Position numbers and translations under genes: made by a program. Under the pieces are notes generated by a model. It did not search any database. It was given only the letters and a program-made list of their open reading frames with translations, and was not told the DNA's origin. Shown in pieces: positions 1 to 64,000 of a DNA stretch of 64,000 bases. The DNA lies in assembly GCA_025356055.1 (NCBI GenBank), contig JANXUU010000128.1, positions 1 through 64,000 on the forward strand, written 5' to 3'. Position 1 is the stretch's first letter; each line of letters opens with the position of its first letter. The DNA comes from Sphingomonas sp. Its GTDB lineage: Bacteria > Pseudomonadota > Alphaproteobacteria > Sphingomonadales > Sphingomonadaceae.

Positions 1-262
1 GCGTATTAGGACATCTGTTTCCAATCGCTACGGCGAACCGCAACGGCAGGTCACATTAAGGAACGGCTTATATTTGACTAGTCACCCTGAACCCGGAGGC
101 TCCAGGAGACTAGGCCGCCGCCCACATGTCCCTTCATCTAAACCAACAATGTCAAAGAGCGACGCGTCTTATCCCCCGGTCCTTGTGAGCCCGGGCATCG
201 GTGTGCCGACTAGAAGAGACGCAAAACAACGACCGGCTCATTGAACCCGTCCCCGCTGCTGT
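1..262 (-). other. Putative rRNA operon leader transcript region (16S rRNA gene lies beyond the left edge)
   Basis: Reverse complement reads TTGACG-N17-TATATG followed ~100 nt later by GCTCTTTGACA (boxA-like) and AGATGAAGGGACATGTGGGCGGCGG; no convincing ORF here. Mature 16S start not seen. Confidence 0.6.
147..162 (-). promoter_or_regulatory. boxA-like antitermination element (TCGCTCTTTGACATTG)
   Basis: Matches GCTCTTTRACA core of bacterial rrn boxA on the minus strand downstream of the promoter. Confidence 0.6.
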
Positions 263-269
263 GGAGCGG

Positions 270-298
270 CATATATGGAAGGCTTCTCACCCCGTCAA
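270..298 (-). promoter_or_regulatory. Putative sigma70-type rRNA promoter (TTGACG - 17 nt - TATATG)
   Basis: cgtcaa at 293-298 and catata at 270-275 on the + strand; spacer exactly 17 nt; upstream of boxA. Confidence 0.65.
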
Positions 299-472
299 CG
301 CCTTTCTTGCGAAATCTTGCAAGACCGTCGTTGCCATCTGTCCCGCTCCCGAGCGACTGGCCGAAGCCGACTGCTCGTTGCTGGATGGGCTAATAGGCCT
401 GTTGGTGACCCGCGCAACCCTGCGAATCGCAAGAATAAGGATTTTTGTTACGTCTGCAGCGAGGAAACGGCG

Positions 473-901
473 TCAAGCCCCCTGAATATAGGAGCGCATC
501 GCCGCAGCCTCGCTCTCGATCGAATCGATGCGATACTTCACCAGGTCGCCGATCGAGACGAGGCCGACGAGCGCCCCATTCTCGACGATCGGCAAGTGGC
601 GAAAACGACGGCGGGTCATCAGCGCGAGCGCCGTCATCACCGGCGTATCGCGCGCAATCGTTACAGCCGGTGCGGTCATTGCCTCCGATACAGGACGGTC
701 GAGCGCGCTCGCCCCCCGCTCGCTTAGACACATGACAAGGTCGCGTTCGGACACGATTCCGGCGACCTCACCGCCCGTCGTCACGACGAGGGCACCGATC
801 CGCCGCTCAGCGAGCTGAGCGACCGCATCGGACAGTGGCACAGTCGAATCAATCGTGGCGACGTCGCCGCCCTTGTTCGCAAGGATTGCCGCGATCGACA
901 T
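473..901 (-). CDS. CBS domain-containing protein
   Basis: MSIAAILANKGGDVATIDSTVPLSDAVAQLAERRIGALVV...; two CBS repeats. Confidence 0.85.
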   Translation of the reverse strand: MSIAAILANKGGDVATIDSTVPLSDAVAQLAERRIGALVVTTGGEVAGIVSERDLVMCLSERGASALDRPVSEAMTAPAVTIARDTPVMTALALMTRRRFRHLPIVENGALVGLVSIGDLVKYRIDSIESEAAAMRSYIQGA

Positions 902-983
902 AAGCTTCTCCTGTTGTTGCGGACCGGCCGCGCGAGTCCCCGCCCCCTTGATCGTCTCATGGACCGCCGCCAAAGGGAAGCAT

Positions 984-1268
984 ATGCCTCGCCCCGATCC
1001 CGTTCCCACTCCAAGCGCGACGGCGTTTCGTCGATTCGCGCGGACGATGCGGTGGATGGCGTTGCTGTCGATCGCCTGTGCTGCCATCGCGGTATGGCTC
1101 GTCTCGCGCGACGATCCCGAGTGGCATATCAACATGATGATCGCGACCGCGCTGGGGGTCGGACTGACCGTCCTCCTCGCCACAGCGCTGATCAGCCTGG
1201 CCTATTTGAGCGACGCCAGCGGCCATGACGAACAGGCGCACTACCCCCCGAAGGATCCCGAAGAATGA
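984..1268 (+). CDS. Small two-TM membrane protein
   Basis: MPRPDPVPTPSATAFRRFARTMRWMALLSIACAAIAVWLV...; two hydrophobic segments. Confidence 0.6.
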   Translation: MPRPDPVPTPSATAFRRFARTMRWMALLSIACAAIAVWLVSRDDPEWHINMMIATALGVGLTVLLATALISLAYLSDASGHDEQAHYPPKDPEE

Positions 1269-1648
1269 CCGAGCTTGCCCCCAACCCGATCCTGCGAGTC
1301 GTCCCCGGGCCGAGTGACATCAACGCCAACGGCCATATCTTCGGCGGCTGGGTGCTTAGCCAGATGGACATCGCCGCGGGCATCGTCGCGTCGCGCAGAG
1401 CGCGCGGGTCGGTCGCCACGGTGGCGATCGAGCGGATGGAATTCCTCGCCCCGATTCACCTGCGCGACCTGATCTCGGTCTATGCCGAGGTCGAGCGCGT
1501 CGGGCGCACCTCCATGGCGATCCGCATCGACGTCATCGCCAGCCGCAACGGCGGCGAGGACCAGGTCAAGGTGACCAACGGCCTGTTCACCTTCGTCGCG
1601 ATCGATGAGGCCGCGCGGCCGCGGCCGGTCGATCAGCCACTCGCATAA
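1265..1648 (+). CDS. Acyl-CoA thioesterase (hotdog fold, YciA-like)
   Basis: NANGHIFGGWVLSQMDIAAGI...VAIERMEFLAPIHLRDLISVYAEVERVGRTSM. Confidence 0.85.
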   Translation: MTELAPNPILRVVPGPSDINANGHIFGGWVLSQMDIAAGIVASRRARGSVATVAIERMEFLAPIHLRDLISVYAEVERVGRTSMAIRIDVIASRNGGEDQVKVTNGLFTFVAIDEAARPRPVDQPLA

Positions 1649-1694
1649 AATACGGCCGGTGAGCGAACCCACCGGCCAGTATTTTTCTTAGCCC

Positions 1695-2552
1695 TTAAGC
1701 GGCGGGGGCGATGTCCGTTTCACCTTCGGGACGAGCGCGGCGCACGCGGCGGCGCGGCGCGGGGGCCGCGTCTTCGCTTGTCGCTTCGGGCGCGTCGGCA
1801 ACCACGCCAATCGCGGGCGGGAGGATGGCGAAGTCGATCCGCGGTTCATCCTGTGGCTCGGCACGCTCGCGGCGCGGTCGCGGTGTCGGACGCTCGGCGC
1901 GCTCGGCACGTTCAACGGGCCGGTCATTGTCGGCCCGCTGCGGACGCTCGGTGCGTTCGGCAGGGCGCTCGACCCGCTCAGCCGGACGATCATTGTCGGC
2001 GCGTTGTGGGCGCTCGGAGCGCTGCCGATCCTGACGCTCATAGCGGTCATTGCGCGGCTGCTGCTGGCGGTCCTGCTGCTGGCGGTCCTGCTGCTGCGGC
2101 CGCTCCGGGCGCTCGTAGCGATCGCCTTCCTGCTGGCGGCGTGGCTGGTCGCGCTGCTGGGCCTGCTGCTGTTGCTGCTGAGGCTGCTGCTGCTGCGGCG
2201 AATCGTCGTCGCCGCCTTCGTCATCATAGCCTTCGCCGTCGTCGTCATAGCCGTCGTCGTCGACATTCTCGCCACGCGCGCGGCGCTGCTCGTCGAACTT
2301 CGCGCGGCTTTCGCCCAGCACGCGGAAATAATGATCGGCGAACTGCAGCCAATATTCGGTTTGCACCCGATCGCCGGCCTGCTGCGCATCACGCGCCAGA
2401 CTCTTGTATTTCTCGAGCAATTGCGCCGCATTGCCACGCTGACGCTGGTCGCGGGCGTTGCCCCCGGCATTGTTGCCCGACATTCCTTGGGGACGTTGCT
2501 GTCCACCACGACCGCGACGGCGACCGACGCCGTTCTGACGATTATTGATCAA
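1695..2552 (-). CDS. DUF4167 domain-containing protein with long Q/R/D/E-rich tail
   Basis: MINNRQNGVGRRRGRGGQQRPQG...LLEKYKSLARDAQQAGDRVQTEYWLQFADHYFRVL is the DUF4167 pattern. Confidence 0.85.
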   Translation of the reverse strand: MINNRQNGVGRRRGRGGQQRPQGMSGNNAGGNARDQRQRGNAAQLLEKYKSLARDAQQAGDRVQTEYWLQFADHYFRVLGESRAKFDEQRRARGENVDDDGYDDDGEGYDDEGGDDDSPQQQQPQQQQQQAQQRDQPRRQQEGDRYERPERPQQQDRQQQDRQQQPRNDRYERQDRQRSERPQRADNDRPAERVERPAERTERPQRADNDRPVERAERAERPTPRPRRERAEPQDEPRIDFAILPPAIGVVADAPEATSEDAAPAPRRRVRRARPEGETDIAPAA

Positions 2553-2793
2553 AGAGTTAGGTCCTTGTCACACGGCGCTTTGACGCGCCCGATCTTGTCC
2601 TTCGGCAAGAAATCCGCCCCCCCGGAGACCAGCGGATCGCCTTCGCGAAACCGCCTTTGACCTTGGCCAAGCGCGTGAGCACTTGTGTGGCCGCTGTCGT
2701 CGGAGGGTGGGAAGGCGCGAGCCCCAAGTCTGTCTGGAGCGGCTCCGTCCCTACGCGCGATCTAATCGGGTTGAGCCGAATTATGCAAGCGAT

Positions 2794-3621
2794 TTATGTG
2801 CTTGAGACCAGCAACGCGCGCGGGCGGCCGCCAAAATCTCGCGCCAAGCGGCTGGAAAGACCCGCTTTCGCGAGCACCGCCGCGGCACTCTCGCCCTGAT
2901 CGAAACCGATCTCGATCGCCGCCAGCCCACCCGGCGCGATCAGCCGCGCAAGCTGTGGCGCCAACGTCCGGTAGGCGTCGAGCCCGTCATCGCCAGCGAA
3001 CAGCGCCTCGTGCGGCTCATGCTCGGCGACCCCCGGCCCGAGCACGGCGTTGCGCGCGACATAGGGCGGGTTGGCGAGCACCAGGTCGAACGACTCGTCA
3101 ATCCCTTCCGCCCAGTCACCGATCCTGAGGTTCGCGCGAGCCGCCAGCCCGAGCCGGTCGGCATTGCGGCGGGCATATTCTAGCGCGTTGGGCGAGAAAT
3201 CGATCCCGAGTCCCGTCGCGCGTGGCCATTCGTCGAGCGCGGCGAGCAACAGCGTCCCGGGACCGGTGCCGAGATCGAGGATCCGCTTCGGGCCGGGAGT
3301 CCCCGCGAAATGCTCAACCGCAGCGGCGATCAGCGTCTCGCTGTCGGGGCGCGGGATGAGCACTCCGGGACCCACCTCTAGCTCGATGTTCCAAAAGCCG
3401 CGGTGACCGGTGATATAGGCGACGGGTTCGCCCGCGAGACGCCGCTCGACCATTGCGGTGAAGCTTGCGGGCGGCGGCCCGGTAGGTGGGTCGAGCAGCA
3501 GTTTGTCGCGCCCGATCCCAAGCGCGGCGGAGAGAAGGAGTTCGGCGTCGAGGCGGGGCGAATCGCTGACGGCGGCAAGCTGCGTAGCCGCCCTGGCAAG
3601 CGCCTTGGCGAGCGCGCTCAC
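2794..3621 (-). CDS. prmC: Peptide chain release factor N(5)-glutamine methyltransferase
   Basis: LANPPYV motif, ILDLGTGPGTLLLA, PVAYITGHRGFW; adjacent to prfA. Confidence 0.92.
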   Translation of the reverse strand: MSALAKALARAATQLAAVSDSPRLDAELLLSAALGIGRDKLLLDPPTGPPPASFTAMVERRLAGEPVAYITGHRGFWNIELEVGPGVLIPRPDSETLIAAAVEHFAGTPGPKRILDLGTGPGTLLLAALDEWPRATGLGIDFSPNALEYARRNADRLGLAARANLRIGDWAEGIDESFDLVLANPPYVARNAVLGPGVAEHEPHEALFAGDDGLDAYRTLAPQLARLIAPGGLAAIEIGFDQGESAAAVLAKAGLSSRLARDFGGRPRALLVSST

Positions 3622-3648
3622 GGCCCCTCCCCTGCAGGGAGGGGGTAA
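3622..3648. repeat. GC-rich inverted repeat (CCCCTCCCCTGCAGGGAGGGGG) between prmC and prfA
   Basis: Palindromic sequence around CTGCAG; similar sequence at 53930-54050. Confidence 0.6.
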
Positions 3649-4722
3649 CTACGCCTCATCGAGGCTGGCCAGCCGGTCGGCCTCGTCCTCGGCGATCAGC
3701 GCTTCGGTCAGTTCGTTCAGGCCCGGCCCCATCAGGATCGCGTCGAGCTTGTGCAGGGTCAAATTGATGCGGTGGTCGGTCACGCGCCCCTGCGGGAAAT
3801 TATAGGTGCGGATCCGCTCGGACCGGTCGCCCGTCCCGACCATCGACTTGCGCGCGCCCGCCCGCGCGTCCGCTAGCCGCGAGCGCTCCAGCTCGAACAA
3901 TCGCGTCCTGAGCACCTTCAGCGCCTTGGCCTTGTTCTTGTGCTGCGATTTCTCGTCCTGCTGGATCACGACCAGCCCGGTCGGCAAGTGAGTGATCCGC
4001 ACCGCGCTGTCGGTGGTGTTGACCGACTGGCCGCCCGGCCCCGACGAGCGATAGACGTCGATGCGCAGGTCGGCGTCGTTGATCTGGACGTCGACCTCCT
4101 CGGCCTCGGGAAGCACCGCGACGGTCGCCGCCGAGGTGTGAATCCGCCCGCCACTCTCGGTCGCAGGGACGCGCTGGACGCGGTGCACTCCGCTCTCGAA
4201 TTTGAGCCGCGCGAAGACGCCACTGCCGGTGATCGAAGCGACCGCTTCCTTGTAGCCGCCGACGTCGGCGCTCGACGCCGAAATGAGCTCAAACCGCCAG
4301 CCGCGTTCTTCGGCGAAGCGCTGGTACATGCGCAGCAGGTCGCCGGCGAACAGCGCCGCCTCGTCGCCCCCAGTGCCCGCGCGGACCTCGAGCATGGCGG
4401 CGCGTTCGTCGGCCAAATCCTTGGGGAGCAGCTGCACCGCCAGCGCGCGCTCGGCGAGCGGCAGCTTGTGCTCGATCTCCGCCAATTCCTCGGTGGCGAT
4501 CGCGCGCAATTCCTCGTCGGCATCCTTGGTCATCGCCGCCAGGCTGGTGCGCTCGGCGCGCAGGCGACGGACCTCGCGCGCAGCCGCCGCAACCGGCTCG
4601 ATCGCGGCATAATCCTTCGACAGCCGGACGAAATCGTCGGGCGCGAGATTGCCAGCCGACATCGCCTCGCCGAGCTCATGCTTCTTGGCCTCGATCAGCG
4701 CGATCCGTTCGGAGGAGATCAT
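3649..4722 (-). CDS. prfA: Peptide chain release factor 1
   Basis: GGQSVN ([23 protein letters not shown]) and [17 protein letters not shown]. Confidence 0.97.
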
Positions 4723-5957
4723 GCGAGGTTACTGACCACCGGATCCGCGATTTCGCGCACCCGATCCAAGTCGGCTTTCCGAGCTCCCGCACCGCGCTGA
4801 CTTTGACTGAGCAGACCATGAACGTATGAAATTGAGTAAGTCTGAAGTGCGTTCAACTTGAGAGCCTTGTCAAAGCGCTTGCGTTCGCTCCCAGTTGCAA
4901 TGACCTCCGAGCTGATTCCAGCCCGTCGCAATGCTGCCGTGGCAGCAATCGCTGCAGCATTTAGGTTGTTGTCCTCCGCTACAACCGCGACCGCAAGCCG
5001 ATCGCCCTCCGGCGCGTCGATCAGCATCGCCAGCCGCTCGATCCCCGCCGCCCAGCCGACCGCTGGCGTGTGCGGTCCGCCAAGTTGTTCGATCAGCCCG
5101 TCATAGCGCCCGCCCGCGATCACCGTTCCCTGCGCGCCCAGTTGATCGGTGACAAACTCGAACGCGGTGTGGCGGTAATAGTCGAGGCCCCGGACCAGGT
5201 GCGGCGCGATTTCATAATCGACCCCCGCGGCGTCGAGCCCGGCCTTCACCGCGCCGAAGAAATCCTCGGCCTCGGCGGTCAGTACCATCGGCGGCGCGCT
5301 GTCGGCGAACGGGCGGTCGCGCGGGTCCTTGCTATCCAAAATGCGCAGAGGGTTCTTGTCGAGCCGCGCCTGGCTGTCTTCGCTCAGCTCACCCCGCACG
5401 CTGGCGAAATGCTCGACCAACTTTGCCCGCCACGCATCCCGGCTGGCAACGTCGCCGAGCGTGTTGAGCTTGAGCTTCACTCCCGCAATCCCCAACTCAC
5501 TTAGCAACTGCGCCCCGAACGCCAGCAACTCGACATCGGCCGCCGGTTCGCCCGACCCAATCACCTCGGCATCGAGCTGGTGAAACTGGCGAAACCGCCC
5601 CTTCTGCGGCCGCTCATAGCGGAACGCCGGCCCATGCGTCGCGACCTTGAGTGGAGCAAACCGCTGCCACCCTTCCGACAGATACGCCCGGCAAATTCCC
5701 GCGGTAAATTCGGGCCGCAACGTGATCGATTCCCCCGAGCGATCGTCGAACGAATACATCTCCTTCGACACGACGTCGGTCGTCTCGCCCATCGTCCGAG
5801 CGAACACCGCGGTCGGCTCGATCACCGGCATCTCGATCCGCTTGAAGCCATACAGCCGCCGCACGTGATCGAAGGTCGCGACGACCTGTGCGAAGCGGTC
5901 GGCCTCCTCGCCGATCAGGCTTTGCGTTCCGCGGACGGGTTGGGGGGTCTGTGCCAT
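4719..5957 (-). CDS. hisS: Histidine--tRNA ligase
   Basis: Class II motifs; [35 protein letters not shown]; atypical C-terminus. Confidence 0.93.
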
Positions 5958-6006
5958 TGGTCGAAGGCCACTAGCGGGCGTGCGCGGCGCTGGCTAGTTA
6001 GCCCCA

Positions 6007-7923
6007 ATGTCCAGTGTCACCTCGCGCGCCCTCGCGCTCTCCACCCTCCTCCTGTCCACCAGCGCATTCGCCGCCAACAGCAAGCCCCAGCCGCTGCCGA
6101 TCGTCGACACGATCCCGGTGGCGCGAGACGTCGCCTTTCCCGGTACGATCCGCCTCGACGTTACCGCCACCGATCTCGACCGCGGGATCATCGAGGTGCG
6201 AGAGACGATCCCGGCGACCCCCGGGCCGCTTGTCCTGCTCGCCCCCAAATGGCTTCCCGGCAACCACGGCCCAACCGGCCAGATCGACAAGCTCGCCGGC
6301 TTCACCTTCACCGCCAACGGCCAGCCGCTACGCTGGGTCCGCGACAAGGTCGACGTGTTCGCCTTCCATCTCGACGTTCCTCTCGGCGCGACCAGCGTCC
6401 AAGCGCGCTTCCAGTTTCTCTCGCCCACCGCCGAAGACCAGGGGCGGATTGTCGTTACGCGCGAAATGTCGAACATCCAGTGGGACGCGGTTTCGCTCTA
6501 TCCGGCGGGCACCTTCGTGCGGAACATCCCCGTCATCGCCAGCCTGACCATCCCCGCCGGGTGGAAGGCGGCGACCGCGCTCCGCCCGACCGCAACCTCG
6601 TCCGACAATCGCATCACCTTCGGCGAGGTCGCTTACGATACGCTGATCGACTCGCCGGTATTCGCGGGCAAATATTTCCGCGCCGACGACCTCGGCCACG
6701 GCATCACCCTCAACACCGTCGCAGACGCGCCCAAGGAACTGGTCGTCCCCGCCGCCGTCCTCGCCAAGCATCGGGCGCTGGCGGACCAGGCGGTCAAGCT
6801 GTTCGGCGCGCGCCACTTCGACCATTACGACTTCCTCCACGCGATCACCGACCGCATGGGCGGGATCGGGCTCGAACATCACCGCAGTTCGGAAGACCAG
6901 AACGACCCGGGCTATTTCATCGACTGGGAAGCGAGCGTCACCGACCACAACCTCCTGCCGCACGAATTCACCCACAGCTGGGACGGCAAGTTTCGTCGCG
7001 GCGCAGACCTGTGGACCCCCGACTATCGCACCCCGATGCAGGACAGCCTGTTGTGGGTGTACGAAGGCCAGACGCAATTTTGGGGGACTGTGCTCGAGGC
7101 GCGCTCGGGAATGTCGACCAAACAACAGGTACTCGACAAGATTGCGCTTGCTGCGGCCAATCTCGACAATCAGCCGGGGCGTGGCTGGCGACCGCTCGGC
7201 GACACGACGAACGATGAAATCATCTCCAATCGCCACCCCGAGCCGTGGAACAGCTATCAGCGAGCGATCGATTATTACCAGGAAGGGCTGCTGATCTGGA
7301 CCGAAGCGGATATGATCATCCGCGAGAAAAGCGGCGGCAAGCGTTCGATGGACGATTTTGCGCACGCCTTCTTTGGCATCAACGACGGCGATTGGGGCGA
7401 AGTGACCTACAGCCATGACGATGTCGTACGCACGCTCAACCAGGTGCAGCCCTATGACTGGGCTGGGTTCCTGAAAGCGCGAATCGATGACGTCGCGCCG
7501 GCGGCGCCGCTCGCCGGCTTCACCCGGTCGGGCTATCGCCTCGACTACACCGAGACCCCGACGCAGGCCGCCAAGGCCAGCTTTAAATCGCGCAAGGTCG
7601 CCGACTTCAGCTACTCACTCGGCTTCCAGGTTGGCAAGGAGGCCAAGCTCGCTGGCGTGCGTTGGGGATCCCCGGCATTCCAGGCGGGGCTGGTCAACGG
7701 CGCGCAGGTCATTGCTGTCGTCGGTCACGCCTACAGCGATGAAGTGATGTCCGACGCTGTCACCGCGGCCAAGAGCGCGAGCGCTCCCATCGTCCTGACG
7801 GTCAAGCGCGGCGACGAGGTACGGACCTACTCGCTGCCCTATCACGATGGGCTCCGCTACCCGCGCTTCACCAAGGTCGGGATGGGCGAGGGCGCGCTCG
7901 ACAAGCTGCTTGCGCCGCGTTGA
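6007..7923 (+). CDS. M61 family metallopeptidase (glycyl aminopeptidase-like, PDZ domain)
   Basis: LLPHEFTHSWDGKFRR zinc motif (HExxH), C-terminal PDZ-like region, N-terminal signal peptide. Confidence 0.9.
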   Translation: MSSVTSRALALSTLLLSTSAFAANSKPQPLPIVDTIPVARDVAFPGTIRLDVTATDLDRGIIEVRETIPATPGPLVLLAPKWLPGNHGPTGQIDKLAGFTFTANGQPLRWVRDKVDVFAFHLDVPLGATSVQARFQFLSPTAEDQGRIVVTREMSNIQWDAVSLYPAGTFVRNIPVIASLTIPAGWKAATALRPTATSSDNRITFGEVAYDTLIDSPVFAGKYFRADDLGHGITLNTVADAPKELVVPAAVLAKHRALADQAVKLFGARHFDHYDFLHAITDRMGGIGLEHHRSSEDQNDPGYFIDWEASVTDHNLLPHEFTHSWDGKFRRGADLWTPDYRTPMQDSLLWVYEGQTQFWGTVLEARSGMSTKQQVLDKIALAAANLDNQPGRGWRPLGDTTNDEIISNRHPEPWNSYQRAIDYYQEGLLIWTEADMIIREKSGGKRSMDDFAHAFFGINDGDWGEVTYSHDDVVRTLNQVQPYDWAGFLKARIDDVAPAAPLAGFTRSGYRLDYTETPTQAAKASFKSRKVADFSYSLGFQVGKEAKLAGVRWGSPAFQAGLVNGAQVIAVVGHAYSDEVMSDAVTAAKSASAPIVLTVKRGDEVRTYSLPYHDGLRYPRFTKVGMGEGALDKLLAPR

Positions 7924-7980
7924 CCAATTGGGGTGGAGGTAGGGGTTGCTCTGGCCGTCCCAGCGATTAGAGCGCCCCCC

Positions 7981-8517
7981 ATGAACATCGACCTCATCCC
8001 GACCGGCGACAACCCGCCCGAAAGCATCAACGTGCTGATCGAAGTCCCGATCGGCGGCGAACCGGTGAAATATGAGCTCGACAAGGTTTCGGGCGCAATC
8101 TTTGTCGACCGCATCCTCCACACTTCGATGCGTTATCCCGCCAACTACGGCTTCGTACCCCAGACGCTCGGTGGCGACGGCGACCCGATCGACTGTCTGG
8201 TGATGAATCGCTGGGCACTGATGCCGGGCAGCGTGATCCGCTGCCGCCCGGTCGGCGTGCTGTTCCTCGAGGACGAGGCCGGCGGCGACGAGAAGTTGCT
8301 CGCGGTGCCCGAGACCAAGACGACCCAATATTATGCCGACATCAACGAGGCGACCGACCTTCCCGGGATCGTGCTCAAGCAGATCGAGCATTTCTTCACC
8401 CACTACAAGGACTTGGAGCCCGAGAAGTGGGTCCGTATCGGCCACTGGGACAATGCCGCGGCGGCCAAGAAAGTCATCGTCGAGTCAATCGAGCGCGAGA
8501 AGCAGGCTAAGGGCTAA
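7981..8517 (+). CDS. ppa: Inorganic pyrophosphatase
   Basis: MNIDLIPTGDNPPESINVLIEVPIGGEPVKYELDKVSG; GDGDPIDCLV. Confidence 0.95.
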   Translation: MNIDLIPTGDNPPESINVLIEVPIGGEPVKYELDKVSGAIFVDRILHTSMRYPANYGFVPQTLGGDGDPIDCLVMNRWALMPGSVIRCRPVGVLFLEDEAGGDEKLLAVPETKTTQYYADINEATDLPGIVLKQIEHFFTHYKDLEPEKWVRIGHWDNAAAAKKVIVESIEREKQAKG

Positions 8518-11033
8518 GAACCGGGCGTCCTTGGCTGCCGGAAGAAGCGACTCGGGATGAACAGCTTGCGCAGGGTGATCCCCACGGTCCGCCCGATCGG
8601 GTCGAGCAGGTCCTGCTGAAAGCCCAGCGGCACCATCCCGAAATTGTCGCGCACCCGCTGGCGCTCGTTGAGCAAATTCTTCGCCTCAAGCCGGATCGAC
8701 GTGCCCCGCAACCACGGGTGCTTCGCCAGCAGCGCCAGATTGTCCCCCGGGTTGAGAAACAGCCGCAGGTCGAACGTCGCCAGCGGTTCGAACATGAGGT
8801 CGCCGTTGGGGCCACCCGTGATCCGCGTCGCGGTCCGGTAATTGGCCGAGAGCCTCAAGCCGACACCATTGTTGAAATAGCCCGCCTGCGCCTCGACCGC
8901 ATGCCGCGCGCGACCGCCGCCCGTGCCCCCGCTCATCGCCGAACCCGAGAGGAAATCGAGCTCGGGAAGGCCTTGGCGAATCACTGCCTTGTCAACCAGC
9001 GCGATGGTGTCGGTCAGCGAAAAGGTCAGCCGCCCGCGCTGGCTGAATCCTCCCGAGCCGCCTCCTCCGCCGCCAAATCCACCGCCGCCGCGTCCCGCGC
9101 CCTCGGGCCGGCCGCCGCCCCCGCCGCCCTGCTCGCGCGCCCGGCGGAATTGAGCGATCATCGCCTGCGTCGGCATCGCGGACTTGAGCGGCTTGGTGAA
9201 ATCGAACCCGATCCGCACCACCTCGCTTCGCGCGCTGTCGTAATTGACCGGGCGGAAATCGACTGCGGTCAGCTTGCCAGTTGCATCGCGAGTAAACCGC
9301 CCCGGAAACGCCGCTTCGATCGCCGCGCTTGGACCGGGAAACGTCTGCACCGGGTTGGTCAGCCGTGACGACACGAAGTCCGCGCGGAATTTAAGGTCGG
9401 TCTTCTCCCACGGTTGCCAGTTGGCACCAAGCTTCCACACGTTGCGCCGGTCGGCGAGCAGAAGCGGATTGCCCCCGGTCGTCGCGGTGACAAGCACGGT
9501 CCGCCCCTGAGTATAGTCGAACACCCGCGTCCCCGGGTTCGTCAGCAGCGGATCGCCGAGATTGTTGATCGACGGCGCGCCCTCCTCGCGGGTGTAGCTG
9601 GTGATCAGGTTGAGCCGCGCGACGGGTGACCAGTTGGCCCCCGCGCCAAGCGTCGTCAGCGTCCCGAAGTCGGAGAAATGATCGACCCCGGCATTGGCGT
9701 TGAGCGTCAGCGATCCGATTGCGCCAAGCGCGCCGTTTCGCCTCGCAATCGGAATATCGACGCTGACCGACGCCGCTTCGCGAGTCCGCCCCAGCTGCGC
9801 ACTGTTGCTGACCCCGGCGCGACTCGTCAGCGTGTCGAGGTGCAGTGTGTCGGCGGCAAGTTTGAAAGTCACATTGGCGCGCCCGGCAGGAAGCGTCGCC
9901 AGCGGTCCGTTGAGCGTCCCGTCGATTCCGGCGGACTTGCGAGTCGCGCGCGAGTCGTCGCGCGGCAATGTGGTCCCGGCGAGATCCGCGCCGCGGTCGC
10001 TGTTGATTACGCTTTGGCCGAGATCGCCATTGCCGGTCGCTGACCAATGCCAGCGCTGCTTCTGGCCGTTGAGCGTCATGCCCAGGTGCGCCGCGTCGGT
10101 CGACCGGTCGCGCGCCAGCGCACCGAGCGTGGGAAAGCCTTGCACGCTCGTCACCCCGCCGTTCGTCACGCTCAAAGTCGGGACACCGAACAGGCTTCGG
10201 CCCTCGGTATGAGACGCCTCGCCGTTGACCGTTGCCGATACGTCGCCGAGTACGTTGCGGTTGAGCACGACCCCGCCGCGCACCAGCCGCTGCGAACCGA
10301 CAAGCGTGCGGAAATCGCGCGGGTCGAGCGGCACCGGCTGGGCCGGAATCGTTTGAAGGGCAATGTCCCGCTGGTTTTCGCCGAGCGCCGAATTGCCCTC
10401 GGCATGAAGGTTGAATTGAGTGCGGCCGTTCTTGCCGACCATCAACTGCGAGATGTCGCCCTCCCCGGTGCCATAGCCGCCCTCGGTGGCGTGCTCACTC
10501 TCGACCCGAACCGCGGTCGATCGGAAACGCTGGCGAAGAACCATGTTGACCACCCGCTGGTCAGCCGAATAACCGTATTTCAGCGCGACTTCCTCGGGCA
10601 ATATCTCGACCCGCTCGATCGCCTCGGGCGGCAGATCGTGGATTTCCTGGAAGCCCGAAATCCGCTGTCCGTTGATCAGGATCACCGGCCCGCCGTCACC
10701 CCCGCGTCCGCGCGCGCTTCCCGTCTGCGGGGCGATCGCAGTGAGCAGTTCGGTGACGCTCGTCGCCCCCGTGGCACGAATGTCCCGCGACGAAAGCGTA
10801 TTTTCAGGCGGAATGTCACCAACCACCGACCCGCGCGGCTTCTGCCCGGTAACGACGATGTCGCCGCCATCCTCGCCGGCCTCGGGCGTGTCCGCCTGGT
10901 CCGAGGGCGTCGTCGGTGCCGGTGGCGTCGCGGTCGCGACAGCCTGAGGCGAGGTCGACGCATCTTGCGCGAGCACGGCTGTGGGGAGCAGGAAGAAACT
11001 CGTCGAGGCAAGCAAGGCAATGCGAGAGTTCAT
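8514..11033 (-). CDS. TonB-dependent receptor/outer-membrane beta-barrel with plug domain
   Basis: Signal peptide, DIVVTGQKPRG, plug region ILINGQRISGFQEIHDLPPEAIERVEILPEEVALKYG. Confidence 0.8.
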   Translation of the reverse strand: MNSRIALLASTSFFLLPTAVLAQDASTSPQAVATATPPAPTTPSDQADTPEAGEDGGDIVVTGQKPRGSVVGDIPPENTLSSRDIRATGATSVTELLTAIAPQTGSARGRGGDGGPVILINGQRISGFQEIHDLPPEAIERVEILPEEVALKYGYSADQRVVNMVLRQRFRSTAVRVESEHATEGGYGTGEGDISQLMVGKNGRTQFNLHAEGNSALGENQRDIALQTIPAQPVPLDPRDFRTLVGSQRLVRGGVVLNRNVLGDVSATVNGEASHTEGRSLFGVPTLSVTNGGVTSVQGFPTLGALARDRSTDAAHLGMTLNGQKQRWHWSATGNGDLGQSVINSDRGADLAGTTLPRDDSRATRKSAGIDGTLNGPLATLPAGRANVTFKLAADTLHLDTLTSRAGVSNSAQLGRTREAASVSVDIPIARRNGALGAIGSLTLNANAGVDHFSDFGTLTTLGAGANWSPVARLNLITSYTREEGAPSINNLGDPLLTNPGTRVFDYTQGRTVLVTATTGGNPLLLADRRNVWKLGANWQPWEKTDLKFRADFVSSRLTNPVQTFPGPSAAIEAAFPGRFTRDATGKLTAVDFRPVNYDSARSEVVRIGFDFTKPLKSAMPTQAMIAQFRRAREQGGGGGGRPEGAGRGGGGFGGGGGGSGGFSQRGRLTFSLTDTIALVDKAVIRQGLPELDFLSGSAMSGGTGGGRARHAVEAQAGYFNNGVGLRLSANYRTATRITGGPNGDLMFEPLATFDLRLFLNPGDNLALLAKHPWLRGTSIRLEAKNLLNERQRVRDNFGMVPLGFQQDLLDPIGRTVGITLRKLFIPSRFFRQPRTPGS

Positions 11034-11136
11034 GAGAAGTCCAAACAGTCATGAAAAGGATTTGGTCCGCGACTGGCGAAGCGAAGATGAAGCTGCCATG
11101 ACAAGAGCGAACTTTTCGACGAACGGGAGTGCCGAC

Positions 11137-12651
11137 GTGATCAACAACCGCCTCATCCTCGCCCTGCTAGCCACCGCGCTCGCCACCCCGGTTTGCGCCG
11201 CCGGCCCCGCCGAAGAGGCGACCCGCGCCGCGATCGCCCGCGTCCAGCGGATCGACCCCTCGATCAACGCTATTATCGCCCTCGACCCCACCGCGATCGC
11301 CCAGGCGCGTCGCGTCGACGCCAGCGGCCTGCGCGGTCCGCTCGTCGGAGTGCCGATCCTCATCAAGGACAATGTCGAAGTCGCCGGCCCCCTCCCGACG
11401 ACCGCGGGCAGCCTTGCGCTGATCGACAACGTCACGGGCCGCGACGCCCCGCTGGTCGCCCGCCTGCGCCAGGCCGGCGCGATCGTCCTCGGCAAGACCA
11501 ACCTCAGCGAATGGGCCAACATCCGCTCGAACCACTCGATCTCGGGCTGGAGCGCGGTCGGCGGACAGACGCGCAACCCCCACGCGCTCGATCGCAACCC
11601 GTGCGGGTCGTCGAGCGGGTCCGGCGCGGCGGTTGCAGCAAGCGAGGTCGATTATGCCATCGGCACCGAGACCGACGGTTCGATCACCTGCCCGGCATCG
11701 CTCAACGGCGTGGTCGGATTCAAGCCGACCGTCGGCATGGTCAGCCGCACCCACATCGTCCCGATCAGCGCCAGCCAGGACACCGCCGGCCCGATCACTC
11801 GCACCGTCCACCAGGCTGCCGAATTGTTGAGCGTGATCGCCGGCAGCGATCCCGCCGATTCGGCGACCCGCCAGGCCGACGCCCATCGCGTCAATTTCGC
11901 CGCCGCCCTCAGCCCGAATTCGCTCCGCGGCGCGCGGCTTGGCGTCCTGCGCTTTGCCTCGACCTATCAGCTTGATCCCGCCTTCGAAGCGGCGCTGAAC
12001 GTCCTGAAAGCCCAAGGCGCGACGCTGGTCGAGATCAAGAAGTTCGACGACAAGGCGATCGGAGCGAACGAAGGCAAGGTACTCAACGCTGAGTTGAAGG
12101 TCGGGTTAAACGCCTATCTCGCGACCACTCCGCCCTCGGTCACGACCCGAACGCTGGCGCAGGTCATCGCCTTCAACCAGGCGCACGCCGCGCAGGAAAT
12201 GGGGCTGTTCGGGCAGGAAACATTCATCGATGCACAAAAGACCAAGGGCCTCGCCGACCCCGCATACAAGACGGCGCGCGCCACCAGCCTTGCCGCCGCC
12301 GGAGTCAACGGCATCGACAAGCTTCTCGCCGCGAGCAAGCTCGACGCGCTGGTCGGTCCGACCACTGGTCCGTCGTGGAAGATCGACGCCGTCAACGGAG
12401 ATTCATTCAGCGGCGGCGGCGCGGGCAGCCTTGCCGCGGTCGCGGGCTATCCGCACCTGACGGTGCCGATGGGGACGGTGCGCGGGCTTCCCGTTGGCCT
12501 CAGCTTCATGGGGGCAAAATGGAGCGACGCGCGAATCCTCTCGCTCGGCTTCGCCTATGAGCAGGCGAGCCACGCGCTGGTCAGCCCGCGCTTCCCGCGC
12601 TCGATCGAGGCGACCCCCGAAGTCGCCCCGCTGCTCGGCCGCCAGCGCTAA
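11137..12651 (+). CDS. Amidase (amidase signature family), secreted
   Basis: GTG start with GGGAG 7 nt upstream; [44 protein letters not shown] signature. Confidence 0.9.
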
Positions 12652-12965
12652 GCGGTCACCCGCAACGCCGCGATGCAGGCGACGATGGCGAGGATCAGCA
12701 GTATCCGCACCGTCGTCGTCGGCTCATCGAAGAACAGCATCCCCACCGCGACCGTGCCGACCGCGCCGATTCCGCCCCACACCGCATAGGCCGTCCCCAT
12801 CGGAATCGTCCGTGCCGCCCGCTCGAGCAGGCTCATCGACAGGCTCACCGAAACCAGGAAGGCCGCCGTCCACGTCACGCTGCGAAACCCGTCGACAAAG
12901 CGCAGCGAGGTCGTGAAGCCAATCTCGAACAGCCCACCGACAATCAGCAGTATCCACGCCATCAT
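12648..12965 (-). CDS. SMR family transporter (SugE/Gdx-like)
   Basis: MMAWILLIVGGLFEIGFTTSLRFVDGF...PMGTAYAVWGGIGAVGTVAVGM. Confidence 0.85.
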   Translation of the reverse strand: MMAWILLIVGGLFEIGFTTSLRFVDGFRSVTWTAAFLVSVSLSMSLLERAARTIPMGTAYAVWGGIGAVGTVAVGMLFFDEPTTTVRILLILAIVACIAALRVTA

Positions 12966-13013
12966 GCCCTCTTCGCGCTGGACGTGAGGTCCCGGTGCGC
13001 TATTCTGTCCGCC

Positions 13014-13667
13014 ATGGCGACGCGCAAGACCCTCGGCAACCGCATTGCGCCGACGCGCTTCATCATCTTCTTCGCGATGCTTGGCGCAAGCGTCACGGTC
13101 GCGACGATCCTCACGCCGTGGTGGCTGTCGGTGATGGTCGGCTTCGACCTGTCGGCGTTGGTGTTCATTCTCAGCTGCGTCCGTCTCTACCGCACCTCGA
13201 ACCATATCCACATGCGCGAGGTTGCGGTCGCAAATGACGCCAATCGCACCGTGCTGCTCCTGCTCGCGTTCGCGCTCGCGGTCGTAATCCTCGTCGCGGT
13301 CGGCAGCCAGATGTCCAGCAAAACCCACACTACTCCGGTCGACATCGCCATCACCATCGTCACCCTGCTGACCAGCTGGTTCTTCGGCAACACCGTCTAC
13401 GCGCTGCATTACTCGCATCTCTATTACACCAGCGACGACGGCGGGGAGGACCACGCCGGGCTCGAATTCCCCGGGGGCGACAAGACGCCGATCTTCTCCG
13501 ACTTCGTCTATTTCGCCTTCACGTTGGGCGCGGCGCTGTCGACCGCCGACACCGACATCACCTCGCCGCACATCCGCCGCGTCGCCACCGCGCACAGCAT
13601 CGTCGCGTTCATCTACAATGTCGGGGTGTTTGCGCTGACGGTAAATTTGCTCGCGGGGAAAAGCTAG
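13014..13667 (+). CDS. DUF1345 domain-containing membrane protein
   Basis: Multiple TMs; LSTADTDITSPHIRRVATAHSIVAFIYNVGVFALTVNLLAG. Confidence 0.8.
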   Translation: MATRKTLGNRIAPTRFIIFFAMLGASVTVATILTPWWLSVMVGFDLSALVFILSCVRLYRTSNHIHMREVAVANDANRTVLLLLAFALAVVILVAVGSQMSSKTHTTPVDIAITIVTLLTSWFFGNTVYALHYSHLYYTSDDGGEDHAGLEFPGGDKTPIFSDFVYFAFTLGAALSTADTDITSPHIRRVATAHSIVAFIYNVGVFALTVNLLAGKS

Positions 13668-14560
13668 GCCGAGCCTTCCAGCGTCGGATGCTCGACCGCC
13701 CTCGCGGCGATGAAGCATCCGGCGAGGATCAACCCCGCGCCAGCCAGCGTGAACGGAGACACCGCCTCGCCGAACCGCAGCCAGCCGAGCGCCATGGCCC
13801 ACAGGAAGCTCGAATATTCGGTGCTCGACAGATAGCCCGCACCGGCCCGTGCGTACGCCCAGGCGAGCAGTAGGTTAGACCCCAGCGCGAGGGATGCCGC
13901 GATGAACAGTTCGACCCAGTGGCCGGACGGCGCCGCCGGCACCCCGACGACGGGCACCACGACGAGCATCGTCAGGAAAAAGACCAGATTTTGGAACAGC
14001 GCGATTTCGACCGGTTTCGCCGCCAGCGCCTGCTGGCGCATGATGACGATATTCCACGCATATAGAATGGCGGAAACGATGATCGCGCCGCTGCCGACAA
14101 GCGCCTCGCGCCCCATCTGGGCCCGCGCCTGACCGACGAAAATGACGATCACCCCGAGCGCGGCGAGCAGCGATGCGCCGATCGCCTTGCGCCCAAGCGG
14201 CTCGTGCAGGATCAGCGCGGCGAGGACCAGCGCGAGCAGCGGTGCGATAAAGCTGAGCGCGACCGCCTGCGCCATCGGCACGCGCGCAAGGCCCCAGAAG
14301 AACAGGACCGACATGAGCGCGGTGATCATCCCGCGCATGATGTGCAACCGCATCGCCGCGCGACTCGGCCGCCCCGGCCGGACCACGAGCGCCAGCAGGG
14401 CCGCCAACCCCAGGCCGACCATCGAGCGATAGAACATCGTCGAAAATGCGCCGTCCGCGATGACCAATACCTTGATCACCATGTCCATGATCGAGAACAG
14501 CCCGATCCCGGCGATCGCCGTGGCGTAAGCTGGCAGCGGGGAAGGGCGGGGCGGAGTCAC
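13664..14560 (-). CDS. DMT/EamA family transporter
   Basis: Ten hydrophobic segments; duplicated EamA pattern. Confidence 0.85.
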   Translation of the reverse strand: MTPPRPSPLPAYATAIAGIGLFSIMDMVIKVLVIADGAFSTMFYRSMVGLGLAALLALVVRPGRPSRAAMRLHIMRGMITALMSVLFFWGLARVPMAQAVALSFIAPLLALVLAALILHEPLGRKAIGASLLAALGVIVIFVGQARAQMGREALVGSGAIIVSAILYAWNIVIMRQQALAAKPVEIALFQNLVFFLTMLVVVPVVGVPAAPSGHWVELFIAASLALGSNLLLAWAYARAGAGYLSSTEYSSFLWAMALGWLRFGEAVSPFTLAGAGLILAGCFIAARAVEHPTLEGSA

Positions 14561-14591
14561 GCCCGCGCCTTAGCCGTTTTGCGAACCGGCG

Positions 14592-15134
14592 CTAGCGCAG
14601 CACCATCTTGTCGCCGTGCATCTCCACACCGCCGAGCCGGGTCAGCACCGACTGGCCGAGCAGATTGACCTCAAGCCCCTCGAGCACCACCCCGTCGACA
14701 TTCTCGACCGTCCGCCCGGCAACTTCAATCCGGTTCAGCATCACGCGCTTGCCGCGGGTTGCGCCCGACGCCCCCGACCCGACCACGGTAAAGCTCGACG
14801 GATCGACATAAAGCCCCGCGGCCCGCGCCGAGTCGATCGTCAGCGCCACGGTCGTAGCGCCGGTGTCGACGACGAACGGGATCGACGAACCGTTGACGCT
14901 GGCGTCGGTGTAGAAATGCCCGCCCGGGCCGCGCTCGAGTGTGGTCTCGCCGCCGAAGGAAGGAGAAATGCTGGTCTTCTCTGCTGCAGTATCGCTCGAG
15001 CTGCCCTGAGAAGAGGAAGGCCCCGAATCGATCAGGATCTGCTGATTGAGCTGCACTTGGGTCGCCTTGCCGCCCGGCATCGCCAGCCCGACGACCACCG
15101 CAATTGCCAGCACGACGAAAGCAAACCGCTCCAT
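14592..15134 (-). CDS. Retropepsin-like aspartic protease (clan AA, TIGR02281-like)
   Basis: GHFYTDASVNGSSIPFVVDTGATTVALT. Confidence 0.85.
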   Translation of the reverse strand: MERFAFVVLAIAVVVGLAMPGGKATQVQLNQQILIDSGPSSSQGSSSDTAAEKTSISPSFGGETTLERGPGGHFYTDASVNGSSIPFVVDTGATTVALTIDSARAAGLYVDPSSFTVVGSGASGATRGKRVMLNRIEVAGRTVENVDGVVLEGLEVNLLGQSVLTRLGGVEMHGDKMVLR

Positions 15135-15176
15135 CGCTTCTCGTTAAGGGGGCGATGCTTGCCAAAGCGTTAGCGT

Positions 15177-16328
15177 TTACTCCGCGGCGGCCACTTCGGG
15201 CGTTCCCGGAGCTGCGACCCCGCCCGCCTCGATCTCGGCCGCCTTGGCTTCGACCAGGCGGACAATGTGATCGATCATCCCTTCGTCCTGGACGTGATGG
15301 TCGGTGACCCCCGACAGATAGACCATGTGCTTGCCGTTGCCGCCGCCGGTCAGCCCAATGTCGGTCTCGCGCGCCTCCCCGGGGCCGTTGACGACGCAGC
15401 CGAGCACCGACAGCGACATCGGCGTGCGGATATGCTGGAGCCGAAGCTCGAGCGCCTCGACCGTGCGAATCACGTCGAACCCTTGTCGCGCGCACGACGG
15501 GCAGGACACCACGCGCACCCCGCGGTTGCGGATGCCGAGCGCCTTGAGCAGCTCATAGCCGACACGGACCTCTTCCTCGGGCTCGGCCGAGAGCGAGACG
15601 CGGATCGTGTCGCCGATCCCGGCCCACAAGAGCGACCCCATCCCGATTGCCGACTTGACCGTCCCCCCGATCAGCCCGCCCGCCTCGGTGATCCCGAGAT
15701 GAAGCGGGCAATCGACCTGGTCGGCGAGCTGCTGGTAAGCGGCGACCGCCAGGAACAGGTCCGACGCTTTCACCGCCACCTTGTAATTCTGGAAGCCATG
15801 GTCCTCGAGGATGCGGATATGGTCCAATGCGCTTTCGACCAGCGCTTCGGGGCAGGGCTCGCCATATTTTTCGAGCAGATCCTTCTCCAGGCTGCCGGCA
15901 TTGACCCCGATGCGGATCGCGCAGCCATTGGCGCGGGCGGCGGCGACGACCTCGGCGACCCGGTCGGCGGACCCGATATTGCCCGGGTTGATCCGCAGGC
16001 ACGCCGCACCGGCATCCGCCGCTTCAAGCGCGCGCTTGTAGTGAAAATGGATGTCGGCGACGATCGGCACGTTGGCCGCAAGAACAATCTCCCGAAGCGC
16101 GGCAGTGCTTTCCTTGTCGGGACACGATACGCGAATAATATCGACCCCGGCCTCCTCGCACCGGCGGATCTGCGCGATCGTCGCAGCGGCGTCCGAGGTC
16201 GGGGTATTGGTCATCGTCTGAACCGTGACCGGCGCATCGCCCCCGACGGCGACGGTGCCGACCATGATCTGGCGGGATTTTCGGCGCTCGATGTGGCGCC
16301 ACGGACGAAGCGAGGACATGGGCCTCAT
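15177..16328 (-). CDS. ispG: 4-hydroxy-3-methylbut-2-en-1-yl diphosphate synthase
   Basis: [46 protein letters not shown]. Confidence 0.95.
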
Positions 16329-16389
16329 ATAGGCGTTCGGCGTGACAAGGGAAATTCCCGTCGTGACAAAGCCTTGGTAAGGAGCGGCA

Positions 16390-17265
16390 ATGCTCAATCA
16401 TATCATCCGCGCCGCGCTTGTCGCCGCCGCTCTCTTCGCGGCCAATCCCGCCGCTGCCTATTGGGAATATGGTCACCAGACGGTCGCGAAAATCGCTTTC
16501 GCCAGCGTCCGCCCGGCGACGCGCACGAAACTTAACGCACTGCTCCGCCACGGAGACCTGCTCGGCACCCCCGAGTGCGCGGTCACCGACATCGCCAGCG
16601 CTTCGACCTGGGCGGACTGCATCAAATCGCTAAAGGACCCCGCGACCGGCAAGCCACGCTTCGGCTATGCCTATAACTGGCACTTCCAGGACGTCGACGT
16701 GTGTCGGCCGTTCGACCTTGCCGCCCCCTGCGCCGACGGCAATTGCCTGAGCACCCAGATCGTGCGCCAGCAGGCGCGCCTCGCCAACAGCGCGCTTCCG
16801 CTTGCCGACCGCGTCCAAGCCCTCGCCTTCCTGACCCATCTCGTCGGCGACCTGTCGCAGCCGCTCCACGCGGGCGAGCATCACGACCAGGGCGCCAACA
16901 AGATCAAGGCGAGCTATGGCCTGATCGCCGGGCGTACGAACCTGCACAGCATCTGGGACGGCTACCTCACCGAACGCGCCATTTCGACCCCGCCCGGCGG
17001 CCCGCTAGGCCTGCTCCGCGCCACGCCCCGGTCGGAACGCCGCGCCATGATCGCTGGCGACGTCACCGACTGGAGCCGCGACAGCTGGAAAGTCTCGCGC
17101 GAAACTGTCTACGGTTCGCTCTTCGCCGATCCGTGCGCAGACATGAAAAGCGGGCGCCCGGTGATCGACGAGGCGCTCGTGCAGAAACTCATCCCCGCCG
17201 CCCGCCGCCAGGTCGTCGCCGGTGGCCTGCGCCTGGCGAAACTGCTCGACGCCGCGCTTCGTTAG
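16390..17265 (+). CDS. S1/P1 nuclease family protein
   Basis: [50 protein letters not shown]. Confidence 0.92.
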
Positions 17266-17507
17266 TCGTCGCTCCCCCAGCGCCACCGCCACCCGCCGCG
17301 CGTTGTTTTGGCTGTAACGACGAGCAATACGATCGTCGCCGGGACGAAAATTGCGACGACCACAATCGGCCGCTCGGCGAAGAACAGTCCTGCGCCGATC
17401 CCAAGCGCGACAAACGTGATCGTCACGATCCATCCCTGCCAGCTGGTCGGCGGTCCTGCTCCCCACCCATAACGCTTGGGCGCAAACCATTCGGGGCCCT
17501 CGCTCAC
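17262..17507 (-). CDS. Small membrane protein
   Basis: KRYGWGAGPPTSWQGWIVTITFVALGIGAGLFF; stop/start overlaps upstream hydrolase. Confidence 0.65.
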   Translation of the reverse strand: MSEGPEWFAPKRYGWGAGPPTSWQGWIVTITFVALGIGAGLFFAERPIVVVAIFVPATIVLLVVTAKTTRGGWRWRWGSDD

Positions 17508-18436
17508 TTGCCCGCATTCGTGACGAACGACACGATCGACTCTACCAGCCCCGGCGCCAGCGGAAGCGACGGGTCGCGGTAGGTTGCCGCATTTGTTACC
17601 CGCCCTGGTGGCGCGAGCTTGAGGACGTGGTTCATCCCGGGCACGATCACCAACCGTGCCTTGGGTTGTGCCGCCTTGAGCAGGTCGGCGTCGGCGCGTG
17701 CCACCTGAATGTCGTTCTCACCCTGGACGATCAGCACCGGCACGCTCGCGCCCTTCGCCAGTGTCGCCGGATCGTAGCGGAACGTGTCGATCAGGAAATC
17801 CTGCACCTTGGGATTGAGCAGCCCCGTCGCCAGCGCGGGGTTCAATCCTTTCACGTCGACATGCTTGCCTGCCTTGAGCGCAGTAAGCGCGCCATTCACT
17901 TCCCCCGCGATCGGTGCATTCGCCGGATTGGCACCCACCTGATCGCGGATAACGACGTCGAGCGGTCGCCCCGGCGTCGCGATCAGCACCAGCCCGCACA
18001 CCCCCGGTTGATGCGCCGAAGCCAACGCGACCAGCCCGCCCTCGCTATGCCCCGCCAGCCACACGCACTTCGCGCCGGTTGCCAGCCGTGCCGCCGCGAC
18101 CCACGCCGCCGTGTCCGCGACATAGGTGCCGATCGTCACGCCATTGGGGTCGCCCGCCGCCTTGCTGCCGAACATCCCGCGCTTGTCGATCCGCACCGTG
18201 GCGACGCCCTTGGGTGCCAGGGCATCCGCCAGCATTCGGTAAGGCGCGGCCTTGACCCCGAGCACATTATTGCCATCGCGATCGGTCGGCCCGGACCCCG
18301 GGATGATCAGCACCGTCGCCTTCGCCTTGCCGGCAGGCCGTACCAGCGTCCCCGCCAGCGCGCCCGCGGCAATTGGTTCGGACTTCACGGCGGGCATTGG
18401 CGCGCCCGCGATCATGACCGCCATCAATAAACTCAT
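17504..18436 (-). CDS. Alpha/beta hydrolase
   Basis: VLIIPGSGPTDRDGNN; VWLAGHSEGGLVALASA. Confidence 0.88.
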   Translation of the reverse strand: MSLLMAVMIAGAPMPAVKSEPIAAGALAGTLVRPAGKAKATVLIIPGSGPTDRDGNNVLGVKAAPYRMLADALAPKGVATVRIDKRGMFGSKAAGDPNGVTIGTYVADTAAWVAAARLATGAKCVWLAGHSEGGLVALASAHQPGVCGLVLIATPGRPLDVVIRDQVGANPANAPIAGEVNGALTALKAGKHVDVKGLNPALATGLLNPKVQDFLIDTFRYDPATLAKGASVPVLIVQGENDIQVARADADLLKAAQPKARLVIVPGMNHVLKLAPPGRVTNAATYRDPSLPLAPGLVESIVSFVTNAGK

Positions 18437-18633
18437 CTTGCATCCTCCTTCGGCGGGCGTCCGCGCCGGACCGGTTGCGGATCACCCAGTTTCACTCCCC
18501 GCGCGCGCAACGCCTCGCGCAACAGGCACTCGACCTCGGCATTGGCGCTGCGCAGATCGCACGCCGCCAGCCGCTCGACCGCCGCCCATAAAGCAGGATC
18601 GACCCTTAGCGGAAAGGCCTTCCGCTCAGTCAC
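18433..18633 (-). CDS. Ribbon-helix-helix (Arc-like) DNA-binding protein
   Basis: MTERKAFPLRVDPALWAAVERLAACDLRSANAEVECLLREALRARG. Confidence 0.8.
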   Translation of the reverse strand: MTERKAFPLRVDPALWAAVERLAACDLRSANAEVECLLREALRARGVKLGDPQPVRRGRPPKEDAR

Positions 18634-19536
18634 TTACTGATACAACGAGCCGGCGTTGATGATCGGCTGCGTATCACGTTCGCCGCACAGCACGACCATC
18701 AGGTTCGACACCATCGCCGCGCGGCGCTCGTCGTCAAGCTCGACGACATTCTTGGCACTGAGCATCTCGAGCGCCATCTCGACCATTCCGACTGCGCCCT
18801 CGACCATCGTCTTGCGCGCCGCGACCACCGCTTGCGCCTGCTGTCGGCGAAGCATCGCCCCGGCAATCTCCTGCGCATAGGCCAGATGCGTGAAGCCGCA
18901 CTCGTCGACCGTGATCCCGGCGACCGCCAGCCTGGCGATCAGCTCGGCGCGAAGCTCGATCCCGACCTGGTCGTGATTGCCGCGCAGCGTCACTTCCTGA
19001 TGCTCGAAATCGTCATAGGGATAGCACGACCCGATCGTCCGCACTGCCGCCTCGACCTGGACCATCACGAATGCCCTGTAGTCGTCGACATCGAACAGCG
19101 CCTGCGCGGTGTCGGTCACGCGCCACACGATCTGCGCCGCCATCTCGATCGGGTTGCCGCGCAGGTCGTTGACCTTGATCTTGTCGGAAATGACGTTGTT
19201 CGAGCGGACTGAAACCTTTTTCTTCATCAACCACGGCCAGCTCCAGCGCAGCCCCGTCGCCCGGTCGGTCCCCTTGTAGGCGCCAAACAGGGTCAGCGCC
19301 GCCGCCTGGTTCGGCTGGAGCATGTAGAATCCTGGCGCAATCAGCAGCAGCCCGAGCGGGCCGACGATTACGCTTGCGATCGGCAGCGTGCCGAAATGTT
19401 CGTTGGCAAGGCTGAACACGCCAAAGACCTGGAGCAGCACCAGCAGCACAAGCACGCCGAGCATGGCATAACCGCTCATCGTTGCCGCTGGCCGCTCGCA
19501 GCTGGCGTTCAGCTTGGCTTGAGTCGAATCGGCCAT
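18634..19536 (-). CDS. SPFH/band 7 domain-containing protein
   Basis: Two N-terminal TMs; YMLQPNQAAALTLFGAYKGTDRATGLRWSWP...KIKVNDLRGNPIEMAAQIVWRVTDTAQALFDVDDY. Confidence 0.9.
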   Translation of the reverse strand: MADSTQAKLNASCERPAATMSGYAMLGVLVLLVLLQVFGVFSLANEHFGTLPIASVIVGPLGLLLIAPGFYMLQPNQAAALTLFGAYKGTDRATGLRWSWPWLMKKKVSVRSNNVISDKIKVNDLRGNPIEMAAQIVWRVTDTAQALFDVDDYRAFVMVQVEAAVRTIGSCYPYDDFEHQEVTLRGNHDQVGIELRAELIARLAVAGITVDECGFTHLAYAQEIAGAMLRRQQAQAVVAARKTMVEGAVGMVEMALEMLSAKNVVELDDERRAAMVSNLMVVLCGERDTQPIINAGSLYQ

Positions 19537-19555
19537 CGAAAGTCTCCCTGTTAAT

Positions 19556-19574
19556 TGATATCATATTAATATCA
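19556..19574. promoter_or_regulatory. Near-perfect AT-rich palindrome TGATATCATATTAATATCA upstream of SPFH operon
   Basis: 19 bp, outer 6 bp each side perfectly symmetric; AT-rich in a GC-rich context. Confidence 0.5.
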
Positions 19575-19600
19575 TCTGGCGGACCGAGTCAATCCGCTCT

Positions 19601-19690
19601 CGTTATCCCGGCGCAGGCCGGGACCCAGCGCGACAGCCAACAAGCAATTTTTTGTTTGAGGGTCTGATCCCGGCCTTCGCCGGGATGACG
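19601..19690. repeat. REP-like hyphenated inverted repeat (CGTTATCCCGGCGCAGGCCGGGACCC ... GATCCCGGCCTTCGCCGGGATGACG)
   Basis: Two arms of ~26 nt, related as imperfect inverted repeats, separated by ~38 nt; each arm also internally palindromic. Confidence 0.65.
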
Positions 19691-19710
19691 TTTGACGCTA
19701 GGGGGGGGCA

Positions 19711-20631
19711 ATGAACTGGACCCTAGTCATTCACGGCGGCTGCGGCGCGATGCAGCCCGACAAGCTACCTCCCGAGCAGGAAGAGCGCGCGCGCGCCGGG
19801 CTTGCCGCAGCGCTCGATGCCGGAGGAGCAATCCTCGCGGCCGGCGGCTCCTCGCTCGACGCGGTCGAAGCCGCCGCCCGGGTTCTCGAGGAGGACACGG
19901 CATTCAACGCCGGTCGCGGGAGCGTGCTGACCGCTCAGGGCCATGCCGAGCTTGACGCCGCAATCATGGACGGCCGTAATCGCCGCGCCGGTGCCGTCGC
20001 CGGCCTGCGCACTACCCGCGCCCCGGTCTCCGCCGCGCGCGCGGCGATGGAGCACAGCCCGCACGTCCTTCTGACCTACGACCAGGCCGACCGCTTCGCC
20101 GAAGCCCAGGGCCTCGAGCAAGTCACCAACGACTGGTTCATGATCCCCGAACGCCGCGCCCAGCTCGAAGCGGTCATGGCCTCGGGGGGGAAGGTCGACA
20201 CAGTGATGAAGTATGGCACGATCGGCGCGGTCGCCTGCGACGTGGACGGCCATGTCGCCGCCGCGACCTCGACCGGGGGCCTCACCGCCAAGCGCTGGGG
20301 CCGGATCGGCGATTCCCCGCTGATCGGCGCGGGCACCTATGCCGACGACCGCAGCGCCGCAGTGTCCGCCACCGGGCTCGGCGAGGCCTTCATCCGCGCC
20401 GTCGCCGGGCACGAGCTGGCGGCAAGAATGCGGCTCTCGGACGAAACGCTCCAGCAAGCCCTCGACGCAGTCCTTGCCGATGTCGTTTCGCTCGGCGGCA
20501 CCGGCGGCCTGATCGCCGTCGCTCCATCGGGCGAAGCGGCCTGGGGCTTCACCACGCCGGGCATGTACCGCGCCCGCGCAGCAGCCGGAGCGCGTGAAAT
20601 TGCGGTCTACTCCGAACCCGCTCGTCGATAG
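19711..20631 (+). CDS. Isoaspartyl peptidase/L-asparaginase (Ntn-hydrolase)
   Basis: IHGGCGA; MKYGTIGAVACDVDGHVAAATSTGG cleavage motif. Confidence 0.93.
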   Translation: MNWTLVIHGGCGAMQPDKLPPEQEERARAGLAAALDAGGAILAAGGSSLDAVEAAARVLEEDTAFNAGRGSVLTAQGHAELDAAIMDGRNRRAGAVAGLRTTRAPVSAARAAMEHSPHVLLTYDQADRFAEAQGLEQVTNDWFMIPERRAQLEAVMASGGKVDTVMKYGTIGAVACDVDGHVAAATSTGGLTAKRWGRIGDSPLIGAGTYADDRSAAVSATGLGEAFIRAVAGHELAARMRLSDETLQQALDAVLADVVSLGGTGGLIAVAPSGEAAWGFTTPGMYRARAAAGAREIAVYSEPARR

Positions 20632-21740
20632 GGCAACATCGCACGCAACGCGTCCAGTTCGTGCCGCACCGCCGCGCGCTCGCCCTCGACGAAAGACCGC
20701 ACCGCTCGCCTGAAATCGGCGTTCGGCAGATAATGCGCCGAGCGTGTCACGACCGGCTCATATCCCCGTGCCAGCTTGTGTTCGCCCTGCGCCCCCGCCT
20801 GGACCGACCCCAATCCATTGGCGATCGCCCACTCGATCGCTTGATAATAGCTCAGCTCGAAGTGGAGAAACGGCACCTCCTCGTCGCACCCCCAATAGCG
20901 GCCATACAGCGTGTCCGATCCGATCAGGTTCAACGCCCCCGCGATCGGCTTGCCATTGCGCAGCGCGAGCAGCAGCAGGACGGCGTCTCCAAGCGCCTCG
21001 CCCAACCCCGCGAAGAACGGCTGGGTCAGGTACGGCTGCCCCCATTTCCGGCTCCCCGTGTCCTGATAAAAGCGCCACATCGCCGTCCACTCGGCAAGCC
21101 CGATCTCGGTGCCCCGCAGCGCGACGAACTCGAGCCCCTCTCTCGCCCCCACCCGCTCCTTGCGGATCACTTTGCGTTTGCGACTCGCCAGCGCCCCCAG
21201 GAAATCGTCGAACGAGCCATAGCTCCGATTGAACCAGTGATACTGGATCCCCTCGCGGACCAGCCACTTTCGCGCTTCGAACTCACCGATCTCCTCCTCG
21301 GCGATGAATGTCGCATGGGCCGAACTCAGCCCATTCTGCACCACGATCGCCTCGGCCGCCGCGATCAACGACTGGGGTCGGTCGCCAAGCAGCCGCCGCC
21401 CCGGGACCGGGGTGAACGGCACCGCAATCTGGAGCTTGGGATAATAGTCTCCGCCTGCCCGCTGCCACGCTTCGGCCCAGCCATGATCGAAAACATATTC
21501 GCCTTGGCTGTGCGATTTCAGATAGGCCGGAGCCGCCGCCGCCAGCATGCCGTCGGCGCCATCGACCAGGATCGGCGCTGGGCTCCACCCGCTATGCCCG
21601 CCGACGCTTTCGCTCTCCTCGAGCAGCCCCAGGAACGCGCGGCTCGTAAACGGATCGCGCCCGCCCAGCGAGTCCCACTCCGCGACCGACCCGACCGACG
21701 GCGCCAGCCGAGCAATCACTTCGGAATCACGGTCCGCCAT
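20607..21740 (-). CDS. GNAT family N-acetyltransferase (COG3146-type)
   Basis: DPFTSRAFLGLLEESESVGGHSGWSP; GRYWGCDEEVPFLHFELSYYQAIEWAI; QAGAQGEHKLARGYEPV. Confidence 0.85.
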   Translation of the reverse strand: MADRDSEVIARLAPSVGSVAEWDSLGGRDPFTSRAFLGLLEESESVGGHSGWSPAPILVDGADGMLAAAAPAYLKSHSQGEYVFDHGWAEAWQRAGGDYYPKLQIAVPFTPVPGRRLLGDRPQSLIAAAEAIVVQNGLSSAHATFIAEEEIGEFEARKWLVREGIQYHWFNRSYGSFDDFLGALASRKRKVIRKERVGAREGLEFVALRGTEIGLAEWTAMWRFYQDTGSRKWGQPYLTQPFFAGLGEALGDAVLLLLALRNGKPIAGALNLIGSDTLYGRYWGCDEEVPFLHFELSYYQAIEWAIANGLGSVQAGAQGEHKLARGYEPVVTRSAHYLPNADFRRAVRSFVEGERAAVRHELDALRAMLPYRRAGSE

Positions 21741-22440
21741 CGGCTTCCCAGATGAGGGCGTCGGCGAAAGGCGCGGCGGAGGCACGCTCGGCAGAAGTGC
21801 GGATCGTCCAGCTGTACACCGGTAGCCGCGTCAAAACCCGCCCGAGCAGCGCCTGGTCAAGCGCGAGAAAGTGGGGGCGTGCCAGCATCGCCTTGCCCCA
21901 ACGCTCGATCGCGCTTTCGTCTCCCCCGGTCACCAGCCCGCGTCGCACATCGGACCGGTTTCGCGCCAGCCACATCGCCACTCGCGGATCGAAACTCATC
22001 ACCCCGACCGGCCCCGGACGAGCGCCCAGTGTTCGGCACACCGCCGCCGCCAGCCGCGCCGCGTTTCCCGCGGTCTTGAGTTCGATCAGCAGCGGCACGC
22101 GTCCGCCAGCGATCATCAGCAGATCGGCCAGTCGCGGCACAGTCTCGCGCGTCCCGAGCAACCGCTTCCCCGACAGCGACGCCGCACTCAGGGTTTCGAC
22201 CGATCCGCCCTCGCCGCACATTCGCTTGAGATCGTCATCGTGGAACACCATCGGCACATCGTCGCGCGACAGGCGGACATCGCATTCGATCCCGGCGCCA
22301 AGCTCGATCGCCGCGTGGAACGCCGCCCTGCTGTTTTCCGGAACGCCATTTGAGTGTCGCCCGCGATGCGCGAACCCATTCGGCCCGACGCCGAGCGGCG
22401 CGCTGTGTGGCGATTCAGGCCCTGACCGCGACGACCGCAT
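21727..22440 (-). CDS. Glycerophosphodiester phosphodiesterase
   Basis: FAHRGRHSNGVPENSRAAFHAAIELGAGIECDVRLSRDDVPMVFHDDDL. Confidence 0.9.
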   Translation of the reverse strand: MRSSRSGPESPHSAPLGVGPNGFAHRGRHSNGVPENSRAAFHAAIELGAGIECDVRLSRDDVPMVFHDDDLKRMCGEGGSVETLSAASLSGKRLLGTRETVPRLADLLMIAGGRVPLLIELKTAGNAARLAAAVCRTLGARPGPVGVMSFDPRVAMWLARNRSDVRRGLVTGGDESAIERWGKAMLARPHFLALDQALLGRVLTRLPVYSWTIRTSAERASAAPFADALIWEADGGP

Positions 22441-22876
22441 CCACTTCGACCGCGACCCCAAGCGGAAGCGAGGCCACCCCGACCGCCGAGCGAGCATGTT
22501 TCCCCGCCTCACCGAACACTTCGACCATCAGCTCGCTCGCGCCGTTGGCGACCTTGGGCTGGTCGGTGAAATCGGCGGTCGAATTGACGAACACGCCAAG
22601 TTTGACGATCCGCTCGACCCGGTCGAGCGAGCCAAGCGCCGCCTTCAATTGCGCCAGCAGCATGATTCCGCACCGACGCGCCGCCGCTATCCCGGCATCG
22701 AGTTCGACATCCTCTCCAAGCCGCCCCTTGATCAGGCTGCCGTCCTCCGCGAACGAAATCTGTCCCGACACGTGAAGCATCCCGCCGACCTCGACCGCCG
22801 GCACATAGGCGGCGACGGGGGCGGCGGCGGCGGGAAGGGCGATGCCGAGTTCGGCGAGGCGTTGATCGATGTTCAT
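22415..22876 (-). CDS. RidA family protein
   Basis: MNIDQRLAELGIALPAAAAPVAAYVPAVEVGGMLHVSGQI. Confidence 0.88.
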   Translation of the reverse strand: MNIDQRLAELGIALPAAAAPVAAYVPAVEVGGMLHVSGQISFAEDGSLIKGRLGEDVELDAGIAAARRCGIMLLAQLKAALGSLDRVERIVKLGVFVNSTADFTDQPKVANGASELMVEVFGEAGKHARSAVGVASLPLGVAVEVDAVVAVRA

Positions 22877-22947
22877 GCAAAGCGCCTCAACACCCACTCC
22901 GTTCAACAATCAACCCCAATCCGTTCGTGTCGACAATCGGATGGCGG

Positions 22948-23682
22948 TCACTCGCGCCGGTGGATCGCAAACCCGCCCCAGCTCTGGTTGACGGGCATCA
23001 GCTCCAACACATTGATGTTCAAATGCGGCGGCAGCGTCGCGACCCAGTGGATCGTGTTCGCGATATCCTGAGCCGTCATCGGATCGACCCCGCCATAAAA
23101 CGCATCGCTCGCCGCCTGGTCACCGCCATTGCGCACGACGGTGAACTCGGTCTCGACCATTCCCGGCTCGATCGAGGTCACCCGCACCCCGGTCCCTTGC
23201 AGATCGCACCGCAGACCCAGCGTGAACTGGTGCACATAGGCCTTGGTCCCGGCATAGTTGCACCCGCCGCGATAGGGATAGGTCGCCGCCACCGACGACA
23301 GGTCGATGATCGCGCCCTTTGTCCCGATCAGGTTGGGCAGCAAGGTTCGCGTCAGTGCCACCAGCCCGATCACATTGGTCTCGATCATCCCGATGATCGG
23401 GTCGAGCTCGGCTTCGTGCAGCGGCACCGCTGCGGTCGCATAGCCCGCATTGTTGATCAGCAAATCGATCGCGGGCAAGTCCTGCGCCGTTTCGACCACT
23501 CGCGCCCGGTCGCGCATATCGAGCTCGATCGGGGTGAAGTTTGCGCCCAGTTCATCATGCAGTTTTTGCAGCCGCTCGGTCCGCCGACCCGTCCCGATCA
23601 CCCGCCACCCGTCGCCCACGAACAGCCGCGCACACGCCTCGCCGATTCCCGCCGTCACGCCCGTAATGAATGCCGTTTTCAC
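22948..23682 (-). CDS. SDR family NAD(P)-dependent oxidoreductase
   Basis: GTG start; KTAFITGVTAGIGEACARLF; LINNAGYAT; YAGTKAYVHQF. Confidence 0.92.
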   Translation of the reverse strand: MKTAFITGVTAGIGEACARLFVGDGWRVIGTGRRTERLQKLHDELGANFTPIELDMRDRARVVETAQDLPAIDLLINNAGYATAAVPLHEAELDPIIGMIETNVIGLVALTRTLLPNLIGTKGAIIDLSSVAATYPYRGGCNYAGTKAYVHQFTLGLRCDLQGTGVRVTSIEPGMVETEFTVVRNGGDQAASDAFYGGVDPMTAQDIANTIHWVATLPPHLNINVLELMPVNQSWGGFAIHRRE

Positions 23683-24317
23683 GCTGCTTGTCCCTTCTCG
23701 AACTTGTCCAATATCCAGGCACTCGCCGCGTTCCAATCGTCGATCCGGACGTGCGCCTTCTCTGCTGGCGCGACGTTCGGCGCGAGCCGCGGTTCCGCCA
23801 CCATGTGTACCCGCCATACTTCGGGCGCATGCTTCGCCACCGATCCGTGATGCACCGGAAGGTCGTCTACGAACGCCGTCACGCTGGGCGAATGCCGCTC
23901 CATGATCGCTCGCGCGGGCACCCCCTTGCCGCCCTGATTGGTCACCACCTCATGCCGGATCCCGTGGCTCGCCAGTTGCTCGACCCGCCAGCCATGGGCC
24001 TCGTCGCCGAGGTTGGTCAGCACGACGATGTCGGCTACCTCACCGATCCGCCCGAGCGCCTCGATCGCGCCGGGAACGGGCGTTTGCCGGCTCATTTCCT
24101 CGCGGAAAAACTGATGGAGCAGCGGCCACACCCGCTGCTCGCCGAGCGTCTCCCCACTCGCCCGCACGGTCAGCGCGTCTGCGAACTTGCCGCCCTCGAA
24201 ATCGAAATCGATGCCGTGCGCCTCACCCAGCCACGCCTCGAAATGCGACACCATGTGGAGCAGCACCTCGTCGCAGTCGGTGATCAGCAGCGGCCGCGCA
24301 CTCGTCTTACTCGCCAC
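23679..24317 (-). CDS. HAD superfamily hydrolase
   Basis: LLITDCDEVLLHMV; DIVVLTNLGDE; TAFVDDLPVHHGSV. Confidence 0.85.
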   Translation of the reverse strand: MASKTSARPLLITDCDEVLLHMVSHFEAWLGEAHGIDFDFEGGKFADALTVRASGETLGEQRVWPLLHQFFREEMSRQTPVPGAIEALGRIGEVADIVVLTNLGDEAHGWRVEQLASHGIRHEVVTNQGGKGVPARAIMERHSPSVTAFVDDLPVHHGSVAKHAPEVWRVHMVAEPRLAPNVAPAEKAHVRIDDWNAASAWILDKFEKGQAA

Positions 24318-24828
24318 CCGAACCGCCCTTCAATTTCGCCAGCGCCGCGAACGGTCCCGCCTCTGCCTCACTCAACACCCCCGCCGCCTTCAGCGCCTCA
24401 TCGGCCTTGGGTCCGCGCGGATAGGGGTCGAGCGCCAGCGCCAGCGAATCGGCGACCGCCTCGCCTAGGTCGATCGCCTGCCCGTCATGGATCACTGTAT
24501 CGAGATCGGCCGCGCCCAGCTCGATCTCCGGCTCGGCGCCATCGACCACCGGCGGCGGCACGAACCGGATCGCGAACGCCTCGTCAATCGCCGCCGGCAC
24601 CGGCTCGCCGCTGGCGATGCACGACTGCTGAAGCTGCGCCTTGATTCTTCCCGCACAGTCGACCGTCCGCCCCTCGCGGCGCAGCGTGACATGCGCTTCG
24701 AACCGGTCGAGCCCGAGCAGGCCCAGCCGTACGGCCACCGCCGCCCGCTCCCCCTCGTCGGCGGTCAGGTCCATCCGCGCGCCATCGCGGATCTGGTCGA
24801 TCGGCAGACGGTGCGCAAAGTCGCTCAT
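24307..24828 (-). CDS. YceD/DUF177 family protein
   Basis: MSDFAHRLPIDQI; VTLRREGRTVDCAGRIKAQLQQSCIASGEPVPAAIDEAF. Confidence 0.85.
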   Translation of the reverse strand: MSDFAHRLPIDQIRDGARMDLTADEGERAAVAVRLGLLGLDRFEAHVTLRREGRTVDCAGRIKAQLQQSCIASGEPVPAAIDEAFAIRFVPPPVVDGAEPEIELGAADLDTVIHDGQAIDLGEAVADSLALALDPYPRGPKADEALKAAGVLSEAEAGPFAALAKLKGGSGGE

Positions 24829-25334
24829 GCCCATTTGCCCGCGACCACTTCGGTCAGCGACAATCCCGCCAGCCGATCACGCAGGTCCTTCAACCCAATC
24901 ACCGTCCAAGCGACCGCGGCATCCTCGGTCGGCTCGTCGCGATAGACGGTCCGCCGCACCACTTCGTTCCAACTCCCCCCGCCGCCGAACAGCCGCCGCC
25001 AGCGGTCGACCCGGCTCGCCAGGCTGCCAACCAGATGCCGCACTTTCTTGCCCAGCGTCGCGTCGAATCCTTCCTGCCGCATCTGCGCATCCATGTCGTC
25101 GATGAACGCCTCGGTCAGCGCCACCGACGGCGAGCGCCCGGCGTCGCCCTCGGCCTCGAGCCTCAGCGAAACCAGCGCGACCACCGTCGCCAGCAGCGCG
25201 AACCTCCCGTCCATCGTGTCGGGCACTGCGCCCGCGATGTACCACTGCCTGGCCCGCGCCGTGTTCACCGCAGCGTCATAGGCGGGGGCCGAAAGCGACG
25301 GTGCGGAGCGCAGCGCTTTGAAGAGGGAAAGCAT
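24825..25334 (-). CDS. Ubiquinol-cytochrome c chaperone (CBP3-like) family protein
   Basis: ARQWYIAGAVPDTMDGRFALLATVVALVSLRLE...FIDDMDAQMRQEGFDATLGKKVRHLVGSLASRVDRW. Confidence 0.88.
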   Translation of the reverse strand: MLSLFKALRSAPSLSAPAYDAAVNTARARQWYIAGAVPDTMDGRFALLATVVALVSLRLEAEGDAGRSPSVALTEAFIDDMDAQMRQEGFDATLGKKVRHLVGSLASRVDRWRRLFGGGGSWNEVVRRTVYRDEPTEDAAVAWTVIGLKDLRDRLAGLSLTEVVAGKWA

Positions 25335-25450
25335 GGGATAATCCTTTGCGCCTTGCGTCACTGGCGCGCTCTCGCATATTGAGCGCCGTGCGGCTCGAAA
25401 CAAGCATCACGCGCCCTGCAGCGCGAGACAAGCGTTGCCAAGGAGATTAA

Positions 25451-25936
25451 ATGACCCGTTCCCTGATTACTGGCGCCGCCGCTGTCGCTGCCGCCGCGAC
25501 CCTCCTCGCGGGGTGCGCCGGAATCAAGGAGCATCGCGGCTTTGTCCTCGATAAGGCGCTCGCCGCCGCGATCCAGCCGGGAGTCGACAACAAGGATTCA
25601 GTCCAGAAGACGCTCGGCCGCCCGAGCTTCGCCGGACAATTTTCCGATAGCGACTGGTACTATCTGTCGCGCGACACCTCTGCGTTTGCCTTCCGCAATC
25701 CCCATGCGACAAAACAGGACCTGCTTCACGTGCGGTTCGATAGCGCAGGCAACGTCGCCGCGGTCGATCGCAGCGGCAAGGAGCAAATCGCCTCGGTCCG
25801 CCCCTTGCGCAAGACCACCCCGACGCTTGGCCGCAAGCGCAGCTTCTTCGACGAGATTTTCGGCAACATCGGCATGGTCGGATCGGGTGGGCTTGGCGGA
25901 TCGGGCAATGCCGGCGGCCAGCCGGGCGGGCAGTAA
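25451..25936 (+). CDS. bamE: Outer membrane protein assembly factor BamE
   Basis: Lipobox LLAGCAGIKEHRGF; PGVDNKDSVQKTLGRPSFAGQFSDSDWYYLSR. Confidence 0.88.
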   Translation: MTRSLITGAAAVAAAATLLAGCAGIKEHRGFVLDKALAAAIQPGVDNKDSVQKTLGRPSFAGQFSDSDWYYLSRDTSAFAFRNPHATKQDLLHVRFDSAGNVAAVDRSGKEQIASVRPLRKTTPTLGRKRSFFDEIFGNIGMVGSGGLGGSGNAGGQPGGQ

Positions 25937-25975
25937 GGGTCGCGCAACGCTGCCCTTACCTATAGGCTCGCCTCT

Positions 25976-26737
25976 ATGACTGCGACCCCTGCTGGCATTA
26001 CCTATGCCGATTATCTGAGCCTCGACACTCTCTTGTCTGCGCAACATCCGCGATCGGATCTGCACGACGAGATGCTGTTCATCGTGATCCACCAGACAAA
26101 GGAACTTTGGCTCAAACAGATGCTCCACGAGGTGCGCCTTGCGGTCGGCCTCGTCGGCGATGACCGTTTTGCCGAGGCCTACAAGGCGCTCTCCAGAGTC
26201 AGCCGGATCCAGTCAGTGATGACCCTGTCATGGGACGTTCTGGCGACGCTCACCCCGGTTGATTATTCCGCTTTCCGCCATGTGCTGGGTACCTCATCCG
26301 GGTTCCAGTCGGCGCAGTTCCGCGAGTTTGAGTTTCGCCTCGGTCTCAAGGATGCGACCATGCTCGCCAACCATGAGGGCGGCAGCGAGGGCCGGATCAA
26401 GCTCGAGGCGGCACTCGCCGATCCCAGCTTGTGGGACGAGGCCAACGCCGCACTGGCCCGCGCCGGGTTCGGCACCTCCGACGAATCCGCCATCGCCGCC
26501 GCATGGCTCGCCGTCTATCGCGATCCCGATCGCTGGTTCGACCTTTACCAGCTGGCCGAGAAGCTGGTCGACATTGACGATGCGCTCGCCGCGTGGCGTC
26601 ACAAGCATTTGCTGACGATCAGCCGGATCATCGGCGGCAAGCCCGGCACGGGTGGCTCGGCAGGCGCCTCCTATCTCGCCTCGACGCTGGCCAAGCGCGC
26701 CTTCCCCGCGCTGTGGGACCTGCGCACCTTTCTATGA
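25976..26737 (+). CDS. kynA: Tryptophan 2,3-dioxygenase
   Basis: ITYADYLSLDTLLSAQHP; HDEMLFIVIHQTKELWLKQMLHE; GTGGSAGASYL. Confidence 0.95.
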   Translation: MTATPAGITYADYLSLDTLLSAQHPRSDLHDEMLFIVIHQTKELWLKQMLHEVRLAVGLVGDDRFAEAYKALSRVSRIQSVMTLSWDVLATLTPVDYSAFRHVLGTSSGFQSAQFREFEFRLGLKDATMLANHEGGSEGRIKLEAALADPSLWDEANAALARAGFGTSDESAIAAAWLAVYRDPDRWFDLYQLAEKLVDIDDALAAWRHKHLLTISRIIGGKPGTGGSAGASYLASTLAKRAFPALWDLRTFL

Positions 26738-27876
26738 GACACCTGTTCTCGAAAAGCCTCGCCGCCGCACCCGGCCGCCTTCACATGGCGGCGCACAGCC
26801 ATCATCTGTGGCCCGATGCATCGTTTGCCGGCCAGGTCGAATGCTGGACGGACGCCGCCCGCCTCGCTGACCGCAAGTGGAACCGGATCATGGGCGAAGT
26901 CTGGCCCGAAGCGCAGGTGCACATCGCCGCCGAGCTCGGCACTGACGACCCTCCGGCGATCGTCTTTGCGACCAATACCCACGACCTCATCGTCCGGCTC
27001 GCCGCCGCCTGTCCGCGCCGGGACAACGGGCCGTTGCATATCCTTACCACCGACGGCGAATTCCACAGCGCCCGCCGCCAGCTCGCCCGCTGGGAAGAAA
27101 GCGGCGAGGCGATCGTCACCCGCCTGCCGGTTGCTCCAGACCTTCCCGATCAAATCATCGCCCACGCCGCGAACCACGATCTGATCTTCGTCTCGCAGCT
27201 CATGTTCGGCACCGGCACGCTGGTCGACATTGCCCCAGTCGCCGCGCTCGGCCGCCCCGACGGCCCGTGGGTCGTGATCGACGGCTATCACAGCTTCATG
27301 GCGCTCGAACGCCCATTCCCCGCCTCGTTCGGCGCGACCGCCTTCTTCCTGGGCGGCGGCTATAAATATGCCATGGCGGGTGAAGGCGTAGGCTTCATGC
27401 ATTGCCCCGCCGGGTTCGGCCCACGCCCGCCGATCACCGGCTGGTACGCCGAGTTCGACGAGCTCGACTTGCCCCCCGGCCATGTCGGCTACGCCCGCGA
27501 CGCGATGCGCTTCATGGGCGCGACCTTCGATGCCTCCGGGCTATACCGTCTCAACGCGGTTCAACGGATGCTGGCGACCGAAGACCTCACGACCACAAAA
27601 ATTTCGGCTAAGGTCGCCGCGCTCCAGGCGCAGCTGCTCGACGCCATTGCGGGAACCCCGCTCGCCGACACCGATCTATTAAACCCGCTCGACGGTAATC
27701 CCCACGCCCGCTTCCTCGCCTTTCGCGCACCCCGCGCCGCCGCATGGTGCGAACAACTCGGTCGCGAAGGCTGCATTACCGACGTCCGCGGCGACGTCCT
27801 GCGCATTGGCCTCGGCCTCTGTCACGACGAAGCCGACATTTGCGCCCTCGCGAGCCTCGCCGCGACGCTTCGCTAG
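26734..27876 (+). CDS. Kynureninase-like class V aminotransferase (PLP-dependent)
   Basis: ATGA overlap with kynA; LHMAAHSHHLWPDAS; VVIDGYHSFMALE..FFLGGGYKYAMAGEGVGFM. Confidence 0.82.
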   Translation: MRHLFSKSLAAAPGRLHMAAHSHHLWPDASFAGQVECWTDAARLADRKWNRIMGEVWPEAQVHIAAELGTDDPPAIVFATNTHDLIVRLAAACPRRDNGPLHILTTDGEFHSARRQLARWEESGEAIVTRLPVAPDLPDQIIAHAANHDLIFVSQLMFGTGTLVDIAPVAALGRPDGPWVVIDGYHSFMALERPFPASFGATAFFLGGGYKYAMAGEGVGFMHCPAGFGPRPPITGWYAEFDELDLPPGHVGYARDAMRFMGATFDASGLYRLNAVQRMLATEDLTTTKISAKVAALQAQLLDAIAGTPLADTDLLNPLDGNPHARFLAFRAPRAAAWCEQLGREGCITDVRGDVLRIGLGLCHDEADICALASLAATLR

Positions 27877-28508
27877 GCCGACAACCCCTCGCGCAGCAGC
27901 CGGTTCGCCGCCGCCGCTACGGCCGTGCTGTCCGCCGTTCCCCACACTCCGAAGCGCAAGCCCAGGAATACGTTCATCCCCATCAGCGCCCACGCCGCGA
28001 CCTCGCGCTCGAGCGCGTCGCCGCCGGCGAGATCGCCGCGCATTTCGCCTTTCGCAGCGCCAGCTCGCAACCGGTCGACGATCCTCTCCGCCGTCGTTTC
28101 ATAATGGGTGCGAAACCCGGCGGGATCAACGAACTCGGCTTCGTCGATGATGCGGTAGACCTCGCGATGTTCCTTGACGAAGTCGAGATAGGCCGCGAGC
28201 GCGCGCTGCTCTGCGTCGAGCGCGTCGCGCGCCCCGGGGATCGCCGGTGCCACCGCGACCCGCACTCGCTCGGACATGTCGCGGACCAGCGCCGCGAACA
28301 GTGCCTCCTTGCTGTCGAAATAGGTGTAGAACGTCCCCAGCGCGACTTCCGCCCGCTGGGTGATCGAGGACACCGAACTGTCTGCAAAACCGCGCTCGCC
28401 GAATTCGCGCAGCGCCGCATCGAGTATCCGCCGAAGCGTCCGCTCACCGCGCGCAGTGCGCGGTGCTTTGCCCTCGCTCGCAGGACTTTCGACCGCTATT
28501 TCCATCAT
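27873..28508 (-). CDS. TetR family transcriptional regulator
   Basis: RGERTLRRILDAALREFGERGFADSSVSSITQRAEVALGTFYTYFDSKEALF. Confidence 0.92.
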   Translation of the reverse strand: MMEIAVESPASEGKAPRTARGERTLRRILDAALREFGERGFADSSVSSITQRAEVALGTFYTYFDSKEALFAALVRDMSERVRVAVAPAIPGARDALDAEQRALAAYLDFVKEHREVYRIIDEAEFVDPAGFRTHYETTAERIVDRLRAGAAKGEMRGDLAGGDALEREVAAWALMGMNVFLGLRFGVWGTADSTAVAAAANRLLREGLSA

Positions 28509-28528
28509 ATCCCCCCACCGCGCATTAT

Positions 28529-28550
28529 AAGTTGAAACTCGGTTCAACTT
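28529..28550. promoter_or_regulatory. Perfect inverted repeat AAGTTGAA-ACTCGG-TTCAACTT, candidate TetR operator
   Basis: 8-bp perfect arms, 6-bp spacer, between divergent tetR and TonB receptor. Confidence 0.7.
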
Positions 28551-28616
28551 TCACTAAGCCACGCGACAAGGCGATGCAACCGGACACCGGATCGCGCCAC
28601 CAAAGGGGAGGATAAC

Positions 28617-31037
28617 ATGTTTTCAGTATCGTTTGCGCGCGCCCTGTTGCTGGCCGGCGCCGCCACCATCGCCGCACCCGCCACCGCGCAGGATGCGCCG
28701 CCATCTAACGCCTCGACCACCGCCAACGCCACCTCGGGCACTGCGACCGCGACTTCCCCCGCCGACGCCGACACCGGCGCGATCATCGTCACCGCCCGCC
28801 GCCGGGCCGAATCGCTGAAGGACGTCCCCATTGCGGTCACCGCCTTCACCGGCGCGCAGCTCGAGAAATCGGGCGCGATCGACATCACCGACGTCGCCCA
28901 GACGACCCCCAACGTCACGATCGAGGTCGCTCGCGGGTCCAACTCGACCTTGAGCGCCTTCATCCGCGGCGTCGGCCAGCAGGACCCGGTCGGCGGCTTC
29001 GAGCAGGGCGTCGGGCTCTATCTCGACGATGTCTATCTCAACCGTCCACAAGGCGCGGTCCTCGACATTTACGACGTCGAGCGGATCGAGGTCCTGCGCG
29101 GCCCACAGGGCACGCTCTATGGCCGCAACACCATCGGCGGGGCGATCAAATACGTCACGCGTCGCCTGTCGAACAAACCAGAGCTGAGCCTGAAGGGGAA
29201 TGTCGGCGACTTTGGTCAGCTCGACGCCACGGCGACCGCGTCCTACCCGCTCGGCGACGCATTTCGCCTTGGCGCGTCGGTCGCCCGCCTCCACCGCGGC
29301 GGGTTCGGCCAGAACGTCACCACCGGTCTCGACAATTACAACAAGGACGTGAAGGCGGGCCGCGTGTCGGCCGAAATCGGACGAGACGACTCCGCGCTTC
29401 TCCGTGTGAACGCCGATTACACCCGGGACGACAGCGCGCCGCGCGGCGGCCACCGTCTGATCGTCGGCCTCAAGTCGGGCGCGCCCATCCTGTCGAACGT
29501 CTATACCAGCCAGGGCGGCCTCGTCAGCCCGCACCAGAAGGTCGTCTCGAAGGGTATCGCCGTCAATGGCCAGGTCGCGTTGGGCGACGGCCTGCTGCTC
29601 AAGTCGATCACCGGCTATCGCAAGGACGATAGCGCGACTCCGATCGACTTCGACGCGCTCCCCGCGGCCGACGTCGACGTCCCCGGCTTCTATCGCAACA
29701 AGCAGTTCAGCCAGGAATTCCAGCTCCAGCTCAACCGCGGCCCGCTTCAGGGGTTGGTCGGCGCTTACTATCTCGATGCCACCGCCTACACCGCGTTCGA
29801 CGTCCGCCTGTTCACCACGTTCAATGGCTTCACCGCCTTCACGCAGGGCAACGTCGGGACTAAGACCTACGCGGCGTTCGGCGACTTCACCTATAATTTC
29901 TCGCCCCAGTTCGCGCTGTCGCTCGGCGGTCGCTACACCGATGACCGGCGCAACTCGACCGTGTTCCGGCAGAATTATGTCGGCGGCGGATCGCCGGTGT
30001 TTGGCGGGCTCGGGCTTCCTGCCGGCGCCCCGTCGTCGAATTTCCAAGGCAAGCGCAAGGACCGCGCCTTCACACCGCGCGTCTCGATCAGCTTCAAGCC
30101 CGACGCCGACAACACATTATATGCAAGCTATGCGCAGGGCTTCAAAGGTGGCGGGTTCGATCCGCGCGGAGTCTCGGCCGCCGCCAAGGACACCAACGGC
30201 GACGGCGTTCGCAGCTATGACGAAATCTACAACACCTTCGCCTTCAAGCCCGAGAAGGTCACCACGCTGGAAGTCGGCTACAAGGCGTCGCTGTTCGATC
30301 GGCGCGTCTACACCGCGCTCGCCATCTTCAGTTCCGATTACAAGGACGTCCAGATCCCCGCTTCGGTCGGGGTCGTCGTCAACGGCGTCGCGACATTCGC
30401 CGGGGCGACGTCCAACGCAGCCAAGGCCCGCATCCGCGGTGTCGAGTGGGAAGGTGACGCGCGAATTGTCGGCAACCCTGGGGGCACACGGCTAAACCTT
30501 GGCTGGTCGGTCGGCTACCTCGATGCCAAGTTCCGCAGGTTCCTGACCGACGTGGTGTTCAGCCCGACCACCGGCCTCCCGATCCCTAAGCCCGGCGTTA
30601 CGGTCGACGTTGCCGCCTTCCGCAAGATTCAGAACACCCCCAAATGGACCGCCAGCGGGACGCTCAGCCTGACCCATCCGTTTGGCAACGGCGAGGAATT
30701 GAACGCCAGCGCGACGTTGTCCTACCGCAGCTCGAGCCAGCAGTTCGAATTGCGCATTCCCGGGCTCGACCAGAAAGGGTACGCGCTGCTCGACGCCAAC
30801 CTCGTGTATACCGGTCCAGACCATCACTGGATGTTCGGCGTTCACGCCCGCAACCTGACCGACAAGCGCTATATCTCGTCGGGTTATAATTTCTTGCTTC
30901 AGAACCCTTTTACCGGCAACTTCATCCTTCCGACCGGCGCTCCCGGGATCAGCCCGGCGCTCGGCAAGGAGGGCATCTTGACGGCTTATTATGGCAGCCC
31001 GCGCCAGCTGTTCTTCTCGGTCGGATACAAGTTCTGA
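28617..31037 (+). CDS. TonB-dependent receptor
   Basis: Signal peptide; IIVTARRRAESLKDVPIAVTAFTGAQL; RPQGAVLDIYDVERIEVLRGPQGTLYGRNTIGGAI. Confidence 0.95.
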   Translation: MFSVSFARALLLAGAATIAAPATAQDAPPSNASTTANATSGTATATSPADADTGAIIVTARRRAESLKDVPIAVTAFTGAQLEKSGAIDITDVAQTTPNVTIEVARGSNSTLSAFIRGVGQQDPVGGFEQGVGLYLDDVYLNRPQGAVLDIYDVERIEVLRGPQGTLYGRNTIGGAIKYVTRRLSNKPELSLKGNVGDFGQLDATATASYPLGDAFRLGASVARLHRGGFGQNVTTGLDNYNKDVKAGRVSAEIGRDDSALLRVNADYTRDDSAPRGGHRLIVGLKSGAPILSNVYTSQGGLVSPHQKVVSKGIAVNGQVALGDGLLLKSITGYRKDDSATPIDFDALPAADVDVPGFYRNKQFSQEFQLQLNRGPLQGLVGAYYLDATAYTAFDVRLFTTFNGFTAFTQGNVGTKTYAAFGDFTYNFSPQFALSLGGRYTDDRRNSTVFRQNYVGGGSPVFGGLGLPAGAPSSNFQGKRKDRAFTPRVSISFKPDADNTLYASYAQGFKGGGFDPRGVSAAAKDTNGDGVRSYDEIYNTFAFKPEKVTTLEVGYKASLFDRRVYTALAIFSSDYKDVQIPASVGVVVNGVATFAGATSNAAKARIRGVEWEGDARIVGNPGGTRLNLGWSVGYLDAKFRRFLTDVVFSPTTGLPIPKPGVTVDVAAFRKIQNTPKWTASGTLSLTHPFGNGEELNASATLSYRSSSQQFELRIPGLDQKGYALLDANLVYTGPDHHWMFGVHARNLTDKRYISSGYNFLLQNPFTGNFILPTGAPGISPALGKEGILTAYYGSPRQLFFSVGYKF

Positions 31038-32308
31038 CCGACGGGGCGAGGAGCAGCGCACCGGTACGTGGTGTTCAAACCCGCGTCCTGGCGCTGCTGC
31101 TCCTCGTCTACACCTTCAACTTCCTCGATCGGCAAATCCTCGGCATCCTCGCTAAGCCGATCAAGGACGACCTTCATCTCACCAACACCCAGTTCGGCGC
31201 GATCGGCGGGCTCGCCTTCGCGTTGCTTTACTCGCTGCTAGCGGTGCCTTTTGCCCTGCTGGCAGACCGCACCAGTCGAAGCGGGGTGATCGCCGTTGCC
31301 TTGACCATCTGGAGCGTTTTCACTGCGCTTTGCGGCATCGCCACGGGATTCGGCCAGCTATTCCTGTTCCGCCTCGGGGTCGGGGTCGGAGAAGCCGGAG
31401 GCGTGGCCCCATCCTATGCGCTGATTGCCGATTATTTTCCTGAGGGCGCGCGCGCCCGCGCGCTGGCGATCTACTCGCTCGGTATTCCGATTGGTCTGGC
31501 CGCAGGCACTCTGCTCGGCGCCTACATCGCCGCGGCGGTTGAATGGCGCACCGCTTTTCTTGTCGTTGGTATCGCCGGGATCGTAATTGTACCGCTGTTT
31601 CGCCGCGGCGTCCGCGACCTGCCGCGCGCGCCAACCGACTCTGCGCGCCGCGTCCCGCTCCGCCGGGTCTTCCCAATCATCGCTCGCAAGCCGAGCTTCT
31701 GGCTACTCGCGTTCGCCTCCTCGTTCAGTTCGCTGTGCGGCTATGGCCTCGCCTTGTGGACACCGTCGGTCGTCATGAGCAATTTTGGGTTCGACCTGGT
31801 CCACACTGGTCAATTCTTCGGGTCGCTGCTTCTCGTCGGCGGGGTCGCTGGGGTGCTTGCTGGTGGCTGGCTGGCTGATCGTTTCGCGACTGCCGACGCG
31901 CGCTGGTACGCTTGGCTTCCGGCGATCGCGTGGCTGGTCACCGCGCCGACGTTCGCCGTCGGGCTGCTGGCCCACTCGCCGTGGGTGGCATGGCCGGTGC
32001 TGCTCATTCCCAACGCGCTCAACATTTTGTGGCTGGGACCTGTGACCACGGCGGTTCAGAAACTCGTCCCGTCACCGATGCGCGCCACCGCCTCGGCCAG
32101 CTTTCTGCTCATCAACAACCTCATTGGGCTCGGCATCGGTCCCCTGCTGATGGGCCGCATGGCCGATCTGATGAAGGCCAGCTACGGAACCGAGGCCCTG
32201 CGCTACGCCACGGTTTACTGTCTCGGCTTCTACGTCCTCGCCGCACTTCTGGCGCTGCTTGCCGCGAGGTCGCTTCGCCGCGACATTATCCCCGTCGAAC
32301 AGGGCTGA
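31034..32308 (+). CDS. MFS transporter; likely near-cognate start (CTG 31034 in a CTGA overlap, or GTA 31064)
   Basis: Frame open from 30890 with no ATG/GTG/TTG before 31223, yet TM1 (VLALLLLVYTFNFLDRQILGILAKPIKDDLHLTNTQFGAIGGL) is encoded upstream of that TTG. Confidence 0.85.
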   Translation: MTDGARSSAPVRGVQTRVLALLLLVYTFNFLDRQILGILAKPIKDDLHLTNTQFGAIGGLAFALLYSLLAVPFALLADRTSRSGVIAVALTIWSVFTALCGIATGFGQLFLFRLGVGVGEAGGVAPSYALIADYFPEGARARALAIYSLGIPIGLAAGTLLGAYIAAAVEWRTAFLVVGIAGIVIVPLFRRGVRDLPRAPTDSARRVPLRRVFPIIARKPSFWLLAFASSFSSLCGYGLALWTPSVVMSNFGFDLVHTGQFFGSLLLVGGVAGVLAGGWLADRFATADARWYAWLPAIAWLVTAPTFAVGLLAHSPWVAWPVLLIPNALNILWLGPVTTAVQKLVPSPMRATASASFLLINNLIGLGIGPLLMGRMADLMKASYGTEALRYATVYCLGFYVLAALLALLAARSLRRDIIPVEQG

Positions 32309-32395
32309 ACGTCCCCCCACATTGGACCTGACTCCGCGCGCGCGCGCCGCGATGCTGTCGTAGGCTTGCGGCGCTCGGCGACAGGGACGATGACC

Positions 32396-35300
32396 ATGGT
32401 TCATGAAGTGTCGGCTGCCCGCTCCTCGCTGGGCGCGCGGCTGTCAAGTGCGTTGCGCCCGGTTCTGCTCCCGCTCAGGCCGGCGCGGCCCGACTCAGTC
32501 GCCATCCTTCGCGCCTTGCTGTTCGCAATCGCAATTGGGGTCGTCGCCTGGCTCGGGATCGTTATGACCCACTACAGTGATCGGATCGCGGCGGTGTGGC
32601 TCGCCAACGGGATTGCCGTCGCGCTTCTCCTGCGCCGCCAGTGCGACGACCGGGTCCTGCTCTTCGGCGCGGGGTTTGCGGGGAATGTCGCAGCCAATCT
32701 TATGGCCGGCGACACGCTCGTCGCAGCGCTGCTCCTCTCGGTCCTAAACAGTCTCGAGATCGCGCTGGTCGTCGCCTTGACCGCGCGTCGGCTCGCTCCC
32801 GACGGCGTGTTCGAAAGCGCCGCGATCGGGCGTTTCATCACTGCCGCGCTAATCGGTCCGCTGCCCGGGTCGCTGATCAGCGCCGCCTGGCTCGCGTGGC
32901 GGGACGGTGCTCCCGTCGTCACCAGCTTCGCCAGCTGGTATGGTGCCGATGCGCTAGGTCTGATGATCGTCGCCCCGATCCTCCTCGCGATCCGCCGCGG
33001 CCGGCCGGATGGTCACATCCGCCGCGAAGTCGTGCTCTCCCCGCTCGTCGCCGCCGCGCTGACCGCGATTGTGTTCTCGCAAGGCGGGAAACCGTTACTG
33101 TTCGTGTTGACGCCGATCGCTTTGCTCGGCGCGTTCCGCCTCCGTCTGCTCCCGGCCGTGCTCACCGTCGCCGCAATCGCCGTCTCCTCGATCTTTTTCA
33201 CCGCGCAGGGAATTGGACCGATCGCAACCTCGGCGTTCGACCCGGTCGAGCGCATCTATATTCTCCAGGCTTTTCTTGCGACGCTCGTCATGCTCGTCCT
33301 GCCCGTCGCCGCGATCATCGGGGAGCGCGACCGGCTCGGCGTCGCGGCCGACCATAGCGAGCGCCTGTTCCAACGGATTGCCCGGGCGACCCCCGCTGGC
33401 ATTCTTAACCTTGAGCTCGGCGGCGACGTGGCGTTCGCCAACGACCGCTGGCTCGAGCTTACCGATAGCCGTCCCGCCAGCTTCGCCAGCGATTCCTGGC
33501 TTGACATTATTCAGCTTGACGACCGGACCGCCGCCCGCAGCATGTGGGACTGCGCGCGCACGCTGCAACAGCCCGCCGGCGGCGACGTCCGCTACCTCGC
33601 CCCCGACGGCACGGTCCGCTGGGCCGAGCTCAGCTTCTATCCCGAACTCTCCGCAGGGCGCCTGCTCGGCTATGTCGTCAAATTGTTCGACGTCAGCAAC
33701 CGCCAGAAGGTCGAAGACGCACTGCAGGAAAGCGAAGAGCTCTATCGGCTGCTCGCCGAGAACAGCTCCGACGTCATCGTCCGGCTAACCCTCGACGGCA
33801 CCGCGCGCTATGTCTCGAGCGCCGCGAGACGACTGTTCGGCTTGGACCCCGGGGACATTGTCGAACGCCCGCTGGCGCAGTTCGTCCACCCCGCCGATCT
33901 CGATGCCTTCAACGCGCTGTTCCCCGGCGTCAATAGCGACCGCGGCGAGGCCAACGCCCAGTTCCGCCATCGCCGCCTCAACGGCGACTTTATCTGGCTC
34001 GAGGCGAGCGCTCGCACCACCATCGACCGCGCCACCGGTAATCCAATCGAGATCATCGTCTCGCTGCGCGACATCAGCGCGCGCCGCCAGAGCGAAACGA
34101 TCGCCGCCAGTGCTGCGGCCAAGCTGGCCGAAACGAATCGCCTGCTGACCCTTGCCGAAGGGGTTGCTGAGGTCGGCCACTGGCGGTTCGATATCGCAAC
34201 GCAAACCCTCGATTGCTCCCCACAAGTCAATATGATCACCGATTTCGCAGGCGATCAGACGTTCGGCCCAACCGCCATCCTCGCGCTCGTCCATCCCGCC
34301 GACCGCCGTGCGCTCCTCCGCACCCTGCTCACCGCCAGCCGCCGGCGCGAACCCGCCCAGCAGGGCGCGCGACTCCTTCTGGCCGACGAGATGCGCCATG
34401 TCCGCCTCGTTGCGCTCGCCGAATATGATGACGCTGGTGCGCTGACCGGGCTGTTCGGGGTGATCCAGGACGTTACCGAGAACGAGATCGCTCAGGCCGA
34501 GTTGATCCGTTCGCGCAACGAGGCGCAGGCCGCGGCGCACGCCAAAGGCGATTTCCTCTCGACCATGAGCCACGAAATCCGCACCCCGATGACCGGCGTG
34601 CTCGGCATGATCGACCTGTTGCGCGATAATCCGCCGGCGGGGGAGCGCGAGCGCTACCTTGTGACGCTCAAGCAATCCGCGGATCTGTTGATGACCGTGC
34701 TCGACGACGTTCTCGACTTCAGCCGCATCGAATCGGGCCTCGTCGAATTCGAGGATGGAGATTTCGATATCGAGGAATTGATGCAGGCAACCATCGCCCT
34801 GTTCGAGGGAGCCGCCTCGCAAAAGGGCCTTCTGCTCGGGGTCGAAATCGACCGCGGGGCGACTACTCGAGTGCGCGGCGATGCCGTCCGCCTGCAGCAG
34901 GTCGTCAGCAACCTTCTCAGCAATGCGATCAAGTTCACCGTCGCAGGCCGTGTCACGCTGCTCCTCTCCGCCCTACCGGCCGAAACTCGCGCCGACGACG
35001 CCGCTCCCGATCCCGCCCGCGACCAAGCCCACAACCCCGCCAGACAGCACTGGCGGATCGAGGTGCGCGACACCGGCATCGGCATCGCCGCCGACAAGCT
35101 CGGCTCGCTGTTCGATCCTTTCGTCCAGGCCGAAGCCGCGACCTCGCGCCGCTTTGGTGGTACCGGGCTCGGCCTTGCAATCAGCCGTCGCCTGATCGAC
35201 GCGATGGGCGGCGAAGCGGGGGTTCACTCGCACCCGGGCTGCGGCTCGACCTTCTGGTTGGAAGTGCCCCTCCCCGTCGGCAGCGACGCCGAGCATTTCG

Positions 35301-36067
35301 ACATTCCCGCCAACTGCAATCCTGACTCCCGCGCGCTCGATCTGCTCGTCGCCGAGGATAATCCGGTCAACCAAATGATCATTGGCGCGATCCTCGGCCG
35401 GCTGGGCCACCGCGTCACTTGTGTCGAAAACGGCCGACTTGCGCTCGATCTCGCCACCGCTCGCGCGTTCGACGCCATCCTCATGGACATGCAAATGCCC
35501 GAGATGGATGGGCTCGCCACGACGCGCGCGATCCGCAACCTTCCCGCGCCCCACGGCACCGTCCCGATCATCGCGCTCACCGCCGACGCCTCGTCCGAAC
35601 GCCGCCGCTTCTACGACGGTGCCGGCCTGACCGATTTCCTGACCAAGCCGATCGATCGCCGCCTGCTCGCCGAGCGCCTCGACGCAAACGCCGCCGTCCG
35701 CGCTCCTACTTCACGTGCGCCAGATCCCGCTGATCTTTCTGTCGAACCGCTCGACGTCACCCGGTATCATGAACTTCGCGCCTCGCTCAGCGGCGCTCAG
35801 GTTCACGACCTGCTCGGCCTGCTCCTCACCGAGCTCGATCGCTCCCCCGCGCGCATTCGCCTGTGTCTTGCGCACGGTGACTTCGCTGCCGCCCGCGCCG
35901 AGGCGCATAGCCTCAAGGGCGCGGCCAGTAACATGGGCGCCACCGCGCTGGGCCGTGTCGCCGCGGCAATCGAGTCCGCCGCCACCGATGCCGCCTTCGC
36001 CCCCGAACTCGTCGCGCTCGACGTCCAGGCCCCCCGAACCGTTAAGGCGATTGCCGCCCTACGCTGA
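32396..36067 (+). CDS. Hybrid sensor histidine kinase (MASE1, PAS, HisKA, HATPase, REC, Hpt)
   Basis: FLSTMSHEIRTPMTGVLGMIDLL; GTGLGLAISRRLID; VAEDNPVNQMI...ILMDMQMPEMDGL; HSLKGAASNMGA. Confidence 0.93.
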   Translation: MVHEVSAARSSLGARLSSALRPVLLPLRPARPDSVAILRALLFAIAIGVVAWLGIVMTHYSDRIAAVWLANGIAVALLLRRQCDDRVLLFGAGFAGNVAANLMAGDTLVAALLLSVLNSLEIALVVALTARRLAPDGVFESAAIGRFITAALIGPLPGSLISAAWLAWRDGAPVVTSFASWYGADALGLMIVAPILLAIRRGRPDGHIRREVVLSPLVAAALTAIVFSQGGKPLLFVLTPIALLGAFRLRLLPAVLTVAAIAVSSIFFTAQGIGPIATSAFDPVERIYILQAFLATLVMLVLPVAAIIGERDRLGVAADHSERLFQRIARATPAGILNLELGGDVAFANDRWLELTDSRPASFASDSWLDIIQLDDRTAARSMWDCARTLQQPAGGDVRYLAPDGTVRWAELSFYPELSAGRLLGYVVKLFDVSNRQKVEDALQESEELYRLLAENSSDVIVRLTLDGTARYVSSAARRLFGLDPGDIVERPLAQFVHPADLDAFNALFPGVNSDRGEANAQFRHRRLNGDFIWLEASARTTIDRATGNPIEIIVSLRDISARRQSETIAASAAAKLAETNRLLTLAEGVAEVGHWRFDIATQTLDCSPQVNMITDFAGDQTFGPTAILALVHPADRRALLRTLLTASRRREPAQQGARLLLADEMRHVRLVALAEYDDAGALTGLFGVIQDVTENEIAQAELIRSRNEAQAAAHAKGDFLSTMSHEIRTPMTGVLGMIDLLRDNPPAGERERYLVTLKQSADLLMTVLDDVLDFSRIESGLVEFEDGDFDIEELMQATIALFEGAASQKGLLLGVEIDRGATTRVRGDAVRLQQVVSNLLSNAIKFTVAGRVTLLLSALPAETRADDAAPDPARDQAHNPARQHWRIEVRDTGIGIAADKLGSLFDPFVQAEAATSRRFGGTGLGLAISRRLIDAMGGEAGVHSHPGCGSTFWLEVPLPVGSDAEHFDIPANCNPDSRALDLLVAEDNPVNQMIIGAILGRLGHRVTCVENGRLALDLATARAFDAILMDMQMPEMDGLATTRAIRNLPAPHGTVPIIALTADASSERRRFYDGAGLTDFLTKPIDRRLLAERLDANAAVRAPTSRAPDPADLSVEPLDVTRYHELRASLSGAQVHDLLGLLLTELDRSPARIRLCLAHGDFAAARAEAHSLKGAASNMGATALGRVAAAIESAATDAAFAPELVALDVQAPRTVKAIAALR

Positions 36068-36479
36068 GCGCGTGGACCAGCATCCAAAAGACACCAACGG
36101 CTTGCGAGATGGAGCGAGTGAACGATCCAACACCGAACATATCAACCAGTGCTGCCTGCCCGCTTTCGATCCTGCGATGCAAGACGCCGGCGTCTTCGCA
36201 AGGGAAGTAGGAATCGAAACAATGCGCGTGGTTTCAGCGGAGACTCCTACATTTGTACATCGTCATTGAATGATCGCTGACCTTGCAGAGCACGGGCTCG
36301 CCTATCGACTCGCCGCACACTCGCGACAATTCCAACATCCAGAACTCCCGACCGAAAACGTCGCCACAACGTCACCCTGTCGCAACCCGGCCACAAAAGC
36401 GCATTGTCCCTACTGGCACGGGCCATCGCCGCCGCTATAGTGACCCCGACCAACGCGCAGTTACGGGGCGAAGAACATC

Positions 36480-37583
36480 ATGAAGGCGACGATCGAGCGA
36501 GCAACCTTGTTGAAGAGCCTCGGCCACGTCCAGTCGGTCGTCGAGCGCCGCAACACCATCCCGATCCTGTCCAACGTCCTCATCGAGGCCGAAGAAGGGG
36601 GCAGCATACGCCTGATGGCGACCGACCTCGACCTCCAGGTCGATGAGCACGTCCCGGCGCAGGTCAGCCAGGCCGGCGCGACCACCGTCTCGGCGCACAC
36701 CTTCTTTGACATCGTCCGCAAGCTTCCCGAGGGGAGCCAGGTCGAGCTGTCGGCCGCCGATGGCAAGATGCAGGTCGTCGCCGGGCGTGCGCGCTTCAAC
36801 CTGTCGACCCTGCCGCGCGACGATTTCCCGGTCATCGCCGAGGGTGAGTTGCCGACGCGCTTCGAACTCCCCGCCGCAACGCTGCGCCAGATCATCGACA
36901 AGACCCGCTTCGCCATCTCGAGCGAAGAGACGCGCTATTACCTGATGGGCATCTTCCTCCACATCGCCGACGACCGACTCAAGGCCGCCGCGACCGACGG
37001 CCACCGCCTTGCGCGCGTGACCGTCGCCAAGCCCGACGGCGCCGACGGCATGCCCGACGTCATCATCCCCAAGAAGTGCGTCGCCGAGATCCGCAAGCTG
37101 CTCGACGAGGTCGAGGGCACGCTCGAAGTTTCGCTGTCGCCGACCAAGATCCGCTTCAACCTCGGCAACGCCGTCCTCACCTCGAAGCTGATCGACGGCA
37201 CCTTTCCCGATTACACCCGCGTTATCCCAACCGGCAACGACAAGCTCCTCAAGCTCGACCCCAGGAGCTTCGCCGCGGGGGTCGACCGCGTCTCGACCAT
37301 CGCCAGCGAGAAGACCCGCGCCGTCAAGATCGCGCTTGACCGCGACCGCGTCACGCTCTCGGTGACCAGCCCCGAGAACGGCCTCGCCACCGAGGAACTC
37401 GCCGCCGACTACACCAGCGATGGCATCGAGATCGGCTTCAACGCCCGCTACCTGCTCGACATTCTGGCCCAGATCGAGGGCGACACCGTCGAAGTGCACC
37501 TCGCCGACGCTGCCGCCCCCACCCTGTTGCGCGAAAACGACAAGAGCGACGCGCTCTACGTCATCATGCCAATGCGCGTGTGA
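36480..37583 (+). CDS. dnaN: DNA polymerase III subunit beta (sliding clamp)
   Basis: MKATIERATLLKSLGHVQSVVERRNTIPILSNVLIEA; C-terminal YVIMPMRV. Confidence 0.97.
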   Translation: MKATIERATLLKSLGHVQSVVERRNTIPILSNVLIEAEEGGSIRLMATDLDLQVDEHVPAQVSQAGATTVSAHTFFDIVRKLPEGSQVELSAADGKMQVVAGRARFNLSTLPRDDFPVIAEGELPTRFELPAATLRQIIDKTRFAISSEETRYYLMGIFLHIADDRLKAAATDGHRLARVTVAKPDGADGMPDVIIPKKCVAEIRKLLDEVEGTLEVSLSPTKIRFNLGNAVLTSKLIDGTFPDYTRVIPTGNDKLLKLDPRSFAAGVDRVSTIASEKTRAVKIALDRDRVTLSVTSPENGLATEELAADYTSDGIEIGFNARYLLDILAQIEGDTVEVHLADAAAPTLLRENDKSDALYVIMPMRV

Positions 37584-37587
37584 TCTT

Positions 37588-37618
37588 GCGAAAGGTAAGG
37601 AAAAGCCTTACCTTTCGC
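37588..37618. promoter_or_regulatory. Perfect 13-bp-arm inverted repeat GCGAAAGGTAAGG-AAAAG-CCTTACCTTTCGC between dnaN and antitoxin
   Basis: Arms 37588-37600 and 37606-37618, 5-nt loop, ends 2 nt before antitoxin ATG. Confidence 0.8.
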
Positions 37619-37620
37619 GA

Positions 37621-37827
37621 ATGATCCAGAGCCGCATCACCAGCAAGGCCCAGACCACTGTCCCGCGCGCCGTGCGCACTGCGCTTCGGCTCGGCGCGGG
37701 CGACGCGCTGGCGTGGGTGATCGAAGGGGACCGGGTGACCGTGTCGCTCGTTCGCGCCGAGCCGGCCGACTTTGCGTCCTTCGGCGAATGGTCCGATCCG
37801 CTCGACAGCGTCTACGACGATCTTTGA
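37621..37827 (+). CDS. AbrB/MazE-type antitoxin
   Basis: MIQSRITSKAQTTVPRAVRTALRLGAGDALAWVIEGDRVTV (swapped-hairpin AbrB fold). Confidence 0.85.
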   Translation: MIQSRITSKAQTTVPRAVRTALRLGAGDALAWVIEGDRVTVSLVRAEPADFASFGEWSDPLDSVYDDL

Positions 37828-38167
37828 CCCCGGCGACATCGTCCGCGTCTCCTTCCCGTATGTTGAGCGAGCGGTCATGGTCACGCGTCCCGCGCTCGTC
37901 GTCAGCGTTCGCGGCGTCGGGGCCAACGCCTCGCTGGCGTGGGTGCTGATGATTACCAACGCCGCGCGCGAGGCATGGCCTGGCGACATTCTCATCGACG
38001 ATTCGCTCGCCCTCGGCCTGATTATTCCGTCGAAGGTTCGGGTCGCAAAGATCAGCGCGATCGAAATCAGCAGTGCGACCAGGCTGGGCCGGCTTTCCGA
38101 TCAAGCCTTCGCTGCGGTTCGAGCCGAACTCGCGGCCACCCTCGGGCTCGATCTCCCACCAGCCTGA
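37820..38167 (+). CDS. PemK/MazF-type toxin; likely ATC start overlapping antitoxin stop (alternative TTG at 37772)
   Basis: FDPGDIVRVSFPYVERAVMVTRPALVVS...; no ATG/GTG near the conserved N-terminus. Confidence 0.8.
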   Translation: MFDPGDIVRVSFPYVERAVMVTRPALVVSVRGVGANASLAWVLMITNAAREAWPGDILIDDSLALGLIIPSKVRVAKISAIEISSATRLGRLSDQAFAAVRAELAATLGLDLPPA

Positions 38168-38170
38168 TTG

Positions 38171-38593
38171 TCAGCCCTTCCCCAACCTTTTCTTGTTGGC
38201 GGTCGCGGTCGCGTGGATCGGTCTTAGCGCGCGGACCCCGGTGGACAGCGCCCGAGTGCCGATCCGCTGCGACCGTGCCGCGATTGCCTGGGCCGCGCCC
38301 ATGCTGGGGGGCCGGCCACTCATCCACAGCGAGCCGAGCGCCTGCGCCTGCGCGAACATCTCGCTCTGCAGCTTGGTCCAGTCGCCCGCCAGGATCGCCC
38401 CCGATTTGGCGAAGGCGTTGCCCTTTTCAGCGACCATCATGTTGAGTTCGCGCGTGTCCGCCTTGAGCGGGTTGCGCGTTGCCTCGGCGATCGTCTCCGA
38501 GCGGCTGGCGATCACCGACTGCGACGCATCGAGCGTCTCGCCGACCATTTGTCCGGCCTTCAGCATGTCATTCCAGAAAGAGAATATGTTCAT
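38171..38593 (-). CDS. Phasin-like family protein
   Basis: MNIFSFWNDMLKAGQMVGETLDASQSVIASRSETIAEATRNPLKADTRELNMMVAEKGNAF. Confidence 0.55.
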   Translation of the reverse strand: MNIFSFWNDMLKAGQMVGETLDASQSVIASRSETIAEATRNPLKADTRELNMMVAEKGNAFAKSGAILAGDWTKLQSEMFAQAQALGSLWMSGRPPSMGAAQAIAARSQRIGTRALSTGVRALRPIHATATANKKRLGKG

Positions 38594-38716
38594 CGATCAG
38601 CCCTTTTCGCGAGCAGGCCTAGGCGCTCTCACCCGGTTCAACCAGCAGCATGACGCATCGGGTCCCGGCAATTCGCGCCCCGCTTGTGCCATCTGGGCGC
38701 TGCGCTAGGACGAAGC

Positions 38717-39778
38717 GTGCCGATCGTTCGCCTGACCCTGACCGATTTTCGTTCCTACGGCGAAGCGACGATTGCGCCGGGGGCAGGCTTCGTCGTCCTG
38801 ACCGGCGACAACGGCGTGGGCAAGACCAACATTCTCGAGGCGGTGTCGTTGCTCGCTCCGGGCCGGGGCCTGCGCGCGTCACCGCTTGGCGAAATGGCGC
38901 GTGGCGACGGGCCCGGCGGCTTCGGGATCGCCGCCCGAATTGCGGGAGAGACCAATCTTTCAACCGGCACGCTGGCGGCGGCACCGGAGCGGCGGCAGGT
39001 GCGGATCAACGGCGCGGCCGCGTCGGTCAACGCGCTTGGCGAATGGCTGTCGGTGCTCTGGCTGACCCCGGCGATGGACCGGCTGTTTGCGGCCAGCGCG
39101 GGGGACCGGCGGCGGTTCCTCGACCGGCTGGTGCTGGCGCTCGAGCCAGGCCACGCCAGCCACGCCGCGCGCTATGAAGCGGCGATGCGCGCCCGCAACA
39201 AGCTGCTTGCCGAGCCGGACAGCGCAGATCCGGCGTGGCTCGCGGCGCTCGAGGCGGGCATGGCCGACCATGGCGCCGCGCTCGCCGAGGCCCGCGCGCG
39301 AACCGTCGAGGCGCTTGGCGAGGCGATTGCCTCCGCGCCCGCAACCGACTTCCCGCGCGCTGCCCTGTCGCTGGAGGGAGGACCTGCGGGAGACCTGGCT
39401 ATTCGGCTGCGCGCCAATCGCGGCCGGGACGCCGCCGCCGGGCGGGCGACCGAGGGACCGCATCGACAGGATCTGTCGGTGCTGCATGTCACCAAGGGAC
39501 AGCCGGCAGCACGCGCTTCCACCGGCGAGCAGAAAGCACTCCTCCTTGGCCTCGTCCTGGCCCATGCCGAACTGGTCACGGAGCGGCGCGGGACGGCGCC
39601 GATCCTGCTGCTCGACGAGGTCGCCGCCCACCTCGATCCGGCGCGGCGCGCGGCGCTGTTCGGGCGGCTCGAGGGGCGCAGCCAAGTGTGGATGACGGGC
39701 ACCGAACCGGCGCTGTTCGAGGCAATCGGGACGGCCTCCCGGTTCACCATCTTCGACGGCGAGATCATCCCCATTTGA
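38717..39778 (+). CDS. recF: DNA replication/repair protein RecF
   Basis: GTG start; [46 protein letters not shown]. Confidence 0.93.
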
Positions 39779-40020
39779 CGCCCGCCGTTGCTGCGCCGCA
39801 CAAATAACTGGACTTTTGCACCGCTCGCCTTTAGTGGACCGCCATCACGGGACACATGCAGCGTGATCGGACCCTCCTCAAACCGAGGATAAGTGGCCCC
39901 CGGCGGTGTCCCGAGCGATTAATCGCTTCAAGCTCTCCTATCACGCGGGGCGCCCCACATTCCCGTCGCCCCCTCCGTGCCAATCCGGCGCGGTGTGCGC
40001 GGCCACTCAAGGTATTTCCC

Positions 40021-41631
40021 ATTACGACATTCCAGTCCCTCGGGCTCTCGCAGCCCGTCCTCGATGCGCTCGCGTCGAAGAATTACTTCACGCCGACGCC
40101 GATCCAGGCACAGGCCATCCCGACCGTGCTGAGCGGCCGCGACCTCCTCGGCATCGCCCAGACCGGCACCGGCAAGACCGCTGCCTTCATGCTCCCCTCG
40201 ATCGACCGCCTCGTCGCAAGCGGCAAGAAGGCCGCCCCTGGCCGTTGCCGCATGCTGGTCATCGCGCCGACCCGGGAGCTCGCGTCGCAGATTGCCGAGA
40301 ACGCGATCTTCTATGCCCGCGGATCGCGCCTCCACGTTGCCACGGTGTTTGGCGGCACGTCGATCTACAAGAACAAGCAGGACATGGCGCGCGGCGCCGA
40401 CATCCTCGTCTGCACGCCGGGGCGCTTGGTCGACCTCATCGAACAGCGCGCGGTCAACCTCGATGCGACCGAAATCCTGGTCCTCGACGAAGCCGACCAG
40501 ATGCTCGATCTGGGCTTTATCCACGCCCTCAAGTGGATCTGCCAGCGCCTTCCGGCGGAGCGGCAGACGCTGTTCTTTTCGGCGACCATGCCCGCCTCGA
40601 TCCGCGATCTTGCCGGCAAGTTCATCAAGAACCCGGTCGAGGTCGCGGTGACGCCGGCGGCGACCACCGTGCAGCGCATCGTCCAGAGCGTGACCTTCGT
40701 CGATCAGTCGGAGAAGGGCTTTCTGCTGACCCTGACGCTGAAGCGCGAGCCGATTGAGCGGGCGCTGGTGTTCAGCCGGACCAAGCATGGTTGCGACAAG
40801 ATCGTTCGCCTGCTCAACGCGTCGGGCGTTCCGGCAGTGGCGATCCATGGCAACAAGAGCCAGCCACAGCGCGAACGGGCGCTTGCCGACTTCAAGTCGG
40901 GCCGGGTCAAGGTCCTGATCGCGACCGACATCGCCGCGCGCGGGATCGACGTCACCGGGGTCAGCCACGTCATCAATTACGATCTGCCCAACGTCCCCGA
41001 GCAATATGTCCACCGCATCGGCCGGACCGCTCGCAACGGCGCCGAGGGGATTGCCCTGTCGATGTGCTCGGGGGACGAACGCGCGCACCTCAAGCTGATC
41101 GAGAAGCTCACTCGTCAGAAGATCGAGGCGACGCCGCTGCCGTCCGACTTCGCGGCCGAAGCCTCTCGGATGCGGGCGCTTCGCCCGACGCCCGAGCCCG
41201 AGCGCGGGCGCCGTGACGAAGGTCATCGCCATAATCAGAAGCTCAACCGCGGCCGTGCGCGCGACGCCGATCCGCGCCGCGACGTGATTGGCAACAACGA
41301 CCCGCGCCGCGACATGCCGCAGCGCGAGGAACGGGCTCCGGGTGGCGCCCAACGTCGCCCGGCGCATGCCGCTCGTCCGGTGACGGCGCATGCCCGCCCG
41401 ATCGCCAATCCCGTTCGCGCCGCTACGCCGGGGGGCGGCCAGCGAGCAGCGTTCGGCGCCGCCAATCCCGGCAATGGTCAGGGCGGCCGCCCCGAGCGCG
41501 ACGGCCATTCGCCGCAGGGTCAGCGTCCCGCCGGTGGCGGTGGTCGTCCGGGTGGCAACGGCGGCCAGCGCGGGCGCGGTGGCAGTGGTGGGAGCGGTCG
41601 TCCCTCGGGCGGCCAGCGCTCCGCCTACTGA
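40021..41631 (+). CDS. DEAD/DEAH box RNA helicase (RhlE/CsdA-like) with RGG-rich tail; likely ATT start
   Basis: ITTFQSLGLSQPVLDALASKNYFTPTPIQAQAIP; AQTGTGKTAAF; DEAD; HRIGRTAR. SD AAGG 8 nt before ATT 40021; only upstream canonical start is ATG 39856. Confidence 0.93.
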   Translation: MTTFQSLGLSQPVLDALASKNYFTPTPIQAQAIPTVLSGRDLLGIAQTGTGKTAAFMLPSIDRLVASGKKAAPGRCRMLVIAPTRELASQIAENAIFYARGSRLHVATVFGGTSIYKNKQDMARGADILVCTPGRLVDLIEQRAVNLDATEILVLDEADQMLDLGFIHALKWICQRLPAERQTLFFSATMPASIRDLAGKFIKNPVEVAVTPAATTVQRIVQSVTFVDQSEKGFLLTLTLKREPIERALVFSRTKHGCDKIVRLLNASGVPAVAIHGNKSQPQRERALADFKSGRVKVLIATDIAARGIDVTGVSHVINYDLPNVPEQYVHRIGRTARNGAEGIALSMCSGDERAHLKLIEKLTRQKIEATPLPSDFAAEASRMRALRPTPEPERGRRDEGHRHNQKLNRGRARDADPRRDVIGNNDPRRDMPQREERAPGGAQRRPAHAARPVTAHARPIANPVRAATPGGGQRAAFGAANPGNGQGGRPERDGHSPQGQRPAGGGGRPGGNGGQRGRGGSGGSGRPSGGQRSAY

Positions 41632-41785
41632 GCAACCCGCGGCAGGGTCGCGAGCCAGCGGATTACCTCGCTTTCGAGGCGGATCCGCCGATCCGACCAG
41701 CCGTGATCGGTGCGTCATCCGAAGCACCCCGTGCGCATTGAAGTCCAGCGCCTCCCAAGCGGCAATGCGACGAGGCAAGCATCAG
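41626..41785 (-). pseudogene. Possible remnant of an alpha/beta hydrolase (S9-like C-terminus)
   Basis: Reverse strand reads ...TDHGWSDRRIRLESEVIRWLATLPRVAQ* with an in-frame stop and frame change just upstream. Confidence 0.35.
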
Positions 41786-41893
41786 GGTCGAGCGCGGCAT
41801 ATCCAACCTCTGTTCAAGCTACCAAAATTAGCACTGCTGCGGGCCGTGGCAATGCCCCCTCTCGCACACGCGTGTGCCGGTGTGCGCGCGTGA

Positions 41894-44443
<2,550 letters not shown>

Positions 44444-44476
44444 GGAACCCGTGCGAGTGGGAAAGGTTGGCATGGC

Positions 44477-45244
44477 TTGACCTCTTCCACCATCACCGTC
44501 GCCTCCTACAATATGCGCAAGGCGATCGGGATCGATCGGCGGCGGCGGCCTGATCGCGTGCTCGCTGTGCTGCAGGAGATCGATGCCGACATCGTCGCAT
44601 TGCAGGAGGCGGACAAACGCTTCGGGACCCGCGCGTCGGCGGTGCCGCATGCGCTGATCGACAGCCATGGGCTCTACAAGCCGGTCGAATTTGGCGTCAG
44701 CCACTCGCGCTTCGCCCACGCGATCCCGTTCGGGGAGGCGATCGAGGCGCGGCTCGGGCTTGGAACAAAAAACCTCGGCTGGCACGGCAATGCGATTCTC
44801 GTGAAACGCGAGGTGGAGGTCACCGGTTATGAAGCGCTCGACCTGCCGACGCTCGAGCCGCGCGGCGCGGTACTGGCCGAGCTTGTTGTGCGTGGGCGGG
44901 AGCTTCGGGTTGTAGGGATGCATCTCGATCTGTCTGGGCTGTGGCGCCGGCGGCAAGTGATGCGCATTCTCGATCATATCGCGCGGCGCCACCGGCCGAT
45001 GCCGACGGTGATTATGGGCGACACCAATGAATGGAGCAAAGGCGGCGGAGTGCTTCGCGAATTTGCGCCCGGGTACCGCGTGGCTGACACCGGGTTCAGC
45101 TTTCACGCGCGCCGTCCGGTCGCGGCGCTCGACCGCATCATCGTCGAGAAAAGCCTGACCATCGCCGCGTGCGGCGTGCACCACAGCGTCGCCGCGTCAA
45201 AGGCCAGCGACCATCTGCCGGTGTGGGCAAAGCTGAGCGTCTAG
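44477..45244 (+). CDS. Endonuclease/exonuclease/phosphatase family protein
   Basis: VASYNMRKAIGIDRRRRPDRVLAVLQEIDADIVALQEADKRFG; IMGDTNEW; SDHLPVWAKL. Confidence 0.9.
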   Translation: MTSSTITVASYNMRKAIGIDRRRRPDRVLAVLQEIDADIVALQEADKRFGTRASAVPHALIDSHGLYKPVEFGVSHSRFAHAIPFGEAIEARLGLGTKNLGWHGNAILVKREVEVTGYEALDLPTLEPRGAVLAELVVRGRELRVVGMHLDLSGLWRRRQVMRILDHIARRHRPMPTVIMGDTNEWSKGGGVLREFAPGYRVADTGFSFHARRPVAALDRIIVEKSLTIAACGVHHSVAASKASDHLPVWAKLSV

Positions 45245-46665
45245 CGCGCCGTGATCTTGCGCTGGCGTCGGCGTTGGATCGACGAGCCGATCCCCATGGC
45301 CTCGCGATATTTTGCCACCGTCCGCCGCGCGAGGTCGAAGCCCCTGCTCTTGAGCAAATCGACTAGCGTGTCGTCGCTGAGGATATCGGTCTCGGCGTGG
45401 ATCAGCTTGCCGATCGCTGCCTTGACCGCCTCGGCCGCGGCGCCCTCGCCATCATCGCTGCCGACCCCCGAACCGAAGAAATATTTCAATTCGATCAGCC
45501 CGCGGTCGCACAGCAGATATTTGTTCGACGTCACCCGGCTGACGGTCGATTCGTGCATTTCGATTGCTTCGGCCACATCACGAAGGGTCAGCGGCTTCAT
45601 CGCCGCCACGCCGTTGAGGAAAAACCCTTCTTGCCGCTTGACGATTTCCGACGCGACCTTGACGATCGTCCGCGCGCGCTGGTCAAGTGCCTTCACTAGC
45701 CAATGCGCACTGGCGACGCAGTCCCCGAGCCACGCCTTCGAGGCCTTGTCGGTGGCCCCGGCCTTCAATTCGAGATGATAACGACGGTTGACGAGCAGTT
45801 TCGGCAAGGTCGCGCCGTTGAGCTCAACGCTCCACCCCGCACCCACCCTCCTGACAAACAAGTCCGGCTGGGCAGTGTCGGGTTCGCGATCGGCAAACCG
45901 GCATCCCGGCTTTGGGTCATAAGCGCGAAGCTCCTGCACCATGTCGGCAAGGTCCTCGTCATCGACCCCGCAAATCCGCTTGAGATCCTTCATCGCTCCC
46001 CTCGCGAGGAGGTCGAGATTGTCGATCAGCCGCGCCATCGCCGGATCGTAGCGATCCGCAGCCCTTGCCTGAAGCGCTAGGCATTCCGCCAGATTGCGCG
46101 CGCCGACCCCGGGCGGGTCGAGCGATTGGACCAGCGTCAGTGCCTCCGCGACTTCACTCCGGGTCGTCCCGGTCGCCGCCTGGACCGCCTCAAGCGGCGT
46201 GGTCAGATAGCCGGTTTCCTCAAGTTCATTGACGATCGCTTCAGCGAGGTTGCTTGCCCCGTGCAGCTGCTCGATCAAATGCTCGCATAGTCCGCTTTCC
46301 CGCGCTGCCAGCCGATCGAAATCGAACCCTTCGTCCGATCCGCCACCGACATCGAACACGCTGTCATTGTCGAGCGCCGCCTCGCGCCAATCCATGTCGA
46401 GGCCGCTATCGTCGCCCTTGGCGAGCAGTTCGTCCGTGCCGCTTGGGTCCGCCGCGGTGTCACCGGTCTCGCGGTCGATGGTGATGACAACGCTTTCGCC
46501 CGCTCCGCCGCTAGATTCGAGCAGAGGATTTTTGGCCAACTCTTCCGCGACCACGGCTTCAAGGTCGAGGTTCGACAGCGCGAGCAGCTTGATCGCCGCC
46601 TGCAGCTGCTGGCTCATCACCAGCGATTGCGACTGGCGGATATCGAGGCGCGGACCCAGTCCCAT
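45241..46665 (-). CDS. rpoN: RNA polymerase sigma-54 factor
   Basis: LDIRQSQSLVMSQQLQAAIKLLALSN; ARRTVAKYREAMGIGSSIQRRR (RpoN box). Confidence 0.97.
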   Translation of the reverse strand: MGLGPRLDIRQSQSLVMSQQLQAAIKLLALSNLDLEAVVAEELAKNPLLESSGGAGESVVITIDRETGDTAADPSGTDELLAKGDDSGLDMDWREAALDNDSVFDVGGGSDEGFDFDRLAARESGLCEHLIEQLHGASNLAEAIVNELEETGYLTTPLEAVQAATGTTRSEVAEALTLVQSLDPPGVGARNLAECLALQARAADRYDPAMARLIDNLDLLARGAMKDLKRICGVDDEDLADMVQELRAYDPKPGCRFADREPDTAQPDLFVRRVGAGWSVELNGATLPKLLVNRRYHLELKAGATDKASKAWLGDCVASAHWLVKALDQRARTIVKVASEIVKRQEGFFLNGVAAMKPLTLRDVAEAIEMHESTVSRVTSNKYLLCDRGLIELKYFFGSGVGSDDGEGAAAEAVKAAIGKLIHAETDILSDDTLVDLLKSRGFDLARRTVAKYREAMGIGSSIQRRRQRKITAR

Positions 46666-46676
46666 CGCCTTAATCC

Positions 46677-47453
46677 TTACAGCGCAAAGCTTTCGCCAAG
46701 GTAGAGCCTTCGTACATCGGCATTGGCGACAAGTGCCTCGGGGCTGCCCTGGAACAGCACTTCACCACCATAGATGATGCAGGCGCGGTCGACGATATCG
46801 AGCGTTTCACGGACATTATGGTCGGTGATGAGTACCCCGATATCGCGCTGCTTGAGTTCGATTACGAGGTCGCGGATGTCCGAAATCGAGATCGGGTCGA
46901 TCCCCGCGAACGGCTCGTCGAGCAGCATGATCGAGGGGTTGGCTGCCAGAGCGCGCGCAATTTCGCAGCGCCGCCGCTCGCCCCCCGACAGCGCCATCGC
47001 AGCACTGTCGCGAAGTCCGGTCAGTCCGAATTCGCCGAGCAGCTTCTCGAGCCGGACCATCCGCGCGTCCCGGTCGCGTTCAGACAGTTCGAGTACTGCC
47101 AGGATATTCTGCTCGACCGTCAGCCCGCGAAAGATCGAGGTTTCCTGCGGCAGATAGCCCAGGCCCAGCACCGCCCGGCGATACATCGGCAGGCGCGTAA
47201 TGTCCTGCCCGTCAAGTACGATCCGCCCGGCGTCGGGCTTGACCAGCCCCATCACCGAATAGAAGCAGGTCGTCTTGCCGGCGCCATTGGGGCCGAGCAG
47301 CCCAACGACCTCGCCGCGCGACACCGACAGGCTGACGTCGTGGAGCACCGCGCGCTTGTCATACGACTTGGCGATCGAGTGAACCTCGAGCCCGCGCACC
47401 GGCGTCGCCATCTCGGCACTCGCCGAGCGGTCGAGAAGCAAGGCGCCGTTCAT
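46677..47453 (-). CDS. lptB: LPS export ABC transporter ATP-binding protein
   Basis: GLLGPNGAGKTTCFYSVMGLVKPDAGRI; ALSGGERRRCEIARALA; LLDEPFAGIDP. Confidence 0.96.
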   Translation of the reverse strand: MNGALLLDRSASAEMATPVRGLEVHSIAKSYDKRAVLHDVSLSVSRGEVVGLLGPNGAGKTTCFYSVMGLVKPDAGRIVLDGQDITRLPMYRRAVLGLGYLPQETSIFRGLTVEQNILAVLELSERDRDARMVRLEKLLGEFGLTGLRDSAAMALSGGERRRCEIARALAANPSIMLLDEPFAGIDPISISDIRDLVIELKQRDIGVLITDHNVRETLDIVDRACIIYGGEVLFQGSPEALVANADVRRLYLGESFAL

Positions 47454-47983
47454 CAGCCCTTGCGCTGCGGAACGGTGAAGTGGCCGGTGACCCGCCCGCC
47501 CGATCCATCGAGGCCCGGTGCGCCGCCGTCGACCACGGCGCGGCCGGTGGTCAGGTCGATGACCAGGCGCGATCCGCTGATCCGCGATTGTTCGCGTTGC
47601 AGTTCGACTCCGCCGACCAGCGTGATCAGCTTGCGGTCGAGGTCATAGACGCCGAACGCCCCGCGCGCGGTTTCGGTCGGGCTTTTGACGACCACGCCGC
47701 CCGCCGCGTCCAGACGCTGCATCTTAAGCCCCCCGCTACCGTTCGTGTAGGCGATCGTGAGCCGGGCCGTGTCGAGGGTCAGCTCCTGTTGCTTGACGTG
47801 AACATTGCCGGCCATGACCGCGCGATCGGCGCGGTCCTGCACTTCCATACGATCGGCCGAGACATCGACCGGGGCATTGCTGTCATGGCCCTTGAGCGCC
47901 GACGTCGGCTCGGCGCTGGCCAGGCCGACGCATCCGAGCAGGATGGCAAGGCCGGAGATGAGGGGAAGAGTGCGCTTCATCAT
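47453..47983 (-). CDS. lptA: LptA/OstA family protein
   Basis: Signal peptide; PVDVSADRMEVQDRADRAVMAGNVHVKQQELTLDTARLTI. Confidence 0.9.
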   Translation of the reverse strand: MMKRTLPLISGLAILLGCVGLASAEPTSALKGHDSNAPVDVSADRMEVQDRADRAVMAGNVHVKQQELTLDTARLTIAYTNGSGGLKMQRLDAAGGVVVKSPTETARGAFGVYDLDRKLITLVGGVELQREQSRISGSRLVIDLTTGRAVVDGGAPGLDGSGGRVTGHFTVPQRKG

Positions 47984-48624
47984 TTGCTCTTGATCGCCCC
48001 TTGGACGATTTTCAAGCGTGCGCCGCCCGAGAGCGTCACCGTCCGGCTGCCGAGATCGGCCGACATGTGCCCGGCGCTGAACTCTCCGAGCTTCATCGTC
48101 CCGCTGGCCGGACCGCCGCTGTTAAGCTGTTTTGATTTCAAATCGACGCTGACGTTGCTTGTCTCAAGATGATAGCCATTTTGATCATGCACCCGCACCG
48201 CCCCGGGGATCGCGACCTTCTGCGCATCGAGATCGTAGCGCCCATGCTCGGCGCCGATCGATACTGGACCACGATCGAGCCCGACCCTGGCGCTCATTCC
48301 ATTGATGTCGACCACGCGCACCGCGCTCGACTGCTGCACCGCCTGGTTGGCAACGATCTCGAACGGCTGGCCTTTGTCGTCGGCGCCGGTATACCGCGCG
48401 GCCTCGACCCGCATCCGCTCCTGGGCCTTGTCGGCTTTGTTCTTGTCCAGCAGGAAGCTGACTTCAGTCTGCTTGCTGAATGGGGCAATCGCCAGCAGCA
48501 ACAATAGCGCCACGCCAAGCGCAGGCAACCCGAGCTTGAGCATCCGAACGATGCGATCGTGCGAACTCCCCGGCTGTGCCCAGCGAGGCGCCGCTCCACG
48601 ATCGGACGGCGTACTATCCGGCAT
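47980..48624 (-). CDS. lptC: LPS export ABC transporter periplasmic protein LptC
   Basis: Single N-terminal TM, position between rnd-like gene and lptA; RYDLDAQKVAIPGAVRVHDQNGYHLETSNVSVDLKS. Confidence 0.88.
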   Translation of the reverse strand: MPDSTPSDRGAAPRWAQPGSSHDRIVRMLKLGLPALGVALLLLLAIAPFSKQTEVSFLLDKNKADKAQERMRVEAARYTGADDKGQPFEIVANQAVQQSSAVRVVDINGMSARVGLDRGPVSIGAEHGRYDLDAQKVAIPGAVRVHDQNGYHLETSNVSVDLKSKQLNSGGPASGTMKLGEFSAGHMSADLGSRTVTLSGGARLKIVQGAIKSK

Positions 48625-49237
48625 GCGCGAAAATATCTTGCTCGGCCCAGCCGGCAAGGTCGAGCAGCGCGCGGTGCGGCAGAAAGTCGAAGCAGGCCTG
48701 CGCCAATTCGACTCGCTGCTCGCGAATTAGCCGCTCGTCGAGCTTTTCTTTGAGGCGGTGGAGATAGCGCACGTCCGACGCGGCATAGTCACGCTGCGCG
48801 TCACTAAGTTCGGGTCCGCCCCAGTCACTCGTCTGCTGTTGTTTCGAGATGTCGGTGCCGAGCAATTCCTTGACCAGTTCCTTCAGCCCATGCCGGTCGG
48901 TATAGGTGCGCACCAGTCGCGAAGCGGTACGTGTGCAATAGACGGGTCCGGCCATGATCCCGAGATAGGCACGCATGATCGCCACATCAAATCGGCCGAA
49001 GTGATAGAGCTTCAGCCGCGCGGTATCAGCGAGCAGCGATTTGAGGTTAGGCGCGGCATAGTCGCTGTCGGGGCCGAAGCGAATGAGATGCTCGTCGGGG
49101 CCGCCATCGCTCAGTTGCACGAGGCACAGCCGATCGCGCCCGGGGAGGAGCCCCATCGCCTCGGTATCGACAGCGATCGGGCCGTCGGCAAAGGTTACGC
49201 CATCAGGCAAGTCTTCTTCATGGAAATGGATCGCCAA
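48614..49237 (-). CDS. Ribonuclease D family 3'-5' exonuclease
   Basis: IAVDTEAMGLLPGRDRLCLVQLSDG; HGLKELVKELLGTDISKQQQTSDWG; YAASDVRYLHRL. Confidence 0.93.
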   Translation of the reverse strand: MAIHFHEEDLPDGVTFADGPIAVDTEAMGLLPGRDRLCLVQLSDGGPDEHLIRFGPDSDYAAPNLKSLLADTARLKLYHFGRFDVAIMRAYLGIMAGPVYCTRTASRLVRTYTDRHGLKELVKELLGTDISKQQQTSDWGGPELSDAQRDYAASDVRYLHRLKEKLDERLIREQRVELAQACFDFLPHRALLDLAGWAEQDIFAHAG

Positions 49238-49452
49238 CGCCGTTGATTCCTTTGCTTGCTTGCCAGGTTTTGAGGGCAATAGGCGCTTATCTGCGGCAAG
49301 TTCCAGTAGCTCAAACGCGAATCACTAGGAGCAGAGCCAATTTTGCGATATGCGATTCGTCGTGCGCGCGAGATTTTCGTGTTGCATACCGATCGCGCCT
49401 GGGCCCCGCGCGGCGGTTTTTCGTCCTGTCGGGGCACGTGAAGAGAGTTTGA

Positions 49453-50316
49453 ATGGGTTTCGATCGAGGGCGTAAAGGGGATCGCGGCGGACGCGGCCGC
49501 GACAAGCGCGACAGTTTTGGTGGTGATGAAGGCGGCAGCAGCTTCGGCGGCGGCGGAAGCGGCGGCTACGGAGATCGTGGCGGCGGCGGCGGGGGCGGCT
49601 TTGCCGGCGGCGGCGGCGGCGGCGGTTACCGCGGCGGCGGCGGCGGCGGCTTTGGCGGGCAGCCCGGCGGCGGCGGCGGCTTTCGCAGTGGCGGCGCACC
49701 CGTCGGCGGCGGCGGTTTTCGCAGCGGCGGCGGCGGCGGCGCGGGTGGCGGCATGCCTCCCCAGGTCGTTGGCGAAGGCAAGGGCGTCGTCAAATTCTTC
49801 AATCCGCAGAAGGGCTTCGGCTTCGTCGTTCGCGATGACGGCGGCGAGGATGTGTTTGTGCACATCAGCGCGGTCGAGCAGGCGGGTCTGACCGACCTCG
49901 CCGACGGCCAGCCGCTCGAGTTCACGCTCGTCGATCGCGGCGGGCGCATCTCGGCGACCAACCTGCGCATCGATGGTGAGCCGATGGAAGTCGTTCGCAC
50001 CGGCGCTCCGCCGGCTCCGCGCGACGGCGGCGGTGGCTTTGGCGGTGCTCCGGGTGGTGGCCAAGGCGGCGACCGCGGCGGACCGCAGCGTCAGCTGACC
50101 GGGGAGAAGGCCAGCGGAACGGTCAAGTTCTTCAACGCGATGAAGGGCTTCGGCTTCATCAGCCGCGATGACGGACAGCCCGATGCGTTCGTTCACATCT
50201 CGGCGGTCGAGCGTGCCGGCATGCCGACGATCAACGAGGGCGACCGGCTCGAGTTCGAAATCGAGGTCGATCGTCGCGGCAAATATGCCGCGGTGAATCT
50301 GTCGCCGGCGCAGTAA
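49453..50316 (+). CDS. Cold-shock protein with Gly-rich N-terminus and two CSD domains
   Basis: GKGVVKFFNPQKGFGFVVRDDGGEDVFVHISAVE and ASGTVKFFNAMKGFGFISRDDGQPDAFVHISAVE; ~100 aa of GGGGG/RGG repeats. Confidence 0.95.
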   Translation: MGFDRGRKGDRGGRGRDKRDSFGGDEGGSSFGGGGSGGYGDRGGGGGGGFAGGGGGGGYRGGGGGGFGGQPGGGGGFRSGGAPVGGGGFRSGGGGGAGGGMPPQVVGEGKGVVKFFNPQKGFGFVVRDDGGEDVFVHISAVEQAGLTDLADGQPLEFTLVDRGGRISATNLRIDGEPMEVVRTGAPPAPRDGGGGFGGAPGGGQGGDRGGPQRQLTGEKASGTVKFFNAMKGFGFISRDDGQPDAFVHISAVERAGMPTINEGDRLEFEIEVDRRGKYAAVNLSPAQ

Positions 50317-50340
50317 GCGTTCGCGTCCAGGCAATCAAAG

Positions 50341-50371
50341 GCCCGTCCGGAGCGATCCGGGCGGGCTTTTT
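50341..50371 (+). terminator. Rho-independent terminator (GCCCGTCCGGAGCGATCCGGGCGGGCTTTTT)
   Basis: 11-bp near-perfect stem, GCGA loop, T5 tract, downstream of cold-shock gene. Confidence 0.88.
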
Positions 50372-50387
50372 GCGAAAGGGTGACCCG

Positions 50388-50912
50388 ATGAAACTTGCGC
50401 CGGCCGGACGCGATGAGCTTCCCGACCTCCACGCGCTCATCGAGTCGGCCTATCGCGGCGACAGCGCCCGTGCCGGCTGGAGCCACGAAGCCGACCTGCT
50501 CGACGGCCAGCGCACCGACCTTGCCGAACTCGGCGCCGCCCTCGACGATCCCGCGCAGCACTTGCTGGTCTTTCGTGACCACGACCAGATCGCGGCGTGC
50601 GTCTCGCTGATCGATCGCGGCGACGGCCTCGCCTATCTTGGATTGCTGACCGTCGATCCGCGCCGCCAGGCCACCGGGCTCGGGCGGATGATGCTTGCCG
50701 CCGCCGAGGATCATGCCGCGACCGATCTTGGCGCCACCCGCATCGAGATGACCGTCATTGCCCAGCGCGACGAGCTGGTCGCCTGGTACGAACGGCGCGG
50801 CTATGCCCGGACCGGCGAGCGCAGGCCCTTCCCGTCCAGCGACCCCCGCTTCGGAGAGCCGCGACGCGATGACCTCGAGTTCGTCGTCCTCGCAAAGTCG
50901 TTCGTCTCCTAA
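50388..50912 (+). CDS. GNAT family N-acetyltransferase
   Basis: MKLAPAGRDELPDLHALIESAYRG; LGLLTVDPRRQATGLGRMMLAAAEDHA. Confidence 0.92.
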   Translation: MKLAPAGRDELPDLHALIESAYRGDSARAGWSHEADLLDGQRTDLAELGAALDDPAQHLLVFRDHDQIAACVSLIDRGDGLAYLGLLTVDPRRQATGLGRMMLAAAEDHAATDLGATRIEMTVIAQRDELVAWYERRGYARTGERRPFPSSDPRFGEPRRDDLEFVVLAKSFVS

Positions 50913-52225
50913 TTGGCTTTCAGAGCAATCGGCTTGCCCATCACCATGACGTAACCGACATGCGTGACCGCCGCCGGGTCGGTCAGCGGGTCGCCATCGA
51001 CGGCGATCAGATCGGCCGACTTGCCCGCCTCCAGCGTCCCCGTCTCGCTCGACAGGTCGAGCAGGTCGGGACCGCCCTTGGTCGCCGCGATCAGCGCGTC
51101 GCGCGGAGTCATCCCGCCCTTTGACACCATCAACCCGACCTCTTCATTCGCCCGGGCGTGGGGGAAAACAGCAGCGTCGGTGCCAAGTGCGATCTTGACC
51201 CCGGCGCGATAGGCCTTGTTGAGACCCTTGCCCCACACCGCAAGCGTCTGGCGCGCCTTGATCTCGCTGTTCGCCGTATACAGGCCCTTGCCCATGTACA
51301 TTTGCAGACCGCTGAAGGCCATCAGCGTCGCCGAATAATAGGTCCCGCGCGCTTTCATTTCGCGCACGCCTTCGTCGTCGATAAACGTGCCGTGTTCGAT
51401 CGAATCGACTCCGGCACGCACTGCTGCGAGGATGCCTTTGGCGCCATGCGCATGGGCTGCGGTCTTGAGATGGAGCGAGTGCGCCGTATCGACAATCGCC
51501 TTCATCTCGGCGTCGGTGAAATGTTGGTCCAGTCCCATCGCGCCGGGATCGAGCACACCGCCGGTGGCGTGGAACTTGATCACATCGACCCCCATCGCGG
51601 CAATGCGGTGGACCGTGCGGGTGCACTCGTCGACGCCGGTACACACGCCCAGCTGGCCCTGCGCCTTGATCGCCTGGGCGAGTTCGGGATTGAAGCCGAC
51701 CGCACTGTCGCCGTGTCCGCCGATGATCGACAGCGCCGGCCCCGAGACGAGGATGCGTGGCCCCGGGAATGACCCCTCGCGCACGGCGTCCCGCATCGCG
51801 AGACTGGCACTCGCCTCGCCGCCGAGATCGCGCACGGTCGTGAAGCCAGCGCGCGCCATCGACAGTGCGTTGGTAAGACCGACGGTGACCGAATAGGCAG
51901 CTGAATATTTGGGTGTGAGCTCCTGATACCAGGGTTCGCCCGACTTCATCGTCAGATGGACATGAACGTCGGTCATCCCGGGCATCACCGTGCGGCTGCG
52001 CTGGTCGACGACGATCGCTCCGGCGGGGGCGGTCGCGCCCGGCTGGATCGCGGTGATGCGGCCGTCGGTGACGATCACGGTCGAGGGACCGAGCGCGGGC
52101 TTGGCGGCATCGACGATCAGACGCCCGGCCTGAATGGCATAGGTTTCGGCATTGGCGGTGCCCGCGCCAAACATGGCGGCGATTATGAACAGGTTGCGCA
52201 ACAACAGTCTCCCCTTGATGACCAT
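50909..52225 (-). CDS. Amidohydrolase family protein (secreted, prolidase/imidazolonepropionase-like)
   Basis: VMPGMTDVHVHLTMKSGEPWY; TAAHAHGAKGILAAVRAGVDSIEHGTF; ALGTDAAVFPHARANEEV. Confidence 0.92.
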   Translation of the reverse strand: MVIKGRLLLRNLFIIAAMFGAGTANAETYAIQAGRLIVDAAKPALGPSTVIVTDGRITAIQPGATAPAGAIVVDQRSRTVMPGMTDVHVHLTMKSGEPWYQELTPKYSAAYSVTVGLTNALSMARAGFTTVRDLGGEASASLAMRDAVREGSFPGPRILVSGPALSIIGGHGDSAVGFNPELAQAIKAQGQLGVCTGVDECTRTVHRIAAMGVDVIKFHATGGVLDPGAMGLDQHFTDAEMKAIVDTAHSLHLKTAAHAHGAKGILAAVRAGVDSIEHGTFIDDEGVREMKARGTYYSATLMAFSGLQMYMGKGLYTANSEIKARQTLAVWGKGLNKAYRAGVKIALGTDAAVFPHARANEEVGLMVSKGGMTPRDALIAATKGGPDLLDLSSETGTLEAGKSADLIAVDGDPLTDPAAVTHVGYVMVMGKPIALKAN

Positions 52226-52250
52226 TGCCCTAGCGGGTCGGCGGCGCGCT

Positions 52251-53879
52251 TCAAGTGACCATTGCGAGCAGCGTTTCGATGCGATCAGCCTCATGTGCCG
52301 GTTTGTCCGTGCGGATGCGGGCGATTCGCGGAAAGCGCATGGCGAGGCCGGACTTGTGGCGGGTCGATTTGTGGAGGGAGTCGAACGCGATTTCGAGGAC
52401 CAGCGATTTCTCGACCTCGCGCACCGGTCCGAACCGATTGAGCGTGTGACCGCGCACGAACTTGTCGAGCATTTTCAATTCCTCGTCGGTGAAGCCGAAA
52501 TAGGCCTTGCCCACGGGGAGCAGTTCCGCCCCGGAACCGGGATCGCCGGTCCAGCAGCCGAACGTAAAATCCGAATAGAAACTCGATCGTTTGCCCGACC
52601 CGCGCCGGGCATACATCATGACGCAATCGGCGGTCAGCGGGTCGCGCTTCCACTTGTACCACAATCCGACGCGGCGCCCGGCGACATAGGGCGAGTCGCG
52701 CCGCTTGAGCATCATCCCCTCGATTGCGGAATTCCGCGCCTCCGCGCGCCGTTCGCCCAACGCATCGAACGAGGGGGCGTCGATGATCGCCGACAGGTCG
52801 AACCGTTCGGGATCGAGGGTGGCGACGACCGTTTCGAGGCGCGCCCGCCGGTCCGACCATGGGAGCGTGCGCAGATCCTCCTCGCCATCGAACAGGATGT
52901 CATACAGCCGGACGAACGCGGGGTAGTCGCCCTGGACCTTGGCCGACACATTCTTGCGGCCGAGGCGCTGCTGGAGCGCATTGAAGCTGGCCGCCGCGCC
53001 GCCATGCTCGTCGGCCCCTTGCCCGGCACCGCGAACGAGCAGTTCGCCATCGAGCACCGCGCGCGTCGCGAAGGCGGCGGCAATATCCGGAAAGCTGCCT
53101 GAAATATCGTCGCCGGTGCGTGAATAGAGCCGCGTGTCGCCGCCGGCGTGGACCAGCTGGATGCGGATCCCGTCCCATTTCCACTCTGCCACATAATCGG
53201 ACAGGTCGACCTTCGTTTCATCGAGCGGGTGGGCGAGCATGAACGGCCGAAAGACCGGGATGTCCTTTGCGGTCGGCTGGTCTGCGCGGCCCTCGCCCCA
53301 CTCGAACAGTTCGGTGAAGGGCGGCCGCAGCCCGTGCCACACTTCCTCGACCGCCTCGACGTCGAGCCCGAAGGCGTTGGCGAGCGCCTGCTTGGCGAGG
53401 CGGGCGGAGATGCCGACGCGCAGCGCCCCGGTGGCCAGCTTGAGCAACGCGAAGCGGCCCGAGGCGTCGAGATGGTCAAGCATCGCGGCGAGGACGCGCG
53501 GCGCGTCCGAGCGCGATGCGGCCTTGAGCTGTTCGACCGCCGCGCTGACCGTGATAGTGCCGTCATCGAGGTCCGCGGGTTCGGCGTCCTTGCTCCCCTC
53601 GCTCATCCTCGCGGGCCACAGGAGCGAGACGGTCTCGGCCATGTCGCCAACATAGTCCCGGCTCAACCGGAGCAAGACGGGGTCGATCCGCTCCTCGGCC
53701 AGCGCACGGACCACGGCCGGTTTGACCGACGGGATATCCAGCGTGCCGGTCAGCGCGGCCAAGGCGAGCCCGCGGTCGGGATCGGGCGTGCGCTTCAGAT
53801 AATCGCCGATCAGCCGCAGCTTGGTGTTGCGCGAGCGGGTGTAGACGAGATCGTCGAGAAGCTGGCTGAAGGCGCGCAT
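52251..53879 (-). CDS. ATP-dependent DNA ligase (cisplatin-resistance type, Lig B/C-like)
   Basis: YVAEWKWDGIRIQLVHAGGDTRLYSRTGDDISGSFPD (KxDG nucleotidyl motif); DGELLVR. Confidence 0.92.
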   Translation of the reverse strand: MRAFSQLLDDLVYTRSRNTKLRLIGDYLKRTPDPDRGLALAALTGTLDIPSVKPAVVRALAEERIDPVLLRLSRDYVGDMAETVSLLWPARMSEGSKDAEPADLDDGTITVSAAVEQLKAASRSDAPRVLAAMLDHLDASGRFALLKLATGALRVGISARLAKQALANAFGLDVEAVEEVWHGLRPPFTELFEWGEGRADQPTAKDIPVFRPFMLAHPLDETKVDLSDYVAEWKWDGIRIQLVHAGGDTRLYSRTGDDISGSFPDIAAAFATRAVLDGELLVRGAGQGADEHGGAAASFNALQQRLGRKNVSAKVQGDYPAFVRLYDILFDGEEDLRTLPWSDRRARLETVVATLDPERFDLSAIIDAPSFDALGERRAEARNSAIEGMMLKRRDSPYVAGRRVGLWYKWKRDPLTADCVMMYARRGSGKRSSFYSDFTFGCWTGDPGSGAELLPVGKAYFGFTDEELKMLDKFVRGHTLNRFGPVREVEKSLVLEIAFDSLHKSTRHKSGLAMRFPRIARIRTDKPAHEADRIETLLAMVT

Positions 53880-53929
53880 CGCCGGATCAATGCTTGGGGC
53901 TAGCGAAGGATGCGGCCATTTGTCCCCTC

Positions 53930-54052
53930 CCTGCAATGGAGGGGACCGAGGGGTGGGTGCGAGCAAAGCGAGCTTCTGCCTGGTATTCCGACGTGGGACG
54001 GAGAAGAAACCCACCCCCGACCCCTCCCTTGCAGGGAGGGGAGGCAAGCCGA
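53930..54052. repeat. Long hyphenated inverted repeat (TCCCCTCCCTGCAATGGAGGGGACCGAGGGGTGGGT ... ACCCACCCCCGACCCCTCCCTTGCAGGGAGGGG)
   Basis: Two ~35-nt arms related as inverted repeats around ~50 nt; each arm itself hairpin-forming. Confidence 0.7.
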
Positions 54053-54435
54053 ATGTTCACAATGTTCACGGTGACGTCGGGGTGGCGATGTAAGTGTATT
54101 GGACACGGTTGACAGTGCGGCGCGGTTTTCGCGGAGGTGTGATCTTTGTGCCCTATCGCTGGTGAGCGCGCAAAAACGGGGCGCGAGCGTGCGACCAAGG
54201 ATGTGACCTTTGAGAACTTCGTCAAGGGGAGGTTGAGGATGGCACACAGGGTCATCTGACGATCCAAGCACATCGCGGTGGCTGTAGGACAGGTTTTTCG
54301 TGGATTGCTGCCGATAGGTCGGAAGCGGCAGGTTATATTCAGCGCACAAGGTTGGCATTGCGCCAGCCACGCAGGATTTTTCAGCCTTGCACCACCCACT
54401 TGCGTTTGCCAGAAACCTGGCCAATACTGAACCGC

Positions 54436-54798
54436 ATGGTTCAGTTTGTGCATCCTGCCTTGGATCTTTCGTTTGCGGCCTTGTCGGACGCGACACGTCG
54501 CGGCGTTCTTGAACAGCTGGAACGTGCGGACGCGTCGATCACCAGCCTTGCCGCGCGGTTCCAGATGACCCTGACCGGCATGAAGAAGCACGTCAGCGTA
54601 TTGGAGAAGGCCGGGCTGGTCATCACGCACAAGGTCGGGCGAGTACGAACGTGCAAACTGGGCACAGGCGGGCTCGTTGCCGAGGCCGAATGGATCGAGG
54701 CGCACCGCAGGCATTTTCAAGCGCGGTTCGACGCGATGGACAAAGTCATACTCGAGCTCAAGCAGGAGGAAAGTGATGAACCAGCAAACTCGCCGTGA
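54436..54798 (+). CDS. ArsR family transcriptional regulator
   Basis: LDLSFAALSDATRRGVLEQLERADASITSLAARFQMTLTGMKKHVSVLEKAGLV. Confidence 0.93.
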   Translation: MVQFVHPALDLSFAALSDATRRGVLEQLERADASITSLAARFQMTLTGMKKHVSVLEKAGLVITHKVGRVRTCKLGTGGLVAEAEWIEAHRRHFQARFDAMDKVILELKQEESDEPANSP

Positions 54799-55273
54799 TG
54801 GCGTCGCGCAGAACCGCACGACAATTGAGCGCAGGTCGGACCGCGAACTGGTTGTCACGCGCACGTTCGACGCGTCACCGCGGGTGGTGTTCAAGGCTTG
54901 GAGCGAGCCCGATCTTTTCCGGCAGTGGTGGGTCCCCAGGGGCGGGCCGGTGTCGCTCGTGTCGTGCGACATGGACGTCCGGACGGGCGGGAAATACCGC
55001 CTTGAGTTCGGCGCCGGCGAGGAGACAATGGCTTTTTACGGAAAGTATCTCGACGTGGTGCCCGACCAGCGCATCGTCTGGACCAACGACGAAGGTGAAG
55101 CGGGCGCGGTGACCACCGTCACCTTCGAAGATCGGGACGGGAAGACACTCGTGACCTATCATGAGAGCTATCCGTCAACGGAGGCGCTGCAAGAGGCAAT
55201 AACGGGAGCGGCGGCGGGGCTGCCGCAGCAACTCGACCAGCTGGAAGACCTGTTGTCGAGCATCGGCGCGTAG
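54776..55273 (+). CDS. SRPBCC/AHSA1 family protein
   Basis: RELVVTRTFDASPRVVFKAWSEPDLFRQWWVP; overlaps ArsR gene. Confidence 0.93.
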   Translation: MNQQTRRDGVAQNRTTIERRSDRELVVTRTFDASPRVVFKAWSEPDLFRQWWVPRGGPVSLVSCDMDVRTGGKYRLEFGAGEETMAFYGKYLDVVPDQRIVWTNDEGEAGAVTTVTFEDRDGKTLVTYHESYPSTEALQEAITGAAAGLPQQLDQLEDLLSSIGA

Positions 55274-55410
55274 CCGGAGGCAGGTCCAGCGGCAGCCGGA
55301 CGTTCAGGCCGCCGGTCGCAAGACATTGCCGAGACTTGCTTTGCGCCCATCCACGGCATCACCGGAACGGATGACAAGAGCGACATCGCCTGGTCGGAAG
55401 CGGCCGAACT

Positions 55411-55719
55411 CTAGTGGAGCCGCTGCGCCATCGCGGCGAGGATCGTCTGGCGGTCGGCCGGGCATTCGCTGTGCAGCGCGGTCTCCATGTGCTCGAGCGC
55501 GCAGCGGGTCGCCTGGCGATGGCCCGGAAGCATGGCATGGTGTGCGCCATAATCGGCGAGCCCTTCGAGCGCGCACAGGCCATGATCCGCGGCCATCACG
55601 CGGATCGCATCCATCTTTGCACGGATGTCGACCGGCTTGAGCGTGCGCACGCGCGCCTCGATCTCGGCGATCCGCTCGCCGATGCGGACGCGGACGGTAT
55701 GGAGCGACTCGGAAGCCAT
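55411..55719 (-). CDS. Small alpha-helical hypothetical protein
   Basis: MASESLHTVRVRIGERIAEIEARVRTLKPVDIRAKMDAIRVMAADHGLCALEGLADYGAHHAML. Confidence 0.65.
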   Translation of the reverse strand: MASESLHTVRVRIGERIAEIEARVRTLKPVDIRAKMDAIRVMAADHGLCALEGLADYGAHHAMLPGHRQATRCALEHMETALHSECPADRQTILAAMAQRLH

Positions 55720-55903
55720 GATTGATTCTCCGTTGACCGCTCGCTTGTCGCCCGATTCGGTTAATGATGAGTCAAATCTCCTTGCAGGAGCGACCGCAAA
55801 CCCCGCTCGTGCTTGACAGAATCGGCTCCCTTGGCCAAGGGAATGCCATTCGGGCGGCCCTTCGCGGCCGCTCTTCTTCGTTTCACCCGTTGGGAAATGT
55901 TCG

Positions 55904-56071
55904 ATGGCCAAGTCGGCAACCGTCAAGATCAAGCTCGTCAGCACTGCCGACACCGGCTTTTACTACGTCACCAAAAAGAATCCGCGCAACACGACCGAGA
56001 AGATGTCGTTCCGCAAATACGACCCGGTCGTGCGCAAGCATGTCGACTTCAAGGAAGCCAAGATCAAGTAA
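55904..56071 (+). CDS. rpmG: 50S ribosomal protein L33 (zinc-independent form)
   Basis: [55 protein letters not shown] (too short for supplied ORF track). Confidence 0.96.
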
Positions 56072-56089
56072 CGCGGCGCTAGGCGCGGG

Positions 56090-56569
56090 TCACCCGAAAC
56101 TCGGTTCGGGATCGATGCCTCCTCCTGGTGCAATATCCTGACCGGCCTCAATGGGCGTCTCCGCATCCGCGGCGGCGCCCGCTTTGCGTTCAGGCTCGCA
56201 CGCGCTCGCAGCCAGCAGTTCATCGACCGTTGCCGCGAACTTCGCGACCGAGATCGGCTTCGAGACATAGGCCTGCGCCCCCGCCGCGCGGATTCGCTCG
56301 TCGTCGCCCTGCGCCGAGTAAGCGGTGACCGCCATGATCGGCACGGCCTTTAGATCCGGATCATTTCGCAGCAGCCCCATCAGCTCGAGCCCGCTGACAT
56401 GCGGCAGCTGGATATCGGTGATGACGAGGTCGGGACGGAAGGCGCGCGCGGCATCTATCGCATCGCGACTGTCGGTCACCGCTTCTGTTTCATGACCATG
56501 CGCGGCGAGCAGGTCGCAGAACAGCTTGATGTTCAGCGCATTGTCCTCGACTACCAAAATCCTGGCCAA
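56090..56569 (-). CDS. divK: Single-domain response regulator, DivK-like, with C-terminal extension
   Basis: ILVVEDNALNIKLFCDLLAAHGHE...PDLVITDIQLPHVSGLELMGLLRND...AYVSKPISV. Confidence 0.85.
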   Translation of the reverse strand: MARILVVEDNALNIKLFCDLLAAHGHETEAVTDSRDAIDAARAFRPDLVITDIQLPHVSGLELMGLLRNDPDLKAVPIMAVTAYSAQGDDERIRAAGAQAYVSKPISVAKFAATVDELLAASACEPERKAGAAADAETPIEAGQDIAPGGGIDPEPSFG

Positions 56570-56606
56570 CGCGGTTCCGATCTCTAACTGAAAGCACCGA
56601 TAGGCG

Positions 56607-56870
56607 ATGCGCGAACGCTCGACAAATGCCGATCCTACCGCGGTGGTGCTTCAAGCGCTCGCAGCGATGCTGGCCGAGCCGCGGCGGGCGGAGCGGTTCC
56701 TGGCGCTGACCGGGATCGATCCCGAACAACTGCGCGACAGGATCGGCGATCCCGGCCTGCTGGTCGCGGTGATCGGATTTCTAGAAAGCCACGAGCCCGA
56801 TCTCGTTGCGGTCACCGAGGCGATCGGCACCACTCCGGAAAAGTTAATCGCAGCAGGACGTTCCTTGTAA
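56607..56870 (+). CDS. DUF3572 domain-containing protein
   Basis: VVLQALAAMLAEPRRAERFLALTGIDPEQLRDRIGDPGLLVAVIGFLESHEPDL; divergent to divK. Confidence 0.88.
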   Translation: MRERSTNADPTAVVLQALAAMLAEPRRAERFLALTGIDPEQLRDRIGDPGLLVAVIGFLESHEPDLVAVTEAIGTTPEKLIAAGRSL

Positions 56871-56893
56871 CGAAGTCAGGAACCGGACTCGAA

Positions 56894-57391
56894 TCAAAAA
56901 GGCACGTCGTCGTCGAGGTCGGTGTCGAACGCCGCTGGCTGGGGCCGCGACTGGGGCTTCGCACCGCCGCCTCCACCGCCGAATTCATCGCTATAGCCAC
57001 CGCCGCCGCGCGACCCGCCGCCGCTAGCGCCACCGCTTTCGCGGCCGTCGAGCAGCACCATCGAGCTATTGAAATTCCTCAGCACGACGTCGGTCGTGTA
57101 GCGGTCGTTGCCCGATTGATCCTGCCACTTGCGCGTTTCGAGCTGGCCCTCGAGGTAAACCTTCGATCCCTTTTTCAGATATTGCTCGGCGACCCTCGCG
57201 AGGCCTTCGGAGAAGATCGAGACATTGTGCCACTCGGTCTTTTCCTTGCGGTCGCCCGAGCTCTTGTCCTTCCAGTTTTCCGAAGTCGCGATCGAGAAGC
57301 TGACGACCTTGCCGCCATTGGCGAAGGATCGCGATTCGGGGTCCTTGCCGAGGTTTCCGACGAGGATCACCTTGTTCACGCTGCCAGCCAT
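56894..57391 (-). CDS. ssb: Single-stranded DNA-binding protein
   Basis: [44 protein letters not shown]-terminal DLDDDVPF. Confidence 0.97.
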
Positions 57392-57401
57392 TTTTCTCTC
57401 C

Positions 57402-59255
57402 TCAGCCCAGCCCGGCGAACACCGCGAGCCAGTAAGTAAGTCCTGCAGCGAGATAGGCCAGCACGAACAGGTAAGTCACCATGAAAAGCGGCCACTTCCA
57501 GCCATTGGTCTCGCGCCGGGTTACGGCGATGGTTGAAATGCACTGCGGCGCGAACACGAACCAGGCGAGGAAGGCCAATGCGGTGGCGATCGACCAGCGG
57601 CTGCGCATCTGTTGCGAGAGGGTCTGCACCGACTTGGCGTCGTCCGAATTATCGATCGCGTAGACCGTGGCAATGGCGGCGACGGCGACTTCGCGCGCGG
57701 CCATTGCCGGCAGCAGCGCAAGCGCGATGTCATGGTTGAAACCGATCGGCGCGACGACGACCTCGATACCTGATGCAATGTGACCGGCGATCGAGACTTC
57801 GCTCTGCTTTTCGCCGGGGCGGGCCTGGGGATAGGAGGACAATGCCCACAGAATCACGGTCGTGGTGAGGATGATCGTGCCGGCGCGCTTGAGGAAGATT
57901 TCGACGCGCTGCCACAGGCCGATGGCAATGTCGGCCGGGCGTGGCCATTGATATTTGGGCAATTCCATCATGAACCCGCCGCCCCCGCCCTTCACGACGG
58001 TGCGGCGCAGGACCAGCGCGGCGAGCAGCGCGCCGACAACGCCGGCAACGTACAGGCCGAACAACACCAGTCCCTGCAGACCAATGCCGGGGGCGACGTC
58101 ACGGCGCGGAATAAACGCGGCGATGATCAACGCATAGACCGGCAGGCGCGCCGAACAGGTCATCAGCGGCGCGACGAGGATTGTCGTCAGCCGGTCCTTG
58201 GGATCGTCAATCGTCCGGGTGGCCATGATCCCCGGCACGGCGCAGGCAAAGCTCGACAGCAGCGGAATGAAGGCGCGACCGGACAGGCCTGCCCGGCTCA
58301 TGAGGCGGTCCATCAGGAACGCGGCGCGGACCATATAGCCCGAGGCTTCGAGCAGCAGGATGAAGAAGAACAGGATCAGGATCTGCGGCAGAAAGACAAG
58401 CACCGCGCCGACCCCGGCGATGACCCCGTCGACGATCAGCGATCGGAGGAGACCGGGCGGGAGAAACGGCGCGATCCAGGCACCAAGGTCGGCTACCCCG
58501 GCGGCAATCGCATCGGCCGGGATCGCGCTGATGCTGAACACACTCTGGAACATGATGAACAGGATCGCGGCGAGGATCAGCGGGCCGGCCAGCGGGTGAA
58601 GCAGCACGGCGTCGAGGCTGTGGTTGAGCTTGCGCACCGGCGCTTCTCGGATGATGGCGCCGGTCGCAATCGCGCGGGCGCGGCGCTGGAGGGTGAGGCC
58701 GTCGTGGACGGGACCGGCGCCGGCGCGGATTTGGCGCGGAGCGACGAGCAAGGTTGCAAGGGCGGTGCGGAGGTCGTCGAGGCCACGCTTGCGGACAGCC
58801 ACGGTCTCGACGACCGGGACACCGAGTTCGTCGCCCAGCTTCCTGGCGTCGAGCTCGAGCCCGTCGCGCTTCGCCAGATCGATCATGTTGAGCGCAACCA
58901 CGGTCGGCAGACCGAGGTCGATCAGTTGGAGCGCGAAGCGAAGGTGATTGTCGAGGTTCGACGCGTCGAGCACGATCAGTAGCGCGTCTGGGAGACGCTC
59001 GCCGACCTGTTTGCCGAGAAGAACGTCGCGCGTGACCGCCTCGTCGGGGCTGGTCGGGTCGAGCCCGTAGGCACCGGGGAGATCGACCAGCTCGGCCGGG
59101 GCGCCGTCGGGAAGGAGCATCTTGCCGACCTTCCGCTCGACGGTGACTCCCGGGTAATTGCCGACCTTTTGCCGGGCGCCGGTCAGGCTGTTGAACAACG
59201 CGCTCTTGCCGGCGTTGGGGTTGCCCACGACTGCGATCAGCGGGACAGGTTTCAT
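57402..59255 (-). CDS. feoB: Ferrous iron transport protein B
   Basis: [35 protein letters not shown]; Gate-type TM region. Confidence 0.96.
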
Positions 59256-59259
59256 TGGC

Positions 59260-59514
59260 TCAGGCGGCGATCGGGATCACGCGCACCGCGCGGGCGTGGG
59301 CGCGGCGGATGGCAACGGTCATTCGCCCGACGCGGACGGCAAGCGGGTCGCGCCCAAACGGTCCCGAATGAAGCGGGACAACCGAAACACCCTCGTCAAA
59401 GCCGAAGTGGCGCAGCCGGTTCGCGTCGCTCTCTGCAAGCTGCGACCAATCTATCTTTTCGATGGTCGCGCAAACGCCGATCGAGAGGTCGTCGAGGGAA
59501 GAGGTCATCGCCAT
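59260..59514 (-). CDS. feoA: FeoA domain-containing protein
   Basis: RLRHFGFDEGVSVVPLHSGPFGRDPLAVRVGRMTVAIRRAHARAVRV; adjacent to feoB. Confidence 0.9.
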   Translation of the reverse strand: MAMTSSLDDLSIGVCATIEKIDWSQLAESDANRLRHFGFDEGVSVVPLHSGPFGRDPLAVRVGRMTVAIRRAHARAVRVIPIAA

Positions 59515-59563
59515 TGCGACTTATTATCATTAGCGTGTCAGGAAAGCCAGCGTTGAGTATGCG

Positions 59564-60214
59564 CTACGCCGGAGGGTAACGGAGGCGGCCTACAAAGCGC
59601 GCGAAACTGGGACGCCGGTCGGCCGAACCGGTCCATTTCGCCTTGGCCTTTTCGAAGCGCGCCACTCCTGAAAGGCGGCGGTCGAGAAAGTCGGCGGTGT
59701 CGGCCTGGCCCTCGCTATCGTCGTCGATCCACACGAGCAGTGTCGCGGCATCGATCGAGCTCAGGATCGCACGCTTGCTGTAATGGTTGAGATCAGTCGC
59801 GGTGTCGCCGGCCAGACGCCACATGGCATCGCTGCTCCGCCACCCCAGCCGTACCGCAACAGAGATATTCTGGGGCAACGCCAGAATCGAAAGTGCGCGC
59901 CGGAGCGCTTCGCGAGCAGGCGTCATGATTTCATAGCGCTTCAGCAGCAACGCGCGAATGCGTTGTGAAATGCGCATCGCCGCGACGATTTCCGCCGGGA
60001 AAGCTTCGGCCAGCGCCGCATCGACCGCCTCGACATAAGCGGAGATCATCCCGACTTGGTCCTTGGGAAAGGCCAAACGCGCAACCGCCGGGTCGATGTC
60101 GAGCGCGGCGGCGGCGCTGTCGACTGCGGCTTCTTTCCAACCGTCGAACACGGCGTTTTCGCCGACCGCGAGGGCAAGTTGACGTCGGATGGCGGCGAGC
60201 GGAGTGTCTTCCAT
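59564..60214 (-). CDS. coq9: COQ9 family protein
   Basis: FPKDQVGMISAYVEAVDAALAEAFP; DAMWRLAGDTATDLNHYSKRAILSSIDAATLLVWIDD. Confidence 0.9.
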   Translation of the reverse strand: MEDTPLAAIRRQLALAVGENAVFDGWKEAAVDSAAAALDIDPAVARLAFPKDQVGMISAYVEAVDAALAEAFPAEIVAAMRISQRIRALLLKRYEIMTPAREALRRALSILALPQNISVAVRLGWRSSDAMWRLAGDTATDLNHYSKRAILSSIDAATLLVWIDDDSEGQADTADFLDRRLSGVARFEKAKAKWTGSADRRPSFARFVGRLRYPPA

Positions 60215-60219
60215 TCTCT

Positions 60220-61101
60220 CTAGGTGGCGCTTGCCGGCGCGGGGCGCAAGCGCACGAGGATCAACGCAAGCCCGATTGCCCCGGCGCCAAGCCCGTCGAG
60301 CAAGTGAAGTCGCTCGCGATAGACGATCCAGCCGATCCCCCCGGAAATGACCGGCTGGGTGAGCAGTGCGAGACCGACGACGAGCGGGCTGACCTCGCCG
60401 ATCGCGAACACGAGCAGCCCCTGACCGATGACTTGCGATCCGATCGCGAGCGCGACGAGCGGGCCCCAATTGCCGGGAATCACGCGCTCGCCCATCGCCA
60501 GCGCCAGGGGAAGCAGAAACAATGCGCCGACGATGCTGGCAAGTACCAGCAGAGGCAAGGGCTGGACCGCGCCGCGCGAGCGTTCGACGAGAATGAGGTA
60601 GAACCCGTACAAAATACCCGCGAGCATGGCGAGGAGGTCGCCACGAAGATGAGCGGAACTGAGTTCAGCGCTTTGACCCATCAGCAGCGCGGAGCCGCAC
60701 GCGGCAAGAAGCAGCGCGGCGGCCTGCAGCGGGCTGGGCCAGCGACGCACGAGCCACAGTCCCCAGGCGGCGAAGGCAAAGCTGGAAATGTTGCCGAATA
60801 GCGTCGCATTGGCGAGTTTGGTCAGCCCGATGCTTACATGCCATGCGGCGAGATCGGCGGCGAAGAAGATCGCGGCGACGCAGATCGCGATTCCCAGGCG
60901 CTTCCCCGGCCAGCGGAGTGGCTGTCCGACGATCCTCGAGAGAAGCGCCAGCATCGGCACCGCCAGCGCCAGCCGCCAAAAGGCCGCCGCGACCGGCCCG
61001 GTGTCGGCGAGGCGCACCATCCACGAACCGAACGCCAGCGCGGCATTGCCCACGATCAGCGCCGCGAAGGCGAGACGATGCGGCCCGTCTTGTTTCCCCA
61101 C
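60220..61101 (-). CDS. DMT/EamA family transporter
   Basis: Ten hydrophobic segments; EamA repeats. Confidence 0.88.
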   Translation of the reverse strand: MGKQDGPHRLAFAALIVGNAALAFGSWMVRLADTGPVAAAFWRLALAVPMLALLSRIVGQPLRWPGKRLGIAICVAAIFFAADLAAWHVSIGLTKLANATLFGNISSFAFAAWGLWLVRRWPSPLQAAALLLAACGSALLMGQSAELSSAHLRGDLLAMLAGILYGFYLILVERSRGAVQPLPLLVLASIVGALFLLPLALAMGERVIPGNWGPLVALAIGSQVIGQGLLVFAIGEVSPLVVGLALLTQPVISGGIGWIVYRERLHLLDGLGAGAIGLALILVRLRPAPASAT

Positions 61102-61180
61102 CAGTTCCTCCTACTTCGGCCCTCGACGAAAAGCGCTCCCGGCACAACTGTGGCGAGCGCTGCGAGCAAGGAGACCGACC

Positions 61181-62269
61181 ATCACCACCCTGTTTGACCC
61201 CATGACGCTTGGCGCGCTGATGCTGCCCAACCGCATCGTCATGGCGCCGCTGACTCGCGGCCGCGCGGATCGCGAGGGCGTGCATGGCGCGCTCGCCGTC
61301 GACTATTATCGTCAGCGCGCTTCGGCCGGGTTGATCATTTCCGAAGCGACAGGGATTTCGCGCGAGGGACTCGGCTGGCCGTTTGCGCCGGGGTTGTGGA
61401 CCGACCCTCAGGTCGAAGGATGGAAGCCGGTCGTCGCCGCGGTGCACGAAGCGGGCGGGCGGATCGTCGCGCAATTGTGGCATATGGGGCGGCTTGTTCA
61501 TCCAAGCCTTGGTGGCGGGCAGCCGGTGTCGTCGTCGGCGACGACCGCGCCGCATCATGCCCACACCTATGACGGCAACCAGCCCTATGTCGAAGCGCGA
61601 GCGGCAACGAGCGACGACATATCGCGGATCAAGCGGGATTATGTCCGGGCGGCGCGCAACGCGATGCTCGCCGGCTTCGACGGGGTGCAGATTCACGGCG
61701 CCAATGGTTATCTGATCGACCAGTTCCTGCGCGCGTCGGCCAATCATCGCGAGGATGACTATGGCGGCTCCATCGCCAACCGGATGCGGTTCGCGCTCGA
61801 GGTGATCGACGCCATTGCGGGTGAAGTGGGGATCGAACGAACAGGAATTCGCTTCTCGCCCAATTCACTTTCGCAAGGGGTGGACGATCCCGATCCGCAG
61901 GCGCTGTTCGTGGCGCTCGCCGGTGAACTGGAGACGCGCCGAGTGCCGTGGATCGAGCTTCGCGAGCCCGGGCCCGGTTCGACCTTCGGCAGCCCGTCGG
62001 CAGAACCGGTGAGTCCGGCGATGCGGCCGCTTTATTCGGGCAGGATCATCCTCAACAGTGATTATGTCGGTCGCACCGCCGAGGCGCGGATCGAGGAGGG
62101 TGTCGCGGACGCGATCGCGTTCGGCCGTCCTTACATTTCGAACCCCGACCTGGTCGAGCGTATTCGCGTCAGTGCGCCGCTGGCTCCGGCAGACCCCAAG
62201 ACCTTCTACTCGTCGGGCGGCGAGGGCTACACCGACTATCCCGAGTTCGTGGAACAGCGCGCCGCCTGA
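61181..62269 (+). CDS. Alkene reductase (Old Yellow Enzyme family); likely ATC start
   Basis: ITTLFDPMTLGALMLPNRIVMAPLTRGRAD; HGANGYLIDQFLR; AAGGAG 7 nt upstream of ATC 61181. Confidence 0.94.
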   Translation: MTTLFDPMTLGALMLPNRIVMAPLTRGRADREGVHGALAVDYYRQRASAGLIISEATGISREGLGWPFAPGLWTDPQVEGWKPVVAAVHEAGGRIVAQLWHMGRLVHPSLGGGQPVSSSATTAPHHAHTYDGNQPYVEARAATSDDISRIKRDYVRAARNAMLAGFDGVQIHGANGYLIDQFLRASANHREDDYGGSIANRMRFALEVIDAIAGEVGIERTGIRFSPNSLSQGVDDPDPQALFVALAGELETRRVPWIELREPGPGSTFGSPSAEPVSPAMRPLYSGRIILNSDYVGRTAEARIEEGVADAIAFGRPYISNPDLVERIRVSAPLAPADPKTFYSSGGEGYTDYPEFVEQRAA

Positions 62270-62299
62270 CCGGTTGATCCTGCTTATGGGAGAGATGCG

Positions 62300-62926
62300 A
62301 TGCGCAAGGCGTGGATCGGAATTGGCGCAGCGGCCGGAGCGGCGCTGCTAGGCGGAGCATTTTATTATTTTCAGGAACGGGCGACCGAGGAACCTGACTA
62401 TCGCACGTTGCGTACCGATGGCGATTTCCAGGTTCGCGAATATCCCGAGATGACCATCGCCGAGACGGTCGTCCATGGGCCGCGCCAGCAGTCGCTGGGC
62501 GAGGGGTTCCGGCGGCTGGCCGACTATATCTTTGCCAAGTCGCGGCCAGGCGAGGCGCTGGCGATGACGGTGCCGGTGATGCAGGACGCGGGCGACCCGA
62601 TGGCGAGCGATCCGCCGCTGTTCGACGACAAGATCGAGGGCGGCTGGCGAACGCGGTTCGTGATGCCCGGCGGACGATCGCAGAGTGACCTGCCCGAGCC
62701 GTCTGATGAGGTCGAATTGGTGACGCTTGCGCCGCGGCGCGTGGCTGTCGTCAGTTTTGCCGGGCGACCGGATGATCGCGATCGTGCCGAGCAAGAGGAC
62801 CGGTTGCGCGGCTGGCTGGCGCGTGAGGGGGAGCGGAGCGAGGCCGAACCCGAATATGCGTTCTACAATTCGCCAATGATCCCGGGGCCGCTTCGGCGCA
62901 ACGAGGTGTGGCTCGCGCTGGCGTAA
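62300..62926 (+). CDS. SOUL family heme-binding protein
   Basis: EEPDYRTLRTDGDFQVREYPEMTIAETVVHG; MTVPVMQ; FVMPGGRSQSDLPEP. Confidence 0.92.
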   Translation: MRKAWIGIGAAAGAALLGGAFYYFQERATEEPDYRTLRTDGDFQVREYPEMTIAETVVHGPRQQSLGEGFRRLADYIFAKSRPGEALAMTVPVMQDAGDPMASDPPLFDDKIEGGWRTRFVMPGGRSQSDLPEPSDEVELVTLAPRRVAVVSFAGRPDDRDRAEQEDRLRGWLAREGERSEAEPEYAFYNSPMIPGPLRRNEVWLALA

Positions 62927-62968
62927 TCGGGCGGGCGTGCGGGCCGGTATCGAAGAGTCTTAAGCCAT

Positions 62969-63391
62969 TCAGGCGAAACGCTCTTTCAGCCCCAGGAGGA
63001 CGAGTGCCGCCGTTGCCGCGTCACCGCCCTTGTCGCCCTGTTTGGGGTCGGCGCGGATGATCGCCTGGGCTTCGTTCTCGACCGTCAGGATGCCGTTGCC
63101 GATGGCGAGCCCGTCCATCGTCAGCGCCAGAATGCCGCGCGCGCTTTCGCCGGCCACGATCTCGAAGTGGTAGGTTTCGCCGCGAATGACGACGCCAAGC
63201 GCGACGAATGCGTCGAAGCGGTCATTCTCCGACGCGATGGCGAGCGTTCCGGGAAGTTCCAGCGCGCCCGGGACGGTGAGGGTCTCATGGCTATGGCCCG
63301 CAGCCTCAATCGTCGCGCGCGCGCCGGTGAGGAGCATGTCGTTCAGGTGGGCGTAAAAGCGCGCTTCGGCGATCAGGAAATGGGCCATCAA
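62969..63391 (-). CDS. ribH: 6,7-dimethyl-8-ribityllumazine synthase
   Basis: [65 protein letters not shown]. Confidence 0.95.
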
Positions 63392-64000
63392 CCGTCTTTC
63401 GAGGTGATCGAGCGTTCCTCGACAATCGCGAGACCGTAGCCCGACAAGCCGACGGGGGCGTGGCGGGTGTTGGTCAGCAGGATCATGTCGTGGATGCCGA
63501 GCGCGGCGAGGATCTGTGCGCCGATGCCGTAGCTGCGCATCTCGTCGCCATCGCCCGCGCCCTTGCCCGCACGCTGGTCGATCGCACGCGCGAGGCGACC
63601 GGGAGCGGCGGCGTGGAGGGTGACGAGGACGCCGCGGCCCTCCTCCTCGATCATCCGCATCGCGCCCTGCAAAAGCCCGCTGCGCTCACCCGCTTCGGCG
63701 AAGAGGTCGGCAAACAGGTCGATCGCGTGCATCCGCACGAGCGTCGGGGCCGAGGTGTCGAGCGCGCCGTGGACGAGCGCGATCTGCTCGGCGCCGTCGG
63801 CCTTGTCGCGAAAGACGTTCACCGTCCACGCGGCACCGCGCGCACTGGTAAAGTGCGTCTCGGCGACGCGTTCGACCATGTGGTCCTTCTTCAGGCGGTA
63901 AGCGATGAGGTCGCGGATGGTGCCGATCTTGAGGCCGTGGGTGGCGGCAAACTCCATCAGATCGTCGAGCCGCGCCATCGTGCCGTCTTCGCGCATGATT
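63388..64000 (-). CDS. ribBA: GTP cyclohydrolase II domain of ribBA (N-terminus beyond window edge)
   Basis: [34 protein letters not shown] is the RibB-RibA junction; gene continues past 64000. Confidence 0.9.

Follow-up and report, generated by a model that had tools for sequence, protein, structure and literature searches.

Toxin–antitoxin (TA) systems need less toxin than antitoxin, and the means by which this ratio is set is a question for many of them. The 64-kb stretch of Sphingomonas DNA analysed here (hereafter, the window) carries a gene pair directly downstream of dnaN in which, as the first-pass annotation of this DNA pointed out and our analysis bears out, no ATG, GTG or TTG lies near the conserved beginning of the toxin. 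From which codon, if any, is such a toxin translated, and is the missing start a defect or a device? The abstracts and passages of the open-licence literature that we searched contained neither a paper on a dnaN-linked TA module nor one on a TA toxin that begins at any codon besides AUG, GUG and UUG.

Architecture of the module

The module occupies positions 37621–38167; these coordinates and the codons first assigned to it proved exact on re-reading the sequence. It follows dnaN, the gene for the DNA polymerase III beta clamp (36480–37583, forward strand; TIGR00663, E = 1.1e-90). The antitoxin gene (37621–37827, forward strand) runs from ATG 37621 to TGA 37825–37827 and encodes a 68-residue PrlF/MazE (AbrB-type) protein with the C terminus SVYDDL. 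The protein matches Pfam MazE_antitoxin (PF04014) at 26.4 bits against a cut-off of 24.7 (E = 6.9e-6), scores below the cut-offs of PrlF (PF15937; 28.7 bits against 32, E = 1.5e-6) and NF007429 (33.5 bits against 125), and is 49–62% identical to other dnaN-linked antitoxins. The toxin frame reads TCT ACG ACG ATC TTT GAC CCC GGC GAC ATC GTC at its beginning and ends at TGA 38165–38167. Read from the ATC at 37820–37822, the proposed start codon, it would encode a 115-residue protein (37820–38167, forward strand; M-F-D-P-G-D-I-V...) that matches PemK_toxin (PF02452) at 47.2 bits against a gathering score of 23.1 (E = 3e-12). An AlphaFold model of this protein has a pLDDT of 90.9, and its PDB matches, among those listed, are MazF-family throughout. 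Bacillus subtilis MazF/EndoA and Mycobacterium tuberculosis MazF-mt1 share the toxin fold (Foldseek E ~5e-6, TM 0.72–0.77) and match the window toxin by sequence profile (E = 3e-4) at roughly 20–25% identity. Residues R25 and T48 (numbered from ACG 37814) are invariant in 15 aligned toxins; from their role in B. subtilis MazF, we take them to be catalytic-type residues, and RNase activity is predicted for the toxin. The two genes are small, adjacent, overlapping and conserved together, which is the layout of a type II TA operon. By profile and fold, the module is a chromosomal type II TA system that pairs a PrlF/MazE-like antitoxin with a MazF-family toxin, and its initial description as MazEF-like holds.

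Between dnaN and the antitoxin gene lies a perfect inverted repeat, GCGAAAGGTAAGG-AAAAG-CCTTACCTTTCGC (37588–37618), with 13-nt arms that are 100% complementary. It is unique in the genome, with 0 expected in shuffles of the window. A GTAAGGAnnnTCCTTAC-type palindrome sits just upstream of most related antitoxins, including that of the window, and is absent where the module is absent (locus L057). The inverted repeat is thus a probable operator for autoregulation. Palindromes of this type precede the antitoxin in loci L014–L046 and L139–L143, sometimes in two copies. On the other side of the module, a phasin-like gene (PhaP6-related; 38171–38593, reverse strand; NF045536, E = 1.1e-19, below cut-off) separates the toxin from recF (38717–39778, forward strand; TIGR00611, E = 9.3e-68). 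The first-pass annotation did not mention this gene, and it overlooked both ACG codons (37814 and 37817) as well as a CTT TGA C that resembles the prfB site, discussed below.

Toxins that lack a nearby canonical start

Relatives of the module occur widely among Alphaproteobacteria, both chromosomal and plasmid-borne, and are labelled in RefSeq as PrlF antitoxin and PemK/MazF toxin. A first scan of genome contigs with a single sequence gave no match, and searches of viral contigs (one relative, L098/L144), plasmids and phages found distant relatives only. Two start types dominate: an ATG nested in a Tyr codon of the antitoxin (14-nt overlap) and a GTG (11-nt overlap). Apart from the start-less loci described below, every intact relative whose antitoxin was located has a nearby canonical start, most often the nested ATG. 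A Rhodospirillales relative (L030, 4001–4020) has ACG at the usual ATG register, but an ATG six codons upstream. Counting 82 relatives with an adjacent antitoxin, with two frameshifted pseudogenes left out, 78 have a canonical toxin start at most 40 nt away from the antitoxin stop, which makes its absence in the window more than a matter of chance. Only the window and loci L100, L102 and L103, every one dnaN-linked, depart from this rule. Two more, L142 and L143, were found after this count and stand outside its four exceptions, giving six loci in three genera without a canonical start in that 40-nt range; we denote these loci start-less. The PrlF–PemK/MazF modules of Bradyrhizobium, Bosea, Azospirillum and Roseomonas plasmids have the same two families and gene order, likewise with a GTAAGGA palindrome upstream and a toxin start nested in the last antitoxin codons. 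They start with ATG or GTG, however, whereas none of the six dnaN-linked loci has a canonical start and all have ATC at an 8-nt overlap.

These five further loci make it very unlikely that an ATG in the window is hidden by a sequencing error, because they come from other assemblies and are also start-less; we therefore rejected a single-genome error or a recent mutation in the window. The genomes of L100 and L103 are single-contig and 100% complete. In a survey of 36 genome triplets, start-codon switches to codons besides AUG, GUG and UUG were extremely rare (PMC5622118), which makes a start-less state common to six loci unusual. In the tree, the window, L100, L142 and L102 form one start-less group, joined with the ATG-started loci L022 (Sphingomonas rubra) and L145 (support 100), and L103 and L143 form a second (support 96); inner nodes are weak. 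The canonical start would accordingly have been lost at least twice, or lost once and regained.

The window does contain one canonical codon upstream in the toxin frame: within the open stretch before the ACG codons (37739–37813), TTG 37772–37774 is the only one, 16 residues before ATC, as originally noted. Being canonical and in frame, it could be the window's real start. It is not conserved, however, and is present in the window alone; in L100, L103, L142 and L143 the upstream toxin frame is free of ATG, GTG and TTG throughout, and L102 has two TTGs further upstream and otherwise no canonical start. Its use would also extend the overlap with the antitoxin to 56 nt, against 14 or 11 nt in most relatives. 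We therefore consider a start at this TTG highly improbable.

Conservation of the ATC codon

The first-pass annotation had asked how orthologous starts compare, and the six loci give a consistent picture. At one register, ATC TTT is invariant in all six, and the 8-nt overlap between the toxin start and the antitoxin stop (37820–37827), described earlier as ATCTTTGA in the window, recurs as ATCTTTGA or ATCTTTAG in 6/6. The two codons before ATC differ: ACG ACG in the window (37814–37819), L100 and L142, and TCG ACA (two loci) or TCC GAG (one locus) in L102, L103 and L143. ATC is thus the only near-cognate start that the six share. It occurs at this register in 9 of 74 other relatives, and the two remaining dnaN-linked loci, L022 and L145, which have an ATG two codons upstream, carry CAC and GTC in its place.

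Initiation at ACG 37814 or 37817 has a simple appeal. The first of these codons stands in the exact register of the nested ATG found in most relatives, with the conserved 14-nt overlap, and is one synonymous Tyr change (TAT to TAC) away from it; L100 and L142 also carry the pair. A TAT-to-TAC change that left ACG as the start fits the window but was rejected for L102, L103 and L143, so half of the group would be left unexplained. ACG also mismatches the initiator anticodon at its middle position. We judge initiation at ACG to be improbable.

The ATC codon overlaps antitoxin codons. Because the antitoxin ends in Asp/Asn-Leu-stop, ATC forms only when the Asp or Asn codon ends in T. It does so in 6/6 start-less loci, compared with 10/41 others (Fisher p = 7.5e-4, a guide only, because the test was chosen after the pattern had been seen and the six loci share ancestry); GAT makes up 25% of Asp codons in the host genes of the window that were counted. 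Of the 20 antitoxin positions at which all six loci agree in residue (counting Asp/Asn as agreement), four also agree in the third base. Their codons are AAG, TTC, GAT/AAT and CTT, of which only GAT/AAT and CTT have a base that is rare in the host, and these two together spell ATC TTT. Elsewhere in the six loci, synonymous divergence is near saturation. By these comparisons, the bases building ATC are conserved beyond the need of the antitoxin protein. Against a start-codon reading of this pattern, ATC TTT follows in part from the antitoxin end itself, and the six loci are not phylogenetically independent. Since one synonymous change removes the ATG, drift could account for any single lineage.

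The same junction invites an explanation in which the toxin would require no initiation codon of its own. Relative to the antitoxin, the toxin lies in the +1 frame, and the window carries CTT TGA C (37822–37828), which we take to be the prfB heptamer; a +1 ribosomal frameshift there would yield an antitoxin–toxin fusion. CTT is the final sense codon of the antitoxin in 6/6 start-less loci, compared with 42/74 others. The likeness to the +1 site of prfB (release factor 2), with the same CTTTGAC at the junction and the same frame relation, ends there: the Shine–Dalgarno-like stimulator 3 nt before CTT is absent in 6/6 loci, and the stop and the following base vary, with C after the stop in just two of the six and TAG rather than TGA in L103. 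Frameshifting leaves the conserved T before CTT unexplained, and in such a fusion the attached antitoxin would presumably keep the toxin inactive. On this evidence, we regard frameshifting as unlikely.

Integrity of the start-less toxins

A missing start could also mean that the toxin has been silenced, the start having been lost as the toxin was no longer wanted, with the antitoxin or the operator as what is retained. The absence of a canonical start, the patchy retention of the module (2 of 71 congeners) and the presence of frameshifted relatives elsewhere (L090 and L113) would all fit. However, all six start-less toxins are full length, with no internal stop, and their pN/pS values (0.38–0.71 at dS of ~1–2.7, where measurable) resemble those of ATG-started relatives (0.33–0.74). 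The first 22 toxin codons from F4 mostly show stronger conservation, and aligning two ATG-started with four start-less toxins shows F4, G7, V10, F14 and P15 to be unchanged throughout. By these sequence measures, the start-less toxins are under purifying selection from codon 4 onward. Start loss, moreover, is seen in both start-less groups of the tree, and ATC accompanies it in each. Silencing seems to us an improbable explanation. Genuine decay takes another form: L090 and L113 hold toxin pseudogenes with frameshifts beside intact-looking antitoxins, and both retain ATG.

In the toxin model, strand 1 starts at residue 6, counting from the AUC codon. Together with the conserved N-terminal residues, this implies that translation must begin at or before codon 4, in a stretch devoid of canonical codons. 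A start further downstream was rejected, the first canonical codons there, ATG at codon 22 in the window and GTG at codon 24 in L143, lying past the conserved first strand.

A model of termination-coupled initiation at AUC

We consider weak, termination-coupled initiation at AUC 37820 to be the best explanation and think it somewhat more probable than its negation. The AUC begins five bases before the antitoxin stop codon. Ribosomes that end antitoxin synthesis would re-initiate there with low efficiency and translate the toxin from this codon, and IF3 would limit the event as it does at other non-canonical starts. With such inefficient, coupled re-initiation, toxin output would be small and confined to moments just after antitoxin synthesis, so that low, strictly coupled synthesis could serve as a safety device, as had been suggested at the outset. 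An AGG-type Shine–Dalgarno match lies ~9 nt before ATC in L102 and L143; the window, L100 and L142 have no good match, so these three would depend on coupling. Folding z-scores at the junction range from -1.7 to +1.7, with no common pattern of RNA structure. The original placement of the start at ATC 37820 is supported in part, in that this is the sole near-cognate codon shared by the six loci and its bases are conserved; that ribosomes use it we infer, together with termination–reinitiation coupling, IF3 control and autoregulation. The comparisons suggest that AUC is used, probably as a means of limiting the toxin and linking its synthesis to that of the antidote.

Non-canonical starts of this kind have precedents. 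In Streptomyces, sigR has a GTC start that is repressed by IF3 and is required to hold SigR below its antagonist, and the start codon of infC is given as ATT in Escherichia coli and ATC in Streptomyces (PMC5472188). The likeness of sigR–rsrA and infC to the TA module lies in a protein, harmful in excess, that is kept scarce through a non-canonical start (PMC5472188); sigR–rsrA differs in that it is not a TA pair and in that sigR comes first within its pair and has an extensive ribosome binding site. In one in vitro study, AUC read by mismatched anticodons, not the natural CAU, reinitiated very poorly (PMC10158994).

If initiation at AUC is true, a toxin with AUC as its only shared start, retained across genera, would place start-codon choice and IF3 among the known controls of the toxin–antitoxin ratio, and this reading offers a clean one-codon experiment. 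The start-less loci also suggest that automatic annotation, in seeking ATG, GTG or TTG, can miss or mis-start intact toxins. A broader proposal is that a dnaN-side TA family swapped its toxin AUG for a conserved AUC, such that synthesis hangs on antitoxin termination and the level of IF3, as a safety catch selected within the dnaN–recF string and as a class of toxins overlooked by standard gene finders. We advance this proposal tentatively, with more doubt than conviction.

The module in the dnaN–recF interval

Eight dnaN–antitoxin–toxin–recF loci, in at least four Sphingomonadaceae genera, suggest that a toxin pair can live inside this gene string. Each of the six start-less loci lies directly after dnaN and before recF, and toxins located elsewhere, among the relatives examined, were never start-less. 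In L100, L103, L142 and L143, the toxin almost abuts recF. The first-pass annotation had described the module as inserted between dnaN and recF. Most congeners indeed lack it: it is present in 2 of 71 species of the genus, the second copy sitting elsewhere, and in the congener L057 the phasin-like gene begins ~10 nt after dnaN, an empty site. A single recent insertion does not fit, because at least four genera have the module next to dnaN. We speculate that read-through from dnaN, raising toxin mRNA despite autoregulation, could favour a weak start; as a counterpoint, L022 and L145 are dnaN-linked yet ATG-started.

The interval between dnaN and recF (37584–38716 in the window; compared across L048–L076) varies strongly, from a direct junction through a phasin-like gene or other genes to a distant recF. 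The phasin-like gene (PhaP6-related, below the NCBIfam cut-off) lies antisense near recF in the window, L057, L060, L069 and L071. One draft genome (G1407) carries two different dnaN–antitoxin–toxin–recF loci (L151 and L152, on contigs C52 and C71) and therefore probably mixes two strains.
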